Assembly (NCBI RefSeq): GCF_947500995.1
Contig: NZ_CANMUA010000004.1
Location: 1 to 64,000, forward strand
Direction: 5' to 3'
DNA length: 64,000 nt
DNA from: an uncultured Serinicoccus sp.
GTDB lineage: Bacteria; Actinomycetota; Actinomycetes; Actinomycetales; Dermatophilaceae
In this document: one piece after another, positions 1 through 64,000 of the stretch
Layout of the letters: each line of letters starts with the position of its first letter
Position numbering within the stretch: the stretch's first letter is position 1
Translations under genes and position numbers: made by a program
Notes under the pieces: model-generated
Databases searched by the model: none
Told to the model about the DNA's origin: nothing
What the model saw: only the letters and a program-made list of their open reading frames with translations

Positions 1-183
<183 letters not shown>

Positions 184-278
184 ACCCAAGTTTCATCGCT
201 CTACATATGCTCGCGTCCACTGCACGGTTCCTGACCCACAACCACCCAACAGGCAAGGTTGTGACATGGTCAAACATG

Positions 279-395
279 TTACGGCGGTCATAGCGTCAGG
301 GAAACGCCCGGTCACATTCCGAACCCGGAAGCTAAGCCTGACAGCGCCGATGGTACTGCACTGGGAACGGTGTGGGAGAGTAGGACACCGCCGGA
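279..395 (+). rRNA. 5S ribosomal RNA
   Basis: About 117 nt with the ends able to pair (ACGGCGGTCATAGCG at the start, GACACCGCCGGA at the end). The universal CCGAACCCGGAAG loop lies at about 319-331, followed by the GCCGATGGTACTGC helix. It is the last gene of the rRNA operon. The ends are assigned from the terminal helix and could be off by a few bases. Confidence 0.95.
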
Positions 396-410
396 CCACC
401 ATTCACGGAA

Positions 411-437
411 GGGCCCGCCCACCAGGGCGGGCCCTTT
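411..437 (+). terminator. rRNA operon intrinsic terminator
   Basis: A perfect 10-bp inverted repeat, GGGCCCGCCC / GGGCGGGCCC (411-420 and 425-434) with an ACCA loop, is followed by TTT. It lies 15 bases after the 5S gene and separates the rRNA operon from the protein-coding run. Confidence 0.85.
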
Positions 438-511
438 CCGCATGTCCAGGGCGGGGCCGCCCGCGCGGACCTGCAAGAATGATGCCCCAGGCTGCAGACG
501 AGAGGACACCC

Positions 512-1501
512 GTGAACCAGGAACGCCCGGTCTCCGGCCCGCGCCCCGAGGGGCGCGAGCGACGGGACGACGGTCGCGGACGCCGGGGAGAGCGGCGGGG
601 TCGCGACGACGGCGCCCGCGAGCAGCAGGGCCGGGGCGGTCCACGGGGCGGGCCCGGGGCCGGACGCCCGTCGCGCGCGGACTCCGCGGACCGGTCGGAC
701 GTGCGCCGGCCGACCAGGATCCCCGAGCCCCCGCTGCCCGAGGACGCCGACGCCGGTGGGCTGGACCGCTCGCTGCGCAGCGAGCTGCGGACGCTGAGCA
801 AGGAGAACGCCGAGGGCGTGGGGGGCCACCTGGTGATGGTCGGGCGGCTGCTGGACGCCGAGGACTACGAGCTGGCCCTGGCCCACGCGGAGGCGGCCGC
901 CCGTCGCGCCGGGCGCGTCGCCGGGGTCCGGGAGACCCTGGGCGTCGTCTACTACCGCCGGGGTGAGTGGGCCAAGGCCCTGGCCGAGTTCCGCACGGCT
1001 CGCCGGCTCAGCGGGTCCCAGCACCTCCTGCCCCTCATGGCCGACGTCGAGCGCGGTCTCGGGCGCCCGGAGCGTGCTGTCGAGCTGGCGGCCTCGCCCG
1101 AGGCGGCCCGTCTCGCGGCGGCGGAGCAGGTGGAGCTGGCGATCGTCGTGACCGGCGCACGCGCCGATCTCGGGCAGCACGCCGCCGCCGTCCAGCACAT
1201 CGAGCGGCTGGCCCGGGCGAGCACGGCGCGGCAGCCGTGGGCGGCCCGCGTCCGCTACGCCTACGCGTCGGCGCTGGAGGGTGCGGGCCGGGTCGACGAG
1301 GCACAGGAGTGGTACGCCTCGGCGGCCGAGGTCGACGTCAACGGCGAGACCGACGCCGCGGAGCGGCTCGGGACCAGTGACGAGGCCTGGGTGGTGGACC
1401 TGGGCGACGACGACCCGGTCGAGGGCACGGACCGGTCCGGCGCGGGCACGGCGTCCCGCCACGCAGGTGAGGGCCGCGGACGCCCGGAGAACCGGTCGTG
1501 A
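512..1501 (+). CDS. TPR-repeat protein with disordered Arg/Gly-rich N-terminus
   Basis: 329 residues. The first 70 or so are rich in Arg, Gly and Asp and probably disordered. The rest is helical, with tetratricopeptide-like pairs such as LGVVYYRRGEWAKALAEF and YAYASALEGAGRVDEAQEWY, a fold used for protein-protein contact. No catalytic motif or membrane segment is seen. The GTG at 512 is chosen because AGAGGA precedes it at good spacing; an ATG at 482 is in frame but lies close to the rRNA terminator. The stop overlaps the next start, so it heads the 512-13032 run. The partner and role are unknown; homologous genes often precede the HAD phosphatase in actinobacteria. Confidence 0.75.
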   Translation: MNQERPVSGPRPEGRERRDDGRGRRGERRGRDDGAREQQGRGGPRGGPGAGRPSRADSADRSDVRRPTRIPEPPLPEDADAGGLDRSLRSELRTLSKENAEGVGGHLVMVGRLLDAEDYELALAHAEAAARRAGRVAGVRETLGVVYYRRGEWAKALAEFRTARRLSGSQHLLPLMADVERGLGRPERAVELAASPEAARLAAAEQVELAIVVTGARADLGQHAAAVQHIERLARASTARQPWAARVRYAYASALEGAGRVDEAQEWYASAAEVDVNGETDAAERLGTSDEAWVVDLGDDDPVEGTDRSGAGTASRHAGEGRGRPENRS

Positions 1502-2328
1502 TCTCCGGCCTCCTCTGCGACCTGGACGGCGTGGTCTACCGGGGCGACCAGGCTTGCGCGGGGGCCGTGGAAGGGTTGAGGAGCGCCCGCGACGCGGGCG
1601 TGGACGTGCTCTTCATGACGAACAACGCCTCGCGGACGCCCGAGACGGTCGCGCGCCATCTGACCGACCTGGGGGTCCGCGCCGAGGAGCACGAGATCCT
1701 CACCGCCTCGCAGGTGGCGGCGGAGGTGCTCGGGGAGGAGCACCCGCAGCTGCTGGGCTCCGCCCCGGTCCTCGCCGTGGGCGGGGAGGGCGTGGCGCGC
1801 GCGCTGCGCGACGCCGGCTTCGCGGTGATCTCCCCCGAGGAGATGGCGGCGGCCGCTGAGCAGGACGGGGCGCCGGAGGTGGGCGCGGTGGTCCAGGGCT
1901 ACGGACCCCGGCTAGGGGTCACCGACCTCACCGAGGCCGCCTACGCGGTCCGCTCCGGTGTCCCGTGGATCGCCACCAACGACGACGCGACCCTGCCCAC
2001 CGCGCGCGGCCTGGCGCCGGGCAACGGCTCGCTCGTGGCGGCCGTGGCCCACGCCACCCAGCGTCGCCCGAGGGTCGTGGGCAAGCCGCACCGCCCCGCC
2101 TACGTCGTCGGCCTACGCCGGCTCGGCCACCCGCGCGAGCAGACCCTCATGGTGGGGGACCGGCTGGAGACCGACATCGCCGGTGCCCGGGCGGCCGGGC
2201 TGCCGAGCGCCCTGGTCCTAACCGGGGTCTCCGACCGGGCCGAGGCGGAGGCGGCGCCCGACGACCAGCGTCCCGACCACGTCGCGAGCACGCTCCTGGA
2301 CCTGGCCGGTCTGTGGGGTGCCACGTGA
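1498..2328 (+). CDS. HAD-superfamily hydrolase, NagD-like (subfamily IIA)
   Basis: 276 residues. HAD motif I is CDLDGVVYRGD, giving the Asp nucleophile and the acid/base Asp two residues on. Motif II is MTNNAS, and motif IV is MVGDRLETDIAGA with the Mg-binding acids. A cap domain lies between motifs II and III, as in the NagD/4-nitrophenylphosphatase group. Such enzymes dephosphorylate small cytosolic metabolites; the substrate cannot be read from the sequence. The GTG start overlaps the TPR stop (GTGA), and the 3' end overlaps the following small gene, so translation is probably coupled. Confidence 0.85.
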   Translation: MISGLLCDLDGVVYRGDQACAGAVEGLRSARDAGVDVLFMTNNASRTPETVARHLTDLGVRAEEHEILTASQVAAEVLGEEHPQLLGSAPVLAVGGEGVARALRDAGFAVISPEEMAAAAEQDGAPEVGAVVQGYGPRLGVTDLTEAAYAVRSGVPWIATNDDATLPTARGLAPGNGSLVAAVAHATQRRPRVVGKPHRPAYVVGLRRLGHPREQTLMVGDRLETDIAGARAAGLPSALVLTGVSDRAEAEAAPDDQRPDHVASTLLDLAGLWGAT

Positions 2329-2612
2329 GCGGCGGAGCAGGCCCAGGTGCCCGGCCGCAGGAGGGGTCTGACGGGCCTACCGCCCCGACCGACCTCGCCC
2401 CGACCGACCTCCAGGCGACTGGGGCTCCGCCCGCCACGGGGGACGACGAGGTCGACGCGACCCTGCGGACCCTGCGGCGTGGACTCGACGAGGGGGACCC
2501 GGCGTCGGTGGCCGACGCCCTCGCCACGGCCCACCGGTCGCTGCAGGCCCGGCTGACGAGCCCGGATCCCGACCAGCCCGGCTCGGCAGGGGCCAGGCCG
2601 CGGCCCCGGTGA
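2325..2612 (+). CDS. small hypothetical protein
   Basis: 95 residues, not recognised. The first 40 are Gly/Pro/Thr-rich with a duplicated APTDL motif. The middle (VDATLRTLRRGLDEGDPASVADALATAHRSLQARL, in pieces) looks like one or two amphipathic helices, and the tail is Pro/Arg-rich. It is believed real because its GTG overlaps the HAD stop and its own stop overlaps the tlyA GTG, exactly filling the space. Many actinobacteria have a small poorly conserved gene here. No function is assigned. Confidence 0.55.
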   Translation: MSGGAGPGARPQEGSDGPTAPTDLAPTDLQATGAPPATGDDEVDATLRTLRRGLDEGDPASVADALATAHRSLQARLTSPDPDQPGSAGARPRPR

Positions 2613-3478
2613 GCGTCCGGCTGGACCGTGCGCTCGTCGCCAGGGGTCTGGCCTCGAGCCGCACCCAGGCACAGCTGCTGGTCCGGGACGGCCTCGTCCG
2701 GGTGGGTGGACAGACCGTCCGTCGGCCCGCGCACCCGGTCTCCGCGGACGACGACGTGCGGGTCGAGGGGTCGGGAGCCGGCACCGAGTCCGCCTGGGTG
2801 CGCCGCGGCTGGGTCGGGCGTGGGGCGGTCAAGCTCGCGCACGCGCTGGAGGCGTGGCCGGAGGTGGCCGAGCGGGTCGGCGGACGCGCGGCTCTGGACG
2901 TCGGTGCATCCACCGGCGGCTTCACCCAGGTGCTGCTCGAGCGCGGGGCGGCCCGCGTGGTGGCCCTGGACGTGGGCCACGGACAGCTCTCCCCGGTGCT
3001 GCTCGAGGACCCGCGGGTGGAGGACCGACCGGGGCTCTCGGTGAGGGACGCGACCCCCGGGCCCCTCGGGGGTCCCTTCGAGGTGGTGGTCGCCGACCTG
3101 TCCTTCATCTCGCTGTCGGTGGTGCTGGCGCACCTCGCCGGGCTCGCCGCTCCCGGTGCCGACCTCGTGCTCCTCGTCAAGCCGCAGTTCGAGGTCGGCG
3201 CGGACGCTCTCGGTCGCGGCGGGGTCGTGCGGTCCTCGGCGCAGCGCGAGCGCGTGCTCCAGGAGCTCGACGCGCAGGCCCGCGAGCACGGCCTGTCCCC
3301 GCAGGACCTGCTCCTCTCCCCGTTGCGCGGGGCCAGCGGCAACGTGGAGTACCTCTGGTGGCTGCGCCGGTGCGCCCACCCGGGCCCCTGCGGGGACGGG
3401 GGAGGCATGATGGGCTGTGCACCAGGGCGGACCGGTATGGCCGCCCTGATCAGCGCCCGAGCACAGGAGGACGGATGA
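2609..3478 (+). CDS. tlyA: TlyA-family rRNA 2'-O-methyltransferase
   Basis: 289 residues. An N-terminal S4 RNA-binding domain (RLDRALVARGLASSRTQAQ, residues about 4-60) is joined to an FtsJ-like methyltransferase with the SAM loop LDVGASTGGF. The family's K-D-K-E tetrad is visible: Lys in GAVKLAHAL, Asp in VVADLSFIS, Lys in LLVKPQFE and Glu in GNVEYL. TlyA proteins methylate ribose 2'-O positions of 16S/23S rRNA with SAM and affect capreomycin susceptibility. The C-terminal 35 residues after EYLWWLRR are Gly-rich and unusual. The GTG start overlaps the preceding stop, and nadK follows with a 4-base overlap, the usual actinobacterial order. Confidence 0.9.
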   Translation: MSVRLDRALVARGLASSRTQAQLLVRDGLVRVGGQTVRRPAHPVSADDDVRVEGSGAGTESAWVRRGWVGRGAVKLAHALEAWPEVAERVGGRAALDVGASTGGFTQVLLERGAARVVALDVGHGQLSPVLLEDPRVEDRPGLSVRDATPGPLGGPFEVVVADLSFISLSVVLAHLAGLAAPGADLVLLVKPQFEVGADALGRGGVVRSSAQRERVLQELDAQAREHGLSPQDLLLSPLRGASGNVEYLWWLRRCAHPGPCGDGGGMMGCAPGRTGMAALISARAQEDG

Positions 3479-4404
3479 GCCGGCGGATCATGCTCGTGAC
3501 CCACCCGACGCGGTCCGACGTCCCGCACCTGGCGAGCGAGTTCGCCGAGCGGCTGGGCCGGCACGGCATCGAGGTCGAGGTCGTCCCCGAGGCGGACCCC
3601 ACCCACCAGGTGGTCGGCGACAGCGAGGTGGTCGCCCTGAAGAGCCCGGTGCCGGGGCACGTCGACGCCTCGGGCTGCGAGCTGGTGGTCGTCTTCGGCG
3701 GCGACGGCACCATCCTGCGGGGGGCGGAGATCGCCCGACCGGCCGGGACGCCGCTGCTGGGGGTGAACCTCGGGCGGGTCGGTTTCCTGGCCGAGGCGGA
3801 GAAGGACGACATCGAGGTCATCGTGGCCCGCATCGTCGACCGGGACTACCACGTCGAGCGGCGGATGACGCTGGAGGTCGACGTCGTGCACGACGGCCGG
3901 GTGGTCTGCCACAACTGGGCCCTCAACGAGGCGAGCGTCGAGAAGTCCGCCCGGGAGCGGATGCTGGAGCTGGCGGTCGAGGTCGACGGACGACCGCTGT
4001 CCACCTGGGGCTGCGACGGCGTCGTCATGTCCACCCCCACGGGGTCGACCGCCTACGCGTTCTCCGGTGGCGGGCCGATCATCTGGCCCGACGTGGAGGC
4101 GCTGCTCGTCGTCCCCATCTCCGCGCACGCCCTCTTCGCACGTCCCGTGGTCCTCGGTCCGGACGCCCACCTGGCCGTCGAGGTGGTCCCCCACAGCCAC
4201 GTCACCGGCGTGATGTGGTGCGACGGGCGGCGCACCGTCGAGCTCCCGCCGGGTGCGCGCATCGAGGTGCGACGGTCCACGACGCCGGTCCTGCTGGCGC
4301 GGCTCGGGACCGGCGCCTTCACCGACCGTCTCGTCGCCAAGTTCGCCCTCCCGGTCTCCGGGTGGCGCGGTCCCGCCGGTGGTCCGCCCGAGGTCACGGC
4401 GTGA
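3475..4404 (+). CDS. nadK: NAD kinase
   Basis: 309 residues. It phosphorylates NAD to NADP with ATP or polyphosphate in the cytosol. The diagnostic GGDGT motif is in VVFGGDGTILRGAE, followed by NLGRVGFLAE, the NEASVEK segment and the TPTGSTAYAFSGGGPI loop. ATG at 3475 is preceded by ACAGGAGG, a strong ribosome binding site inside the end of tlyA. It ends overlapping recN. The tlyA-nadK-recN order is widely conserved in actinobacteria. Confidence 0.95.
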   Translation: MSRRIMLVTHPTRSDVPHLASEFAERLGRHGIEVEVVPEADPTHQVVGDSEVVALKSPVPGHVDASGCELVVVFGGDGTILRGAEIARPAGTPLLGVNLGRVGFLAEAEKDDIEVIVARIVDRDYHVERRMTLEVDVVHDGRVVCHNWALNEASVEKSARERMLELAVEVDGRPLSTWGCDGVVMSTPTGSTAYAFSGGGPIIWPDVEALLVVPISAHALFARPVVLGPDAHLAVEVVPHSHVTGVMWCDGRRTVELPPGARIEVRRSTTPVLLARLGTGAFTDRLVAKFALPVSGWRGPAGGPPEVTA

Positions 4405-6188
4405 CCCTGCGGCGCATCCGGCTCCAGCAGCTCGGGGTCATCGAGGAGGCCGAGCTCGACCTGGCCCCCGGCCTCAACGTCATCACCGGCGAGACGGGCG
4501 CCGGCAAGACGATGGTGGTCAGCGGCCTGGGGTTGCTCCTGGGCGAGCGCGCCGACGCCGGCCTGGTGCGCGCCGGGGCCTCCCGCGCCGTGGTGGAGGG
4601 TGAGGTCGACGTGCCCCGGGAGCACCCCGCCGCCCGGCGGGTGGAGGAGGCCGGGGGTGACGCCACGGACGGGCTCATCCTGGTGCGCACGGTGGCCGCC
4701 GAGGGCCGGTCCCGCGCCAGCGTCGGGGGACGCAGCGCACCCGTCTCGGTCCTGGGGGAGGTCGGCGAGCACCTCGTGGCGGTCCACGGCCAGGCGGACC
4801 AGTGGCGGCTCCGGGACACCGAGCAGCACCGCGTCCTGCTGGACGCCGCCGGCGGTTCCGACCTCGCCGCGGCCGCCGAGACGTATGCCGCGGCCTGGCA
4901 GGAGTGGCAGCAGGCCCGGGCGCGGTGGGCCGAGCTGACGAGGACGACCGCCGAGCGCTCGCTCCGCGTGTCCGCCCTGCGCACCGCCGTGGAGGAGATC
5001 GAGCGGGTCGACCCGGCGACGGGGGAGGAGTCCGACCTCCGTGCGGAGGCGGACCGCCTGACGTATGCCGAGGAGCTGCGCCAGGCGGCGCACACCGCCC
5101 ACGACGCGCTCGTCGGGGGCGACCCCGCCACCGGTGCGGCGGACGGACCGTCGGTCTCCGGCCTGCTGGGGACCGCGGTCGCGGCCCTCGGTCCGGCGGC
5201 CGAGCACGACGAGGAGCTGGCAGGGCTGCAGCGCCGGGTGCAGGACCTGCTCTACCTCGCGAGCGACCTCGGGCCGGAGCTGGCGGGCTACGCCGCCGGG
5301 GTCGACGTCGACCCGGAGCGACTGGAGTCCGTGCACGCGCGGCGCTCCGAGATCGGCGCGCTCCTGCGGCGGTATGGCTCGAGCACCGAGGAGGTGCTGG
5401 CCTTCGCCCGACGGGCGGCGCAGGAGCTGCACGACATCGACGTCTCCGACGACGACCTCGCCACCCTGGCCTCGGAGGTGGCCCGGTTGCGGGACGAGAC
5501 GGGGCGCCGCGGCGTCGAGCTCGGCGCCCTCCGACGGGCGACCGCCGAGCGGGTCGCGGCGACGGTGACCGAGGAGCTCGCCCACCTGGCCATGGGTTCG
5601 GCGACGGTCAGCATCGAGGTGGGCCACCGCCGGCCCGAGCGGCCGGCGGGGGCGGAGGGCCCGCAGGACGGCCCCGGGGAGCCGGTGGTCGAGCTGGCCG
5701 ACGGGTCCCTGGTGCGGGCCGGCCGCTCCGGCCTCGACACCGTCGAGATCCGGCTGGCCGCCAACCCCGGAGCCCCCGCACGATCCGTCACCAGAGCGGC
5801 CTCGGGAGGAGAGCTGTCCCGCGTCATGCTCGCGCTCGAGCTGGTCTGCGGCGACGGGTCGGTCCCCACCTACGTCTTCGACGAGGTCGACGCCGGCGTC
5901 GGCGGCGCGGCCGCGCTGGACCTGGGGGCGCGCCTGGCACGGTTGGCGAGCACCGCGCAGGTCGTCGTCGTCACCCACCTGGGGCAGGTCGCCGCGCACG
6001 CCGACCGCCATCTCGTCGTGCGCAAGAGCACCGACGGGCAGGTCACGAGCAGCGACGTGAGCGTCGTGGAGGGGCCCGAGCGCGAGGCGGAGCTGGCGCG
6101 CATGCTGGGCGGGGTCGCCGACTCCGACGCGGCGCTGGAGCACGCTCGGGAGCTGCTCTCCCGTCGTGCGACCATTGACGCCGGATGA
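4401..6188 (+). CDS. recN: DNA repair protein RecN
   Basis: 595 residues, the usual RecN length. It is an SMC-like ATPase acting early in double-strand break repair. Walker A GETGAGKT lies near residue 30, the ABC signature SGGELSRVMLAL and Walker B TYVFDEVDAGVGG lie near the C-terminus, and the long Ala/Glu/Arg-rich centre should form the coiled coil. GTG at 4401 overlaps the nadK stop and leaves the expected TLRRIRLQQLGVIEEAEL start strand. No LexA box was seen directly upstream, as expected for an internal operon gene. Confidence 0.95.
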   Translation: MTLRRIRLQQLGVIEEAELDLAPGLNVITGETGAGKTMVVSGLGLLLGERADAGLVRAGASRAVVEGEVDVPREHPAARRVEEAGGDATDGLILVRTVAAEGRSRASVGGRSAPVSVLGEVGEHLVAVHGQADQWRLRDTEQHRVLLDAAGGSDLAAAAETYAAAWQEWQQARARWAELTRTTAERSLRVSALRTAVEEIERVDPATGEESDLRAEADRLTYAEELRQAAHTAHDALVGGDPATGAADGPSVSGLLGTAVAALGPAAEHDEELAGLQRRVQDLLYLASDLGPELAGYAAGVDVDPERLESVHARRSEIGALLRRYGSSTEEVLAFARRAAQELHDIDVSDDDLATLASEVARLRDETGRRGVELGALRRATAERVAATVTEELAHLAMGSATVSIEVGHRRPERPAGAEGPQDGPGEPVVELADGSLVRAGRSGLDTVEIRLAANPGAPARSVTRAASGGELSRVMLALELVCGDGSVPTYVFDEVDAGVGGAAALDLGARLARLASTAQVVVVTHLGQVAAHADRHLVVRKSTDGQVTSSDVSVVEGPEREAELARMLGGVADSDAALEHARELLSRRATIDAG

Positions 6189-7363
6189 GCACGAGGCGCC
6201 GAGCGAGCACCCGCCACGCCGGTCCCGTGGTGGGCCCGGCGCGGGTCGACGCGCGCACCAAGCGGCTGACGGCGCGGCTGCAGCCCGGGGACGTCGCGGT
6301 CATCGACCACGCCGACCTCGACCAGGTCAGCGCCGCCGCCCTCGTCGCCTGCGCGCCGGTCGCGGTCGTCAACGCCGCCTCGTCCACGACCGGCGCCTAC
6401 CCCAACATGGGCCCCCAGATCCTCCTGGAGGCGGGCATACCGCTCATCGACGCCGCCGGCAGCGAGGTGATGAGCCTGCCCGAGGGGACGACCGTCACCG
6501 TCACCGGCGAGCAGGTCCGGGCCGACGGAGCCGTCGTCGCGGAGGGGGTCCGGATGACGCCGGAGCTGGTCCGCGAGCAGCAGGAGGACGCCCGAGGCAA
6601 CCTCTCCGAGCAGATCGAGGCGTTCTCGCACAACACCATGGAGTATGTCCGCGCGGAGCGCGAGCTGCTGCTGGACGGCATCGGGGTCCCCGAGCTGCGC
6701 ACCAGCTTCGCCGGGCGGTACGCCCTGGTGGTCGTGCGCGGCTACCACTACAAGGAGGACCTGCAGACCCTGCGTCCGTTCCTGCGCGAGGCCAGACCCG
6801 TCCTCATCGGCGTCGACGGCGGGGCCGACGCGCTGCTGGAGATGGGTCACACCCCGGACCTCGTCGTCGGCGACATGGACTCGGTGTCCGACGCCGCGCT
6901 GACCAGCGGCGCCGAGCTGGTCGTGCACGCCTACCGCGACGGCCGCGCCCCGGGGTTGGAACGGGTGCAGGCCCTGGGGGTCACCGACGCGGTCGTGCTG
7001 CCGGCGCCGGGGACGAGCGAGGACATCGCCATGCTGCTGGCGGACGAGCTCGGGGCCGAGCTCATCGTGGCGGTCGGCACGCACGCGACCCTGGTGGAGT
7101 TTCTCGACAAGGGCAGGCAGGGGATGGCCAGCACCTTCCTCACCCGGCTGCGGGTCGGGAGCAAGCTGGTGGACGCCAAGGGGGTGAGCCTGCTGTACCG
7201 GTCGCGGATCCCCACGGTGTCACTGGTCTGGCTGGTGCTGGCCGGGTTGCTGGCCCTGCTCGTCGCCCTGGCGGTCACCCCTGGCGGCAGGGCCCTGCTG
7301 GGCGTGCTGGCCGTACGATGGGACGACGTCTGGGCCTGGATGGAGGGGCTGTTCTCACCGTGA
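6185..7363 (+). CDS. steA: SteA-like cytokinetic ring protein
   Basis: 392 residues. The middle resembles thiamin pyrophosphokinase (GVDGGADALLEMGHTPD then VVGDMDSVSD), preceded by the family block YPNMGPQILLEAGIPLID. A single membrane segment near the C-terminus (VSLVWLVLAGLLALLVALAV) would anchor the protein. In Corynebacterium SteA works with SteB at the septum and influences cell separation. The next gene is the SteB-like protein and shares overlapping codons, as in other actinobacteria. The role here is inferred from family and neighbours; whether it binds a nucleotide is unknown. Confidence 0.85.
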   Translation: MSTRRRASTRHAGPVVGPARVDARTKRLTARLQPGDVAVIDHADLDQVSAAALVACAPVAVVNAASSTTGAYPNMGPQILLEAGIPLIDAAGSEVMSLPEGTTVTVTGEQVRADGAVVAEGVRMTPELVREQQEDARGNLSEQIEAFSHNTMEYVRAERELLLDGIGVPELRTSFAGRYALVVVRGYHYKEDLQTLRPFLREARPVLIGVDGGADALLEMGHTPDLVVGDMDSVSDAALTSGAELVVHAYRDGRAPGLERVQALGVTDAVVLPAPGTSEDIAMLLADELGAELIVAVGTHATLVEFLDKGRQGMASTFLTRLRVGSKLVDAKGVSLLYRSRIPTVSLVWLVLAGLLALLVALAVTPGGRALLGVLAVRWDDVWAWMEGLFSP

Positions 7364-8424
7364 TCGACTTCCGCTACCACCTCGTGTCGCTGGTCGCGGT
7401 CTTCATCGCCCTGGCGGTCGGGATCGTGCTGGGCGCCGGCCCGCTGCGCGAGGGCATCTCGGACACCATCGACGAGGAGGTCGGCCAGCTGCGCACCGAG
7501 CGGACCGAGCTGCGGACCGAGCTGGACGTGCGGGCGCGGCAGGCCGAGGCGAAGGACGAGGCCGTCGACCTGCTCAGCCCGCGCGGGGTGGCCGGCACCC
7601 TCAACGGCACCCGCGTGGCCCTCGTGGTGCTGCCCGGGGCCGACCGCAACCACGTGGCCCTGCTGGAGGACCGTGTCGCCGAGGCCGGCGGAGCACTGGT
7701 GCTGGAGGTCGAGGTCGACGACTCGCTGGACGCCGGGGAGGTCGACGAGGCGGTGGTCGACCGGCTCGCGAGCACCGTGGAGGTCCCGGAGGTCCGGGGT
7801 CTGGACCAGACCGGGCTGGGTGCGCTCCTCGGGGCCACCCTGGCAGGGTCGGACCCGGACGGCGACGTGGGAGCCTGGCTGGCGTCCGCCGAGCAGCTGG
7901 AGGAGGAGGGCCTGCTCGACCTGCGTTGGCAGGGGCAGGCGGCGCAGGTCACCGACCGTCGCCCCCCGGACGCCATGGTCGTCGTCGGGGGCGGGCTGCC
8001 CGAGGGGGACGACGACGCGGCACCGGAGGCCGAGACCCGGCTGAGCACCCGGCTGGACCTCGTCCGCACGCTGGCCGCCCTGGAGCAGCCGCTGGTGGTC
8101 GGGGCGGCCGGCACCGAGACTAACGCGCTGGCCGACGGCGGCGGCGAGGACGCCCTCGTCCAGGCCATCCGTGACGAGGGGGACCTCCGGGACGAGGTCT
8201 CGACCGTCGACGACCTGGAGAGCGCCAGCGGCCGGGCGGCGGCGGTGCTCGGGCTGGCCTGGGAGCTGCAGGGGGAGGCCGGGCACTACGGGCTCGGCCG
8301 CCAGGCGGAGGCACCGGTGCCGGCGCCGCCGCCGCTGCGGCTCGGCGTCATCCCGGGCACCGACGGGCAGGCTCCCGCGGGCGAGCCGGTGCCCGACGAC
8401 GCCGAGACCACGTCGGCCCCGTGA
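7360..8424 (+). CDS. steB: SteB / MctB-like membrane-anchored protein
   Basis: 354 residues. It begins with the family hallmark MIDFRYHLVSLVAVFIALAV, a membrane helix, then a charged predicted coiled coil (EEVGQLRTERTELRTELDV) and an extracytoplasmic domain. The family is often annotated as copper transporter or MctB after a mycobacterial member, but its place after steA favours the SteB role in the divisome. The last 40 residues are Pro/Ala-rich. GTG at 7360 overlaps the steA stop, and the stop overlaps the next GTG at 8421. Confidence 0.85.
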   Translation: MIDFRYHLVSLVAVFIALAVGIVLGAGPLREGISDTIDEEVGQLRTERTELRTELDVRARQAEAKDEAVDLLSPRGVAGTLNGTRVALVVLPGADRNHVALLEDRVAEAGGALVLEVEVDDSLDAGEVDEAVVDRLASTVEVPEVRGLDQTGLGALLGATLAGSDPDGDVGAWLASAEQLEEEGLLDLRWQGQAAQVTDRRPPDAMVVVGGGLPEGDDDAAPEAETRLSTRLDLVRTLAALEQPLVVGAAGTETNALADGGGEDALVQAIRDEGDLRDEVSTVDDLESASGRAAAVLGLAWELQGEAGHYGLGRQAEAPVPAPPPLRLGVIPGTDGQAPAGEPVPDDAETTSAP

Positions 8425-8540
8425 CGTCGGCCGGCCCCACCGTCGGTCCCATGACCTCGGCCGGCCCCCCTGTCGGTGCCGTGACCTCGGCCCGCCCCAC
8501 CGTCGGTGCCGGGGGTCCAGCAGGCCCGCCCGCCGGCGCC
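8421..8540 (+). repeat. in-frame 30-nt tandem repeat at the start of the MraY-like gene
   Basis: Three near-identical 30-base units start at 8421, 8451 and 8481, and a fourth decayed unit starts at 8511. They encode MTSAGPTVGP, MTSAGPPVGA, VTSARPTVGA and GGPAGPPAGA. The first three units begin with GTG, ATG and GTG, so the gene has three equivalent in-frame start codons spaced exactly ten codons apart. Confidence 0.85.
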
Positions 8541-9308
8541 GTCGGCGGCGCGGCCGCAGCGCTCACCTGGGGGGTGCGCCGGCTGGACCGCGGCGGCCTC
8601 CTGCCCGGTGGTGGCCGGCGCTGGGTCCGGGTGAACCACCGCGGCGACGAGGTGACGCTGGTGGAGGGGGTGGCCCTGGCGATCGGCACGGCGGCGCCGC
8701 TGGCCCTGGCCGAGCCCGCCTCGGCCGTGGCGGTGCTGCTCGCCGCGGGCGGAGGTGCCGTCGACGACCTGGCGGGAGACAGCGGCGTCAAGGGGCTGCG
8801 GGGGCATCTCGGCGCCCTGCGGCGGGGGCGGGTGACCACCGGCGCCCTCAAGATCGGGGTGCTCGTGACGGCCGGCGCCCTGGCCGCCTGGGAGGCCGAC
8901 CGCGGCCGGGGACGGGGGTCGTCCACCCTCGCTGCCGCCGGGGTCGTCGCCGGTGCCGCGAACCTCGCCAACCTGCTGGACCTGCGCCCCGGCCGGACGC
9001 TCAAGGTCGCGCTCCTCGTCGGCCTGCCCCTGGCGCGCACGCAGCCGGCGGCGGCGGCCTGCTCGGGCGCCGCCCTCGCCGCCCTGCCCGACGACCTGGG
9101 CGGCCGGAGCATGCTCGGTGACACCGGGGCCAACGCCGTGGGCGCGGCCCTGGGGGTGGCCGCGGTCCGCCACCTGCCGCCCCGGGCCCGCTGGACCTGG
9201 CTCACCGTCCTGGCCGGCCTGACCCTGCTCAGCGAGCGGGTCAGCTTCTCCCGGGTCATCGACGCGACCCCCGGCCTGCGTCAGCTGGACCGCTGGGGGC
9301 GCCGATGA
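8421..9308 (+). CDS. divergent MraY/WecA-superfamily membrane protein
   Basis: 295 residues from the first start. The polytopic part carries shortened versions of the polyprenyl-phosphate phosphosugar transferase motifs: the Asp pair and following Asp in GAVDDLAGD (residues 113-120), NLANLLDLRPGR (181-192) and MLGDTGANAVG (231-241). The cytoplasmic His-rich loop of MraY is not obvious. It may transfer a sugar-phosphate to undecaprenyl phosphate, or be a non-catalytic relative. Its place between steB and murJ supports a lipid-linked envelope role. The true start is uncertain among 8421, 8451 and 8481 because of the in-frame repeats; 8421 overlaps the steB stop. Confidence 0.65.
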   Translation: MTSAGPTVGPMTSAGPPVGAVTSARPTVGAGGPAGPPAGAVGGAAAALTWGVRRLDRGGLLPGGGRRWVRVNHRGDEVTLVEGVALAIGTAAPLALAEPASAVAVLLAAGGGAVDDLAGDSGVKGLRGHLGALRRGRVTTGALKIGVLVTAGALAAWEADRGRGRGSSTLAAAGVVAGAANLANLLDLRPGRTLKVALLVGLPLARTQPAAAACSGAALAALPDDLGGRSMLGDTGANAVGAALGVAAVRHLPPRARWTWLTVLAGLTLLSERVSFSRVIDATPGLRQLDRWGRR

Positions 9309-10998
9309 GCTCGTCCGGACCCGGACCACGACCTGGGCCGGGAACGGGGCCGAGCAGCCGGATCATCGGGCAGGGGCTGCTCGCCGCGGCGGGCGTCGTC
9401 GCGGCCACCACCCTGCTCGCCCGCGTGGCCGGGGTCGCCCGCTGGGTGGTCTTCTCGGAGGCGGTGGGGACGACCTGCCTGGGGCAGGTCTACACCACCG
9501 TCAACCTCATCCCCAACGTCGTGTTCGAGATCGCGGCGGGCGGGGCGCTCGCCGCGGTGGCAGTCCCGCTGGTGGCGCGGCACCTGCAGGACGGCGACGA
9601 GGACCGCGCGGACCGGACCGCCTCGGCGCTGCTGGGGTGGGCGCTGGTCGTCCTCGTGCCGCTCGGGCTCCTGGCGGCGGTGCTCGCGGGGCCGATCACC
9701 TCCGCGCTGCTCGGTGCCGGCGACCCCGGTGGCTGCGACCCGGACGCGGCCCAGCGGGCCGGCCGCCTCATGCTGCTGCTCTTCGCGCCCCAGGTGGTCC
9801 TCTACGGCATCGGCATCGTGGTCACCGGGGTGCTGCAGGCCCACCGGCGCTTCCTCGCCGCCGCGCTCGCCCCGCTGCTGTCCAGCCTCGTGGTCATCGC
9901 CGTGTACCTGCTCGTCGGCGCCACCGTCGACGCCGACGTCCCGCTGGACGAGGTGCCGGACCGGGCGCTGCTCCTGCTGGCCGGCGGCACCACCGTCGGG
10001 GTGGTCGCGCTCAGCCTGCCGCTCCTGCTCCCGGCCGCCCGCGCCGGGGTGCGGTGGCGTCCCACCCTGCGCTTCCCGGCCGGCTCGGGGCGCCTCGCGG
10101 GCGGGCTGGCGCTCGCCGGGCTGGTGACCGTGGGGACCCAGCAGGTCTTCACCGTGGTGGTCATCCTCGTGGCCAACAGCACCGGTGTCGGCGGGATCAC
10201 GGTCTGGACGTACGCCCAGACCGTCTACCTGCTGCCCTATGCCGTGCTGGTGGTCCCGCTGGCCACGGCAGCCTTCCCGCGTCTCGTGGGGGAGGCGGCG
10301 CGGACCCGCGCGGTCCTGCGCCGGACCGCCACCGCGGTGGTCGCGGCCGCGGTCGCCGGCGCCGCCGCCCTGGTCGCCGCCAGCGGCGAGGTGGGGGCGG
10401 CCTTCCTCGCCCTCGACGCCGGTGCCGGGGGAGCCGGGCGGGAGGCGTTGGGAGCCCTGCCCGCCGCCCTGGCCGTCCTCGCGCCCGGTCTCGTCGGGTT
10501 CGGCCTCGTCGCGCTGCTCACCCGGGCGCTCTACGTCGCCGGCCGGCCCCGCGCGGCGGCGGTCGGAGCCGCCTGCGGCTGGCTCCTCGCGGCCCTCGTG
10601 GGTCTCCTCGGGGCGGAGGTGGCCGCCGCCGACGGTGTGGCCGGGGTCCTGGTGCTGCTGGCCGGCGCGTCGTCGGTGGGGATGCTCGTCTCGGCCGGCG
10701 TCCTCGCCTGGTCCACCCGGGTGGCGTGGGGGCCGGGGTCGCTCTCCGGACTGCCCCGCGCCGTGCTGGTGTCCCTGGCCGGCGCGCTGGTCGGGGTGCT
10801 GGTCGCCGTCCAGCTGCCAGGGGCGTCCGACGCGTCGGAGGCACGGACGACGCTGGCGGTGGCGGTGGCCCTGGGCGTGCTGCGGGGGGCGGTCGCCGCC
10901 GCGGGGGTGCTCGGCGTCGTCCTGCTGCTGGACCGGGAGGCGGCGGCGCCCCTGCGTGAGCGGGTGCGGATGCGGAGACGACCGCCGGAGGGGGACCG

Positions 10999-11002
<4 letters not shown>
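9305..11002 (+). CDS. murJ: MurJ-family lipid II flippase
   Basis: 565 residues, almost entirely hydrophobic, consistent with the 14 helices of the MATE-like MVF family. The N-terminal block LARVAGVARWVVFSEAVG and the following VYTTVNLIPNVVFEIAAGGAL match the conserved first helices of MurJ. The protein would flip lipid-linked peptidoglycan precursors across the membrane. A Pro/Gly-rich tail of about 18 residues precedes the first helix. ATG at 9305 overlaps the previous stop, and its stop overlaps the glycosyltransferase GTG. Actinobacteria often carry several MVF paralogues, so this may not be the essential copy. Confidence 0.85.
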
Positions 11003-14818
<3,816 letters not shown>

Positions 14819-14819
<1 letters not shown>

Positions 14820-15430
14820 TGACCCTCTCCGCGCCCCGGCTGGGCCTGCCCGAGCTCGTCGACCTTCCCGGGTCCCGCCCGGTGCGTAGCACCGAGGTGG
14901 CGATGCGGGGTGCCGTCTGGGACGTGCACCGCGACGAGGTCGAGCTCGACGACGGTCCGGCGAGCCGGGAGTACGTCCACCACACCGGCGCGGTCGCCGT
15001 CCTCGCGGTGCGCGAGGACCGGGGTGAGCCCGAGGTCTTCGTCATCCGGCAGTACCGTCACCCCATCGGCGTCGAGGACTGGGAGATCCCGGCGGGGCTG
15101 CTCGACGTCGAGGGGGAGCCGCCGGTGGAGGCGGCGCGCCGGGAGCTGGCCGAGGAGGCCGACCTGCGGGCCGACCACTGGGAGCCCCTGGTGTCGTTCA
15201 CGCCCTCGCCGGGCGGGCTCGACGAGACCATCCACGTCTTCGTCGCCACCGGTCTCGCCGACGTCCCCGAGGCGCAGCGGCACGCCCGGGAGGGCGAGGA
15301 GGCCGGTATGCCGTCCGGCTGGGTCAGCCTGAGCGACGCGGTGGCCGCCGTGCTGGGTGGGCAGGTGCACAACGGGCCGCTCATGCTGTCCGTGCTGGCG
15401 CTGCACAGCAGGCGGGGTTCGCCGGGCTGA
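14819..15430 (+). CDS. NUDIX hydrolase, ADP-ribose pyrophosphatase-like
   Basis: 203 residues. The Nudix box runs from GLLDVEGEPPVEAA to RRELAEEADL, with the metal-binding REL-EE glutamates; the usual Gly after EE is Ala. The preceding VFVIRQYRHPIGVEDWEIPAG strand matches ADP-ribose pyrophosphatases, which cleave ADP-ribose to AMP and ribose-5-phosphate. ATG at 14819 overlaps the pyrG TGA, and a NUDIX gene directly after pyrG is standard in actinobacteria. A xerD-like recombinase often follows in relatives; here the order changes to an MFS gene. Confidence 0.88.
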
Positions 15431-15531
15431 ACGCCCGCCCCCGGCGTGCCCGGGATGCTGGTGGCCGTCGAGTGTGCCAGGGTGACGTGGCGTCATACCG
15501 GGTGATCCTCGCCGTCGGCAAAGGAGCGGAC

Positions 15532-16911
15532 ATGCAGCCACTGGTGCTTCGGAGTGCCATCATCGCGGCCCTGGGGGGCCTGCTCTTCGGGTTCGACACG
15601 GCGGTGATCTCGGGCACCACCTCGGACCTGACCGAGGTCTTCGGGTTGTCCGGGTTCGCGCTCGGCTTCACCGTCGCGACGGCCCTCATCGGCACCGTCG
15701 TCGGTGCCGCCTACGCCGGGCTCGGCAAGCCCGCCGACCGGTTCGGTCGCAAACCGGTGCTCATCGTCATCGGCGTCCTCTACGTCGTCTCCGCGCTCGG
15801 GAGCGCCCTGGCGACCGACTGGGTCGTCTTCATGGTCTTCCGCTTCATCGGCGGTCTCGGGGTCGGTGCGGCGACCTCGGTCGCACCGATCTACAACGCG
15901 GAGGTCGCACCTCCACGGCACCGTGGGCGACTCGTCGGGCTGTTCCAGTTCAACATCACCGTCGGCATCCTGCTTGCCTACCTCTCCAACTTCGCCATCC
16001 TGAGCCTCTTCCCGGAGGACACCGCCTGGCGCTGGATGTTCGGGGCCGAGGCGCTCCCGGCGCTGGTCTTCGCGCTCCTGGTGTTCCTCGTGCCCGAGAG
16101 CCCCCGGTGGCTGATGGCGGTGGGCCGGGACGAGGAGGCCCGGGAGGTCATCGACCAGCTGACCGCGGACGAGGAGGAGGCGCGGGTGCAGCGCGAGGAG
16201 ATCAAGGAGGCGCTGGAGACCGAGGGGGACAGTGCCAAGGTGCCCTTCTTCACCTCGGGGCACCGCAAGGTCATCCTGCTCGCCTTCGCCATCGCCGCCT
16301 TCAACCAGCTGGGCGGCATCAACGCGGTGCTCTACTACGCCCCGACCATCTTCGAGAGCGCCGGTCTGGGCGAGAGCGCGGCCTTCCTCAACAGCGCCGG
16401 CGTGGGGCTCGTCAACCTGCTCGCGACGATCCTGGCGCTGACGCTCATCGACCGGGTGGGCCGGCGCTTCCTCATGCTCGTCTGCTCGGCCGGGTACGTG
16501 CTCACCCTCGGCCTGCTGACGGTGCTGTTCTTCGCCTACGAGGGGAACTTCACCGGGGTCACCAGCGGTCTGGTGGTCGCCAGCATCATGCTCTTCGTCG
16601 GGGTGCACGCCTTCGGGCAGGGAGCGGTCATCTGGGTGTTCATCGCCGAGATCTTCCCCAACGCCATCCGCGCCCGGGGCCAGTCCTTCGGGGCGCTCAC
16701 CCACTGGACGTTCGCGGCGGCGATCTCCTGGTCGTTCCCCGCGATCGCCGGGAACCTGGGCGGCGGTGTCGCCTTCCTCATCTTCCTCCTCGGTGGGGTG
16801 GCCATGACGTTCTGGACGATCAAGGTCATGCCGGAGACCAAGGGCATCCCGCTGGAGGAGATGGAGGAGACCCTCGACCTCGCCGGCAGCGCCGCGATGA
16901 AGGCGGGGTAG
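15532..16911 (+). CDS. MFS sugar porter-family transporter
   Basis: 459 residues with twelve predicted membrane helices. Sugar-porter signatures are all present: DRFGRKP after helix 2, PESPRWL before the central loop, QLGGINAVLYYAP in helix 7, DRVGRR and the C-terminal PETKGIPLEEME. A proton- or facilitated uptake of a hexose or pentose is likely. The Glu-rich central loop (about residues 205-235) is charged. ATG at 15532 has AAGGAG five bases upstream and removes a 20-residue extension that lacks sense. It stands alone between pyrG-nudix and a convergent membrane gene. Confidence 0.9.
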   Translation: MQPLVLRSAIIAALGGLLFGFDTAVISGTTSDLTEVFGLSGFALGFTVATALIGTVVGAAYAGLGKPADRFGRKPVLIVIGVLYVVSALGSALATDWVVFMVFRFIGGLGVGAATSVAPIYNAEVAPPRHRGRLVGLFQFNITVGILLAYLSNFAILSLFPEDTAWRWMFGAEALPALVFALLVFLVPESPRWLMAVGRDEEAREVIDQLTADEEEARVQREEIKEALETEGDSAKVPFFTSGHRKVILLAFAIAAFNQLGGINAVLYYAPTIFESAGLGESAAFLNSAGVGLVNLLATILALTLIDRVGRRFLMLVCSAGYVLTLGLLTVLFFAYEGNFTGVTSGLVVASIMLFVGVHAFGQGAVIWVFIAEIFPNAIRARGQSFGALTHWTFAAAISWSFPAIAGNLGGGVAFLIFLLGGVAMTFWTIKVMPETKGIPLEEMEETLDLAGSAAMKAG

Positions 16912-16982
16912 AAGGTCAGACCGCCGGGGCGTCGGCGCGGGGGGCTGCTGCCGGCCCGGACGACGCCGCGGTGGTCACCCGC

Positions 16983-17843
16983 TCAGAGGGGGATGACGGT
17001 GACCCCGAGCAGCCAGGTGAGCAGCTGGCTGCCGGCCGTCAGGACGAACGAGCCGAGCAGCAGGATGGCGAAGCCGTAGCCGCCTGAGGACCGCTGCTGC
17101 GGCCTCGGCGCGCGGCGGTCTCGCCACCCGCCCTCCTCCCAGATCGCGTAGGCCAGCACCCCCAGGCCCGCAGGCAGGCCGATGAGCCAGAACCAGAACC
17201 ACCGGGTGCCGTGGACCGGGGCGGCTCCGAAGACCACCCGCACCAGCATGCTGACGGCCAGCACCAGGCCGAGCAGACCGTGTGCCTGCAGGATGCGTCC
17301 AGGGGCCACCGAGGCGACCGTGGACGGCAGCCCGCTGGTCACGAGGTCCTCCTCGATCCACGTGACCTCGGCCTCCGTCCAGGACCCCCAGCTGTTCACG
17401 CCGGGGATGACGTGGCCCGGCACCACCAGGCGTGGGCGCGCGCCGGCCACGGTGTAGACCACGGAGGTCGTGCCGGTCTGCAGGTCCTCCACGGAGCCCG
17501 GCGCGAGCTGCTGCTGCGTCCACCACCCGGTGCTGGAGGAGCTGCCGCCGGGTCGGTCCTCCACCAGGGCGTAGCTCGTCATCCTGCCGGACGACAGGTC
17601 CTCCACGGCCTGGCTGTGGTCGACCATCTGGAAGCCACCCACGAGCGAGAGCCCGGCCCAGGTCGCCCAGAGCAGGATGACCACGACTCCGGCGAGCCGG
17701 CGCCCCCACCGCGTGAGCCGTACGTCACGGCCGGCGGGGTCGGTCCCAGGCACTGGCACCGACGCGGAGTCGACCAGCGGGGCACGACCCGGTTCCTGCC
17801 CATGCTCGTCCGCCGCACGTCGCACGTCTCGCTCCCACCCCAT
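16983..17843 (-). CDS. hypothetical membrane protein
   Basis: 286 residues, not recognised. A hydrophilic N-terminus is followed by one helix (LAGVVVILLWATWAGLSLVGGF), an outside region of about 110 residues rich in Ser, Gly, Thr and Trp, and three C-terminal helices ending in SQLLTWLLGVTVIPL. No cysteine pair, catalytic motif or lipobox is seen. ATG at 17843 begins the segment MGWERDVRRAADEHG; a longer frame reaches 18095 but would run through the aspS promoter and leader. No clear ribosome binding site precedes it. It is transcribed toward the MFS gene and away from aspS. Confidence 0.6.
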   Translation of the reverse strand: MGWERDVRRAADEHGQEPGRAPLVDSASVPVPGTDPAGRDVRLTRWGRRLAGVVVILLWATWAGLSLVGGFQMVDHSQAVEDLSSGRMTSYALVEDRPGGSSSSTGWWTQQQLAPGSVEDLQTGTTSVVYTVAGARPRLVVPGHVIPGVNSWGSWTEAEVTWIEEDLVTSGLPSTVASVAPGRILQAHGLLGLVLAVSMLVRVVFGAAPVHGTRWFWFWLIGLPAGLGVLAYAIWEEGGWRDRRAPRPQQRSSGGYGFAILLLGSFVLTAGSQLLTWLLGVTVIPL

Positions 17844-17922
17844 ACCTGAGGATGGCACGTCGTCACGCCACCAGCAGGTCGACGCGGCCCGGCGCTGGTC
17901 TCGGGCTCCGCTCGCGGACCCG

Positions 17923-17928
17923 TAGACT
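17923..17928 (+). promoter_or_regulatory. candidate -10 element of aspS
   Basis: TAGACT, identical to the -10 candidates before efp and metK in this window. It places the transcription start near 17935, just before the first hairpin of the aspS leader. No clear -35 was found. Confidence 0.55.
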
Positions 17929-17934
17929 GGTCCG

Positions 17935-18170
17935 GTTCCCGGGGCGGCGTGACGACCCGCCGGGGTGGACGGTGAGGCGCACGGCATACCTCGCCCGCTC
18001 GCCCCTCCCGGGAGCCGCGCGTCCGGCGGAACCGACGAGAGGCCGAGGTCCCCTCGGCGAAGGTGTGGTGGCACCGCGACCTGGCCCCCGCCCACACCTC
18101 CCGGGCTGCTCAGGCGGGCCGGGTCGTCGCATCCTCAGACCTCCGGCGCGCCGCACCGAGAGGAGAGATC
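17935..18170 (+). ncRNA. T-box riboswitch-like leader of aspS, ultrashort stem I type
   Basis: The 3' element has classic T-box geometry: arm AGGTGTGG (18061-18068), bulge TGGCACC (18069-18075), inner pair GCG/CGC (18076-18078 with 18089-18091) and closing arm CCACACCT (18092-18099). Stem III is the perfect hairpin GCCGAGG-TCC-CCTCGGC (18042-18058). A stem II pairs GGTGAGG with CCTCGCC (17971-17977, 17989-17995). Stem I pairs GGCGG with CCGCC (17943-17947, 17957-17961) around loop CGTGACGAC, which presents GAC, an Asp codon. The bulge TGGC would pair with a GCCA 3' end, fitting G73 of tRNA-Asp. There is no T-run, so translational control through the GAGAGGAGAG site before aspS is likelier than termination. 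The sequestering pairing is not resolved. The folding was done by eye. Confidence 0.8.
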
Positions 18171-19964
18171 ATGCTTCGCACCCACGAGTCGGGCACCCTT
18201 CGGCCCGACCACGTCGGACAGACCGTCACCCTCACCGGCTGGGTGGCCCGACGCCGCGACCACGGCGGCGTCGCCTTCATCGACCTGCGGGACGCCAGCG
18301 GTGTCGTCCAGGTCGTCGCCCGGGACGAGGTCCTGACCGGGACCGCGCACGACCTGCGCAGCGAGTACTGCGTCAAGGTCGTCGGTGAGGTCACCACGCG
18401 CGCCGAGAAGGACGTCAACCCCGAGCTGCCGACCGGCGGCGTCGACGTCGTGGCCAGCGAGATCGAGGTGCTCAGCGCCTCGGCCCCGCTGCCGTTCCAG
18501 ATCGACGAGCGGGTCAGCGTCGGCGAGGAGGCGCGCCTGCGCCATCGCTACCTGGACCTGCGGCGTCCCGGCGCCGGCGCGGCCGGGCAGAACCTGCGGC
18601 TGCGCTCGCGGGTCAACGCGGCCGCCCGCACCGTGCTCGCCCAGCGTGACTTCGTCGAGGTCGAGACCCCGACCCTCACGCGGTCGACGCCGGAGGGCGC
18701 CCGCGACTTCCTCGTGCCGGCTCGCCTGCAGCCGGGCAGCTGGTACGCCCTGCCGCAGAGCCCGCAGCTCTTCAAGCAGCTGCTCATGGTGGCGGGGATG
18801 GAGCGCTACTACCAGATCGCCCGGTGCTACCGCGACGAGGACTTCCGTGCCGACCGGCAGCCGGAGTTCACCCAGCTCGACATCGAGATGAGCTTCGTGG
18901 AGCAGGACGACGTCATCGAGCTCGGTGAGGCCGTCGCGGCGGAGGTGTGGCGGACCGTCGGGGTCGAGCTCACCACGCCCTTCCCGCGGATGACGTATGC
19001 CGAGGCGATGCGCCGGTACGGCTCGGACAAGCCCGACCTGCGCTTCGGCGTGGAGCTGGTCGAGTGCACGGACTACTTCGCCGACACTCCCTTCCGGGTG
19101 TTCCAGGCGGAGTACGTCGGGGCGGTCGTCATGCCCGGCGGCGGCAGCCAGCCGCGTCGTCAGTTCGACGCCTGGCAGGAGTGGGCCAAGCAGCGCGGGG
19201 CCAAGGGACTGGCCTACGTCACCGTCGGTGACGACGGGACGCTGGGTGGGCCGGTGGCCAAGAACCTCTCGGACGCCGAGCGCGAGGGGCTCGCGGCGCA
19301 CGTGGGCGCCGAGCCGGGTGACTGCGTCTTCTTCGCGGCCGGTGCGACCAAGCCCTCGCGGGCCCTGCTGGGCGCGGCCCGCCAGCAGATCGCCGAGCGC
19401 GTGGGTCTGGTGGACGAGGACGCCTGGAGCTTCGTATGGGTCGTCGACGCGCCGCTGTTCGAGCCGGCCGGTGACGCCGTCGCGGCGGGGGACGTGGCGG
19501 TGGGTGCCGGGGCCTGGACCGCCGTGCACCACGCCTTCACCTCGCCCAAGGCGGAGTTCCTGGACTCCCTGGAGGAGGACCCGGGAGCTGCCCTGGCCTA
19601 CGCCTACGACCTGGTGTGCAACGGCAACGAGATCGGCGGCGGTTCCATCCGTATCCACCGGCGCGACGTGCAGGAGCGGGTCTTCGCGATCATGGGCCTG
19701 TCCCCGGAGCAGGCGCAGGAGAAGTTCGGCTTCCTGCTCGAGGCGTTCAAGTTCGGCGCACCGCCGCACGGCGGGATCGCCTTCGGGTGGGACCGCATCG
19801 TCGCCCTCCTGGCCGGGACCGACTCGATCCGCGACGTCATCGCCTTCCCGAAGTCCGGTGGCGGCTTCGACCCGCTGACCGCTGCTCCGGCTCCCATCAC
19901 ACCCGAGCAGCGCAAGGAGGCGGGCGTGGACGCCGAGCCCGAGGAGGAGGGCGCCACGGCCTGA
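18171..19964 (+). CDS. aspS: aspartyl-tRNA synthetase
   Basis: 597 residues, the bacterial-type length. An N-terminal OB anticodon-binding domain is followed by the class II core: motif 1 around [20 protein letters not shown], motif 2 [16 protein letters not shown] and motif 3 [13 protein letters not shown], with the bacterial GAD insertion between motifs 2 and 3. It charges tRNA-Asp. The RRRDHGG segment has His where discriminating enzymes usually have Leu, which suggests it may also charge tRNA-Asn for GatCAB. ATG at 18171 follows AGAGGAGAG. It is the only gene of its transcript unless the leader controls more; the next gene is convergent. Confidence 0.96.
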
Positions 19965-20075
19965 GGGCTGCTTCTCCGGGCTTTTCGAGGGTTGCCGGAA
20001 AACTGCCTGGGACGCCCGTCCGGTCGTGTCGCGGCCGGGCGGGGCCCGGGCGGGTGGGGTCGCGCGGGCAGAAGG

Positions 20076-21626
20076 TCAGGGAGGCGCCTGACCTCCGGTC
20101 CCGGACGGCAGCATCGGTGACCGACCCTGGTCGGATGCTGTCGGGAGTGGGCCCTCGGCGGCTGCCATCGGCAGGCCGGCCTCGGCGGTGGACGGCGAGA
20201 TCCTCGGCAGGACCGCGCTCGGGCGGAGGTAGAGCGTCGGGGGCACGGCGGTCTGACGCGGTCGCTCCCGTCCCTGGTTGCACCGCTGGCACAGCCCTTG
20301 GCCGTTGTGGACGTCGGTGGTGCCGCCGTCGCGGTGACGCACGCGGTGGTCGATGTGCCGGATCGGCGCCCCGCACCAGGGGGTCCGGCAGTAGCGGTCC
20401 CGGCTGACGATCAGCGCCCGGTGGGCCTCGCTGAAGAAGCGACGCCGGGTGTCGCGGGCGAAGACCTCGCCGGTCAACGGGTCGGCGTAGAGCCGTCGGA
20501 CGAAGACCCGGGCGGCGGCCACGTCCTCAGGGCGCGGCTGTGCGGCGTGGGGTGGTGAAGGAATGACCTCCGCCGCGCCGTGGTGGAGCAAGCACGACCA
20601 GCCGGTGCAGCGTGGGCCACCGGGACAGAACTGCCCGGAGTCACCATCGCCTCTCGAGCATGCCGGGGCCCCCTCTACACCGACCTGACCGGGTGGTGTC
20701 AGCAGGTCGCGTGCCGTCTGCGCAGGGAGCGGGCCGTAGCCGTCGAGATGGGCCGCCACCGTGTCTCCGGCCATGAGCGAGGCGTCGGTCAGGACGAGGC
20801 TGAGGTCGATGTCCGGCAGGGTCGAGGGGTCACGCCCGGTGACGTTCGCATAGAGGGTGTCGGCCATGATCCTGCCCTGGCTGCGCTCGTCCCCCGAGGC
20901 GCGGAGCAGCTCGGCGTGCCGCTTGAGCGCGGCGTAGACCGCGACCCCCTGGGCCGCCGGCAGCATCGCGGAGATGACGCACATGGCGTCCGGTGCGGGG
21001 CGAACCGAGACGTAGGCGTCCTCGGCCGCCCTGGCTGCCCGCCGCACGTGCGCCTGCGGGTCCAGCTCGTAGACGAGGGCGGTCACCGTGGCCCGCAGCT
21101 GTCTCGTGGACAGGCCGGCGAGCCGACCGACGAGCTGCTCGTCGATGAGCCGACGGTCCTGGGTCGACAGGCAGGTCGTGGCCCGGGTGACGACCTCGGC
21201 CTGATGGGCGTCGATCACGCCGTCCGTCAGGGCGGTCAGGGTGCGGGGCATCTCCCGGGCCAACGCCCGGGAGCAGGCCAGGCGGTTCGAGGACCGGGCG
21301 GGGGAGACCTTGCCCGCGAGAGCGAGGTCGTCCGCGACTCCCGATCCGACGTCCGCGGCAGCGACCCCGTCGGCCTCCTGCTGCTGCCGCTGGGACCGGT
21401 CGAACTCGTCCGAGAGCACCGCGTGCGCGGCGGCGGACGCGCGGTTGAGGTCCTCCAGCGCGCGGATGAGCTCGAGGCGCTCGGCGTCGGACGCGTCCGG
21501 GCGCGGGAGCGCGAGGCGACCGGCCAGTGCACGGATCTCGGCCCTCTGCGCCGGCACCCCTCGCACCGGGGCACCGCCTGGTGCCGGCACCTGTGCCGCC
21601 TGCTCGACGTCTGGTCGACCCCTCAC
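20076..21626 (-). CDS. DUF222 / HNH endonuclease-domain protein (13E12-like)
   Basis: 516 residues. A long DUF222 region (about residues 30-330) leads into a C-terminal HNH domain: the block [15 protein letters not shown], then [20 protein letters not shown], with the His-Asn-His and paired-Cys pattern complete. Family members are HNH nucleases of uncertain role, abundant in actinobacteria (REP13E12 in mycobacteria) and sometimes mobile. GTG at 21626 has a G-rich stretch upstream. The promoter contains a LexA box, so expression is probably damage-induced. The gene is convergent with aspS. Base composition resembles its neighbours. Confidence 0.88.
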
Positions 21627-21655
21627 GTCCCCACCCCCTCGATGGTTGTCGTCCC

Positions 21656-21684
21656 AGCATATCGAACATACGTTCGACCGTCAA
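21656..21684 (-). promoter_or_regulatory. promoter of the HNH gene
   Basis: On the minus strand, TTGACG (-35, 21684-21679) and TATGCT (-10, 21661-21656) are separated by exactly 17 bases, a near-ideal vegetative promoter. The start point would be near 21649, about 23 bases before the GTG. The spacer is occupied by a LexA-type palindrome. Confidence 0.8.
21662..21677. promoter_or_regulatory. LexA (SOS) box
   Basis: TCGAACATACGTTCGA is a 16-bp palindrome with perfect TCGAAC/GTTCGA arms, matching the actinobacterial SOS box. It lies wholly between the -35 and -10 of the HNH gene, so bound LexA would block polymerase. Confidence 0.85.
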
Positions 21685-21802
21685 CCCCGAGAAGGAACCG
21701 GTGAGGCCGGGCCAACGGCTGGGGAACAGCACGTCCCCGGCCGGCAGGGCCGTCACCGACATGCTGACGCATCGCGGCTGTCGGGGTGTCGGACGGCAGG
21801 GC

Positions 21803-22567
21803 TCAGGCCAGCATCCGGGAGTGCCAGGCGCGGGCGGTGCGGAAGCCGAGGCGCGCATACACCGTCCGAGCCGCGGCGTTGTCGCTGAACATCCCGAGGG
21901 TGCACGCCCCGTGCCCGGCCAGCGCCCACCGGGTCAGCGCCGCGCTGACGACCGTGGCGAGCCCGCAGCCACGGTGCTGGGTCGCGGTGACGATGCCGGC
22001 CAGGTGCGGCACCCCGGTCGCCTCCCGCTCGGCCCCGCCGACCGCGACCAGGGCTCCGTCGAGACCCCGGACGCCGACCCAGTGGTGCACGCGGCCGGTC
22101 CCGATCTCCGTCCACACCCGCGGGTTGTGCTCCCGGGTGAAGCGCTCGAGCTCGGTGGCGTCCCGCCGGTCGTCCAGGGGTATGACGTCACGCTCGCGCG
22201 CGTCGACGGGGGGCTGCGAGGTGGTCCACATCCAGTCCCAGTCACCTCCGTCGCCCAGGTCCAGGACGTCGTGGGCGACCTCGGCGTGCTCCTGGGGGAC
22301 GGACACCGCCCGGGCCCCGAGCCGTCGCAGGTGTCCGCCCTGCTGCAGCTGGGTCAGCGCCCTCCGCACCCGGTCTGCCTCCGTCGTGGCGTCCCGCCCC
22401 CGCAGCGGAGCCACCCAGAACCCCGGTCGGGGACCGAGCCGCTGCACGAGCGCGACCGCGTCGTGCAGCCATACCTCGCCCTGCAACGGGTCGGGGAGCG
22501 CCCACCGCACCCAAGGATCGTCGCCGGAGAGCGACAGCAGCTCGGCGTGCGAGGTGAGTCGGTCCAC
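21803..22567 (-). CDS. GNAT-family N-acetyltransferase
   Basis: 254 residues. The C-terminal half has the GNAT acetyl-CoA fold: [20 protein letters not shown] (strand 4 and the R/Q-x-x-G-x-G/A loop, here QHRGCGLA) and the end motif [16 protein letters not shown]. The first 110 residues are a separate, less conserved domain. The acceptor substrate is unknown. GTG at 22567 is chosen because only 18 bases separate it from the divergent rarA start; there is no obvious ribosome binding site, and a leaderless transcript is possible. Confidence 0.78.
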
Positions 22568-22585
22568 GGCGTTAGCCTGACATGC
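22568..22585. promoter_or_regulatory. 18-base divergent start region, GNAT gene / rarA
   Basis: The two start codons face away from each other across 18 bases. On the plus strand TAGCCT (22573-22578) lies 7 bases before the rarA GTG. On the minus strand CAGGCT (22579-22574) lies 6 bases before the GNAT GTG. The two hexamers are nearly the same base pairs read on opposite strands, and there is no room for a leader on either side. Confidence 0.5.
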
Positions 22586-23974
22586 GTGTCCGACCTCTTC
22601 ACCTCCGCCGTGGACCCCGCCGCCGGTGGGGCCGGCGACGTGGGCGACGCCAGCGGTGCGCTGCTGGCTCCGCTCGCGGTGCGCATGCGCCCGCGCTCGC
22701 TGGACGAGGTCGTCGGCCAGCGCGCGGCGCTGCGCCCCGGTTCGCCGCTGCGGCGGCTCATCGAGGGGTCGGGCGGTGCTGCCGGACCGCTGTCGGCGAT
22801 CCTCTGGGGCCCGCCGGGCACCGGCAAGACGACGCTGGCGCACCTGGTCGCCCAGGCGGCCGGGCGCACCTTCGTGGAGCTCTCCGCCGTCACCGCCGGC
22901 GTCAAGGACGTCCGCGCGGTGATGGACCGCGCCGTGCAGGAGCGTTCCCTGCACGGGCGGCAGACGGTGCTCTTCCTCGACGAGATCCACCGCTTCACCA
23001 AGGCGCAGCAGGACGCCCTCCTCCCGGGCGTGGAGAACCGCACCGTCATCCTCGTGGCGGCGACGACCGAGAACCCGTCCTTCTCCATCATCGCCCCGCT
23101 CCTCTCCCGCTCGGTCCTCGTCACGCTGACCTCCCTCGACGACGAGGACGTGCGCGGGGTCCTCGCCCGCGCGCTCGTCGACGAGCGCGGGCTGGGCGGC
23201 GGGTTCACCCTGGGGGACGAGGCCACCGAGCACGTCGTCCGGATGGCCGGGGGAGACGCCCGCCGGGCGCTCACGACCCTGGAGGCGGCTGCGGGGGTGG
23301 CGGCCGACGACCGGCCGGCGGGTCGCGAGGACGACGTCGTCGAGATCACCCTCGCGCAGGTCGAGCAGGCGATGGCCCAGGCGGCCGTGCGCTACGACCG
23401 CGCGGGCGACCAGCACTACGACGTCGCCAGCGCCTTCATCAAGTCCATGCGTGGGTCCGACGTCGACGCGGCCCTGCACTACCTCGCGCGCCAGCTCGAG
23501 GCGGGGGAGGACCCGCGCTTCATCGCGCGCCGCATCGTCATCGCGGCCAGCGAGGACGTCGGCCTGGGCGACCCGACGGCGCTGCAGACCGCGGTGGCGG
23601 CGATGCACGCCGTGGCGCAGATCGGGATGCCCGAGGCCCGCATCATCCTGGCCCAGGCCGTGGTGCACAACGCGTTGGCGCCCAAGTCCAACGCCGCCTA
23701 CGCGGCCGTCAACGCGGCCATCGCCGACGTGCGGGCCGGCAGGGGCGGCCCGGTCCCGCCGCACCTGAGGGGGACCGGGTATGCCGGTGCCACCCGCCTC
23801 GGTCACGGGGAGGGTTACCGCTACACCCACGACGAGCCCGCCGGGGTGGGCGAGCAGCAGTTCCTCCCGGAGGACCTCGCCGACGCCGACTACTACCAGC
23901 CCACGACGCGCGGCTGGGAGGAGCGCCTCGGCCCGCGCTGGCGCGAGCTGCGGCGGATCATCCGCGGCGGTTGA
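22586..23974 (+). CDS. rarA: RarA/MgsA replication-associated recombination ATPase
   Basis: 462 residues. It is an AAA+ clamp-loader-like ATPase acting at stalled forks. Walker A is GPPGTGKTT, Walker [10 protein letters not shown], sensor 1 [12 protein letters not shown], and the C-terminal tetramerisation region has the family blocks [22 protein letters not shown] and [14 protein letters not shown] at 22586 starts VSDLFTSA; no ribosome binding site precedes it and TAGCCT lies just upstream. In many actinobacteria rpsD separates it from alaS; here alaS follows after 110 bases. Confidence 0.93.
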
Positions 23975-24024
23975 GACCGCATGGCCGGTGGGGCCGGAGT
24001 TCGGCCCGTGCCCGGGGGGTCGTC

Positions 24025-24030
24025 TAGAGT
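24025..24030 (+). promoter_or_regulatory. candidate -10 element of alaS
   Basis: TAGAGT in the 110-base rarA-alaS gap. A weak TTCGGC lies 19 bases upstream. The leader to the alaS ATG would be about 50 bases and holds no T-box-like TGGNACC bulge; GAGGAGATC supplies the ribosome binding site. Confidence 0.5.
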
Positions 24031-24084
24031 GGATGAGCCCATCGCACCGCCGGCGCCCCCTGTCGCCGGGCCTACGAGGAGATC

Positions 24085-26778
24085 ATGGAAACCGCCGAGA
24101 TCCGCCGCCGCTGGCTGTCCTTCTTCCAGGACAAGGGCCACGCCGTGGTGCCGAGCGCCTCCCTGGTCAGCCAGGACCCGACGCTGCTGTTCACCGTCGC
24201 CGGCATGGTGCCCTTCATCCCCTACCTCACCGGCCAGCAGACCCCTCCGTGGAAGCGGGCCACGAGCGTGCAGAAGTGCGTGCGCACCCTCGACATCGAG
24301 GAGGTGGGCAAGACCACCCGGCACGGCACGTTCTTCCAGATGAACGGCAACTTCTCCTTCGGCGACTACTTCAAGGAGGAGGCCATCGCCTACGCCTGGG
24401 AGTTCGTCACCGGTTCGCAGGACCGGGGCTGCCTGGGCTTCGACCCGGACAGCATCTGGGTGACCGTCCTCAAGGGGGACGAGGAGGCCACCGAGATCTG
24501 GGGTCGGGTCGCCGGCCTCCCTCCGGAGCGCATCCAGGAACGCGGCCTGGAGGACAACTACTGGCACACCGGCGTGCCCGGACCGGGCGGCCCCTGCAGC
24601 GAGATCTACGTCGACCGCGGCCCGGAGTTCGGCCCGGACGGCGGGCCCGTCGTCGACGAGGACCGCTTCCTGGAGATCTGGAACCTCGTCTTCATGCAGG
24701 AGGAGCTCACCGAGGTCCGGTCCAAGACCGACTTCGACGTGGCCGGGGAGCTGCCCAGCAAGAACATCGACACCGGCATGGGGCTGGAGCGGGTGGCCTA
24801 CCTCCTCCAGGGCGTGGACAACCTCTACGAGATCGACGAGGTCTACCCCGTCATCGAGCGGGCCGAGGAGCTCAGCGGGCGCGCCTACGGCGCCGACGAC
24901 GAGGCCGACGTCCGCTTCCGGGTCGTCGCCGACCACGTCCGGTCCGGCCTCATGCTGCTCGGCGACGGCGTGGTACCCGGCAACGAGGGGCGTGGCTACG
25001 TCCTGCGGCGTCTGCTGCGGCGCGCGGTGCGCTCGATGCGGCTCCTGGGGGTGGAGCAGCCCTCGCTCACCGAGCTGCTCACCGTGAGCAAGGACGTCAT
25101 GAAGACCTCCTACCCCGAGCTGCAGGAGCAGTGGGAGCGGATCAGCGAGATCGCGGCGGCCGAGGAGGAGGCGTTCCGGCGCACGCTGGCCAGCGGGACC
25201 AGCATCCTCGACGACGCCGTCGCCCGGGCCCGGTCGGCCGGGGTGACCCGGCTCGGCGGCGCCGAGGCCTTCGCGCTGCACGACACCTACGGCTTCCCCA
25301 TCGACCTGACCCTCGAGATGGCCTCCGAGCAGGGGCTGTCCGTCGACGAGGACGGCTTCCGCGCGCTCATGAGCGAGCAGCGCGAACGGGCCAAGGCCGA
25401 CGCCAAGGCCAAGAAGACCGGGCGCGGCGGCGCCGGGGTGTACCGCGGGCTGGCGGACCGCCTGGGGACCCAGACGGCCTTCACCGGCTACGAGCAGATG
25501 AGCGGGCAGGACCGCGTCGTCGGCCTGCTGTCCGAGGGGCGCGAGGTGGACCGCTTCCGTCGGGACGGCGGAGCCGGCGAGGGCACTGGGGGCGAGCTCG
25601 AGCTCGTCCTCGCCAGCACCCCGTTCTACGCCGAGGCCGGCGGTCAGCTCGCCGACCACGGCAGCATCCGCCTCGGCAGCGGCGGCCTCTTCGAGGTGAC
25701 CGACGTGCAGCGCCCGGTGCCCGGGCTCGTGGTCCACCGCGGCCGACTGGTCGAGGGCGAGGTGGCGGTCGGCGAGGACGCCCACAGCGAGGTCGACGTC
25801 GCCCGTCGCGCCTCGGTGTCCCGCGCCCACACCGCGACCCACATCGTGCACAAGGTCCTCCGGGAGACGTTGGGGGAGAGCGCCACGCAGGCCGGCTCCG
25901 AGAACGCACCCGGGCGGCTGCGCTTCGACTTCCGCGCGACCCGCGGTCTCGACGCCGCCGAGCTCGCCGCGGTCGAGACCCGCATCAACGAGCGCCTCAT
26001 GGCCGACCTGCAGGTCAGCGCGGCGGAGATGACCTTCGAGCAGGCCCGGGAGATGGGGGCCATGGCCCTCTTCGGCGAGCGCTACCCGGACGTCGTCCGG
26101 GTCGTCTCGGTGGGTGGCCCGTGGAGCCTGGAGCTGTGCGGTGGCACCCACGTGCTCAACAGCGCCCAGCTCTCGCTCGTCAAGATCATGGGCGAGTCCT
26201 CGATCGGGTCGGGCGTGCGTCGGGTCGAGGCCCTGGTGGGGGCGGACGCCTACGCCCACCTGGCGCGCGAGAACGTCATCGTCAACCAGCTCACCGACAC
26301 CCTCCGGGTCCGGCCGGACGAGCTGTCCGACCGGGTGGCCCAGCTCGTGGCCCGACTGCGGGACGCCGAGAAGGAGATCGCCCAGGCCAAGGCGACCCAG
26401 GTGCTGTCCGCGGCCTCCGGGCTCGTGGACCAGGCGCGCGACGTCGCCGGCACGACCTACCTCGGGCACGACCTGGGCGAGGGCGCGGGAGGGGACGACC
26501 TGCGCCGGCTCGTCACCGACCTGCGTGCCCGGCTGGGCAACGAGCGGCCGGTCGTCGTGGCGCTGACCGGGAACGCCGGTGGGCGCCCGTCCGTCGTCGT
26601 CGCCACCAACGAGGCCGCCCGGGAGCGCGGCACCCGGGCCGGTGCGCTGGTGCGGGTCGCGGCCCAGGCCCTCGGTGGGGGAGGCGGCGGCAAGGACGAC
26701 CTGGCCCAGGGCGGCGGGCAGGACCCGGCAGCCACGGGCGCCGCTCTCTCCGCGGTCGAGGAGGCCCTGCGGGCATGA
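24085..26778 (+). CDS. alaS: alanyl-tRNA synthetase
   Basis: 897 residues, full length. The class II catalytic core is N-terminal (RWLSFFQDKGH, then TTRHGTFFQMNGNFSFGD). The editing domain carries the zinc-type motifs HTATH and CGGTH, and the C-Ala domain ends with a Gly-rich GGGGGGKDDLAQGGG segment. It charges tRNA-Ala and clears mischarged Ser/Gly. ATG at 24085 follows GAGGAG. It heads a run with ruvX, mltG, aroE and the prepilin peptidase, all overlapping. Confidence 0.97.
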   Translation: METAEIRRRWLSFFQDKGHAVVPSASLVSQDPTLLFTVAGMVPFIPYLTGQQTPPWKRATSVQKCVRTLDIEEVGKTTRHGTFFQMNGNFSFGDYFKEEAIAYAWEFVTGSQDRGCLGFDPDSIWVTVLKGDEEATEIWGRVAGLPPERIQERGLEDNYWHTGVPGPGGPCSEIYVDRGPEFGPDGGPVVDEDRFLEIWNLVFMQEELTEVRSKTDFDVAGELPSKNIDTGMGLERVAYLLQGVDNLYEIDEVYPVIERAEELSGRAYGADDEADVRFRVVADHVRSGLMLLGDGVVPGNEGRGYVLRRLLRRAVRSMRLLGVEQPSLTELLTVSKDVMKTSYPELQEQWERISEIAAAEEEAFRRTLASGTSILDDAVARARSAGVTRLGGAEAFALHDTYGFPIDLTLEMASEQGLSVDEDGFRALMSEQRERAKADAKAKKTGRGGAGVYRGLADRLGTQTAFTGYEQMSGQDRVVGLLSEGREVDRFRRDGGAGEGTGGELELVLASTPFYAEAGGQLADHGSIRLGSGGLFEVTDVQRPVPGLVVHRGRLVEGEVAVGEDAHSEVDVARRASVSRAHTATHIVHKVLRETLGESATQAGSENAPGRLRFDFRATRGLDAAELAAVETRINERLMADLQVSAAEMTFEQAREMGAMALFGERYPDVVRVVSVGGPWSLELCGGTHVLNSAQLSLVKIMGESSIGSGVRRVEALVGADAYAHLARENVIVNQLTDTLRVRPDELSDRVAQLVARLRDAEKEIAQAKATQVLSAASGLVDQARDVAGTTYLGHDLGEGAGGDDLRRLVTDLRARLGNERPVVVALTGNAGGRPSVVVATNEAARERGTRAGALVRVAAQALGGGGGGKDDLAQGGGQDPAATGAALSAVEEALRA

Positions 26779-27311
26779 GCTCGGTGCCGGAGGACCGACC
26801 GGACGTCGCCCCCGGCGTGCTGCTCGGCGTCGACGTCGGTGAGGTCCGCGTCGGCCTCGCCGCCTCCGACGCCCTCGGCATGCTCGCCCACCCGGTCGCC
26901 ACCCTGCGCCGGGACCACGAGGGGTCGGAAGACCTTCAGGAGATCGCCGACGAGGCGCGGCGTCGTGGCGCCGTCCTGGTGGTCGTCGGCATGCCGCGCT
27001 CGCTCGACGGGACCGAGCGGGTGGCGGCACAGCGTGCCCGCCGGTACGCTGAGCGGCTGCAACGGTGCCTGGAGGTGCCGGTACGGCTCTGGGACGAGCG
27101 GATGTCCACGGTCGACGCCCACCGGGCGCTGCACGGCAGCGGCGTCCCGGGGCGCGAGCAGCGTGGCGTCGTGGACCAGGTCGCTGCCGTGCTCATCCTC
27201 CAGGCCGCCCTGGACTCACGCCGAGCCGGCCGACCCGCCGGCGCCCCCCTGACGGCGCGCAAGCCCCGGGCACGACGGTCTCGCGACCCTGACGCGAAGG
27301 ACGCCACATGA
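26775..27311 (+). CDS. ruvX: RuvX/YqgF-family Holliday junction resolvase-like protein
   Basis: 178 residues. An RNase H-like fold with GVDVGEVRVGLA (first catalytic Asp), VVGMPRSLDGTE, LWDERMSTVDA (Glu) and VDQVAAVLILQ (last Asp). The family is linked to rRNA processing and junction resolution; the exact role in actinobacteria is unsettled. The C-terminal 30 residues are basic. ATG at 26775 overlaps the alaS stop. The alaS-ruvX-mltG order is conserved across the phylum. Confidence 0.9.
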   Translation: MSSVPEDRPDVAPGVLLGVDVGEVRVGLAASDALGMLAHPVATLRRDHEGSEDLQEIADEARRRGAVLVVVGMPRSLDGTERVAAQRARRYAERLQRCLEVPVRLWDERMSTVDAHRALHGSGVPGREQRGVVDQVAAVLILQAALDSRRAGRPAGAPLTARKPRARRSRDPDAKDAT

Positions 27312-28597
27312 GCCAGCCGCCCGAGGACGACTGGGACGAGCACGACGCCCGAGGCGTCGGTGCCCGCTTCGACGACGACGTGCTCCGGTTGCGCGGTGAC
27401 CGGCACCACGACGAGTCGTTGGCCGACCACGTGCTCGACCCGGGTGAGCCCGAGCACCTCGACCACCACGACGACCCTCACCACGGCGGCCCTCACCACG
27501 ACGACCACCACCCGCGTCGCCGGCACCGGCGCAACCCCTGGCTCGTGATGCTCGCCCTGGGCCTGGCCGGGGTGGTGGTCCTCGTGGCCGCGGTCTACTC
27601 CTTCGGCTCCGTGCGCTCGCTGGTGCCCGACCTCGCGGGCGGCGACACCGTCTCCACCGCCGACTACGAGGGCGAGGGCAGCGGTGAGGTGATGGTGGAG
27701 ATCCCGCGGGGCGCGGCCGGTGCCGACATCGCCCAGATCCTCGTCGAGGAGGACGTCGTCGGGTCGGTCTCGGCCTTCTCCGCGGCCCTGCAGGCCGACC
27801 CGGACTCGGCGGCGATCCAGCCCGGGACCTACCGCATGGCCAACCAGATGAGCTCGGAGGCCGCCCTGGGGCGTCTGCTGGACCCGGAGTTCCGGGAGTT
27901 CAGCGGGGTCACCGTGCGGGAGGGGCTCTGGGTCGACGAGACCTTCAGCGCGCTGGCCGAGGGCACCGGTCACGAGGTCGCCGACTACGAGGCGGTGGAC
28001 CCCGCCGACCTGGAGCTCCCGGCCGCGGCCGAGGGCGAGCTCGAGGGCTTCCTCTACCCCAGCACCTACGACTTCGCCCCGGACAGCACCCCCGCCGAGC
28101 AGCTGCAGGCCATGGTGGACCAGGGCGTCCGGGTCTACGACGAGCTCGGCATCCCCGACGAGGACCTCCGCGAGGTGGTCATCAAGGCCAGCATCGTCCA
28201 GGGCGAGGGACAGTTCGCCGAGGACCTGCCCCGGATCGCGCGCGTCATGGAGAACCGCATCGAGGGCAACTCGGAGACCAACGGCTTCATGCAGATGGAC
28301 TCCACCGTCCACTTCATCTACCAGGAGCGGGGTCGCGCCGGGACCACCGAGGAGCAGCGCTCCAACGACAGCCCCTACAACACCTACGTCCACCCCGGGC
28401 TGCCCCCGGGGCCCATCAACAGCCCCGGCGAGGACGCCCTGCGGGCCGCGGCGGAGCCCGAGCCGGGCGACTGGGTCTACTTCGTCACCGTCGACCCCTC
28501 CACGGGTGAGACGAAGTTCGCCGAGACCTACGAGGAGCACCTGGTCAACCAGGAGGAGTTCCTCCAGTGGTGCGAGGACAACCCGGACCAGTGCTGA
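27308..28597 (+). CDS. mltG: MltG-like endolytic murein transglycosylase
   Basis: 429 residues. A cytoplasmic tail of about 75 residues, His/Asp-rich (HLDHHDDPHHGG then HHDDHH at about 51-68), precedes one membrane helix (78-98) and the extracytoplasmic YceG domain. Family blocks are EGFLYPSTYDF, KASIVQGEG (293-301), RVMENRI, MQMDSTVHF and the C-terminal SPYNTYVHPGLPPGPI. It would cut nascent glycan strands and end their growth. The residue aligned with the E. coli catalytic Glu in ASIVE is Gln298, with Glu300 two residues on. ATG at 27308 overlaps ruvX. Confidence 0.9.
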   Translation: MSQPPEDDWDEHDARGVGARFDDDVLRLRGDRHHDESLADHVLDPGEPEHLDHHDDPHHGGPHHDDHHPRRRHRRNPWLVMLALGLAGVVVLVAAVYSFGSVRSLVPDLAGGDTVSTADYEGEGSGEVMVEIPRGAAGADIAQILVEEDVVGSVSAFSAALQADPDSAAIQPGTYRMANQMSSEAALGRLLDPEFREFSGVTVREGLWVDETFSALAEGTGHEVADYEAVDPADLELPAAAEGELEGFLYPSTYDFAPDSTPAEQLQAMVDQGVRVYDELGIPDEDLREVVIKASIVQGEGQFAEDLPRIARVMENRIEGNSETNGFMQMDSTVHFIYQERGRAGTTEEQRSNDSPYNTYVHPGLPPGPINSPGEDALRAAAEPEPGDWVYFVTVDPSTGETKFAETYEEHLVNQEEFLQWCEDNPDQC

Positions 28598-29439
28598 CCC
28601 GCGCGGGCGTCGTCGGCTCGCCCGTGGCCCACTCGCTGTCACCCGTCCTGCACCACGCGGCCTACGCGGCGCTCGGTCTCGACGACTGGTCCTACGAGCG
28701 GGCGGAGGTGCCCGCCGGGACGCTGCGCAGGTTCGTCGAGGACCTCGGCCCGGAATGGGTCGGCCTGTCGGTGACCATGCCGGGCAAGGAGGAGGCCCTG
28801 GCGCTGGCGTCGGAGGCGAGCACCGCAGCCGTCGCGGTCGGCGCCGCCAACACCCTCGTCCGCCGGCCCGGGGGATGGTATGCCGACAACACCGACGTCG
28901 ACGGCCTGCGCGCCGCCCTGGTCGAGGCAGGCCTGCAGGGCGCGCGTCGAGCCGTCGTGCTCGGTGGGGGAGCCACCGCCCGCTCGGCGTTCGTGGCGCT
29001 GCAGGGGCTCGGCGTGCGCGCCGTGGAGGTGCTCGTCCGCGACCGGCTGCGGCCGCAGACCGCGCAGCTGCTGGAGTCCCTCGGGCTGGACACCCACGTG
29101 CGGCGCCTGGCCGACGGCATACCCCTCGAGGCGGCCGAGGTGGTCCTCAGCACGCTGCCCGGCGGCACGCCGGCACCACCCGTCCGCGACGGATACGGCG
29201 ACGGCGACGCCGGCGGGCCCGGGCCGGTCGTCATGGACGTGGGGTACGCCCCCTGGCCGAGCCCCTTCGCCGACGCGGTGGCCGAGACCACGCAGGGTAG
29301 GGTCCGGGTCGTGAGGGGAACGCGGATGCTGTTGCACCAGGCGGCCCGGCAGGTGGAGCTGATGACCGGGCGGGAGGCCCCCACACCGGCGATGGACCTG
29401 GCCCTGCGGCGCGCGCTCGAGGGGCGGGCGCAGCGGTGA
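28591..29439 (+). CDS. aroE: shikimate dehydrogenase
   Basis: 282 residues. It reduces 3-dehydroshikimate with NADPH. The substrate-site blocks are GSPVAHSLSPVLH near the start, SVTMPGKEEAL with the catalytic Lys, GAANTLV and NTDVDGL with the Asn-Asp pair. The NADP loop is LGGGATARSAF. GTG at 28591 overlaps the end of mltG by seven bases and gives the expected short N-terminus; a GTG eight codons earlier is also in frame. The other shikimate genes aroC, aroK and aroB lie just downstream. Confidence 0.9.
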   Translation: MLTRAGVVGSPVAHSLSPVLHHAAYAALGLDDWSYERAEVPAGTLRRFVEDLGPEWVGLSVTMPGKEEALALASEASTAAVAVGAANTLVRRPGGWYADNTDVDGLRAALVEAGLQGARRAVVLGGGATARSAFVALQGLGVRAVEVLVRDRLRPQTAQLLESLGLDTHVRRLADGIPLEAAEVVLSTLPGGTPAPPVRDGYGDGDAGGPGPVVMDVGYAPWPSPFADAVAETTQGRVRVVRGTRMLLHQAARQVELMTGREAPTPAMDLALRRALEGRAQR

Positions 29440-30155
29440 ACGACCTCGTCCTGCCCGCGGTGGTCGCGGTCGTCGTGGCGCTCCTCGGCATCCCGGTCGC
29501 CCGGTGGCTGGAGCAGACGACCTACCGCAAGCCGGACGAGGTCGACGAGCCCTACCCGGGGCGCCGGTGGTGGGTGCCGGTGGCCCTGGCGCTCTCGGCG
29601 GCGGCCGTGATGCACCGCGTGTGGCAGGTCCCCGACGACGCGGTGCCCGGGTGGCCGGTCGCGGCCGTCCTCACCCCGACCCTGCTCCTCGTCACGCTGG
29701 CGTGCGTCTGCCTCGCGGCCATGGACCTGGACGTGCACCGGCTGCCGGACCGGATCATGTGGCCGACGATGGGCACCCTGCTGGTGGGCCTGCCGCTGGC
29801 GGCGCTGGTCGGCGGGGGTCTCGAGCCGCTCCTGCGGGCGCTCCTGGCCGGCCTGGCCGCCGGGGGCTTCTACCTGCTCGTCGCGCTGCTCTCGCTGGCC
29901 CGCGGCTCGCTCGCGCTCGGCCTCGGCGACGTGAAGCTGGCCGCCGTCCTGGGCACCGGGCTCGGGTGGTTCGGCTGGGCCGAGATGATGCTCGGGATCT
30001 ACGCCGGGTTCATCGTCGGCGGCCTGTTCGCCGTCGGCCTGCTGCTCACCCGGCGGGTGAGCTGGAAGGGCGACTTCGCCTACGGCCCGGCGATGATGGT
30101 CGGGGCCCTGGTCGGGATGCTGCTGGGGGGCCCGGCGCTGGCGGGGCTGGCCTGA
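29436..30155 (+). CDS. A24-family prepilin peptidase
   Basis: 239 residues, polytopic. The two catalytic Asp of A24 aspartyl peptidases are in [10 protein letters not shown] and GLGDVKL. The cytoplasmic Cys-rich methylation-type domain of the classical enzyme is missing, so this is the short peptidase-only form, as in many Gram-positives. It would process type IV pilin or Tad/Flp prepilins, but no pilin genes are in the window. GTG at 29436 overlaps the aroE stop. A peptidase gene between aroE and aroC is common in actinobacteria. Confidence 0.85.
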
Positions 30156-30213
30156 GCCGGGCCCCGTCCGGGGCGTGCCGGGTCCTCCCGGCCCGCGTGG
30201 GAAGATGACGGCC

Positions 30214-31476
30214 ATGCTGCGTTGGTTGACCGCCGGTGAGTCGCACGGCCCTGCCCTGACCGCCGTCCTGGAGGGCCTGCCCGCCGGCGTGCGGGTCGTC
30301 CGCGGGGACGTCGAGGGGGCCCTGGCCCGCCGCCGCCTGGGCTACGGACGGGGGGCGCGCATGAGCTTCGAGGCCGACCGGCTGCACTTCCTCGGCGGGC
30401 TGCGGCACGGCGTCTCGCTCGGCTCGCCGCTCGCGCTGCAGATCGAGAACTCGGAGTGGCACAAGTGGCAGGCCGTCATGGGCCCCGAGCCCGTGGAGGA
30501 CACGGACCTGCAGGGCGCCGACGACGTGGGGGCGCCGCAGGAGCTCGCCCGCAACCGCCCGCTCACCCGGCCCCGGCCGGGGCACGCCGACCTCGTCGGG
30601 ATGACGAAGTACGGCTTCGAGGAGGCCCGGCCGGTCCTGGAGCGGGCCTCGGCCCGGGAGACGGCGTCCCGCGTGGCGCTCGGGGCCGTGGCGGCCGCCT
30701 TCCTCGACCAGGCCGTGGGCGTCCGCCTGGTCTCGCACACCGTCAGCATCGGTCGGGCCGGGGTGCCCGGCATCGACGACGACGCGCCCGAGCCCGGGTC
30801 GCTGCCCCGCCCGGAGGACGTGGAGCGCGTCGACGCCGACCCGGTGCGCACCCTCGACGCCCAGCGGTCCGCCGCGATGGTCGCCGAGGTGGACGCCGCG
30901 AAGAAGGCCGGTGACACGCTGGGTGGGGTCGTCGAGGTGCTGGCCTACGGACTGCCTCCCGGCCTCGGCTCGCACGTGCACTGGGACCGCCGGCTCGACG
31001 CCCGCCTGGCCGCGGCGCTCATGGGCATCCAGGCGATCAAGGGGATCGAGGTGGGGGAGGGCTTCCGCACCGCGGCCCGCCGCGGGAGCGAGGCCCACGA
31101 CGAGATCGACCGGGACGACGCGGGCCTCATCCGTCGGGCCACCCTGCGCAGCGGGGGCACCGAGGGCGGCATGAGCACCGGCGAGGTGCTGCGGGTGCGC
31201 GCCGCGATGAAGCCGATCTCCACCGTCCCCCGTGCGCTGCGGACGGTGGACACCGCCACGGGGGAGGCCGGGACCGCCATCCACCAGCGCTCGGACGTGT
31301 GCGCGGTGCCCGCCGCGGGCGTGGTGGCCGAGGCCATGGTCGCGCTCGTCCTCGCCGACGCGGTGCTGGAGAAGTTCGGTGGCGACTCGGTGCCGGAGGT
31401 CGCCCGCAACCACGCGGCCTACCTGGCTGCCGTGGCCGAGCACCAGCGCACCCCGGCCACGGAGCGCGGCCGGTGA
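30214..31476 (+). CDS. aroC: chorismate synthase
   Basis: 420 residues. It converts EPSP to chorismate with reduced FMN. The signatures [23 protein letters not shown] and [14 protein letters not shown], and [13 protein letters not shown] near the end are all present. ATG at 30214 matches the usual [12 protein letters not shown] start; an ATG three codons earlier is less likely given spacing to GTGGGA. It heads aroC-aroK-aroB with overlapping codons. Confidence 0.96.
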
Positions 31477-31982
31477 GCGGCCCGCGCGTGGTCCTCGTCG
31501 GTCCCCCCGGGTCCGGCAAGTCGACCGTCGGGGCGGTCCTGGCCGACCGGCTCGGGGTCCCGCTGCACGACACGGACGCCGCGGTCGAGGCCGCGCAGGG
31601 GCGCTCGATCAGCGACATCTTCGTGGAGGAGGGCGAGGCAGCCTTCCGTGCCCTGGAGCGCGAGGAGGTGCTCCGCGCCCTGCGCGAGGAGACGGGGGTG
31701 GTCGCGCTCGGCGGCGGCGCCGTCATGCAGGAGCCGGTGGCGCAGGCGCTCGCCGACGGGCACCGGGTCGTCTTCCTGGACGTCACCATCGCCGCCGCCG
31801 CCACCCGGGTCGGCTTCGACGCCTCGCGACCGCTGCTGCTGGTCAACCCCCGTGCCTCGTGGACACGGCTCATGAACGCCCGGCGGCCGACCTACGAGGC
31901 CGTGAGCGGGACGCGCGTGGACACCGCCGGCCGCACGCCCGAGCAGGTCGCCGACGAGGTGGTCTCGTGGCTGACGGCATGA
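31473..31982 (+). CDS. aroK: shikimate kinase
   Basis: 169 residues, the usual size. The P-loop is GPPGSGKST, the substrate Asp is in HDTDAAVE, the GEAAFRALE block follows, and the GGGAV loop is [10 protein letters not shown]. The lid Arg is in FDASRPLL. It phosphorylates shikimate with ATP. GTG at 31473 overlaps the aroC stop, and the aroB ATG overlaps its own stop. Confidence 0.93.
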
Positions 31983-33058
31983 GCCGCACCATCCAGGTCG
32001 GGGGAGCGGCGCCGTATGCCGTGCACCTGGGGCCGGACGCGCTGGCGCGGCTCGGTCGGCACGCGAGGCCGGGTCGGCGGGTGCTCGTCGTGCACCAGAC
32101 CGGGCGCGAGGGCCTCGCCCGGGACGCCGCGGACGTCCTGGCCCGCGCAGGGGCCGCCCCCGTGCTCGCACCCGTCCCGGACGCCGAGTCCGCGAAGACG
32201 GTGCCCGTCCTGGCCGGGCTGTGGACCCTCCTGGGGCAGCAGGGCTTCACCCGCTCCGACCTCGTGGTCGGCATCGGCGGTGGTGCCACGACCGACCTCG
32301 CCGGGTTCGCCGCGGCGAGCTGGCTGCGCGGGGTCGAGGCCGTCCAGCTGCCCACCTCCCTCCTGGGCGTGGTGGACGCCGCGGTCGGCGGCAAGACCGG
32401 CATCAACACCGCTGAGGGCAAGAACCTCGTCGGGGCGTTCCACCCCCCGGTCGAGGTCCTCTGCGACCCCGGCTGGACGGCCACGCAGCCGCGCGCGGAC
32501 TACGTGTCCGGCCTGGCGGAGGTCATCAAGTGCGGGTTCGTGGCCGACCCGACCATCCTCGAGCTCGTCGAGCACGACCCCGCGGCCGCGACCGACCCCC
32601 GACGCGACCCCGAGCTCGCCCTCGACCTCGTCGCCCGTGCCGTGCAGGTCAAGGCCGACGTCGTCGCGGCCGACCTCACCGAGTCCTCGCTGCGGGAGAT
32701 CCTCAACTACGGGCACACCTTCGCGCACGCGGTCGAGCAGGTCGAGGGCTACACCTGGCGCCACGGTGACGCGGTGGCGGTGGGCCTGGTCTACGTCGCC
32801 GAGCTCGCCCACCGGGCCGGCCTGCTGGACGGCGCCCTGCGGGACCGGCACCGGCAGGTGCTGGACGCGGTGGGGCTCCCCACGGCATACCGGCCGGGAC
32901 GCTGGGAGGAGCTGCGCACCGCGATGGGCCGCGACAAGAAGACCCGGGGGTCGACGCTGCGCTTCGTCGTGCTGGAGGGCCTGGCCCGCCCGGCCCGGCT
33001 GGAGGGCCCCTCGGAGGAGGACCTGCGGGCGGCCTACGCCGCCGTGGCAGCCGGGTAG
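31979..33058 (+). CDS. aroB: 3-dehydroquinate synthase
   Basis: 359 residues. It closes DAHP to dehydroquinate using NAD and a divalent metal. The NAD-site GIGGGATTDLAGFAAASWLRG in pieces, the metal His residues in NYGHTFAHAVE and WRHGDAVAVGLV, and the KTGINTAEGKNLVGAFH block are present. ATG at 31979 overlaps the aroK stop. Its stop codon TAG is also the first three bases of the candidate efp -10 element. Confidence 0.95.
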   Translation: MSRTIQVGGAAPYAVHLGPDALARLGRHARPGRRVLVVHQTGREGLARDAADVLARAGAAPVLAPVPDAESAKTVPVLAGLWTLLGQQGFTRSDLVVGIGGGATTDLAGFAAASWLRGVEAVQLPTSLLGVVDAAVGGKTGINTAEGKNLVGAFHPPVEVLCDPGWTATQPRADYVSGLAEVIKCGFVADPTILELVEHDPAAATDPRRDPELALDLVARAVQVKADVVAADLTESSLREILNYGHTFAHAVEQVEGYTWRHGDAVAVGLVYVAELAHRAGLLDGALRDRHRQVLDAVGLPTAYRPGRWEELRTAMGRDKKTRGSTLRFVVLEGLARPARLEGPSEEDLRAAYAAVAAG

Positions 33059-33061
33059 ACT
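33056..33061 (+). promoter_or_regulatory. candidate -10 element of efp
   Basis: TAGACT, sharing its first three bases with the aroB stop codon. It leaves a leader of about 48 bases to the efp GTG with GAAGGAAGA as ribosome binding site. No clear -35. Confidence 0.5.
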
Positions 33062-33115
33062 CGTCCGTCGATCCCCTGAACCCGCCGACCGGCACACCGA
33101 AGGAAGACACACGAC

Positions 33116-33676
33116 GTGGCAAGCACGAACGACCTGAAGAACGGCATGGTCCTCGACATGGACAACGGGCTGTGGCAGGTGCTGGAGTTCCAGCACGTCA
33201 AGCCCGGCAAGGGACCGGCCTTCGTCCGCACCAAGCTCAAGAACGTCCTGACCAACAAGATCGTGGACAAGACCTTCAACGCCGGCACCAAGGTGGAGAC
33301 GGCCACGGTCGACCGCTCGGACTACCAGTACCTCTACAACGACGGTACCGACTACATCTTCATGGACGAGAAGACCTACGAGCAGGTGCCGGTCACCGCC
33401 GAGGCCATGGGGGAGACCGCGAAGTACCTCCTGGAGAACAACCGGGCGATGATCGCCCAGCACGAGGGCCGGGTCCTCTACGTCGAGCTGCCCCCCTCGG
33501 TCGTGCTGGAGATCACCCACACCGACCCGGGCCTGCAGGGTGACCGCTCCACCGGCGGCACCAAGCCGGCCACCCTCGAGACCGGCGCGGAGATCCAGGT
33601 GCCGCTGTTCCTCGAGACCGGCACCAAGGTCAAGGTGGACACCCGCGACGGGTCCTACCTCGGCCGCGTGAACTGA
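33116..33676 (+). CDS. efp: elongation factor P
   Basis: 186 residues with the three beta-barrel domains of EF-P. It relieves ribosome stalling at polyproline. The loop that reaches the peptidyl transferase centre reads KPGKGPAF, with Lys at the tip position, the form that in actinobacteria appears to work without a beta-lysyl or rhamnosyl modification. The C-terminal signature is [15 protein letters not shown] at 33116 follows AAGGAAG. nusB starts three bases after its stop, the common pairing. Confidence 0.95.
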
Positions 33677-33679
33677 CCC

Positions 33680-34093
33680 GTGGCCGCACGCACCCGGGCC
33701 CGCAAGCGGGCCCTGGAGCTGCTCTTCGAGGCCGAGCAGCGGGGGATCAACGTCGGTGAGCTGCTGGAGTCGCGCATCGAGACCCCGACGACGCAGCACG
33801 CGCTGCCGGACTACGCCGTCGAGATCGTCCGCGGGGTCATCTCGCACTGGGGGCAGATCGAGGAGATCCTCGCGACCTGGTCGCAGGGGTGGAGCCTGGA
33901 GCGTATGGCGGCCGTCGACCGGGCGGCGCTGCGCGTGGGGTGCTGGGAGATCCTCTGGAACGACGAGGTGCCGGACATGGTCGCCGTCGCCGAGGCGGTC
34001 GAGCTGGTCGGCCGCATGAGCACCGACGAGTCCCCGGGCTTCGTCAACGGGCTGCTGGCCCGCATCGCCGAGGTCAAGCACACCCTCGTCTGA
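33680..34093 (+). CDS. nusB: transcription antitermination factor NusB
   Basis: 137 residues, all-helical. The RNA-binding Arg-rich start is ARTRARKRALELLFEAEQ, and the conserved core is DYAVEIVRGV, AAVDRAALRVGCWEIL and AVELVGRMSTDESPGFVNGLL. With NusE it binds boxA during rRNA transcription. GTG at 33680 lies four bases after the efp stop, so the two are co-transcribed. The pyrR promoter begins at its 3' end. Confidence 0.92.
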   Translation: MAARTRARKRALELLFEAEQRGINVGELLESRIETPTTQHALPDYAVEIVRGVISHWGQIEEILATWSQGWSLERMAAVDRAALRVGCWEILWNDEVPDMVAVAEAVELVGRMSTDESPGFVNGLLARIAEVKHTLV

Positions 34094-34118
34094 GCCCGCC
34101 CCTCCGAGCGGGTAGGAT
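34090..34118 (+). promoter_or_regulatory. pyrimidine operon promoter
   Basis: CTGAGC (34090-34095) and TAGGAT (34113-34118) are separated by 17 bases. The -35 hexamer overlaps the nusB stop. The start would be near 34125, giving a leader of about 55 bases that contains the PyrR hairpin. Confidence 0.55.
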
Positions 34119-34144
34119 CGGCGCAGCACCGTCACGTCCTTTAA

Positions 34145-35687
<1,543 letters not shown>

Positions 35688-35691
<4 letters not shown>

Positions 35692-37007
35692 GCCGCACGC
35701 CCGCCCTGCTCGTCCGGGGTGCCGACCTCGCGGGGGGTGGCGCCGGAGACGTGCTCGTCGTGGACGGCACCATCCGCGCGGTCGGGACCGACGCCGCCGC
35801 CGACGCGCCCGAGGGGGTGCAGCGCCTGGACGCCGACGGGCTCGTGCTGCTCCCGGGCCTCGTCGACCTGCACACCCACCTGCGCGAGCCCGGGCGGGAG
35901 GACGCCGAGACCATCGAGACCGGTTCGCAGGCAGCCGCGGTCGGCGGTTTCACCGCCGTCCTGGCCATGGCCAACACCACCCCGGTCACGGACTCCGCCG
36001 AGGTCGCCGAGACCGTGCTCGACCTGGGGCGCCGAGCGGGCTACGTCGACGTCCACCCGGTGGGCGCGGTCACCAAGGGGCTGGCCGGGCAGGAGCTGGC
36101 CGAGCTCGGGCTGATGGCCCGCTCGCGGGCCCGGGTCCGGGTCTTCTCCGACGACGGCCGGTGCGTCGACGACGCCCGCCTCATGCGCCGGGCGCTGGAG
36201 TACGTCAAGGGCTTCGGCGGCGTCGTCTCGCAGCACGCGCAGGACCCGCGCCTGGCCGACGGCACGGCGTGCTGCCACGAGGGAGAGCTCTCCGGGCGGC
36301 TCGGGCTGCCCGGGTGGCCGGCCGTCGCCGAGGAGACGGTCGTGGCGCGGGACGTCATGCTGGCCCGGCACACCGGGTCGCGCGTCCACGTCGCCCACGT
36401 GTCGACGGCCGGGAGCGTCGAGGTCCTCCGGTGGGCCAAGGCGCAGGGGATCGCGGTGACCGCCGAGGTCACCCCGCACCACCTCATGCTCACCGAGGAC
36501 GAGCTCGCCGGCTACGACCCGACCTTCAAGGTCAACCCACCGCTGCGGCCGGCCGAGGACACCCGGGCCCTGCGCGAGGCGCTCGCCGACGGCACCATCG
36601 ACGCGGTCGCCACCGACCACGCCCCGCACGTGCGTCAGGACAAGGAGCACGCCTTCGCCGACGCGGCCTTCGGCATGCTCGGGCTGGAGACCGCCCTCCC
36701 CGTCGTCTCGACGGTCATGGTGGCCGAGGGCCGCATGACGTGGGCCGACGTGGCCCGCACCATGTCGGCGACCCCCGCGCGGATCGCCGGGCTGACCGAC
36801 CAGGGCCGCGGGCTCACCCCGGGTGCCCCGGCCAACCTCACCCTGGTCGACCCCACCCGCAGCCACACCGTGGACCGGGCGCTGTCGCGCTCCCTGTCCC
36901 GCAACAACCCCTGGCACGGCCGCCGGCTCACCGGCGCCGTGCACCTGACGATGCTCCGAGGCCAGGTCACCGCCCGCGAGGGCCTGGTGTGGGGAGCCAC
37001 CTCATGA
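35688..37007 (+). CDS. pyrC: dihydroorotase (class I)
   Basis: 439 residues. Metal-binding [10 protein letters not shown] opens the barrel, [16 protein letters not shown] follows, and the catalytic TDHAPH lies near the C-terminus, as in class I dihydroorotases. GTG at 35688 follows GGGGAAGGAGAC, a strong ribosome binding site inside the pyrB end. The carA ATG overlaps its stop; the small membrane gene found between pyrC and carA in many relatives is absent. Confidence 0.95.
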
Positions 37008-38218
37008 CCGACGTGACGAAAGAGGCAGCGGTGACCCCAGCCCAGCCCGAGCCGGCCCTCCTCGTGCTCGAGGACGGCCGCACCTTCCGTGGAGAGGCCT
37101 ACGGTGCGCGCGGGCGGACCGTCGGCGAGGCGGTCTTCTGCACCGGGATGACCGGCTACCAGGAGACGCTCACCGACCCGTCCTACCACCGCCAGGTGGT
37201 GGTCATGACGGCGCCGCACATCGGCAACACCGGCGTGAACACGACGGACATGGAGAGCAGGCGCATCTGGGTCGCCGGCTTCGTGGTGCGCGACCCCGCG
37301 ATCCGGCCCTCGAGCTGGCGCTCGCAGGGCGACCTGGGCCAGGCGCTGGAGCAGGCCGGCGTCGTCGGCATCAGCGGCATCGACACCCGGGCGCTGACCC
37401 GGCACCTGCGGGACCGGGGCGCCATGCGGGTCGGGGTCTTCTCCGGCGAGGCCGCCGCTGCGGGCCCGGAGGAGCTGCTGCGCCAGGTCACCGAGGCACC
37501 CCTCATGGCCGGGTCCGCGCTGGCCGCGGAGGTCTCGACCCCCGAGCCCTACGTCGTGTCCCCGCCGGAGGGGGTGCCGACCCGCTTCCGCGTCGCGGCC
37601 CTCGACCTCGGCATCAAGGGCATGACCCCGGCGCAGCTGGCGCGGCGGGGGATCGAGGTCCACGTCCTGCCCAGCCGGACCACCGCGGAGGAGCTCCTCG
37701 AGCTGGACCCCGACGGCGTCTTCTTCTCCAACGGGCCGGGTGACCCGGCGACCGCGGAGCACGAGGTCGCCCTGCTGCAGGAGGTCCTCGACCGGCGCAT
37801 CCCGTTCTTCGGGATCTGCTTCGGCAACCAGCTGCTCGGTCGGGCCCTCGGGCTGGGCACCTACAAGCTGGCCTTCGGCCACCGCGGGATCAACCAGCCC
37901 GTGCTCGACCGCACCACCGGCAAGGTGGAGGTGACCAGCCACAACCACGGCTTCGCGATCGCCTGGCCGGACGGCATACCGACCGACCAGCCGGCGGACA
38001 CGCCCTACGGCCCGGTCCGCTGCGACCACGTCGCCCTCAACGACGACGTCGTGGAGGGGCTCTCCTGCGTGGACGTGCCGGCCTTCAGCGTGCAGTACCA
38101 CCCCGAGGCCGCGGCCGGGCCGCACGACGCGGAGTACCTCTTCGACCGTTTCGTGGACCTGCTCGAGCGGCGCACGTCCACCACCTCCACCACCTCCCCG
38201 ACCTCCCAGGAGTCCTGA
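37004..38218 (+). CDS. carA: carbamoyl-phosphate synthase, small (glutaminase) subunit
   Basis: 404 residues. The N-terminal CPSase domain includes [16 protein letters not shown], and the C-terminal class I glutaminase has Cys in [14 protein letters not shown] and the His-Glu pair in [11 protein letters not shown]. It supplies ammonia to CarB. ATG at 37004 overlaps the pyrC stop; a GTG nine codons later is an alternative. The C-terminal tail is Thr/Ser-rich. Confidence 0.95.
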
Positions 38219-38220
38219 GC

Positions 38221-41562
<3,342 letters not shown>

Positions 41563-41572
41563 GCGGGCGGCG

Positions 41573-42367
41573 ATGACCGGCGACGGGCCCGCCGGCCCGG
41601 TCCGCACGGGCGTGGTCACCCTGGCCCGGCCGGCGGGGGCCTTCGACGTCCTGAGCCTGGCGGTCCCCGCGGGGCCGGACTGGGCCACGGCCCGGCCCGG
41701 GCAGTTCCTCGTGGTGCCCGGCAACCCCGGTCGCGGCGACGCGCTGCCCGGCCTGCACTGGCTGGCCGACGTCTCGGTGGACCCCGTCCACGGGACCGCG
41801 GTCGAGGTCGCCGTGCGGGCGGGTGGCGGCTGGGACGTCGGCCACCGCCTGCGCCTCATCGGCCCGCTCGGCCGGGGGTTCGGTGTCCCGACCGACCCCG
41901 TCCCGGCGCTGGTCGTGGGGCACGGGGGGTCGACGGTGCCGTTGCGCTGGCTGGTGGCGCGGTTGCGCGCCCGGGGGTGCCCGGTGCACGTGGTGCTGTC
42001 CGCGGACGACCCGGACGAGCACTTCGAGGTGGCGTCCCTGCGGCGGCTGGCCGCCAGCGTCCGGCTGACCGCCGAGCCGGACCTCGGCCGGGTGGCGACG
42101 CAGGTCCTGGAGCAGGAGCCGCGGACCGGCGTGGTCTACGCCGCCGGGCCGCGCGCCACGGTCGCGCAGGTCGCGCGGGCCGCGGTGGCGGCCGGCCGGC
42201 CCGTGCGGGTGAGCGCGCTCGACCTCGCCGAGCCCGTGCTGTGCGGCACGGGGCTGTGCGGCCAGTGCGACCTCGACGTCTCCAACAGCGCCGGGGGACG
42301 GTCGCTGCGACCGTGCCTGGAGGGACCCGTGGTGCCGGGGGAGCAGGTGCTCGATGCGCCGCGGTGA
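41573..42367 (+). CDS. pyrK: PyrK-like iron-sulfur flavoprotein subunit, partly degenerate
   Basis: 264 residues, homologous to the electron-transfer subunit of class 1B dihydroorotate dehydrogenase. The C-terminal [2Fe-2S] ligands are kept: LCGTGLCGQCD and a later RPCLEGP give the four-Cys spacing. The NAD-binding half (VVGHGGSTVPLRWLVARL) is recognisable. The FAD-binding Arg-x-x-Ser motif expected near LLRRAFSI reads LHWLADVS here, so flavin binding may be weakened. ATG at 41573 follows carB closely, and it overlaps the next gene by 14 bases. Whether it still serves orotate synthesis is doubtful, given its partner. Confidence 0.7.
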   Translation: MTGDGPAGPVRTGVVTLARPAGAFDVLSLAVPAGPDWATARPGQFLVVPGNPGRGDALPGLHWLADVSVDPVHGTAVEVAVRAGGGWDVGHRLRLIGPLGRGFGVPTDPVPALVVGHGGSTVPLRWLVARLRARGCPVHVVLSADDPDEHFEVASLRRLAASVRLTAEPDLGRVATQVLEQEPRTGVVYAAGPRATVAQVARAAVAAGRPVRVSALDLAEPVLCGTGLCGQCDLDVSNSAGGRSLRPCLEGPVVPGEQVLDAPR

Positions 42368-43205
42368 CCGCCTGCCCGGCGTGTGGATCGCGCCGGGGGC
42401 GGTGGACGACCCGCGGGGGCTGCTGCGCTTCGGGCCCCTCGGCAGGGTGGCCGTGCCCGTCGGCCCCGTCGTCGGGGGTCGCGGTGGACGAGGCGCCGCT
42501 GCCGTCCACGGCACCGGCCCCGGTGGCGTCGAGCACGACGAGGCGCCCGGACTCGACCTGGTGGAGGCCGTCGACCGGCTCCGGTGGTGCGCCACCCGGG
42601 ACCTGCGCGCGCTGGTGGCGGTGCGCGGCACCACCCCGGGGGAACCCGCCACGCTGGCCGGACGCCTGTGCCGAGGGCTGGAGGGCGACTCGGTCGCCGC
42701 CGTCGAGGTCGACCTCCGCGGTGCCGACGACCAGCACTGTCTCCGGGTCCTGGCCCGCGTGCGCGAGGAGACCCCGCGCGACCTGCTGCTGCTGGCCCGG
42801 CTGTCCGCGCTCCAGCCGGACCTCGTGGGCTGCGCCCGCGCGGCGGTCGCCGGGGGAGCGGGGGCCGTGGTGGTCTGCGGAGCGGTCCCCCTGGGGCCGG
42901 GGCGGTGGTGGTCCGGCCCGTCGACGGCGGCGGTCTGCCGCTCGGGGGTCCGGGCCCTGGCCCAGGCCGCCGTCGAGCAGCGCTGGCCGGCGGTCCCGGT
43001 CGTCGCCGCGGGCGGGGTCCACGACGTCCCCTCCGCGCGTGCGGTCCTCCGCGAGGGGGCGCAGGCCGTGCAGCTGGGATCGGCGTTGTGGGCGGATCCG
43101 ACCGTCCTGTGGGCCGTGCTCGACGGCCTGGACCCCGCCGCCGTCGCCGGCACCCGTACCCCCGGCCCCACCCACCCCGACACCCACCCCGAGGAGAGCC
43201 GATGA
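42354..43205 (+). CDS. PyrD-like protein lacking catalytic residues
   Basis: 283 residues. It aligns along its whole length with class 1B dihydroorotate dehydrogenase: SGP of the FMN region and the C-terminal VPVVAAGGVHD then EGAQAVQLGSALW are clear. The expected catalytic parts are lost: the Lys of the TK motif is replaced (AVPVGPV), the N-x-S-x-PN block reads VEVDLRGADD, the Lys of AKLSP is Arg (LARLS), and INT reads CGA. The frame is open and codon use normal, so it is not a fresh pseudogene. It may be a structural partner of the PyrK-like protein or have a new role. A working dihydroorotate dehydrogenase should exist elsewhere. Confidence 0.7.
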   Translation: MRRGDRLPGVWIAPGAVDDPRGLLRFGPLGRVAVPVGPVVGGRGGRGAAAVHGTGPGGVEHDEAPGLDLVEAVDRLRWCATRDLRALVAVRGTTPGEPATLAGRLCRGLEGDSVAAVEVDLRGADDQHCLRVLARVREETPRDLLLLARLSALQPDLVGCARAAVAGGAGAVVVCGAVPLGPGRWWSGPSTAAVCRSGVRALAQAAVEQRWPAVPVVAAGGVHDVPSARAVLREGAQAVQLGSALWADPTVLWAVLDGLDPAAVAGTRTPGPTHPDTHPEESR

Positions 43206-44071
43206 GCCACGTCGACGAGGGCGGACACCCCCCGACGCCGACCCCGGAGCGGTTCGGCCTGCGCCTGCACCGGGCCCTGGTCGAGCACGGCCCGCTGTGC
43301 GTGGGGATCGACCCCCACCGCGAGCTGCTCGAGACCTGGGGTCTGCCCGACACCCCGGACGGCCTGCGCGAGTTCTGCACGGTCGTCCTGGACGCGGCAG
43401 CCGGCCGGTGCGCCGCGGTCAAGCCCCAGTCCGCCTTCTTCGAGCGGCACGGGTCGGCCGGTGTCGCCGTCCTGGAGGAGGTGCTCGCCCAGGCCCGTCA
43501 GCGAGGTCTGCTGACCGTCCTCGACGTCAAGCGGGGGGACATCGGCAGCACCATGCAGGGCTACGCGGAGGCCTACCTGGGACCTGGGGCCCCGCTCGCC
43601 GCGGACGCGCTGACCCTGAGCCCCTACCTCGGCTACGAGGCCCTCCGGCCGGCGCTGGACCTGGCCCGCGAGTCCGGCCGCGGCGCCTTCGTGCTGGTGC
43701 GGACGTCCAACCCGGAGGCGGCGGACGTCCAGTCCGTGGGGCGGCCCACGGTCGCCTCCCGGGTCCTCGCCGGCGTGGGCCGCGACACCCTCGGCCAGGC
43801 GCCCTGCGGTGACATCGGCGTCGTCGTCGGTGCGACGGTCGACCTCGCGGACGAGCAGCTGGGGCTGGCCGAGACCTTCGCGCCCGTCCTGGCCCCGGGT
43901 GTGGGGGCCCAGGGGGCGGACGAGCACGACGTCGCCCGGTCCTTCGCCGACGTCCGCGGGCGGGTGCTGGTCCCCGTGTCACGAGCGGTGCTGGGCGCAG
44001 GCCCGGCAGGGGTGGGCCAGGAGGTCGAGCGCTGGGCCGACCGGTTGGCCACGGCCCTGGGTCGCTGCTGA
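43202..44071 (+). CDS. pyrF: orotidine-5'-phosphate decarboxylase (type 2)
   Basis: 289 residues. It decarboxylates OMP to UMP, the last step of the operon's pathway. The catalytic block is DVKRGDIGSTMQGYAEAY, with VGIDPHRELL and VKPQSAFFERHG before it and the phosphate-site end APGVGAQG; this set is the longer type 2 family. ATG at 43202 follows GAGGAGAGCCG. It ends the operon; a 138-base gap with a strong promoter follows. Confidence 0.94.
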   Translation: MSHVDEGGHPPTPTPERFGLRLHRALVEHGPLCVGIDPHRELLETWGLPDTPDGLREFCTVVLDAAAGRCAAVKPQSAFFERHGSAGVAVLEEVLAQARQRGLLTVLDVKRGDIGSTMQGYAEAYLGPGAPLAADALTLSPYLGYEALRPALDLARESGRGAFVLVRTSNPEAADVQSVGRPTVASRVLAGVGRDTLGQAPCGDIGVVVGATVDLADEQLGLAETFAPVLAPGVGAQGADEHDVARSFADVRGRVLVPVSRAVLGAGPAGVGQEVERWADRLATALGRC

Positions 44072-44133
44072 CGGGACGGGCCGACCGCATCCGCCCCGGT
44101 GACCCGCTCCGGCGCCGTGCCGGGTGCTGCGGG

Positions 44134-44163
44134 TTGGCACGGCGGGCGGAGGGTCGCTATGTT
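44134..44163 (+). promoter_or_regulatory. promoter of mihF
   Basis: TTGGCA (44134-44139) and TATGTT (44158-44163) are separated by 18 bases, one of the best vegetative promoters in the window. The start would be near 44170, about 40 bases before the mihF GTG. Confidence 0.7.
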
Positions 44164-44171
44164 CGTCGGCA

Positions 44172-44185
44172 CCAGGGTTCCCTGG
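44172..44185. promoter_or_regulatory. palindrome at the mihF transcription start
   Basis: CCAGGGTTCCCTGG is a perfect 6-bp inverted repeat with a 2-base centre, beginning a few bases after the predicted start point. It could be an operator for a dimeric protein or a short RNA hairpin in the leader. Confidence 0.5.
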
Positions 44186-44209
44186 CACTGGATGACAAGG
44201 AGTAGGACC

Positions 44210-44527
44210 GTGGCCCTTCCCGAGCTGACGCCGGAGCAACGCGCCGACGCGCTGGCCAAGGCTGCTGCCGCCCGTCGTGAGCGTGCAGCCGTCAAGAACC
44301 GCCTGAAGAACTCCCAGGGCTCCCTCAAGGACGTCATCGCCGAGGGTAAGGAGAACGACGTCATCGGCAAGATGAAGGTCTCGGCCCTGCTGGAGTCCAT
44401 GCCCGGCGTCGGCCGCGTGCGCGCGCGGCAGCTCATGGAGGAGATCGGCATCTCCGAGAGTCGGCGCGTCCGAGGGCTGGGCGCCAACCAGGTGCACCAC
44501 CTGCTCGACCACTTCAGCGGCCGCTGA
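44210..44527 (+). CDS. mihF: actinobacterial integration host factor mIHF
   Basis: 105 residues, the core length of the family. A long basic first helix ([20 protein letters not shown]) leads into the helix-two-turn-helix-like DNA-binding part, [21 protein letters not shown] then [14 protein letters not shown]. It is a nucleoid protein essential in mycobacteria. GTG at 44210 follows ACAAGGAG; upstream in-frame sequence lies in the promoter and is rejected. gmk follows in overlapping frames, as in other actinobacteria. Confidence 0.95.
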
Positions 44528-44574
44528 GCGCCGCGGCCGAGCCCGGTGCGAACCCGGGCGAGCAGCGACGGCTG

Positions 44575-45126
44575 GTGGTGCTGGCCGGTCCCACGGCGGT
44601 CGGCAAGGGCACGGTGGCCAGCTACGTCCGGGAGCACCACCCGGCGGTGTGGCTCTCGGTGTCCGCGACCACCCGCCCGCCTCGTCCCGGCGAGGTCGAG
44701 GGCCGGCACTACTTCTTCGTCGACGACGGCGAGTTCGACCGGCTGGAGGCCTCCGGGCAGCTGCTGGAGTCGGCCACGGTGCACGGACGGGCCCGCTACG
44801 GCACTCCGCGGGGGCCGGTGGACCAGGCGCTCTCGCAGGGGCGCCCGGCCCTGCTGGAGATCGACCTGCAGGGCGCGCGGCAGGTGCGGGAGGCCATGCC
44901 GGAGGCGCTGTTCGTCTTCCTGGCCCCGCCGAGCTGGGAGGAGCTGGTCCAGCGGCTCGTGGGCCGGGGGACCGAGACGGAGGCGGAACGCACGGCTCGG
45001 CTGAGCACCGCGCGGACCGAGCTGGCGGCGGCCCAGGAGTTCGACGTGACCATCGTCAACGACGATGTCGCCCGGGCCGCCGAGGAACTCGTATCATTGA
45101 TGGTTGACCCCCGAGCTAAGGACTGA
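44575..45126 (+). CDS. gmk: guanylate kinase
   Basis: 183 residues from the first standard start. P-loop GPTAVGKGT is followed by [20 protein letters not shown] (GMP site) and [12 protein letters not shown]. It phosphorylates GMP to GDP. The start is uncertain: GTG at 44575 cuts into the first strand (RLVVLAGP), while a CTG at 44524 overlapping the mihF stop would restore it as LSAAAEP...RRLVVLAGP, without a good ribosome binding site. No ATG, GTG or TTG exists in frame between. It leads into rpoZ and coaBC. Confidence 0.9.
45092..45097 (+). promoter_or_regulatory. candidate -10 element of rpoZ
   Basis: TATCAT inside the end of gmk, about 37 bases before the rpoZ GTG, with AAGGA as ribosome binding site. 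No good -35. It may add expression to read-through from mihF-gmk. Confidence 0.4.
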
Positions 45127-45133
45127 GACGAAC

Positions 45134-45403
45134 GTGAGTGGAACCGGCACCATCGCCCACCCGGACGGCATCACCAACCCGCCCATCGACAGCTTGCTGC
45201 AGCGCGCCGACAGCAAGTACGCCCTCGTCATCTACGCCGCGAAGCGCGCCCGGCAGATCAACGCCTACTACTCCCAGCTGAGCGAGGGCCTGCTGGAGTA
45301 CGTCGGCCCCCTCGTCGAGGCCGAGGCCACCGACAAGCCGTTGTCGATCGCGCTGCACGAGATCGACCAGGGCAAGCTGCACACGAGCTCCCCGGAGAGC
45401 TGA
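45134..45403 (+). CDS. rpoZ: RNA polymerase omega subunit
   Basis: 89 residues. The conserved omega core is [29 protein letters not shown], in pieces, followed by a short tail ending in [15 protein letters not shown]. It helps assemble beta-prime into the polymerase. GTG at 45134 follows AAGGACTGAGACGAAC; a GTG-less upstream extension of ten codons is rejected. The gmk-rpoZ-coaBC-metK-priA neighbourhood is typical for actinobacteria. Confidence 0.93.
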
Positions 45404-45438
45404 GCAGGACCCGGCGGGCGACGAGCGACGGCACCGGT

Positions 45439-46677
45439 ATGCGTGTGGTCCTGGGCGTCGCGGGGGGCATCGCCGCCTACAAGGCGTGCTCCGTCCTGCG
45501 GTTGCTGACCGAGGCCGGGCACGAGGTCACCGTCGTGCCGACGGCCTCGGCGCTGCGCTTCGTCGGTGCCCCCACCTGGGAGGCGCTCAGCGGACGGCCC
45601 GTCTCCAGCGAGGTCTGGGACGACGTGCCGCAGGTGCCGCACGTGCGACTCGGTCAGCGGGCCGACCTGGTGCTCGTGGCGCCCGCCACCGCCGACCTGC
45701 TGGCGCGGGCCGCCCACGGGCTGGCCGACGACCTGCTCACCTCGACCCTGCTCACGGCCCGCTGCCCCGTCGTGCTGGCCCCGGCCATGCACACCGAGAT
45801 GTGGCTGCACCCCGCCACGGCGGCCAACGTCGAGACCCTGCGGTCCCGCGGGGTGCGCGTCGTCGAGCCCGCGTCCGGCCGGCTGACGGGCGCGGACACC
45901 GGGCCTGGACGGCTCCCGGAGCCGGAAGACATCGTCGCCGCCGCGCTCGCCGCGGTGCGGGAGTCGGGGCCCGACGGCGGGCACCCTGATGACCTCGCGG
46001 GCCGACACGTCGTGGTCACCGCCGGGGGGACCCGGGAGCCCCTGGACCCCGTGCGCTTCCTCGGCAACAGGTCCTCGGGCAAGCAGGGCTACGCGGTCGC
46101 GGCCGAGGCCGCGGCCAGGGGAGCACGCGTCAGCCTGGTCAGCGCCAACGTCTCGCTCGCCGTCCCCGCCGGCTGCGACCTCCTCGAGGTGGGCACCGCC
46201 CTGGAGCTGCAGGAACGGGTCGGGTCCGTCCTCGAGGCCGGGGACGTGGACGCCGTCGTCATGGCGGCCGCCGTCGCGGACTTCCGGCCCGCCGCCTACG
46301 CCGAGGCCAAGATCAAGAAGGGGCACGGCCCGGACGACGAGGAGGCGCCGACCATCGAGCTGGTCCGCAACCCCGACGTCCTCGCCGACCTGGTGAGCGC
46401 GCGCGGGGACGACCACCGCCCCTACCTCGTGGGGTTCGCCGCCGAGACCGGTGACGCCAGCGGCGACGTCCTGTCCCTGGCCCGGGCCAAGCTGCAGCGC
46501 AAGGGCTGCGACCTGCTCGTCGCCAACGAGGTGGGCACCGACAGGACGTTCGGCCACGACGACACCACGGTCCACCTGCTGAAGCCCGGCGAGGACGAGG
46601 TCACGACCGTCGGCCCGGCCACCAAGGCGCAGGTCGCCCGGGTCATCTGGGACCACGTCGCACCGGTACTGGGCTGA
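45439..46677 (+). CDS. coaBC: CoaBC phosphopantothenoylcysteine synthetase/decarboxylase
   Basis: 412 residues. The N-terminal flavin decarboxylase (CoaC) starts VVLGVAGGIAAYKACSVLR and has VAPATADLLARAA and APAMHTEMW. The C-terminal synthetase (CoaB) begins near residue 190 with VVTAGGTREPLDPVRFLGN and RSSGKQGYA, and has NPDVLADL and VGFAAETG. It performs two steps of coenzyme A synthesis. ATG at 45439 has only a weak ribosome binding site. In relatives metK follows directly; here two membrane-protein genes intervene. Confidence 0.95.
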   Translation: MRVVLGVAGGIAAYKACSVLRLLTEAGHEVTVVPTASALRFVGAPTWEALSGRPVSSEVWDDVPQVPHVRLGQRADLVLVAPATADLLARAAHGLADDLLTSTLLTARCPVVLAPAMHTEMWLHPATAANVETLRSRGVRVVEPASGRLTGADTGPGRLPEPEDIVAAALAAVRESGPDGGHPDDLAGRHVVVTAGGTREPLDPVRFLGNRSSGKQGYAVAAEAAARGARVSLVSANVSLAVPAGCDLLEVGTALELQERVGSVLEAGDVDAVVMAAAVADFRPAAYAEAKIKKGHGPDDEEAPTIELVRNPDVLADLVSARGDDHRPYLVGFAAETGDASGDVLSLARAKLQRKGCDLLVANEVGTDRTFGHDDTTVHLLKPGEDEVTTVGPATKAQVARVIWDHVAPVLG

Positions 46678-46774
46678 CCGGGCCCAGCACCCTCACGGAC
46701 CCGCCGCACGCGGGAGGGCCGGGCCCCTGGCCGTCGAACGCGCCGTCACCGTGGTGCCGGGTGACGATAGGGAC

Positions 46775-47245
46775 ATGAGCGACGTCGAGGACAGCGGAGC
46801 GCCCCTCGGGCGTCGCACGGACCTGTCCGGCTTCCTCTTCGGCTGCGGGGTCGCAGCGTCGGTGATCGACCTGTTCGTCTTCCACCTGGCGCTGCAGTGG
46901 CACCACTTCTACGACCTGTCCACCACGCGGGTGGCACTGACCGCCGACGGGTTCTTCCACGCCTTCGGGTGGTTCATCACCGTCTGGGGCCTGTTCCTGC
47001 TCGCCGACGTGCGCCGACGCACGCAGGTGGTGTGGACCCGGTGGGCGGGGGCGGTGGTGGCCGGGGTGGGCTTCTTCCAGCTCGTCGACGGGGTGGTCAG
47101 CCACAAGCTGCTGGGCATCCACCAGATCCGGTACGGCGTGGACCTCCTGCCCTACGACATGACGTGGATCGGGTCCGCGGTGCTGCTGCTCGTCGTCGGC
47201 CTGCTGGTCCGTCGCCGGGCCGCACCCGCGCGCGCCTCCTCCTGA
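46775..47245 (+). CDS. DUF2243 membrane protein
   Basis: 156 residues with four predicted helices. The family's blocks are visible: FLFGCGVAASVIDLFVFH, QWHHFYD, ADGFFHAFGWFITVWGLFLL and HKLLGIHQIRYG. His residues in the helices (QWHHFYD, DGFFHAF, VSHKLLGIHQIR) could bind a metal or heme. The function is unknown, but the gene is often beside caa3-type oxidase assembly factor CtaG, as here. ATG at 46775 lacks a ribosome binding site; the upstream GTG at 46751 is in frame but less conserved. Confidence 0.8.
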   Translation: MSDVEDSGAPLGRRTDLSGFLFGCGVAASVIDLFVFHLALQWHHFYDLSTTRVALTADGFFHAFGWFITVWGLFLLADVRRRTQVVWTRWAGAVVAGVGFFQLVDGVVSHKLLGIHQIRYGVDLLPYDMTWIGSAVLLLVVGLLVRRRAAPARASS

Positions 47246-47251
47246 GGATCC

Positions 47252-48118
47252 GTGGTGCACCGCGGCCACCACCACGGCGACGGCCACGGTCCGGCGTCCC
47301 AGGTCCCGGTCGCCGGCTGGGAGGTCTTCGAGGTGCTCGTGCTCCTCGTCCTCGGGACCGCGCTGGTCGGCTACGCGGTGGCGCGACGGGTGGCGGGGTC
47401 CGGTCGTGCCTGGCCGGCGCGGCGGACCGTGTGCTGGTCCGCCGGGGTCGTCTGTGCCGGTGCCGGGCTCGTCGGCCCGGTCGCCACGGCAGCCCACACC
47501 AGCTTCACCGCGCACATGGCGGCACACCTGCTGCTCGGGATGCTGGCGCCGCTGCTGCTCGTGCTCGGTGCGCCGGTGACCCTGGCGCTGCGTGCCCTCC
47601 CGGTCACGTGGGGGAGGCGCCTGACGCGCCTGCTGCGCACCGCGCCCGTGCGCGCCGCCACGCACCCCGTGGTGGCCGGCCTGCTGAACGCGGGAGGCCT
47701 GTGGGTGCTCTACACCACCAGCCTCTATCCGCTCATGCACGGCTCCGTCCTGGTGCACGCGGCGGTGCACGCCCACGTCCTGGTGTGGGGCTACGTCCTC
47801 ACCGCGTCCCTCGTCGGGGTGGACCCGGACCCGCACCGGTCCTCGGTCCTCGTCCGCTCGGGCGTGCTCATCGTCGTCGTCGCGGCGCACTCGATCCTGT
47901 CCAGGTGGCTCTACGCCCACCCGCCGGCCGGGGTCGGCGCCGCCGACGGCCGGTCGGGCGCCCAGCTGATGTACTACGGCGGCGACGTGGTGGACGTCCT
48001 CCTCATGGTGCTCCTGCTCCACCGCTGGTATGCCTCCGGTCGGCACCGGGAGGCCGCTGCACCTCGTCGGGTCACCGCCGCAGCGGACCGTCCCGGGACT
48101 GTCCGGGGCGACCCGTAG
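47252..48118 (+). CDS. CtaG-like cytochrome c oxidase assembly factor
   Basis: 288 residues, six to seven predicted helices, caa3_CtaG family. The conserved HMAAHLLLGMLAPLLLVLG, VAGLLNAGGLWVLYTTSLYPLMH and HAAVHAHVLVWGY blocks carry the family's His residues. A His-rich start (HRGHHHGDGHG) may bind copper. It would help metallate the oxidase. GTG at 47252 is six bases after the DUF2243 stop; GTG at 47255 is equally possible and better spaced from GAGGA. The stop lies within the metK promoter region. Confidence 0.82.
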   Translation: MVHRGHHHGDGHGPASQVPVAGWEVFEVLVLLVLGTALVGYAVARRVAGSGRAWPARRTVCWSAGVVCAGAGLVGPVATAAHTSFTAHMAAHLLLGMLAPLLLVLGAPVTLALRALPVTWGRRLTRLLRTAPVRAATHPVVAGLLNAGGLWVLYTTSLYPLMHGSVLVHAAVHAHVLVWGYVLTASLVGVDPDPHRSSVLVRSGVLIVVVAAHSILSRWLYAHPPAGVGAADGRSGAQLMYYGGDVVDVLLMVLLLHRWYASGRHREAAAPRRVTAAADRPGTVRGDP

Positions 48119-48121
48119 ACT
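48116..48121 (+). promoter_or_regulatory. candidate -10 element of metK
   Basis: TAGACT; like efp, its first bases form the upstream gene's stop codon (TAG, 48116-48118). The leader to ATG 48164 is about 35 bases with GAAGGAG. No SAM riboswitch could fit. Confidence 0.5.
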
Positions 48122-48163
48122 CACCGGCGTCAGTCAGCAGCCGCTGCCCCGAAGGAGTCGTGC

Positions 48164-49378
48164 ATGATCCGCCTGTTCACCTCGGAGTCCGTCACCGAGG
48201 GCCACCCCGACAAGATCTGCGACCAGATCAGCGACGCCATCCTGGACGACCTGCTCGCCCAGGACCCGCAGTCCCGCGTCGCGGTGGAGACGATGGTCAC
48301 GACGGGACTGGTGCACGTGGCGGGTGAGGTGCGGACCCAGGGCTACGCCAACATCGCCCAGCTCGTGCGCCAGACCATCCTCGACATCGGCTACGACAAC
48401 TCCCACAAGGGCTTCGACGGTCGGACCTGCGGGGTGGAGATCTCCATCGGCGACCAGTCCATCGACATCGCCACGGGCGTGGACGACGCGGTGCTCAGCC
48501 GGGGGTCGGCCGACGCCGACCCGTTCGACCAGCAGGGCGCGGGGGACCAGGGCCTGATGTTCGGCTACGCCTGCGACGACACCCCGGAGCTCATGCCCCT
48601 GCCCGCCTTCCTCGCCCACCGGCTGGCGGAGCAGCTGGCCGCGGTGCGCAAGAGCGGCGAGCTCGACTACCTGCGCCCGGACGGCAAGACCCAGGTCACC
48701 ATCGCCTACGACGGCGACACCGCCGTGCGCCTGGATACCGTGGTGCTCTCCACCCAGCACGCCGCCGGCATCGACCTCGCCGACCAGCTCACCCCGGACA
48801 TCCGCGAGCGCGTCATCACCCCGGTCCTGGAGCAGGCCCACGAGGCGGGGGTGGAGCTCAAGACCGACGGCTACCGCATGCTCGTCAACCCCACGGGTGT
48901 CTTCACCATCGGTGGCCCCATGGGCGACGCCGGGCTGACCGGGCGCAAGGTCATCGTCGACACCTACGGCGGGATGGCCCGGCACGGGGGTGGGGCCTTC
49001 TCCGGCAAGGACCCGTCCAAGGTGGACCGCAGCGCCGCCTACGCCATGCGCTGGGTGGCCAAGAACGTCGTGGCCGCCGGCCTGGCCCGCCGCTGCGAGA
49101 TCCAGGTGGCCTACGCCATCGGCTACCCGCACCCGGTCGGCCTCTACGTCGAGACCTTCGGCACGGAGACCGTGCCGGTGGAGGCGATCCAGCAGGCGGT
49201 CACGCAGGTCTTCGACCTGCGCCCCGCCGCGCTCGTGGACCAGCTCGACCTGCTGCGCCCCATCTACCGTCCCACCGCGGCCTACGGCCACTTCGGCCGG
49301 ACGCAGGCCCCGGGGCTCACCGACGGCTTCACCTGGGAGCGCCTGGACCGGGTGGACGCGTTGCGCTCCGCGGTCTGA
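48164..49378 (+). CDS. metK: S-adenosylmethionine synthetase
   Basis: 404 residues. It makes SAM from methionine and ATP. The signatures [29 protein letters not shown] and [25 protein letters not shown] are intact. ATG at 48164 follows CGAAGGAGTCGTGC. priA follows after 15 bases, the standard actinobacterial pair. Confidence 0.97.
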
Positions 49379-49393
49379 GCCGTCGGGGGCGCG

Positions 49394-51493
49394 ATGAGCG
49401 AGCAGCTCGAGCTGGTCCCCGCGCCGTCTGCGGCCACCCCACGCCGACGGGCGCGCACACCGGCGTCCGACGTGCCCCTGGCCGAGGAGGACCCGGTCGC
49501 CACCGTGCTCGTGGACACCCCCTTGGCCCACCTCGACCGGCCGTTCGAGTACGCCGTCCCCGCCGAGCTGGCGCAGAGCGCCCGCCCGGGGGTCCGGGTC
49601 CGCGTGCGCTTCGCCGGGCGGGACCACGACGGCTACCTCCTCACCCGGACCGCGACGGCGGAGCACTCCGGCCGGCTGGCCCCCCTCCGCACGGTCGTCA
49701 GCCCGGAGCCGGTCCTCACCCCGGAGGTGCTCGCCGCGGCCCGCGCGGTGGCCGACCACTACGGCGGCACCCTGGCCGACACGGTGCGCCTCGCGGTCCC
49801 GCCCCGGCACGCGCGGGCCGAGCGGTCCGTCCCCCCGGAGGGGGAGTCCGGCGGGGGGGCGCCCGACCCCGCGGCGGTGGACCGCTCGCCGGAGCAGGTG
49901 TGGGACGCCTACCCCGCCGGCCCGGCGCTGCTGCGCCGCCTGCGGTCGGGGCAGGCGCCGGCGGCGTCCTGGCTGGCGCTGCCCGGAGAGGCGCCCGAGC
50001 GCGACTGGCCCCGGGCGGTCGCCGCCGCGGTGCGCGAGACCGTCCTGGGGGGGCGGGGTGCCCTGGTCGTCGTCCCCGACCGCCGCGACGTCGACCGCGT
50101 GCTGGGCCCGGTCCAGGAGGCCGTGGGCCCGGACGAGGTGGTGCGGCTCACGGCGGACCTCGGTCCCGAGGCGAGGTACGCCGCGTTCCTCCGGGTGCTG
50201 CGCGGGCACGCGGGCGTGGTCGTCGGCACCCGTGCCTCTGCCTTCGCCCCGGTGCGGCGGCTGGGGCTGGTCGTGTGCTGGGACGAGGCCGACGACCTGC
50301 ACCAGGAGCCCCGTGCCCCCTATCCGCACACCCGCGAGGTCCTGCGGCTGCGCGCCCGTTCCGAGGGGGCGGGTCTCCTGCTGGGCGGGTTCACCCGCAG
50401 CATCGTCGTGCAGCGGTGGGTCCAGGAGGAGGCGATCGCGCCGGTGACCGCCGGGCACGCCCGGCTGCGGGAGCGGGCACCGCGGGTGGTGGTGGCCGGC
50501 GAGGGGCATCAGGAGGAGCGGGACGCCGCCGCGCGCACGGCCCGGCTGCCCGGTGTCGCGGTGAGCGCGCTCCGGGCCGGGCTCGAGCGTGGACCCGTCC
50601 TCGTCCAGGTCCCCCGTCAGGGGTATGTCCTCGGGCTGGCCTGCCAGGACTGCCGGACGCGGCTGCGGTGCGGCGTCTGCCACGGGCCGGTGGGGGCCGG
50701 GGACCGCCGCGAGCCCGCGTCCTGCCGGTGGTGCGGGACCGAGCTCGATGCGCAGCACCCCTGCGAGGAGTGCGGTTCGCTGCGCCGGCGCACCACCGGG
50801 GTGGGGGAGCGGCGCACCGCCGAGGAGCTGGGACGAGCCTTCCCCGGCATCCGCGTGGTCTCCTCGGGGGGCGACCACGTCGTGGACGAGGTCGACGACA
50901 GCTCGGCCCTCGTCGTGGCCACCCCCGGGGCCGAGCCGTGGTGCGCCGCCGGCTATGCCGCCGTGGCGCTGCTGGACGGGTGGCGGCTGCTGGAGCGGGC
51001 CTCCCTGGACGCCGCCCAGGAGGCGCTGCGCCGCTGGTGCGGGGCGTCGGCCCTGGCCAGGCCGGTGACCCGCGCGCCGGGGCAACGGCGAGAGGTGGGC
51101 GTCGTCCTGTGCGGCGTCCCACCGCACGGCTCGGTCCCGGCCGTGGAGGCGCTGGTGCGCTGGGACCCGGCCTGGCTGGCCGCCCGAGAGCTGTCCGACC
51201 GGGCCGAGCTGGGGCTGCCACCGCTGGTCCGGCACGTGGAGGTCACCGGACCTGCCGGTGCTGTCGACCAGGCGGGCCGGGCGCTGGTCGCGGCGGGGAT
51301 GCATCTGCTCGGGACGCTGCCCGCGGGTGACGGCCCCTCGTCCGGGGCCGGGCCGGGGCAGCAGGTCAGGGCCACCCTGGCCCAGGGCCGGGGGAGGGCG
51401 CCGGAGGCGGTGCGGACGGTGCGCGCCGACCGCAGCGCCCGCAAGGCCCAGGACGTCGTGCGCCTCCGGATCGACCCGGACCCCGGCGCCTGA
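49394..51493 (+). CDS. priA: PriA-like primosomal protein N' without helicase motifs
   Basis: 699 residues. The N-terminal DNA-binding domain (VATVLVDTPLAHLDRPFEYAVP) and eight zinc-binding Cys (CQDC, CGVC, CRWC, CEEC pairs) are kept. Walker A is absent: the position reads VLGGRGALVVVPDRRD, and Walker B is CWDEADDLH. Actinobacterial PriA proteins are generally described as probable non-helicase forms, so it likely acts as a loading platform for DnaB at restarted forks. ATG at 49394 follows the metK stop closely. Confidence 0.9.
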   Translation: MSEQLELVPAPSAATPRRRARTPASDVPLAEEDPVATVLVDTPLAHLDRPFEYAVPAELAQSARPGVRVRVRFAGRDHDGYLLTRTATAEHSGRLAPLRTVVSPEPVLTPEVLAAARAVADHYGGTLADTVRLAVPPRHARAERSVPPEGESGGGAPDPAAVDRSPEQVWDAYPAGPALLRRLRSGQAPAASWLALPGEAPERDWPRAVAAAVRETVLGGRGALVVVPDRRDVDRVLGPVQEAVGPDEVVRLTADLGPEARYAAFLRVLRGHAGVVVGTRASAFAPVRRLGLVVCWDEADDLHQEPRAPYPHTREVLRLRARSEGAGLLLGGFTRSIVVQRWVQEEAIAPVTAGHARLRERAPRVVVAGEGHQEERDAAARTARLPGVAVSALRAGLERGPVLVQVPRQGYVLGLACQDCRTRLRCGVCHGPVGAGDRREPASCRWCGTELDAQHPCEECGSLRRRTTGVGERRTAEELGRAFPGIRVVSSGGDHVVDEVDDSSALVVATPGAEPWCAAGYAAVALLDGWRLLERASLDAAQEALRRWCGASALARPVTRAPGQRREVGVVLCGVPPHGSVPAVEALVRWDPAWLAARELSDRAELGLPPLVRHVEVTGPAGAVDQAGRALVAAGMHLLGTLPAGDGPSSGAGPGQQVRATLAQGRGRAPEAVRTVRADRSARKAQDVVRLRIDPDPGA

Positions 51494-51551
51494 ACTCCTC
51501 GCGAGCGGCGCGGAGGTGCCTGACGGAAGCCAGCGGCAGGGCTTCAGCGCT

Positions 51552-51602
51552 TGACGTAACGTCACTCCTACGGAAGTCTCGAAAGGGTAACGATCGCGTC
51601 AC
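51552..51602. promoter_or_regulatory. candidate operator region before the peptide ABC operon
   Basis: TGACGTAACGTCA (51552-51564) is a perfect palindrome with one central base. GTAAC-GATCGC-GTCAC (51587-51602) is an 11-bp-phased direct repeat like the sites of OmpR-type regulators such as GlnR or MtrA. TTGACG at 51551 could be a -35, with AAGTCT 17 bases on as a poor -10. A TAAGTT at 51643 is another -10 candidate. The regulator is unknown. Confidence 0.4.
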
Positions 51603-51734
51603 CGTGTGGGCACGGTAGTGGCGTCGAAGGTCGTCGCGTGCCTAAGTTTCATCTGCAACCCCCGGTGCGTCATCAGAGCATGCGCTGGACCACCACGGTC
51701 CGGGCCGCGAGACGCCCATTCACTAGGAGGAACA

Positions 51735-53591
51735 TTGAAGATCAGGCGCGCGACCATGGCCGTCGTGGCCGCCGGTGCCCTGGCGCTGGCCGGCTGCACG
51801 TCCGACTCCGGGTCGGAGGACACCGACACCGCGGCCGAGGGCGGCGGCACCGACGAGGACATGTCGGAGGAGACCGGTGACTCCGAAGGGGGCTCCGAGG
51901 ACATGGGCGGCGAGGAGGGCGACACCGCCCGCGCCGACCTGGGTGACGTCACCCCCAACGACGACTCGGTGTCCTTCTCCAGCGGTGCCGAGGAGTACAA
52001 CGCCTACAACGGCAACACCGCGGCGACGAACTCCACCTACAACGCGGTCGTCAACAACCAGCTGCAGTCCGGCTTCTGGTACTGGGGCACCGACGGCACG
52101 ATCTACCCGAACGAGTGGTTCGGCTCCTACGAGAAGACCTCCGACGACCCGCTGACCGTCGAGTACACGATCTCCGACGACGCGGTGTGGTCCGACGGGA
52201 CCCCGATCACCTCCAACGACTTCCTGCTCGACTGGGCGTCGACCAACCCCGAGTCCATGGGCGGCGCCGAGGAGCTCGGCTTCGACCCGGTCTCGACCTG
52301 GTCGACCTACGCCACCGAGGGCCTGGAGACCGAGCCGAGCTCCAAGGAGTTCACCGTCGTCTACCCCGAGCCCTACCCGGACTGGGAGATCGCGGTCTCC
52401 GGTCCGCTGCCCGCGCACGTCGCGGCCGAGCAGGCCGGCCTCGAGCCGGACGAGCTCGCGCAGGCGATCCTCGACGGTGACGCCGAGACGGTCTCGCAGG
52501 TGTCCGAGTTCTGGAACACCGGCTGGCTGTTCCCGAACTACCAGGTCGAGGACGAGGCGCTGGTGCCCTCCTCCGGTCCCTACACCCTCGAGGGCGCGGC
52601 CTGGGAGAGCGGCAACCAGCTCGCGCTCGTGCCGAACGAGAGCTTCTTCGGCCCGATGCCGGCGACCGGCAACCTGGTCTTCAAGTTCGCCGCCCCGGAG
52701 ACGCACGTCCAGGCCCTGCAGAACGGTGACATCAACGTCATCGAGCCGCAGGCCACGGTGGACACCCGCCAGCAGCTCGAGGGCATGGGCGACATGGTGT
52801 CGGTCGAGGACAACCAGCAGATGACCTGGGAGCACCTGGACTACAACTTCGCCGAGAGCTCGGTCTTCAGCGACGAGAACGGTGGCCTGGCCGCCCGTGA
52901 GGCGTTCGCCATGTGCGTCCCGCGGCAGAACATCATCGACAACCTCATCGCGCCGATCGCCGAGGACGCGCAGGTGCTCAACGCCCGCGAGCGCTTCCCC
53001 TTCATGGAGGACTACCAGGAGCTCGTCGACGCGTCCTACGACGGCCGTTACGACGAGGTCGACATCGAGGGTGCCTCCGCCAAGCTCGAGGAGGCCGGTC
53101 TGGACAACCCCGAGGTCCGCATCGGCTACTCGGCGCCCAACCAGCGCCGCACCGAGGAGGTCGCCCAGATCAAGTCCTCGTGCGACGAGGCCGGCTTCAA
53201 CATCGTCGACGCCGGCAACCCGGACTTCTTCGAGGCCGGCGGAACGCTGGAGTCGGGCGACTGGGAGGTCGCGCTGTTCGCCTGGGCCGGCTCCGGCCAG
53301 ATCGCCTCGGGCGAGCCGATCTACTCGACCGGTGGCTCGCAGAACTTCGGTGGCTTCTCCAACGACGAGGTCGACGCCGCCTGGGACACCCTGGCGAGCT
53401 CGGTTGACCCCGAGGTCCACATGGAGCAGCTGAAGGTCATCGAGAAGGCCCTGTGGGACAACCTGTACGGCATCCCGCTGTTCACCCACCCGGGCATCGT
53501 CGGTTACGACAGCACCCTGGAGAACGTCCGGCCGACCTCGGTGCAGACCGGTGTCTCCTGGAACGCCGACCAGTGGGTCCGCGCCAGCTGA
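51735..53591 (+). CDS. peptide-type ABC transporter substrate-binding lipoprotein
   Basis: 618 residues, solute-binding family 5 (DppA/OppA type). The N-terminus is a lipoprotein signal: KIRR, a hydrophobic stretch and lipobox LALAGC, with the Cys at residue 23. A long acidic Asp/Glu/Gly/Ser linker of about 60 residues follows before the binding domain, which has the family's YTISDDAVWSDGTPITSNDFL block. TTG at 51735 is chosen as start because AGGAGG lies four bases upstream; an ATG seven codons later lacks one. It binds oligopeptides or similar solutes outside the cell. A strong hairpin follows before the permease genes. Confidence 0.88.
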   Translation: MKIRRATMAVVAAGALALAGCTSDSGSEDTDTAAEGGGTDEDMSEETGDSEGGSEDMGGEEGDTARADLGDVTPNDDSVSFSSGAEEYNAYNGNTAATNSTYNAVVNNQLQSGFWYWGTDGTIYPNEWFGSYEKTSDDPLTVEYTISDDAVWSDGTPITSNDFLLDWASTNPESMGGAEELGFDPVSTWSTYATEGLETEPSSKEFTVVYPEPYPDWEIAVSGPLPAHVAAEQAGLEPDELAQAILDGDAETVSQVSEFWNTGWLFPNYQVEDEALVPSSGPYTLEGAAWESGNQLALVPNESFFGPMPATGNLVFKFAAPETHVQALQNGDINVIEPQATVDTRQQLEGMGDMVSVEDNQQMTWEHLDYNFAESSVFSDENGGLAAREAFAMCVPRQNIIDNLIAPIAEDAQVLNARERFPFMEDYQELVDASYDGRYDEVDIEGASAKLEEAGLDNPEVRIGYSAPNQRRTEEVAQIKSSCDEAGFNIVDAGNPDFFEAGGTLESGDWEVALFAWAGSGQIASGEPIYSTGGSQNFGGFSNDEVDAAWDTLASSVDPEVHMEQLKVIEKALWDNLYGIPLFTHPGIVGYDSTLENVRPTSVQTGVSWNADQWVRAS

Positions 53592-53644
53592 CGCACCCGT
53601 GGTCCTGGTGAGCATCCCCGCCCACCGGCGACCGCCACGCTGAT

Positions 53645-53675
53645 GGGGCGGGAGGGTCACGTGCCCTCCCGCCCC
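53645..53675 (+). terminator. strong hairpin after the substrate-binding gene
   Basis: GGGGCGGGAGGG and CCCTCCCGCCCC (53645-53656, 53664-53675) form a perfect 12-bp stem with a 7-base loop. No T-run follows. It probably stabilises or partly terminates the lipoprotein mRNA so that the binding protein is made in excess over the permeases. Confidence 0.7.
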
Positions 53676-53778
53676 TCGCATGTCCGCACCCTGCCCCGAG
53701 CCCTCCGGCTCGTGGCCCCGGCAGACGACACGCGGGACGCTCCGCGGGTTGCCGTAGCCCCGACTCGGCGACAGGGGT

Positions 53779-53784
53779 TAGAGT
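53779..53784 (+). promoter_or_regulatory. candidate internal -10 for the permease genes
   Basis: TAGAGT, 52 bases before the first permease GTG, identical to the alaS -10 candidate. No clear -35 at 17 bases. It would allow expression beyond the hairpin. Confidence 0.4.
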
Positions 53785-53836
53785 CTGCGGGCAGTCCGTC
53801 ACACCGCCGTGGACCCTCACCGCAAAGGTTGAACCC

Positions 53837-55369
53837 GTGCTCCAATTCATCCTCCGCAGGATCGCGATCTCGACGCTGATCCTGTTCCTGGGCTCCGTGC
53901 TGATGTACGTCCTCACCATCAACTCGGCGGACCCGCTCTCGGACCTGCGTGAGTCCCGGGCCGAGAACCGCGAGCAGCTCATGCAGGCCCGGATCGACAA
54001 CATGGGTCTGGACCTGCCGTGGTGGCAGCGCTACCTCGGGTGGCTCACCGGGGTGAGCAAGTGCTTCGTGCTGCAGTGCGACCTGGGCACGACCCGTGAC
54101 GGCTCCGACGTCAACGCCCTGCTGCTCTCCTCGGCGGGCGCCAGCCTGCGGCTGGTGACGGTCGCGACCTTCCTCGCCATCTTCATCGGGGTGACGCTGG
54201 GCGTGCTGTCCGCGATCCGGCAGTACTCCGGGTTCGACTACGCCATCACCTTCGGCGCCTTCCTCTTCTACTCCCTCCCGGTGTTCTGGGCCGCGGTGCT
54301 GCTCAAGGACTTCGGCGCCATCCGGTTCAACAACTGGATCGCCGACCCGACCGTGTCGACGACCGCGACCGCCGTCGTCGCCCTGGTGTTCGCTCTCGCG
54401 CTGGCGTCCGTGCTCGGGGGGAGCCTGCGACGGCAGCTGGTGACGGGGCTGGTCACCTTCGCCGTCGTGTTCGGGCTCGTCTTCGCCTTCGACCAGGTCA
54501 CCTGGTGGGTCCAGCCGGCCCTCGGACTGCCCCTGATCCTCGTGGGCGCGCTGGGGGCCCTCGGCTTCATGCTCGTCATGACCGTCGGCCTGGCCAACCG
54601 CAAGATCCTGTATGCCGGGCTGGTCACCATCGGCCTGGGACTGGTGTCCTACTTCGTCACCGCCCCCATCCTCGAGGACCCGGCCAACTGGTGGGTCATC
54701 TTCGCCCTGCTCGGTGTCACGGTGCTGGTGGGGCTGGCCGTCGGGTGGGTCATGGGAGGCTACGAGCGACGGACCGCCATGGTCGTCAGCGTCGGCACCG
54801 CGATCGGGATGGCCTTCCTCGTCTTCATGGACCAGCTGCTGCGGGGGTGGGCCGGCTTCCTGGCGCTGGCGGGCAACCGTCCGGTCAGCACCATCGGCGA
54901 GAACCGCATCATCCCGGAGCGCTTCACCGGAGACTTCTGGGAGGGCATCTTCAACTGGGGGGTGCAGCTGGTGCTCCCGACCATCGTCCTCACCCTGATC
55001 TCCATCGCCTCCTACAGCCGCTACACACGTGGGTCCATGCTGGAGACGATCAACCAGGACTACATCCGCACCGCGCGGTCCAAGGGCCTGTCCGACCGGG
55101 TGGTCTTCACCAAGCACGCGCTGCGCAACGCGCTCATCCCCATCACGACGATCGTGGCCTTCGACTTCGCCTCGCTGCTGGGGGGCGCCGTCATCACCGA
55201 GACGATCTTCGGATGGCGCGGGCTGGGCGCGATGTTCCGTCTGGGGCTCGACACGGTCGACCCGAACCCGGTCATGGCCTACTACCTCGTCGCCGGTGGT
55301 GCTGCGGTGCTCATGAACATGCTCGCCGACATCGCCTACGCCTCCCTCGACCCGCGGATCCGGCGGTGA
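53837..55369 (+). CDS. DppB-type ABC permease with a large extra membrane insert
   Basis: 510 residues against about 310-340 for the family. Residues 1-165 match the N-terminal part (QFILRRIAISTLILFLGSVL; helices at about 100-150). Residues 375-510 match the C-terminal core, with the EAA loop YIRTARSKGLSDRVVFTKHALRNA, which docks the ATPase, and ETIFGWRGLG. Between them, residues 170-345 add about six membrane helices. GTG at 53837 follows AAAGG. The insert does not look like any domain I can name; the even helix count keeps topology. It pairs with the DppC-type gene next to it. Confidence 0.85.
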   Translation: MLQFILRRIAISTLILFLGSVLMYVLTINSADPLSDLRESRAENREQLMQARIDNMGLDLPWWQRYLGWLTGVSKCFVLQCDLGTTRDGSDVNALLLSSAGASLRLVTVATFLAIFIGVTLGVLSAIRQYSGFDYAITFGAFLFYSLPVFWAAVLLKDFGAIRFNNWIADPTVSTTATAVVALVFALALASVLGGSLRRQLVTGLVTFAVVFGLVFAFDQVTWWVQPALGLPLILVGALGALGFMLVMTVGLANRKILYAGLVTIGLGLVSYFVTAPILEDPANWWVIFALLGVTVLVGLAVGWVMGGYERRTAMVVSVGTAIGMAFLVFMDQLLRGWAGFLALAGNRPVSTIGENRIIPERFTGDFWEGIFNWGVQLVLPTIVLTLISIASYSRYTRGSMLETINQDYIRTARSKGLSDRVVFTKHALRNALIPITTIVAFDFASLLGGAVITETIFGWRGLGAMFRLGLDTVDPNPVMAYYLVAGGAAVLMNMLADIAYASLDPRIRR

Positions 55370-55433
55370 GCCCCGTGGCCCCGACCGTGTCCCCCGACCT
55401 TCCGTCCCGACCGACCGACCTGAGGACATCGCG

Positions 55434-56426
55434 ATGACCGACAGCCAGCGCCCGGACGAGCCGGACCCCACCCCGGCCGCGAGCACGGTCGAAGAGGCCT
55501 ACTCGGTCGAGAAGCAGATCGACCTCAGCCAGAAGTCCTACTCCCAGGGCCAGCTGGTCGTCCGCCGGTTCTTCCGGCACAAGGGCGCCATGGTGTCCCT
55601 CTTCGTGCTGGTCTTCATCACGGTGATGGCCTTCACCTCCATCGGCTACGGCATCATCCCGAACTGGTGGGGAAAGACGTTCTACGACGCCGGCGCCACC
55701 GTCGACGGCGGTCGGCCCACCCTCCAGCTGTGGCCCTTCCAGATCGGCGAGCACCCCTTCGGCCAGGACACCATCGGCAAGGACTACTTCGCGCTCACCA
55801 TGCGCGGCACCCAGCGCTCGCTCATCGTGGCCTTCACGGTCGGGCTCCTGTCGACCGTCATCGGCACCGTCATCGGCGCGGTGGCCGGCTTCTACCGCGG
55901 CTGGGTCGAAGCCATCCTCATGCGGGTCACCGACCTGTTCATCATCATCCCGCTGCTCGTGCTGGCCGCGGTCGTGGGCAAGATGGCCGAGGGCATCTGG
56001 TGGCTCGCGCTCATGCTCAGCCTGCTCACCTGGACCGGCCTGGCCCGCCTCGTGCGCGGTGAGGTGCTCTCGTTGCGCGAGCGCGAGTTCGTCACCGCGG
56101 CCGAGGCCATCGGCACCGGCCCGGGGCGCATCATCTTCAAGCACATCCTGCCCAACACCATCGGCACGATCATCGTCAGCGCCACGCTGGCCATCGCGGC
56201 GACCATCCTCCTGGAGTCCGCGCTGTCCTTCCTCGGCTACGGGGTGCAGGCGCCGGACACCTCCCTGGGGCTGCTCATCTCGACCTACCAGAACGCCTTC
56301 CTCACCCGACCATGGCTGTTCTGGTGGCCCGGCCTCATGATCCTCGCGATCGCGCTGTCGGTGAACTTCCTCGGTGACGGGCTGCGCGACGCCTTCGACC
56401 CCCGCCAGAACAGGACGGCCGACTGA
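55434..56426 (+). CDS. DppC-type ABC permease
   Basis: 330 residues. A hydrophilic tail of about 50 residues precedes the first helix; the conserved periplasmic HPFGQDTIGKDYFA and the EAA loop REREFVTAAEAIGTGPGRIIFKHILPN are standard for the dipeptide/oligopeptide family. ATG at 55434 follows GAGGACATC. It forms the channel with the preceding permease. It overlaps the ATPase ATG. Confidence 0.92.
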   Translation: MTDSQRPDEPDPTPAASTVEEAYSVEKQIDLSQKSYSQGQLVVRRFFRHKGAMVSLFVLVFITVMAFTSIGYGIIPNWWGKTFYDAGATVDGGRPTLQLWPFQIGEHPFGQDTIGKDYFALTMRGTQRSLIVAFTVGLLSTVIGTVIGAVAGFYRGWVEAILMRVTDLFIIIPLLVLAAVVGKMAEGIWWLALMLSLLTWTGLARLVRGEVLSLREREFVTAAEAIGTGPGRIIFKHILPNTIGTIIVSATLAIAATILLESALSFLGYGVQAPDTSLGLLISTYQNAFLTRPWLFWWPGLMILAIALSVNFLGDGLRDAFDPRQNRTAD

Positions 56427-58291
56427 TGACCACGACGACCCAGAGCGACTCCGGACAGCCGGTCTACACCGGATCCGGCACCCCCACCGGCGACGAGGAG
56501 GTGGTGCTCGGCTTCAGCGACGTCGACGTGCGCTTCAAGACCGAGTTCGGCAGCGTGCACGCGGTCAAGGGCGTCGACCTCAAAGTGCGTCCCGGCGAGG
56601 TCGTGGCCCTGGTCGGCGAGTCCGGCTCGGGCAAGTCGGTCACCTCGATGACCGCGATGCGGCTGCTGCCGCGCAACGCCACCATCGGTGGCCAGGTGGA
56701 CGTCGCCGGCAAGGAGGTGGGCCGGCTCAAGGAGTCGAGCATGCGCCGCCTGCGTGGCAACGACGTGGCCATGGTCTTCCAGGAGCCGATGACGGCCCTG
56801 AACCCGGTCCTGACGGTCGGCACCCAGATGGTGGAGTCCATGGAGCTGCACGGCGTGGCCCGTGGCGCCTCCGCCTGGAAGCGCGCCATCGAGCTGCTCG
56901 GCATGGTCGGCATCCCCGAGCCCGAGCGGCAGATGAAGAAGTATCCGCACGAGCTCTCCGGCGGGCAGCGCCAGCGGGTGGTCATCGCCATCGCCATCAG
57001 CTGCGACCCCAAGGTCATCATCGCCGACGAGCCGACCACGGCCCTGGACGTCACCGTGCAGGCCGACATCCTGGACCTGCTCCGCTCGCTCAAGGACAAG
57101 CTCAACACCGGCATCCTGCTCATCACCCACAACATGGGCGTGGTCGCCGACATGGCCGACCGGGTGGCGGTGATGTTCAAGGGCGAGATCGTCGAGCGCG
57201 GCACGGTGGAGGAGGTGCTGCTGCACCCGAACCACGACTACACCAAGATGCTGCTCGGCTCGGTGCCCCGGATGGGCCACGGCCGGGGCCAGATGGGCAT
57301 CAGCGTCAAGGAGGAGGTGGACGCCGACGCACCCCTGGCGATCGAGCTGAAGAACCTCGTCATCGAGTACCAACGGCTCGGCAAGACACCTTTCCGTGCC
57401 GTCGACGACGTGAGCTTCGACGTGCGACAGGGGGAGATCGTCGGGCTCGTCGGCGAGTCCGGCTCCGGCAAGAGCACCATCGGGCGCTGCGCCCTGGGGC
57501 TCATCCCGGCGGCCTCGGGCGAGTTCCAGCTGCTGGGCCAGAACATCACCGGGATGAAACGGGGCGACCTCAAGCCCCTGCGCAAGAGGATCGGGGTCAT
57601 CTTCCAGGACCCTGCGGCCTCGCTGAACCCTCGGCTGCCGATCGGGGAGTGCATCGCCGAGCCGTTGGTCGTGCACAAGGTCGGGGACCGCAAGTCCCGC
57701 CAGCAGAAGGTCTATGAGCTGCTCGACGCCGTGCAGCTGCCTCGGGAGGTCTACAACCGCTACCCGCACGAGGTGTCCGGCGGCCAGCGGCAGCGCATCT
57801 CGGTGGCGCGTGCCCTGACCCTGGACCCGGAGCTGCTGGTGGCCGACGAGCCCACCTCCGCGCTGGACGTGTCCGTCCAGGCCCGGGTGCTCAAGATCTT
57901 CTCGGACCTGCAGGAGCAGTTCGGCTTCGCCTGCCTCTTCATCAGCCACGACCTGGCGGTCATCGACCTGCTGGCGCACAAGGTGGTCGTGCTCCAGAAC
58001 GGCCGGGTCGTGGAGGCCGGGCCGCGGCAGCAGATCATGGAGAACCCGCAGGAGGACTACACCCAGCGGCTCATCGCCGCCGCCCCGGTGCCGGACCCCC
58101 TCGAGCAGGGCCGGCGCCGCCGCGAGCGCCACGAGCTGCTGCTCGAGCAGGGCGAGGAGATCGTCGAGCTCAAGGTCGACGGCGAGGAGTTCCACCAGTC
58201 GTCCCAGGCGGCGGTCGTGGACACCGGGGACACCAAGGACACCAAGGACACCGAGGACGTCGACGGCACCGACGGCCGGGCGAGCCGCTGA
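56426..58291 (+). CDS. double ABC ATPase (DppD-DppF fusion type)
   Basis: 621 residues holding two complete ATPase domains. The first has Walker A GESGSGKSV, signature ELSGGQRQRV and Walker B VIIADEPTTALD; the second has GESGSGKST, EVSGGQRQRI and LLVADEPTSALD. Each ends in the peptide-family C-terminal extension (KMLLGSVP; QRLIAAAPVPDP). Both power import by the two permeases. The last 30 residues are a charged tail built on a 9-nt repeat. ATG at 56426 overlaps the permease stop. Confidence 0.93.
   Translation: MTTTTQSDSGQPVYTGSGTPTGDEEVVLGFSDVDVRFKTEFGSVHAVKGVDLKVRPGEVVALVGESGSGKSVTSMTAMRLLPRNATIGGQVDVAGKEVGRLKESSMRRLRGNDVAMVFQEPMTALNPVLTVGTQMVESMELHGVARGASAWKRAIELLGMVGIPEPERQMKKYPHELSGGQRQRVVIAIAISCDPKVIIADEPTTALDVTVQADILDLLRSLKDKLNTGILLITHNMGVVADMADRVAVMFKGEIVERGTVEEVLLHPNHDYTKMLLGSVPRMGHGRGQMGISVKEEVDADAPLAIELKNLVIEYQRLGKTPFRAVDDVSFDVRQGEIVGLVGESGSGKSTIGRCALGLIPAASGEFQLLGQNITGMKRGDLKPLRKRIGVIFQDPAASLNPRLPIGECIAEPLVVHKVGDRKSRQQKVYELLDAVQLPREVYNRYPHEVSGGQRQRISVARALTLDPELLVADEPTSALDVSVQARVLKIFSDLQEQFGFACLFISHDLAVIDLLAHKVVVLQNGRVVEAGPRQQIMENPQEDYTQRLIAAAPVPDPLEQGRRRRERHELLLEQGEEIVELKVDGEEFHQSSQAAVVDTGDTKDTKDTEDVDGTDGRASR
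58219..58263 (+). repeat. 9-nt tandem repeat in the ATPase tail
   Basis: Four units of GGACACCNN (58219-58254) and a decayed fifth encode DTGDTKDTKDTED. It lies in the disordered acidic tail, so copy number could vary between strains. Confidence 0.7.
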
Positions 58292-58297
58292 CCCGCG

Positions 58298-59239
58298 GTG
58301 CGCGTCGTCTTCGCCGGGACACCGGCGGCCGCGGTCCCGAGCCTGCGTGCGGTCCTGGGCTCCCGCCACGACGTCGTCGGCGTCCTCACCCGGCCGGACG
58401 CCCCGGCCGGGCGTGGGCGGGGGCTGCGGCCCTCCCCGGTGCGTGAGGTGGCCGACGAGGCCGGCATACCCGTCGCGACCCCCCGCTCGCTGCGCGGACC
58501 CGAGGTGGAGGAGCGGCTGCGGCACTGGGCCCCCGAGGCGTGCCCGGTCGTGGCCTACGGCCTGCTCGTGCCGCCCGAGCTGCTGGCGCTGCCCGAGCAC
58601 GGCTGGGTCAACCTGCACTTCTCGCTGCTGCCCGCGTGGCGGGGCGCGGCGCCGGTCCAGCACGCGCTACGGGCCGGTGACGACGTCAGCGGCGCGGTGA
58701 CCTTCCGGCTCGAGGAGGGCCTGGACACCGGGCCGGTGCTCGGCCGGCTCACCGAGACCATCCGCCCGAGGGACACCGCCGGTGAGCTGCTCGACCGGCT
58801 CTCCGAGGCCGGCGCACGCCTGCTCGTGTCGACCCTGGACGCCCTGGAGGAGGGTGCCGTCCAGCCGGTGCCGCAACCCGCCCAGGGCGTGAGCCTCGCC
58901 CCCAAGATCGAGGTGGACGACGCCCGGGTGCCCTGGCGGCTGCCGGCGTTCGCGGTCGACCGCCTCGTCCGCTCCTGCACCCCCGAGCCCGGGGCGTGGA
59001 CCGTCCTGGGTGCGGACCGGGTCAAGCTCGGCCCGGTGCTCCCCGTCGACAACGCCGACCCGGCCTCGCCGACGCTGGAGCCGGGGCAGGTCGACGTGCG
59101 GCGTCGCGAGGTGCTCGTCGGCACCGGCAGCTCGCCGGTGCGCCTCGGCGACGTGCAGGCACCGGGCAAGCGGGCCATGCCGGCCACCGACTGGGCGCGC
59201 GGCGCCCGGCTGCAGCCGGGGGTGACCTTCGATGCCTGA
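58298..59239 (+). CDS. fmt: methionyl-tRNA formyltransferase
   Basis: 313 residues. It formylates initiator Met-tRNA with 10-formyl-THF. The catalytic block [20 protein letters not shown] with Asn and His, and the SLAPKI segment, are typical, and the C-terminal OB-like domain binds tRNA. GTG at 58298 lies six bases after the ATPase stop, with a poor ribosome binding site. It overlaps rsmB by 8 bases. Confidence 0.95.
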
Positions 59240-60758
59240 ACCGCGCAGACGTCCGGACGGGGAGCGGCCCGGCCGCGGCGGCGGGGCTGACCGTGGCCAG
59301 GGGCAGCGCCGCGGGCCACGCCGCCGGTCCGCGCAGACCCCCGCACAGCGGGCGCGGCAGGCGGACCCGGCGCGCGCCGTCGCGTACCGCGTGCTGCGCC
59401 GGGTCGGGACCGAGGAGGCGTTCGCCAACCTCGTCCTGCCCGGGGCGTTGCGCTCGGCCGGCCTGCGGGGCCGGGACGCGGCCTTCGCCACCGAGCTGAC
59501 CTATGGCACCCTGCGCCTGCAGGGGCTCTACGACGTGGTCGTCGGGGCCGCGGCGAGCCGGCCGGCCGCGGAGATCGACGGACCGGTGCTCACGGTCCTC
59601 CGGCTCGGCGCGCACCAGCTGCTCGGCATGCGGGTGCCCGATCACGCGGCCGTCAGCGCGACCGTCGCCCTCGCGCGTCAGGAGGTCGGTCAGGGCGCGG
59701 CGGGGTTCGTCAACGCGGTGCTGCGCCGGGTGAGCGAGCAGGACCGCGAGGCCTGGGTCGACCAGCTCGTCGCCCCGGTCGGCGACCCGGTGGAGCGGCT
59801 GGCCCTCGAGCACTCCCACCCCGAGTGGGTGGTCCGAGCCCTGCGGGCCGGACTGGTCTCGACCCGGGGACCGGAGGCGGCGGAGGAGGAGCTGGCGCCG
59901 CTGCTGGCCTCGCACAACACGCCCGGTCCGCTCACGCTGGTGGCCCGCCCCGGTCTGGGTGCCGAGCAGGAGCTCGAGGACGCCGGTGCCACGCCGTCCC
60001 CGGTGGCTCCCACGGCCTGGGTGCTGCCGCAGGGCGACCCGGGCGCCCTGGGGTCCGTCCGGGAGGGCCGTGCGGCGGTGCAGGACGCCGGCTCCCAGCT
60101 GCTCACCCTCGCCCTCGCGCAGGCCCCGCTGGACGGCCCGGACGAGCAGTGGCTGGACCTGTGCGCCGGGCCAGGGGGCAAGGCGGGCCTGCTCGCCTCG
60201 ATCGCGGCCGGTGCCGGGGCCCGGCTGCGGGCCAACGAGGTCAGCGAGCACCGGGCCGAGCTGGTGCGGCACACCCTCGTCGGGCCGGTCCACGGCGGGG
60301 CCCGGGTGGACGTCACCGTCGGCGACGGCCGGGAGGTCGGGACGGCGCAGCCGCAGACCTACGACCGCGTGCTCGTCGACGCCCCGTGCACCGGGCTGGG
60401 GGCACTGCGCCGACGCCCCGAGGCGCGCTGGCGTCGCAGCCCGCAGGACCTCACCACCCTGGGGCCGCTGCAGCGCGCGCTCCTCGACTCCGCGCTGCGG
60501 GCCACCCGCCCCGGTGGCCTGGTCGCCTACGCCACCTGCTCGCCGCACCTGGCCGAGACCGAGCTCGTCGTGCGCGACGTCCTCAAGCGGCACCCGGGGG
60601 TGGAACCGCTCGACGTGCGACCCCTGATGCGCGACCGGTCCGGCACGCCGCTCGCCGACCTGGGCCCGGGCCCGTGGGCCCAGCTGTGGCCGCACCTGCA
60701 CGGCACCGACGGGATGTTCGTGGCCCTGCTGCGGGTGCCCGGGCGCTCGTTAGGCTGA
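59232..60758 (+). CDS. rsmB: 16S rRNA m5C967 methyltransferase RsmB
   Basis: 508 residues. A basic disordered start of about 45 residues leads into a NusB-like RNA-binding domain ([24 protein letters not shown]) and a SAM methyltransferase with [35 protein letters not shown] and the catalytic Cys in [12 protein letters not shown]. It methylates C967 of 16S rRNA. ATG at 59232 overlaps fmt. fmt-rsmB-rpe is the common actinobacterial order. Confidence 0.93.
60751..60756 (+). promoter_or_regulatory. candidate -10 element of rpe
   Basis: TAGGCT at the very end of rsmB, six bases before the rpe GTG. If active, the rpe transcript would be leaderless. No -35 is evident and no ribosome binding site lies between. 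Confidence 0.35.
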
Positions 60759-60762
60759 CCCT

Positions 60763-61452
60763 GTGTCCTCGACCTCCTCCTCGCCCCTCACGCCCCGGAT
60801 CAGCCCCTCGATCCTCGCCTCCGACTTCGCCCACCTCGCCAGCGAGCTGGAGCGGATCGAGAGCGCCGACTGGGCGCACGTCGACGTCATGGACAACCAC
60901 TTCGTGCCCAACCTCACCCTGGGCCTGCCGGTGGTGGAGTCGCTGGCGCGGGTGAGCCCGGTCCCGCTGGACTGCCACCTCATGATCGAGGACCCCGACC
61001 GCTGGGCGGCGGACTACGCCGAGGCCGGCGCGGGGTCGGTCACCTTCCACGTGGAGGCCGCGACGGACCCCGTGGCGACGGCGCGGTCCATCCGCGCCGC
61101 CGGCGCCCGGGCCGCTGTCGCGATCAAGCCCGACACCCCGTTCCAGCCCTACGAGGAGCTCCTGGACGAGGTCGACATGGTGCTCGTCATGACCGTGGAG
61201 CCCGGCTTCGGCGGGCAGTCCTTCATGGACGACCAGCTCGCCAAGGTGAGCGCCGTGCGGGAGGCCGTCCGGCGCCGGGGGAGCGAGATCTGGGTGCAGG
61301 TCGACGGGGGTGTCTCCGCCGAGACCATCGGGCGCTGCGCGGAGGCCGGCGCCGACGTCTTCGTCGCCGGGTCGGCCGTCTACGGCGCCGACGACGTGCC
61401 CGCGGCGATCGCCGACCTGCGGGACCGCGCCCGGCGCCACCTCTGTGGCTGA
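60763..61452 (+). CDS. rpe: ribulose-phosphate 3-epimerase
   Basis: 229 residues, a TIM barrel. It interconverts ribulose-5-phosphate and xylulose-5-phosphate. The signature blocks are [49 protein letters not shown] and [11 protein letters not shown] at 60763 adds a Ser/Thr-rich start of ten residues before the first strand. In many relatives ribD follows; here a PnuC-family gene does. Confidence 0.95.
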
Positions 61453-61470
61453 CGACGGGGGCCGCTGACC

Positions 61471-62223
61471 GTGGACACCTGGAACGACCTCTTCTACGCC
61501 GAGCTCACCGTGCTCGGCCAGAGCATCGCCTGGCGCGAGGTGGTCGGCAACGGATTCGGCTTCGCCTCGGCCATCCTCGGGATGCGCCGCACGGTCTGGG
61601 CCTGGCCGGTCGGCATCGTCGGCAACCTGCTGCTCTTCACCGTCTTCATGGGCGTCTGGTTCGCCAACCCCCAGGAGCACAGCCTCTTCGGCCAGGCGGC
61701 CCGGCAGGTCTTCTTCATCGCGACCAGCGTCTACGGGTGGTGGCGGTGGCAGCGCTCCCGCCGCGGGCGCGCCAAGGGTGCCCCGGCGATCACCCCGCGC
61801 TGGGCCACGCGGCCCGAGCGGACGGCATACCTCGTGGGGGCGGCGCTGCTCGTCGTCCTGGCCCAGTGGGTGTTCGCGGAGGTGGGGGCGGGCTGGCCGG
61901 CCCCGCGCTGGTACTACTGGACCGATGCCTGGATCTTCGTCGGCTCGATGCTGGCGACCTACGCCATGGCCCGCGGCTGGGTCGACTTCTGGCTGGTCTG
62001 GATCGCGGTCGACCTCGTCGGTGTGCCCCTCCTGTGGCACTCGGGCTACTACCCCTCCGCGGTCATGTACGCCGTCTACGGAGGCCTCGTCCTCTGGGGG
62101 TTCGTGGTCTGGCGGGCGGCGGCCCGGGACGAGGCGCCGCAGGGGGCCGTGACCGGTGGGGCACCCCCGCAGGACGCGGACGACGCGAGCGGCCCCCGTG
62201 GTGCGCACGAGGTGCGGCCGTGA
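61471..62223 (+). CDS. PnuC/RibM-family vitamin transporter
   Basis: 250 residues, about seven helices. The PnuC family blocks are VYGWWRWQRSRRG, WTDAWIFVGSMLATYAMARGWVDFWLVWIAVDLVG in pieces, and MYAVYGGLVLWGFVVW. Family members import nicotinamide riboside (PnuC) or riboflavin (RibM/PnuX); the sequence alone does not decide. No FMN riboswitch fits in the 18-base gap after rpe and no nadR-like gene is near. GTG at 61471 starts the protein. The polar tail of 30 residues is not conserved in sense. Confidence 0.8.
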   Translation: MDTWNDLFYAELTVLGQSIAWREVVGNGFGFASAILGMRRTVWAWPVGIVGNLLLFTVFMGVWFANPQEHSLFGQAARQVFFIATSVYGWWRWQRSRRGRAKGAPAITPRWATRPERTAYLVGAALLVVLAQWVFAEVGAGWPAPRWYYWTDAWIFVGSMLATYAMARGWVDFWLVWIAVDLVGVPLLWHSGYYPSAVMYAVYGGLVLWGFVVWRAAARDEAPQGAVTGGAPPQDADDASGPRGAHEVRP

Positions 62224-62669
62224 GCGGGCAGGGGGATCCCTACGCCCCCTTCCGTCCGGTCACCGGTGCGCGGGTGGCCGGGGTGGCCGCGCTGGCCTCG
62301 CTCCTCGTCTTCGGTCTCATCGCCCTGCTCGGGCCGTCCTACACGGGCTCCGGCACGGCCATGTCGGTGCTCAACCGGGTCGCCATCGCCGGCTTCGGGC
62401 TGGCCATGGCAGTCGTCCTCTGGAGGTATGCCCGGATCCGGGCGGTCCCGAGCCGCACGGGTCTGCTCGTGGTCAACCTCGTGCAACGGCGCGAGCTGGA
62501 GTGGGCGCAGGTCGTGCACGTCGGGTTCTCCGGCGGCTCGCCCTGGGTCGTGCTCGAGCTGGACGACACCGAGGAGGTCGCCGTCATGGCCATCCAGCGC
62601 GCGGACGGCCGTCGGGCGCAGCGGGAGGCAGCCCGCCTCGCCGCCCTCGTGGAGCACCACCACCGCTGA
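62220..62669 (+). CDS. PH-domain-like small membrane protein
   Basis: 149 residues. Two hydrophobic segments (ALASLLVFGLIALLG and IAGFGLAMAVVLW) are followed by a bacterial PH-like beta domain: VPSRTGLLVVNLVQRRELEWAQVV and the following VVLELDDTEEVAV, VMAIQRADG pieces. Such small PH proteins are common after rpe/ribD-type genes in actinobacteria; the function is unknown. GTG at 62220 overlaps the transporter stop. Confidence 0.7.
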   Translation: MSGQGDPYAPFRPVTGARVAGVAALASLLVFGLIALLGPSYTGSGTAMSVLNRVAIAGFGLAMAVVLWRYARIRAVPSRTGLLVVNLVQRRELEWAQVVHVGFSGGSPWVVLELDDTEEVAVMAIQRADGRRAQREAARLAALVEHHHR

Positions 62670-62699
62670 GCACCCGGGGCACGGGGCACCGGGGGCGGC

Positions 62700-63857
62700 T
62701 CAGCCGGCCGGGTCCATCTCGTCGCGGGTCGGCGGCACCCGGCGGCGTGCCTCCTGCAGGGTCATCCCGGAGAGGACGAGCAGGTCCACGACGGTCGAGC
62801 GCACCTGCGCCCGCAGGACCTCCGCGGACAGACCCGCCCGCGAGTGCCCCCAGGTGGACTGGCGGGCCAGGTGCACCAGGTCCTCCTGGGCCGCCCCCAG
62901 CGGGGCGCGGCGGGTGAGCTGCTCCTGGATCACGGCGGCGGCCTCGGCGAGCCCCTCGACCATGTCGGTGTAGGAGTCCGGGACGTACTCGTGGTTGCCG
63001 ACGGCGGACTCCGCGCGTCGGGCGAGCACCCGGACGTTGCGGATGGCGAGGTCCAGCGGCTGCAGCAGGGCCTTGATCTCCAGCACCTCGGCGCGGTGCA
63101 CCCCCGACAGCAGCGGCGCCAGCCGGGCCGCCGCGGCCGCCTCCGCCGTCGTGTCCTGCAGGGCCGCCAGCTCCGCGGACAGCCCGCGGGCGGTGGCCAG
63201 GGCCTGGGTGGCCCGCGCCTCGTCCCGGTTGCGCAGCGCCTGGGTGGTGTCGGTGAGCACCTCGGCGAGGTGCCCCACGAGCGCGATGATGCGCTCCCGC
63301 GGCCGCTTGGTCGTCGAGCGCATGGGCGCCAGCATCGCGATGACCAGCGCCACCGACCCGCCCACCGCAGCGTCCAGCCACCGGCTGAACGCCTCGCCGT
63401 CGCCGGCCACCAGGGTGGTGATGATGACGCCCTGGATGCCGGCCTGCATCATGAGCAGCTGCCCCGCGCCGGCCAGGACCGCCAGGGCCATGGCCACCAC
63501 GCAGACCGCGAAGATCTGCCACAGCCCGGTGCCGAAGGCGTGCACGAAGACGTCGCCGATGGCCACCCCGATGGCGACCCCCACGGTGAGCTCGGCGATG
63601 CGCCGCACCCGGTCGCCGTAGGTCAGGCCCAGGCAGACCATCGCGGTGATGGGGGCGAAGAAGGGCAGGGCGTGGCCCAGGAGGTCGTGGGCGATGAACC
63701 ACGCCAGGACGGCGCCGGTCGCCGCCTGCAGGATGAGCCAGGCACGGGCGCGCAGCCGGCGCAGCCTGGTGCGCGTGGCGTTGGTGCTGATCTCCTCCCG
63801 CAGCGGGTCCCACACGACGTGGCCGGCCGCACGGGCGTGCTCACGGGCGCTGGTCAT
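62700..63857 (-). CDS. FUSC-like aromatic acid exporter family protein
   Basis: 385 residues. About six helices in residues 35-185 (LILQAATGAVLAWFIAH, FFAPITAMVCLGLTYGDR and VGVAIGVAIGDVFVHAFG) match the FUSC/ArAE N-terminal domain, followed by a helical cytoplasmic domain of about 200 residues. The family is linked to export of aromatic acids or other organics, with little direct evidence. ATG at 63857 begins MTSAREHARAAG; upstream CACACT is a weak -10 six bases away. It ends convergent to the PH gene, with a short gap. Confidence 0.78.
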   Translation of the reverse strand: MTSAREHARAAGHVVWDPLREEISTNATRTRLRRLRARAWLILQAATGAVLAWFIAHDLLGHALPFFAPITAMVCLGLTYGDRVRRIAELTVGVAIGVAIGDVFVHAFGTGLWQIFAVCVVAMALAVLAGAGQLLMMQAGIQGVIITTLVAGDGEAFSRWLDAAVGGSVALVIAMLAPMRSTTKRPRERIIALVGHLAEVLTDTTQALRNRDEARATQALATARGLSAELAALQDTTAEAAAAARLAPLLSGVHRAEVLEIKALLQPLDLAIRNVRVLARRAESAVGNHEYVPDSYTDMVEGLAEAAAVIQEQLTRRAPLGAAQEDLVHLARQSTWGHSRAGLSAEVLRAQVRSTVVDLLVLSGMTLQEARRRVPPTRDEMDPAG

Positions 63858-63906
63858 GGGTCCAGTGTGACCGAACCTGCGCCCTCGTGCCCGGGGCGGA
63901 GGGAGG

Positions 63907-64000
63907 TCAGGCGCTGCGGCGGTGCGCGGCCAACGCCTCCACGTCGCGGTCCTCGCCCTCGGTCCCGACCCGGGCGACCCGCTCACGGCCGAAGGCGTGC
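63907..64000 (-). CDS. 3' end of an unidentified gene (partial)
   Basis: An open minus-strand frame enters from beyond the window and stops at TGA 63909-63907. The 30 visible residues include AFGRERVARVGTEG and end in AAHRRSA. The high G+C at third codon positions and the 49-base distance to the FUSC-like start suggest a real gene in the same direction. The product cannot be recognised from so short a tail. Confidence 0.4.
   Translation of the reverse strand, partial: HAFGRERVARVGTEGEDRDVEALAAHRRSA

Follow-up and report, generated by a model that had tools for sequence, protein, structure and literature searches.

The nearest described system to the leader reported here is the ultrashort translational T-box upstream of ileS in Actinobacteria, represented by the structures from Nocardia farcinica and Mycobacterium tuberculosis. 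The portion of Seliverstov 2005 (PMC1262725) used here places actinobacterial T-boxes ahead of ileS only, and the excerpted text of PMC2494555 puts the number of T-boxes at 32, spread over 12 of 19 actinobacterial genomes and with 18 of them in Symbiobacterium, and does not name the other genes. A T-box of the his operon of Corynebacterium glutamicum is cited in a passage of PMC9413887, and TBDB has searched Actinobacteria with a class II model of its own, according to the available part of PMC7778990. In Firmicutes, the hisS-aspS T-box of S. aureus is also upstream of an operon with aspS; the section of PMC7927825 cited here names it a histidine T-box and has it act on transcription. In the literature searched we recognised no earlier description of a T-box on an actinobacterial aspS, and an entry in the TBDB tables, Sherwood 2015/2018 or Vitreschak 2008 is possible.

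How does the present locus compare? In the window, which is the whole stretch of 64,000 nucleotides that was analysed, the gene in question is aspS (18171..19964), coding for a bacterial-type aspartyl-tRNA synthetase (838 bits with NF001750, 697 bits with TIGR00459). Comparison of sequences makes it very probable that the leader of this gene is a tRNA-Asp T-box riboswitch of a shortened stem I type, working by the mechanism proposed below. Rfam places the 3' end of a 23S rRNA gene, and a 5S rRNA gene as well, within positions 1-396 of the window.

All features of the leader, like aspS itself, lie on the forward strand. A -10-like TAGACT (17923..17928) is part of a TANNNT box kept across leaders; it ends 14-18 nt 5' of the specifier stem in 38/39 leaders, against 2/117 control segments. 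Transcription is thus predicted to start at about 17935 and not past 17990, which would keep stem I inside the transcript, as the earlier note requires. The 5' strand of a long-range helix, P1 (GUUCCCGG, 17935..17942), is followed by the specifier hairpin (17943..17961), in which GGCGG (17943-17947) and CCGCC (17957-17961) enclose the loop CGUGACGAC. The first GAC of this loop (17951..17953) is the Asp specifier codon and is invariant in alignment A3. A variable segment (17962..18007 in alignment A3, very short in L085 and L104) leads to the 3' strand of P1 (CCGGGAGC, 18008..18015), which covaries with 17935-17942. Next comes P2 (CGCGCGUNCGGCG, 18016..18028), a conserved small motif that is near-invariant in 38 sequences and the same or similar by eye in leaders of a second, archaeal-type enzyme, AspRS2 (L189-L194, L204, L207-L209). 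The stem II described in the earlier note is not canonical; what is present is P2 together with the P1 3' strand, and no canonical stem II was seen by eye in the window leader.

In the aligned leaders of the bacterial-type enzyme (AspRS1), CGACGAGAG stands downstream of CGCGCGUNCGGCG, and then follow stem III and the antisequestrator. Directly 5' of stem III there is a GAGAG purine string (RRRxG, 18037..18041), invariant in alignments A2 and A3 and missing from some AspRS2 leaders. Stem III (18042..18058) is a perfect helix of 7 bp, GCCGAGG/CCUCGGC (18042-18048/18052-18058), and a single purine separates it from AA. The order GAGAG, stem III, R, AA is found in 39 leaders of alignment A3, in agreement with the RRRxG - stem III - AA purine string which the consulted part of PMC7583486 defines as a T-box criterion. 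The antisequestrator is made of the A1 5' strand AGGUGUGG (18061..18068), the T-box bulge UGGCACC (18069..18075), helix A2 (18076..18091) and the A1 3' strand CCACACCU (18092..18099). Helix A2 consists of GCG (18076-18078) and CGC (18089-18091) with a G-C pair next to the bulge. The CCU of the A1 3' strand could instead pair with the Shine-Dalgarno (SD) sequence, a pairing that covaries in the AspRS2 relatives only. These elements (arm-bulge-arm, GCG/CGC, perfect stem III and the GAC hairpin) are present in the sequence where the earlier note had placed them.

The loop of helix A2, ACCUGGCCCC (18079-18088), is unusually conserved among AspRS1 leaders. Its UGGCCC (18082-18087) can be matched with GGGCUG (18103-18108) in a helix S2 (18082..18108), a candidate for the OFF state. 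GGCCCC of this loop is also the 5' end of tRNA-Asp, and the conservation is accounted for only via the downstream GGGC pairing. Further 3', a hairpin GGCGGGCCGGG/UCCGGCGCGCC (18113..18152) lies in the interval between the antisequestrator and the SD sequence GAGAGGAG (18158..18165). A candidate sequestrator joins 18097-18104 with 18156-18163 (7/8 pairs) and shows no covariation in the AspRS1 set.

Is the leader suited to tRNA-Asp? The genome of the window has at least one tRNA-Asp gene with anticodon GUC, and its discriminator base G73 was read from the acceptor stem (L151:1541). GAC is complementary to the GUC anticodon and UGGC to the GCCA end. UGAC is present in 41/41 AspRS1 leaders tried, and among 39 leaders 37 have G and 2 have A directly 3' of it; the leader thus combines a UGGNACC bulge between A1 and A2, an Asp specifier with a 3' purine, and an N opposite G73. 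A second GAC, in GUGACGAC, is conserved in only 29/39 leaders. Relatives with a long stem I ahead of AspRS2 carry GAAGAC, and the copy at a serS gene (L216) has GAAUCCA at the specifier position, where UCC is a Ser codon. The T-box identity and Asp specificity claimed before are upheld by the covariation given below, the GAAGAC of the long-stem relatives, the UCC of serS and the GUC/G73 of the host tRNA-Asp. We also considered a synonymous GAU specifier in L105/L106 and dropped it: by eye both have a long stem I in which GAAGACA is the specifier and UGUGAUG forms the distal loop. At about 1340-1640 of the reverse strand of L216 (genome G754), the same discriminator-type T-box stands before a serS-like gene whose protein fragment matches TIGR00414 with E 6.9e-12, an indication that certain Actinobacteria have a copy of SerRS under a Ser T-box.

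Covariation was tested on several sets of leaders. For P1, cognate strands had a helix score of 18.1 versus 14.2 for mixed strands, and 0/10000 permutations were as high (40 leaders, including one misparsed leader, L111). On the fixed columns of alignment A3 (39 leaders), double changes occur in 8/8 pairs of P1, with 72.7% of cells paired; the specifier hairpin has 97.4% of cells paired, and one of its pairs changes from C-G to U-A in 5 sequences. Together, P1 and the specifier hairpin have 47 double-change cells versus 24.4 in shuffles (0/500). The specifier arms read GGCGG/CCGCC in 26 leaders, GGUGG/CCACC in 5 and otherwise in 8, two of these misparsed (n=39). The RNAalifold consensus on alignment A3 chooses neither P1 nor the specifier hairpin; in it the specifier arms find their partner in the GGGCUGCC region, and it has 93.3% of cells paired, but only 5 double-change cells against 47, and therefore it was not adopted. 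This pairing could be an alternative fold. A helix between GGGCUGCC and the middle segment scores weakly in AspRS1 leaders (11/5000).

For the 3' part, alignment A4 was used, which has 26 sequences hand-picked for diversity and a structure supplied by the analyst. In A1, A2 and stem III, 98.8% of cells are paired, compared with 95.6% after shuffling (0/500) and at most 49.8% when the structure is slid. Five pairs are changed on both sides, which was equalled in 1/500 shuffles; double changes are seen in 3/5 counted pairs of stem III and in 2/8 pairs of A1, whose cells are 100% paired. Across the wider set, A1 appears as GGUGUGG/CCACACC, GGAGUGG/CCGCUCC, GGUGCGG/CCGCACC and GGCGUGG/CCACGCC. Helix A2 is constant in alignment A4; its variants (GCG/CGC, GGGAG/CUCCC, GCGGA/UCCGC) all come from the wider set, which has 43 rows and in which the bulge is UGGCACC, UGGCACA or UGGUACC. 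S2 has a helix of at least 4 bp in 41/43 rows, and 4/10000 permutations were as high (40 distinct rows). The covariation that the earlier note expected is therefore seen in A1, stem III and the specifier hairpin, and in the long-range P1 as well, which it had missed. Four rows (L113, L139, L142, L148) were dropped as the same records as L003, L004, L001 and L005. The AspRS1 tests were made without L150, which has no P2 match and is unparsed, and without the four AspRS2 leaders of family f1; the misparsed L111 is included in the P1 and SD-pairing tests and excluded from the 39-leader counts.

The closest named relatives are Serinicoccus and Ornithinimicrobium. When up to 450 nt upstream of 80 aspS loci were scanned, the motif with its arms was found in 5, all from these two genera. 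The sequence GTGGTGGCACCGCG occurs in 73/186 family genomes, with some occurrences by chance within genes, and 70 loci were drawn from these places, not every listed place being taken. Of these 70 loci, 43 contain the 19-mer AAGGTGTGGTGGCACCGCG, always directly upstream of an AspRS gene. In 43/43 the tblastn match to AspRS starts 99-152 nt past the start of the 19-mer (that of L137 is only 19 residues long, at a contig end). Thirty-nine of these genes are of bacterial type and four of archaeal type (L090, L093, L105, L106), the latter with proteins about 30-34% identical to the window enzyme. In the window's own genus, the element stands at aspS in 26/31 genomes, and no such motif was seen upstream of aspS in G114, G115, G120, G127 and G130; a 27th match to model R2, in G127 (E 0.0084), is on a different contig from its aspS.

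Models R1 and R2 were built from these leaders. R1 matches 19/396 genomes of the order, and R2 at least 37/394 genomes in the class and at least 7/296 in the phylum; some of the R2 matches are noise, and the class and phylum counts are lower bounds because the filters were strict. Thirty class loci from R2 comprise 3 before AspRS1, 21 before AspRS2, 1 before the serS-like gene and 5 that are noise by eye. Seven further class matches (E > 0.002) were without a locus and are excluded from the class hits. The matches L227-L231 (E > 4e-4) were rejected as chance or coding DNA by eye. The AspRS2 copies extend across 16 families (f1, f9, f12, f14, f15, f16, f19, f22, f26, f27, f33, f35, f37, f45, f53 and f58 in the numbering of the search), and it is mostly ahead of AspRS2 that the leader-derived models reach actinobacterial families. 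In a distant actinobacterial family (G1022, G1052, G1071), other T-box-like leaders (UGGNACCGCG) were noticed at L232, L233, L235 and L237-L240, followed by genes that by eye resemble those for amino-acid biosynthesis or an aminotransferase; L234 and L236 look like chance and were not kept as related leaders.

There is a further question, how one leader comes to stand before two kinds of enzyme. AspRS2 is of archaeal type: NF003483, whose cut-off is 353, gives 527 and 532 bits for two of these proteins, which fall just short of the TIGR00458 cut-off; the AspRS2 of L223 is more distant, with 37% identity to the L093 protein. An archaeal-type AspRS behind a T-box, beside a normal AspRS, was observed in many Actinobacteria (L189-L201, L204, L206-L215, L217-L226), and its purpose may be, to give only an example, tolerance of an AspRS inhibitor. 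In one of them (L211, contig C895 of G553) the AspRS2 match is split into 273-548 and 3699-4739, about 3 kb apart, as if the gene behind the T-box were interrupted. Among 22 genomes examined, AspRS1 is in 22 and AspRS2 above cut-off in 17. In 14 of these 17 genomes, each having the T-box on AspRS2 (G029, G032, G084, G085, G171, G232, G276, G362, G400, G562, G637, G816, G840 and G873, with G298, G491 and G553 left out), no TGGCAC motif was seen upstream of AspRS1; at L272 there is one looser TGGCGCC match upstream of AspRS1, its arms not seen. Conversely, no AspRS2 was found at E <=1e-90 in any of 42 genomes whose AspRS1 has the T-box, or in 5 genus members without the T-box (0/47 in total, 44/47 being at least 90% complete). 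The genus g14 has both arrangements: G031 and G033 are without AspRS2 and have the T-box on AspRS1, while G029 and G032 have AspRS2 and the T-box there. Since the same switch sits on two distantly related AspRS, it seems to have moved between the enzymes, and the direction may be from AspRS2 to AspRS1. The alternation looks like a leader changing genes and keeping its tRNA.

How would the leader work? From its anatomy, its covarying helices, its fit to tRNA-Asp and its conservation before two AspRS types, all of which sequence comparison establishes, we infer that it binds tRNA and senses the charge. Uncharged tRNA-Asp would make two contacts, one between its GUC anticodon and the GAC in the specifier hairpin's terminal loop, the other between its GCCA end and the UGGC of the bulge, and would so keep A1 and A2 together in the ON state. 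With charged tRNA-Asp, A1 would open, so that its 3' strand could pair with the aspS SD. S2, formed by the A2 loop and the GGGC immediately 3' of A1, would aid the OFF state, and translation would fall; S2 encloses the A1 3' strand and is therefore placed, presumably, in the OFF state. In the AspRS2 leaders, there is an alternative hairpin between the A1 3' strand and the SD, for example CACCUCCGGGGAG/CUCCCCGGAGGUG in L196. This sequestrator scores 21.1 for cognate strands versus 18.6 (0/5000, 35 leaders), and 21.7 versus 18.8 (0/5000, 28 leaders) once near-duplicates and two leaders with doubtful starts had been taken out; the starts of L199 and L201 are doubtful, and L105 and L210, with no chosen start codon, were left out of the test. 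When A1 is blocked in folding of the AspRS2 leaders, the median SD exposure falls from 0.38 to 0.15, and it is higher in ON in 29/35.

The AspRS1 set behaves differently in the same tests. Its arm-SD pairing shows no covariation, with 4994/5000 permutations at least as high and both strands conserved; its median SD exposure is 0.30 in ON and 0.26 in OFF (ON higher in 26/40), which is no clear switch. Thus the ribosome-binding-site control proposed in the earlier note finds support in the AspRS2 relatives and not in the window's own AspRS1 set. Then, might the window copy be a T-box that attenuates transcription, with an OFF-state GC-rich hairpin upstream of the SD terminating without a U-run? 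The hairpin between antisequestrator and SD covaries strongly in 40 AspRS1 leaders (0/5000), the window leader with A1 blocked folds into a long GC-rich hairpin using the A2 loop, and SD exposure is hardly altered in this set, all in favour of attenuation. However, the window leader has no T-run, as the earlier note also read it, the AspRS2 start codons are only 54-75 nt past the start of the bulge with the SD included in the covarying sequestrator, and the parts of PMC7583486 and PMC1262725 used here describe actinobacterial ileS T-boxes as translational. We therefore regard attenuation as unlikely, if still worth bearing in mind. Translational control is a well-supported reading of the AspRS2 copies and a weak one of the window copy, and it is likely the mode of the class. 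Folding alone prefers ON in both sets, with medians of +10.3 and +4.8 kcal/mol for OFF minus ON, and such ON-favouring folds do not by themselves suit a switch resting in OFF.

Two other explanations dispense with a T-box. That clear copies are seen only at synthetase genes would also be expected if AspRS bound a tRNA-like structure in its own mRNA. But the loop has the codon GAC, not an anticodon-like GUC, the bulge complements GCCA rather than copying it, and the element is found at two AspRS types that are about 33% identical, as well as at a serS, so that autoregulation of this kind is very improbable. Still less credit is due to a translated leader peptide (GUG UGG UGG CAC CGC GAY YUR GCC CCC ...) as the cause of conservation in the antisequestrator region. 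Changes in the A2 loop are indeed synonymous in that frame in the 38 AspRS1 leaders of alignment A2, but where A1 varies, for instance from CCACACC to CCGCACC, the codon becomes another one and the pairing is preserved, L191/L192 lack the GUG and yet retain the helix, and the frame relative to aspS varies, with a length change after CACCU. With pairing kept over codons, GUG lost and the frame inconstant, the peptide was rejected, and a T-box reading tRNA-Asp is the explanation that we prefer.

Set beside the ultrashort ileS type, the window leader shares a small stem I whose terminal loop holds the specifier, a purine 3' of the specifier, a stem III, a UGGN bulge between A1 and A2, and the lack of a terminator. 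It differs in having GAC and not AUC, and UGGC and not UGGU; no stem II/S-turn was recognised in it, and the window's subtype has P1 and a variable segment, with no K-turn evident by eye. Sequences like UGACG/CCGAG were found by eye in L090, L195, L198, L199 and L210. Both types coexist in the window's genome (G000), which has an ultrashort-type ileS T-box GTGGTACCGCG (L171, contig C1); such a leader is in 26/27 ileS loci examined (L152-L178). R2 has a single match in this genome, the aspS leader, and misses the ileS leader. The earlier note looked for a match to the Rfam model RF00230, and there is none on the window region or in its own genome at E <=10. With this model, the AspRS2 relatives with long stem I and GAAGAC (L106, L211-L215) give matches of 39.8-63.8 bits along its entire length, like canonical long stem I T-boxes in form and short of the gathering score, which is 93; the compact form of the window is unmatched. 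The other 14/20 loci, among them compact Asp leaders, the long-stem L105 and the ileS leaders L170-L172, have no match at E <=1. Since ileS leaders of known type are missed too, the absent Rfam hit says little.

The pair at the base of helix A2 is another difference: it is G-C in 43/43 Asp and Ser rows, and G-U in 24/26 ileS leaders (one of the other two misparsed). The part of PMC7583486 considered here describes the A2 wobble pair as the main means, a steric one, of sensing the 3'-aminoacyl group. The Asp class lacks this G-U pair, and therefore the steric-sensor proposal can be tested on a natural variant. The class occurs in many families, and the stepwise reduction of its stem I and stem II parts makes a natural series that bears on which parts of a T-box are needed. 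Taken together, a tentative picture emerges, to which as a whole we would give slightly less than an even chance. The Asp lineage of Actinobacteria would be pared down to a reader of its tRNA that does without K-turn, canonical stem II and the G-U sensor of A2 and relies instead on a three-way junction of P1, specifier hairpin and variable hairpin plus P2. In lineages that lack the accessory archaeal-type AspRS, the intact leader would have passed from that enzyme to the housekeeping one.
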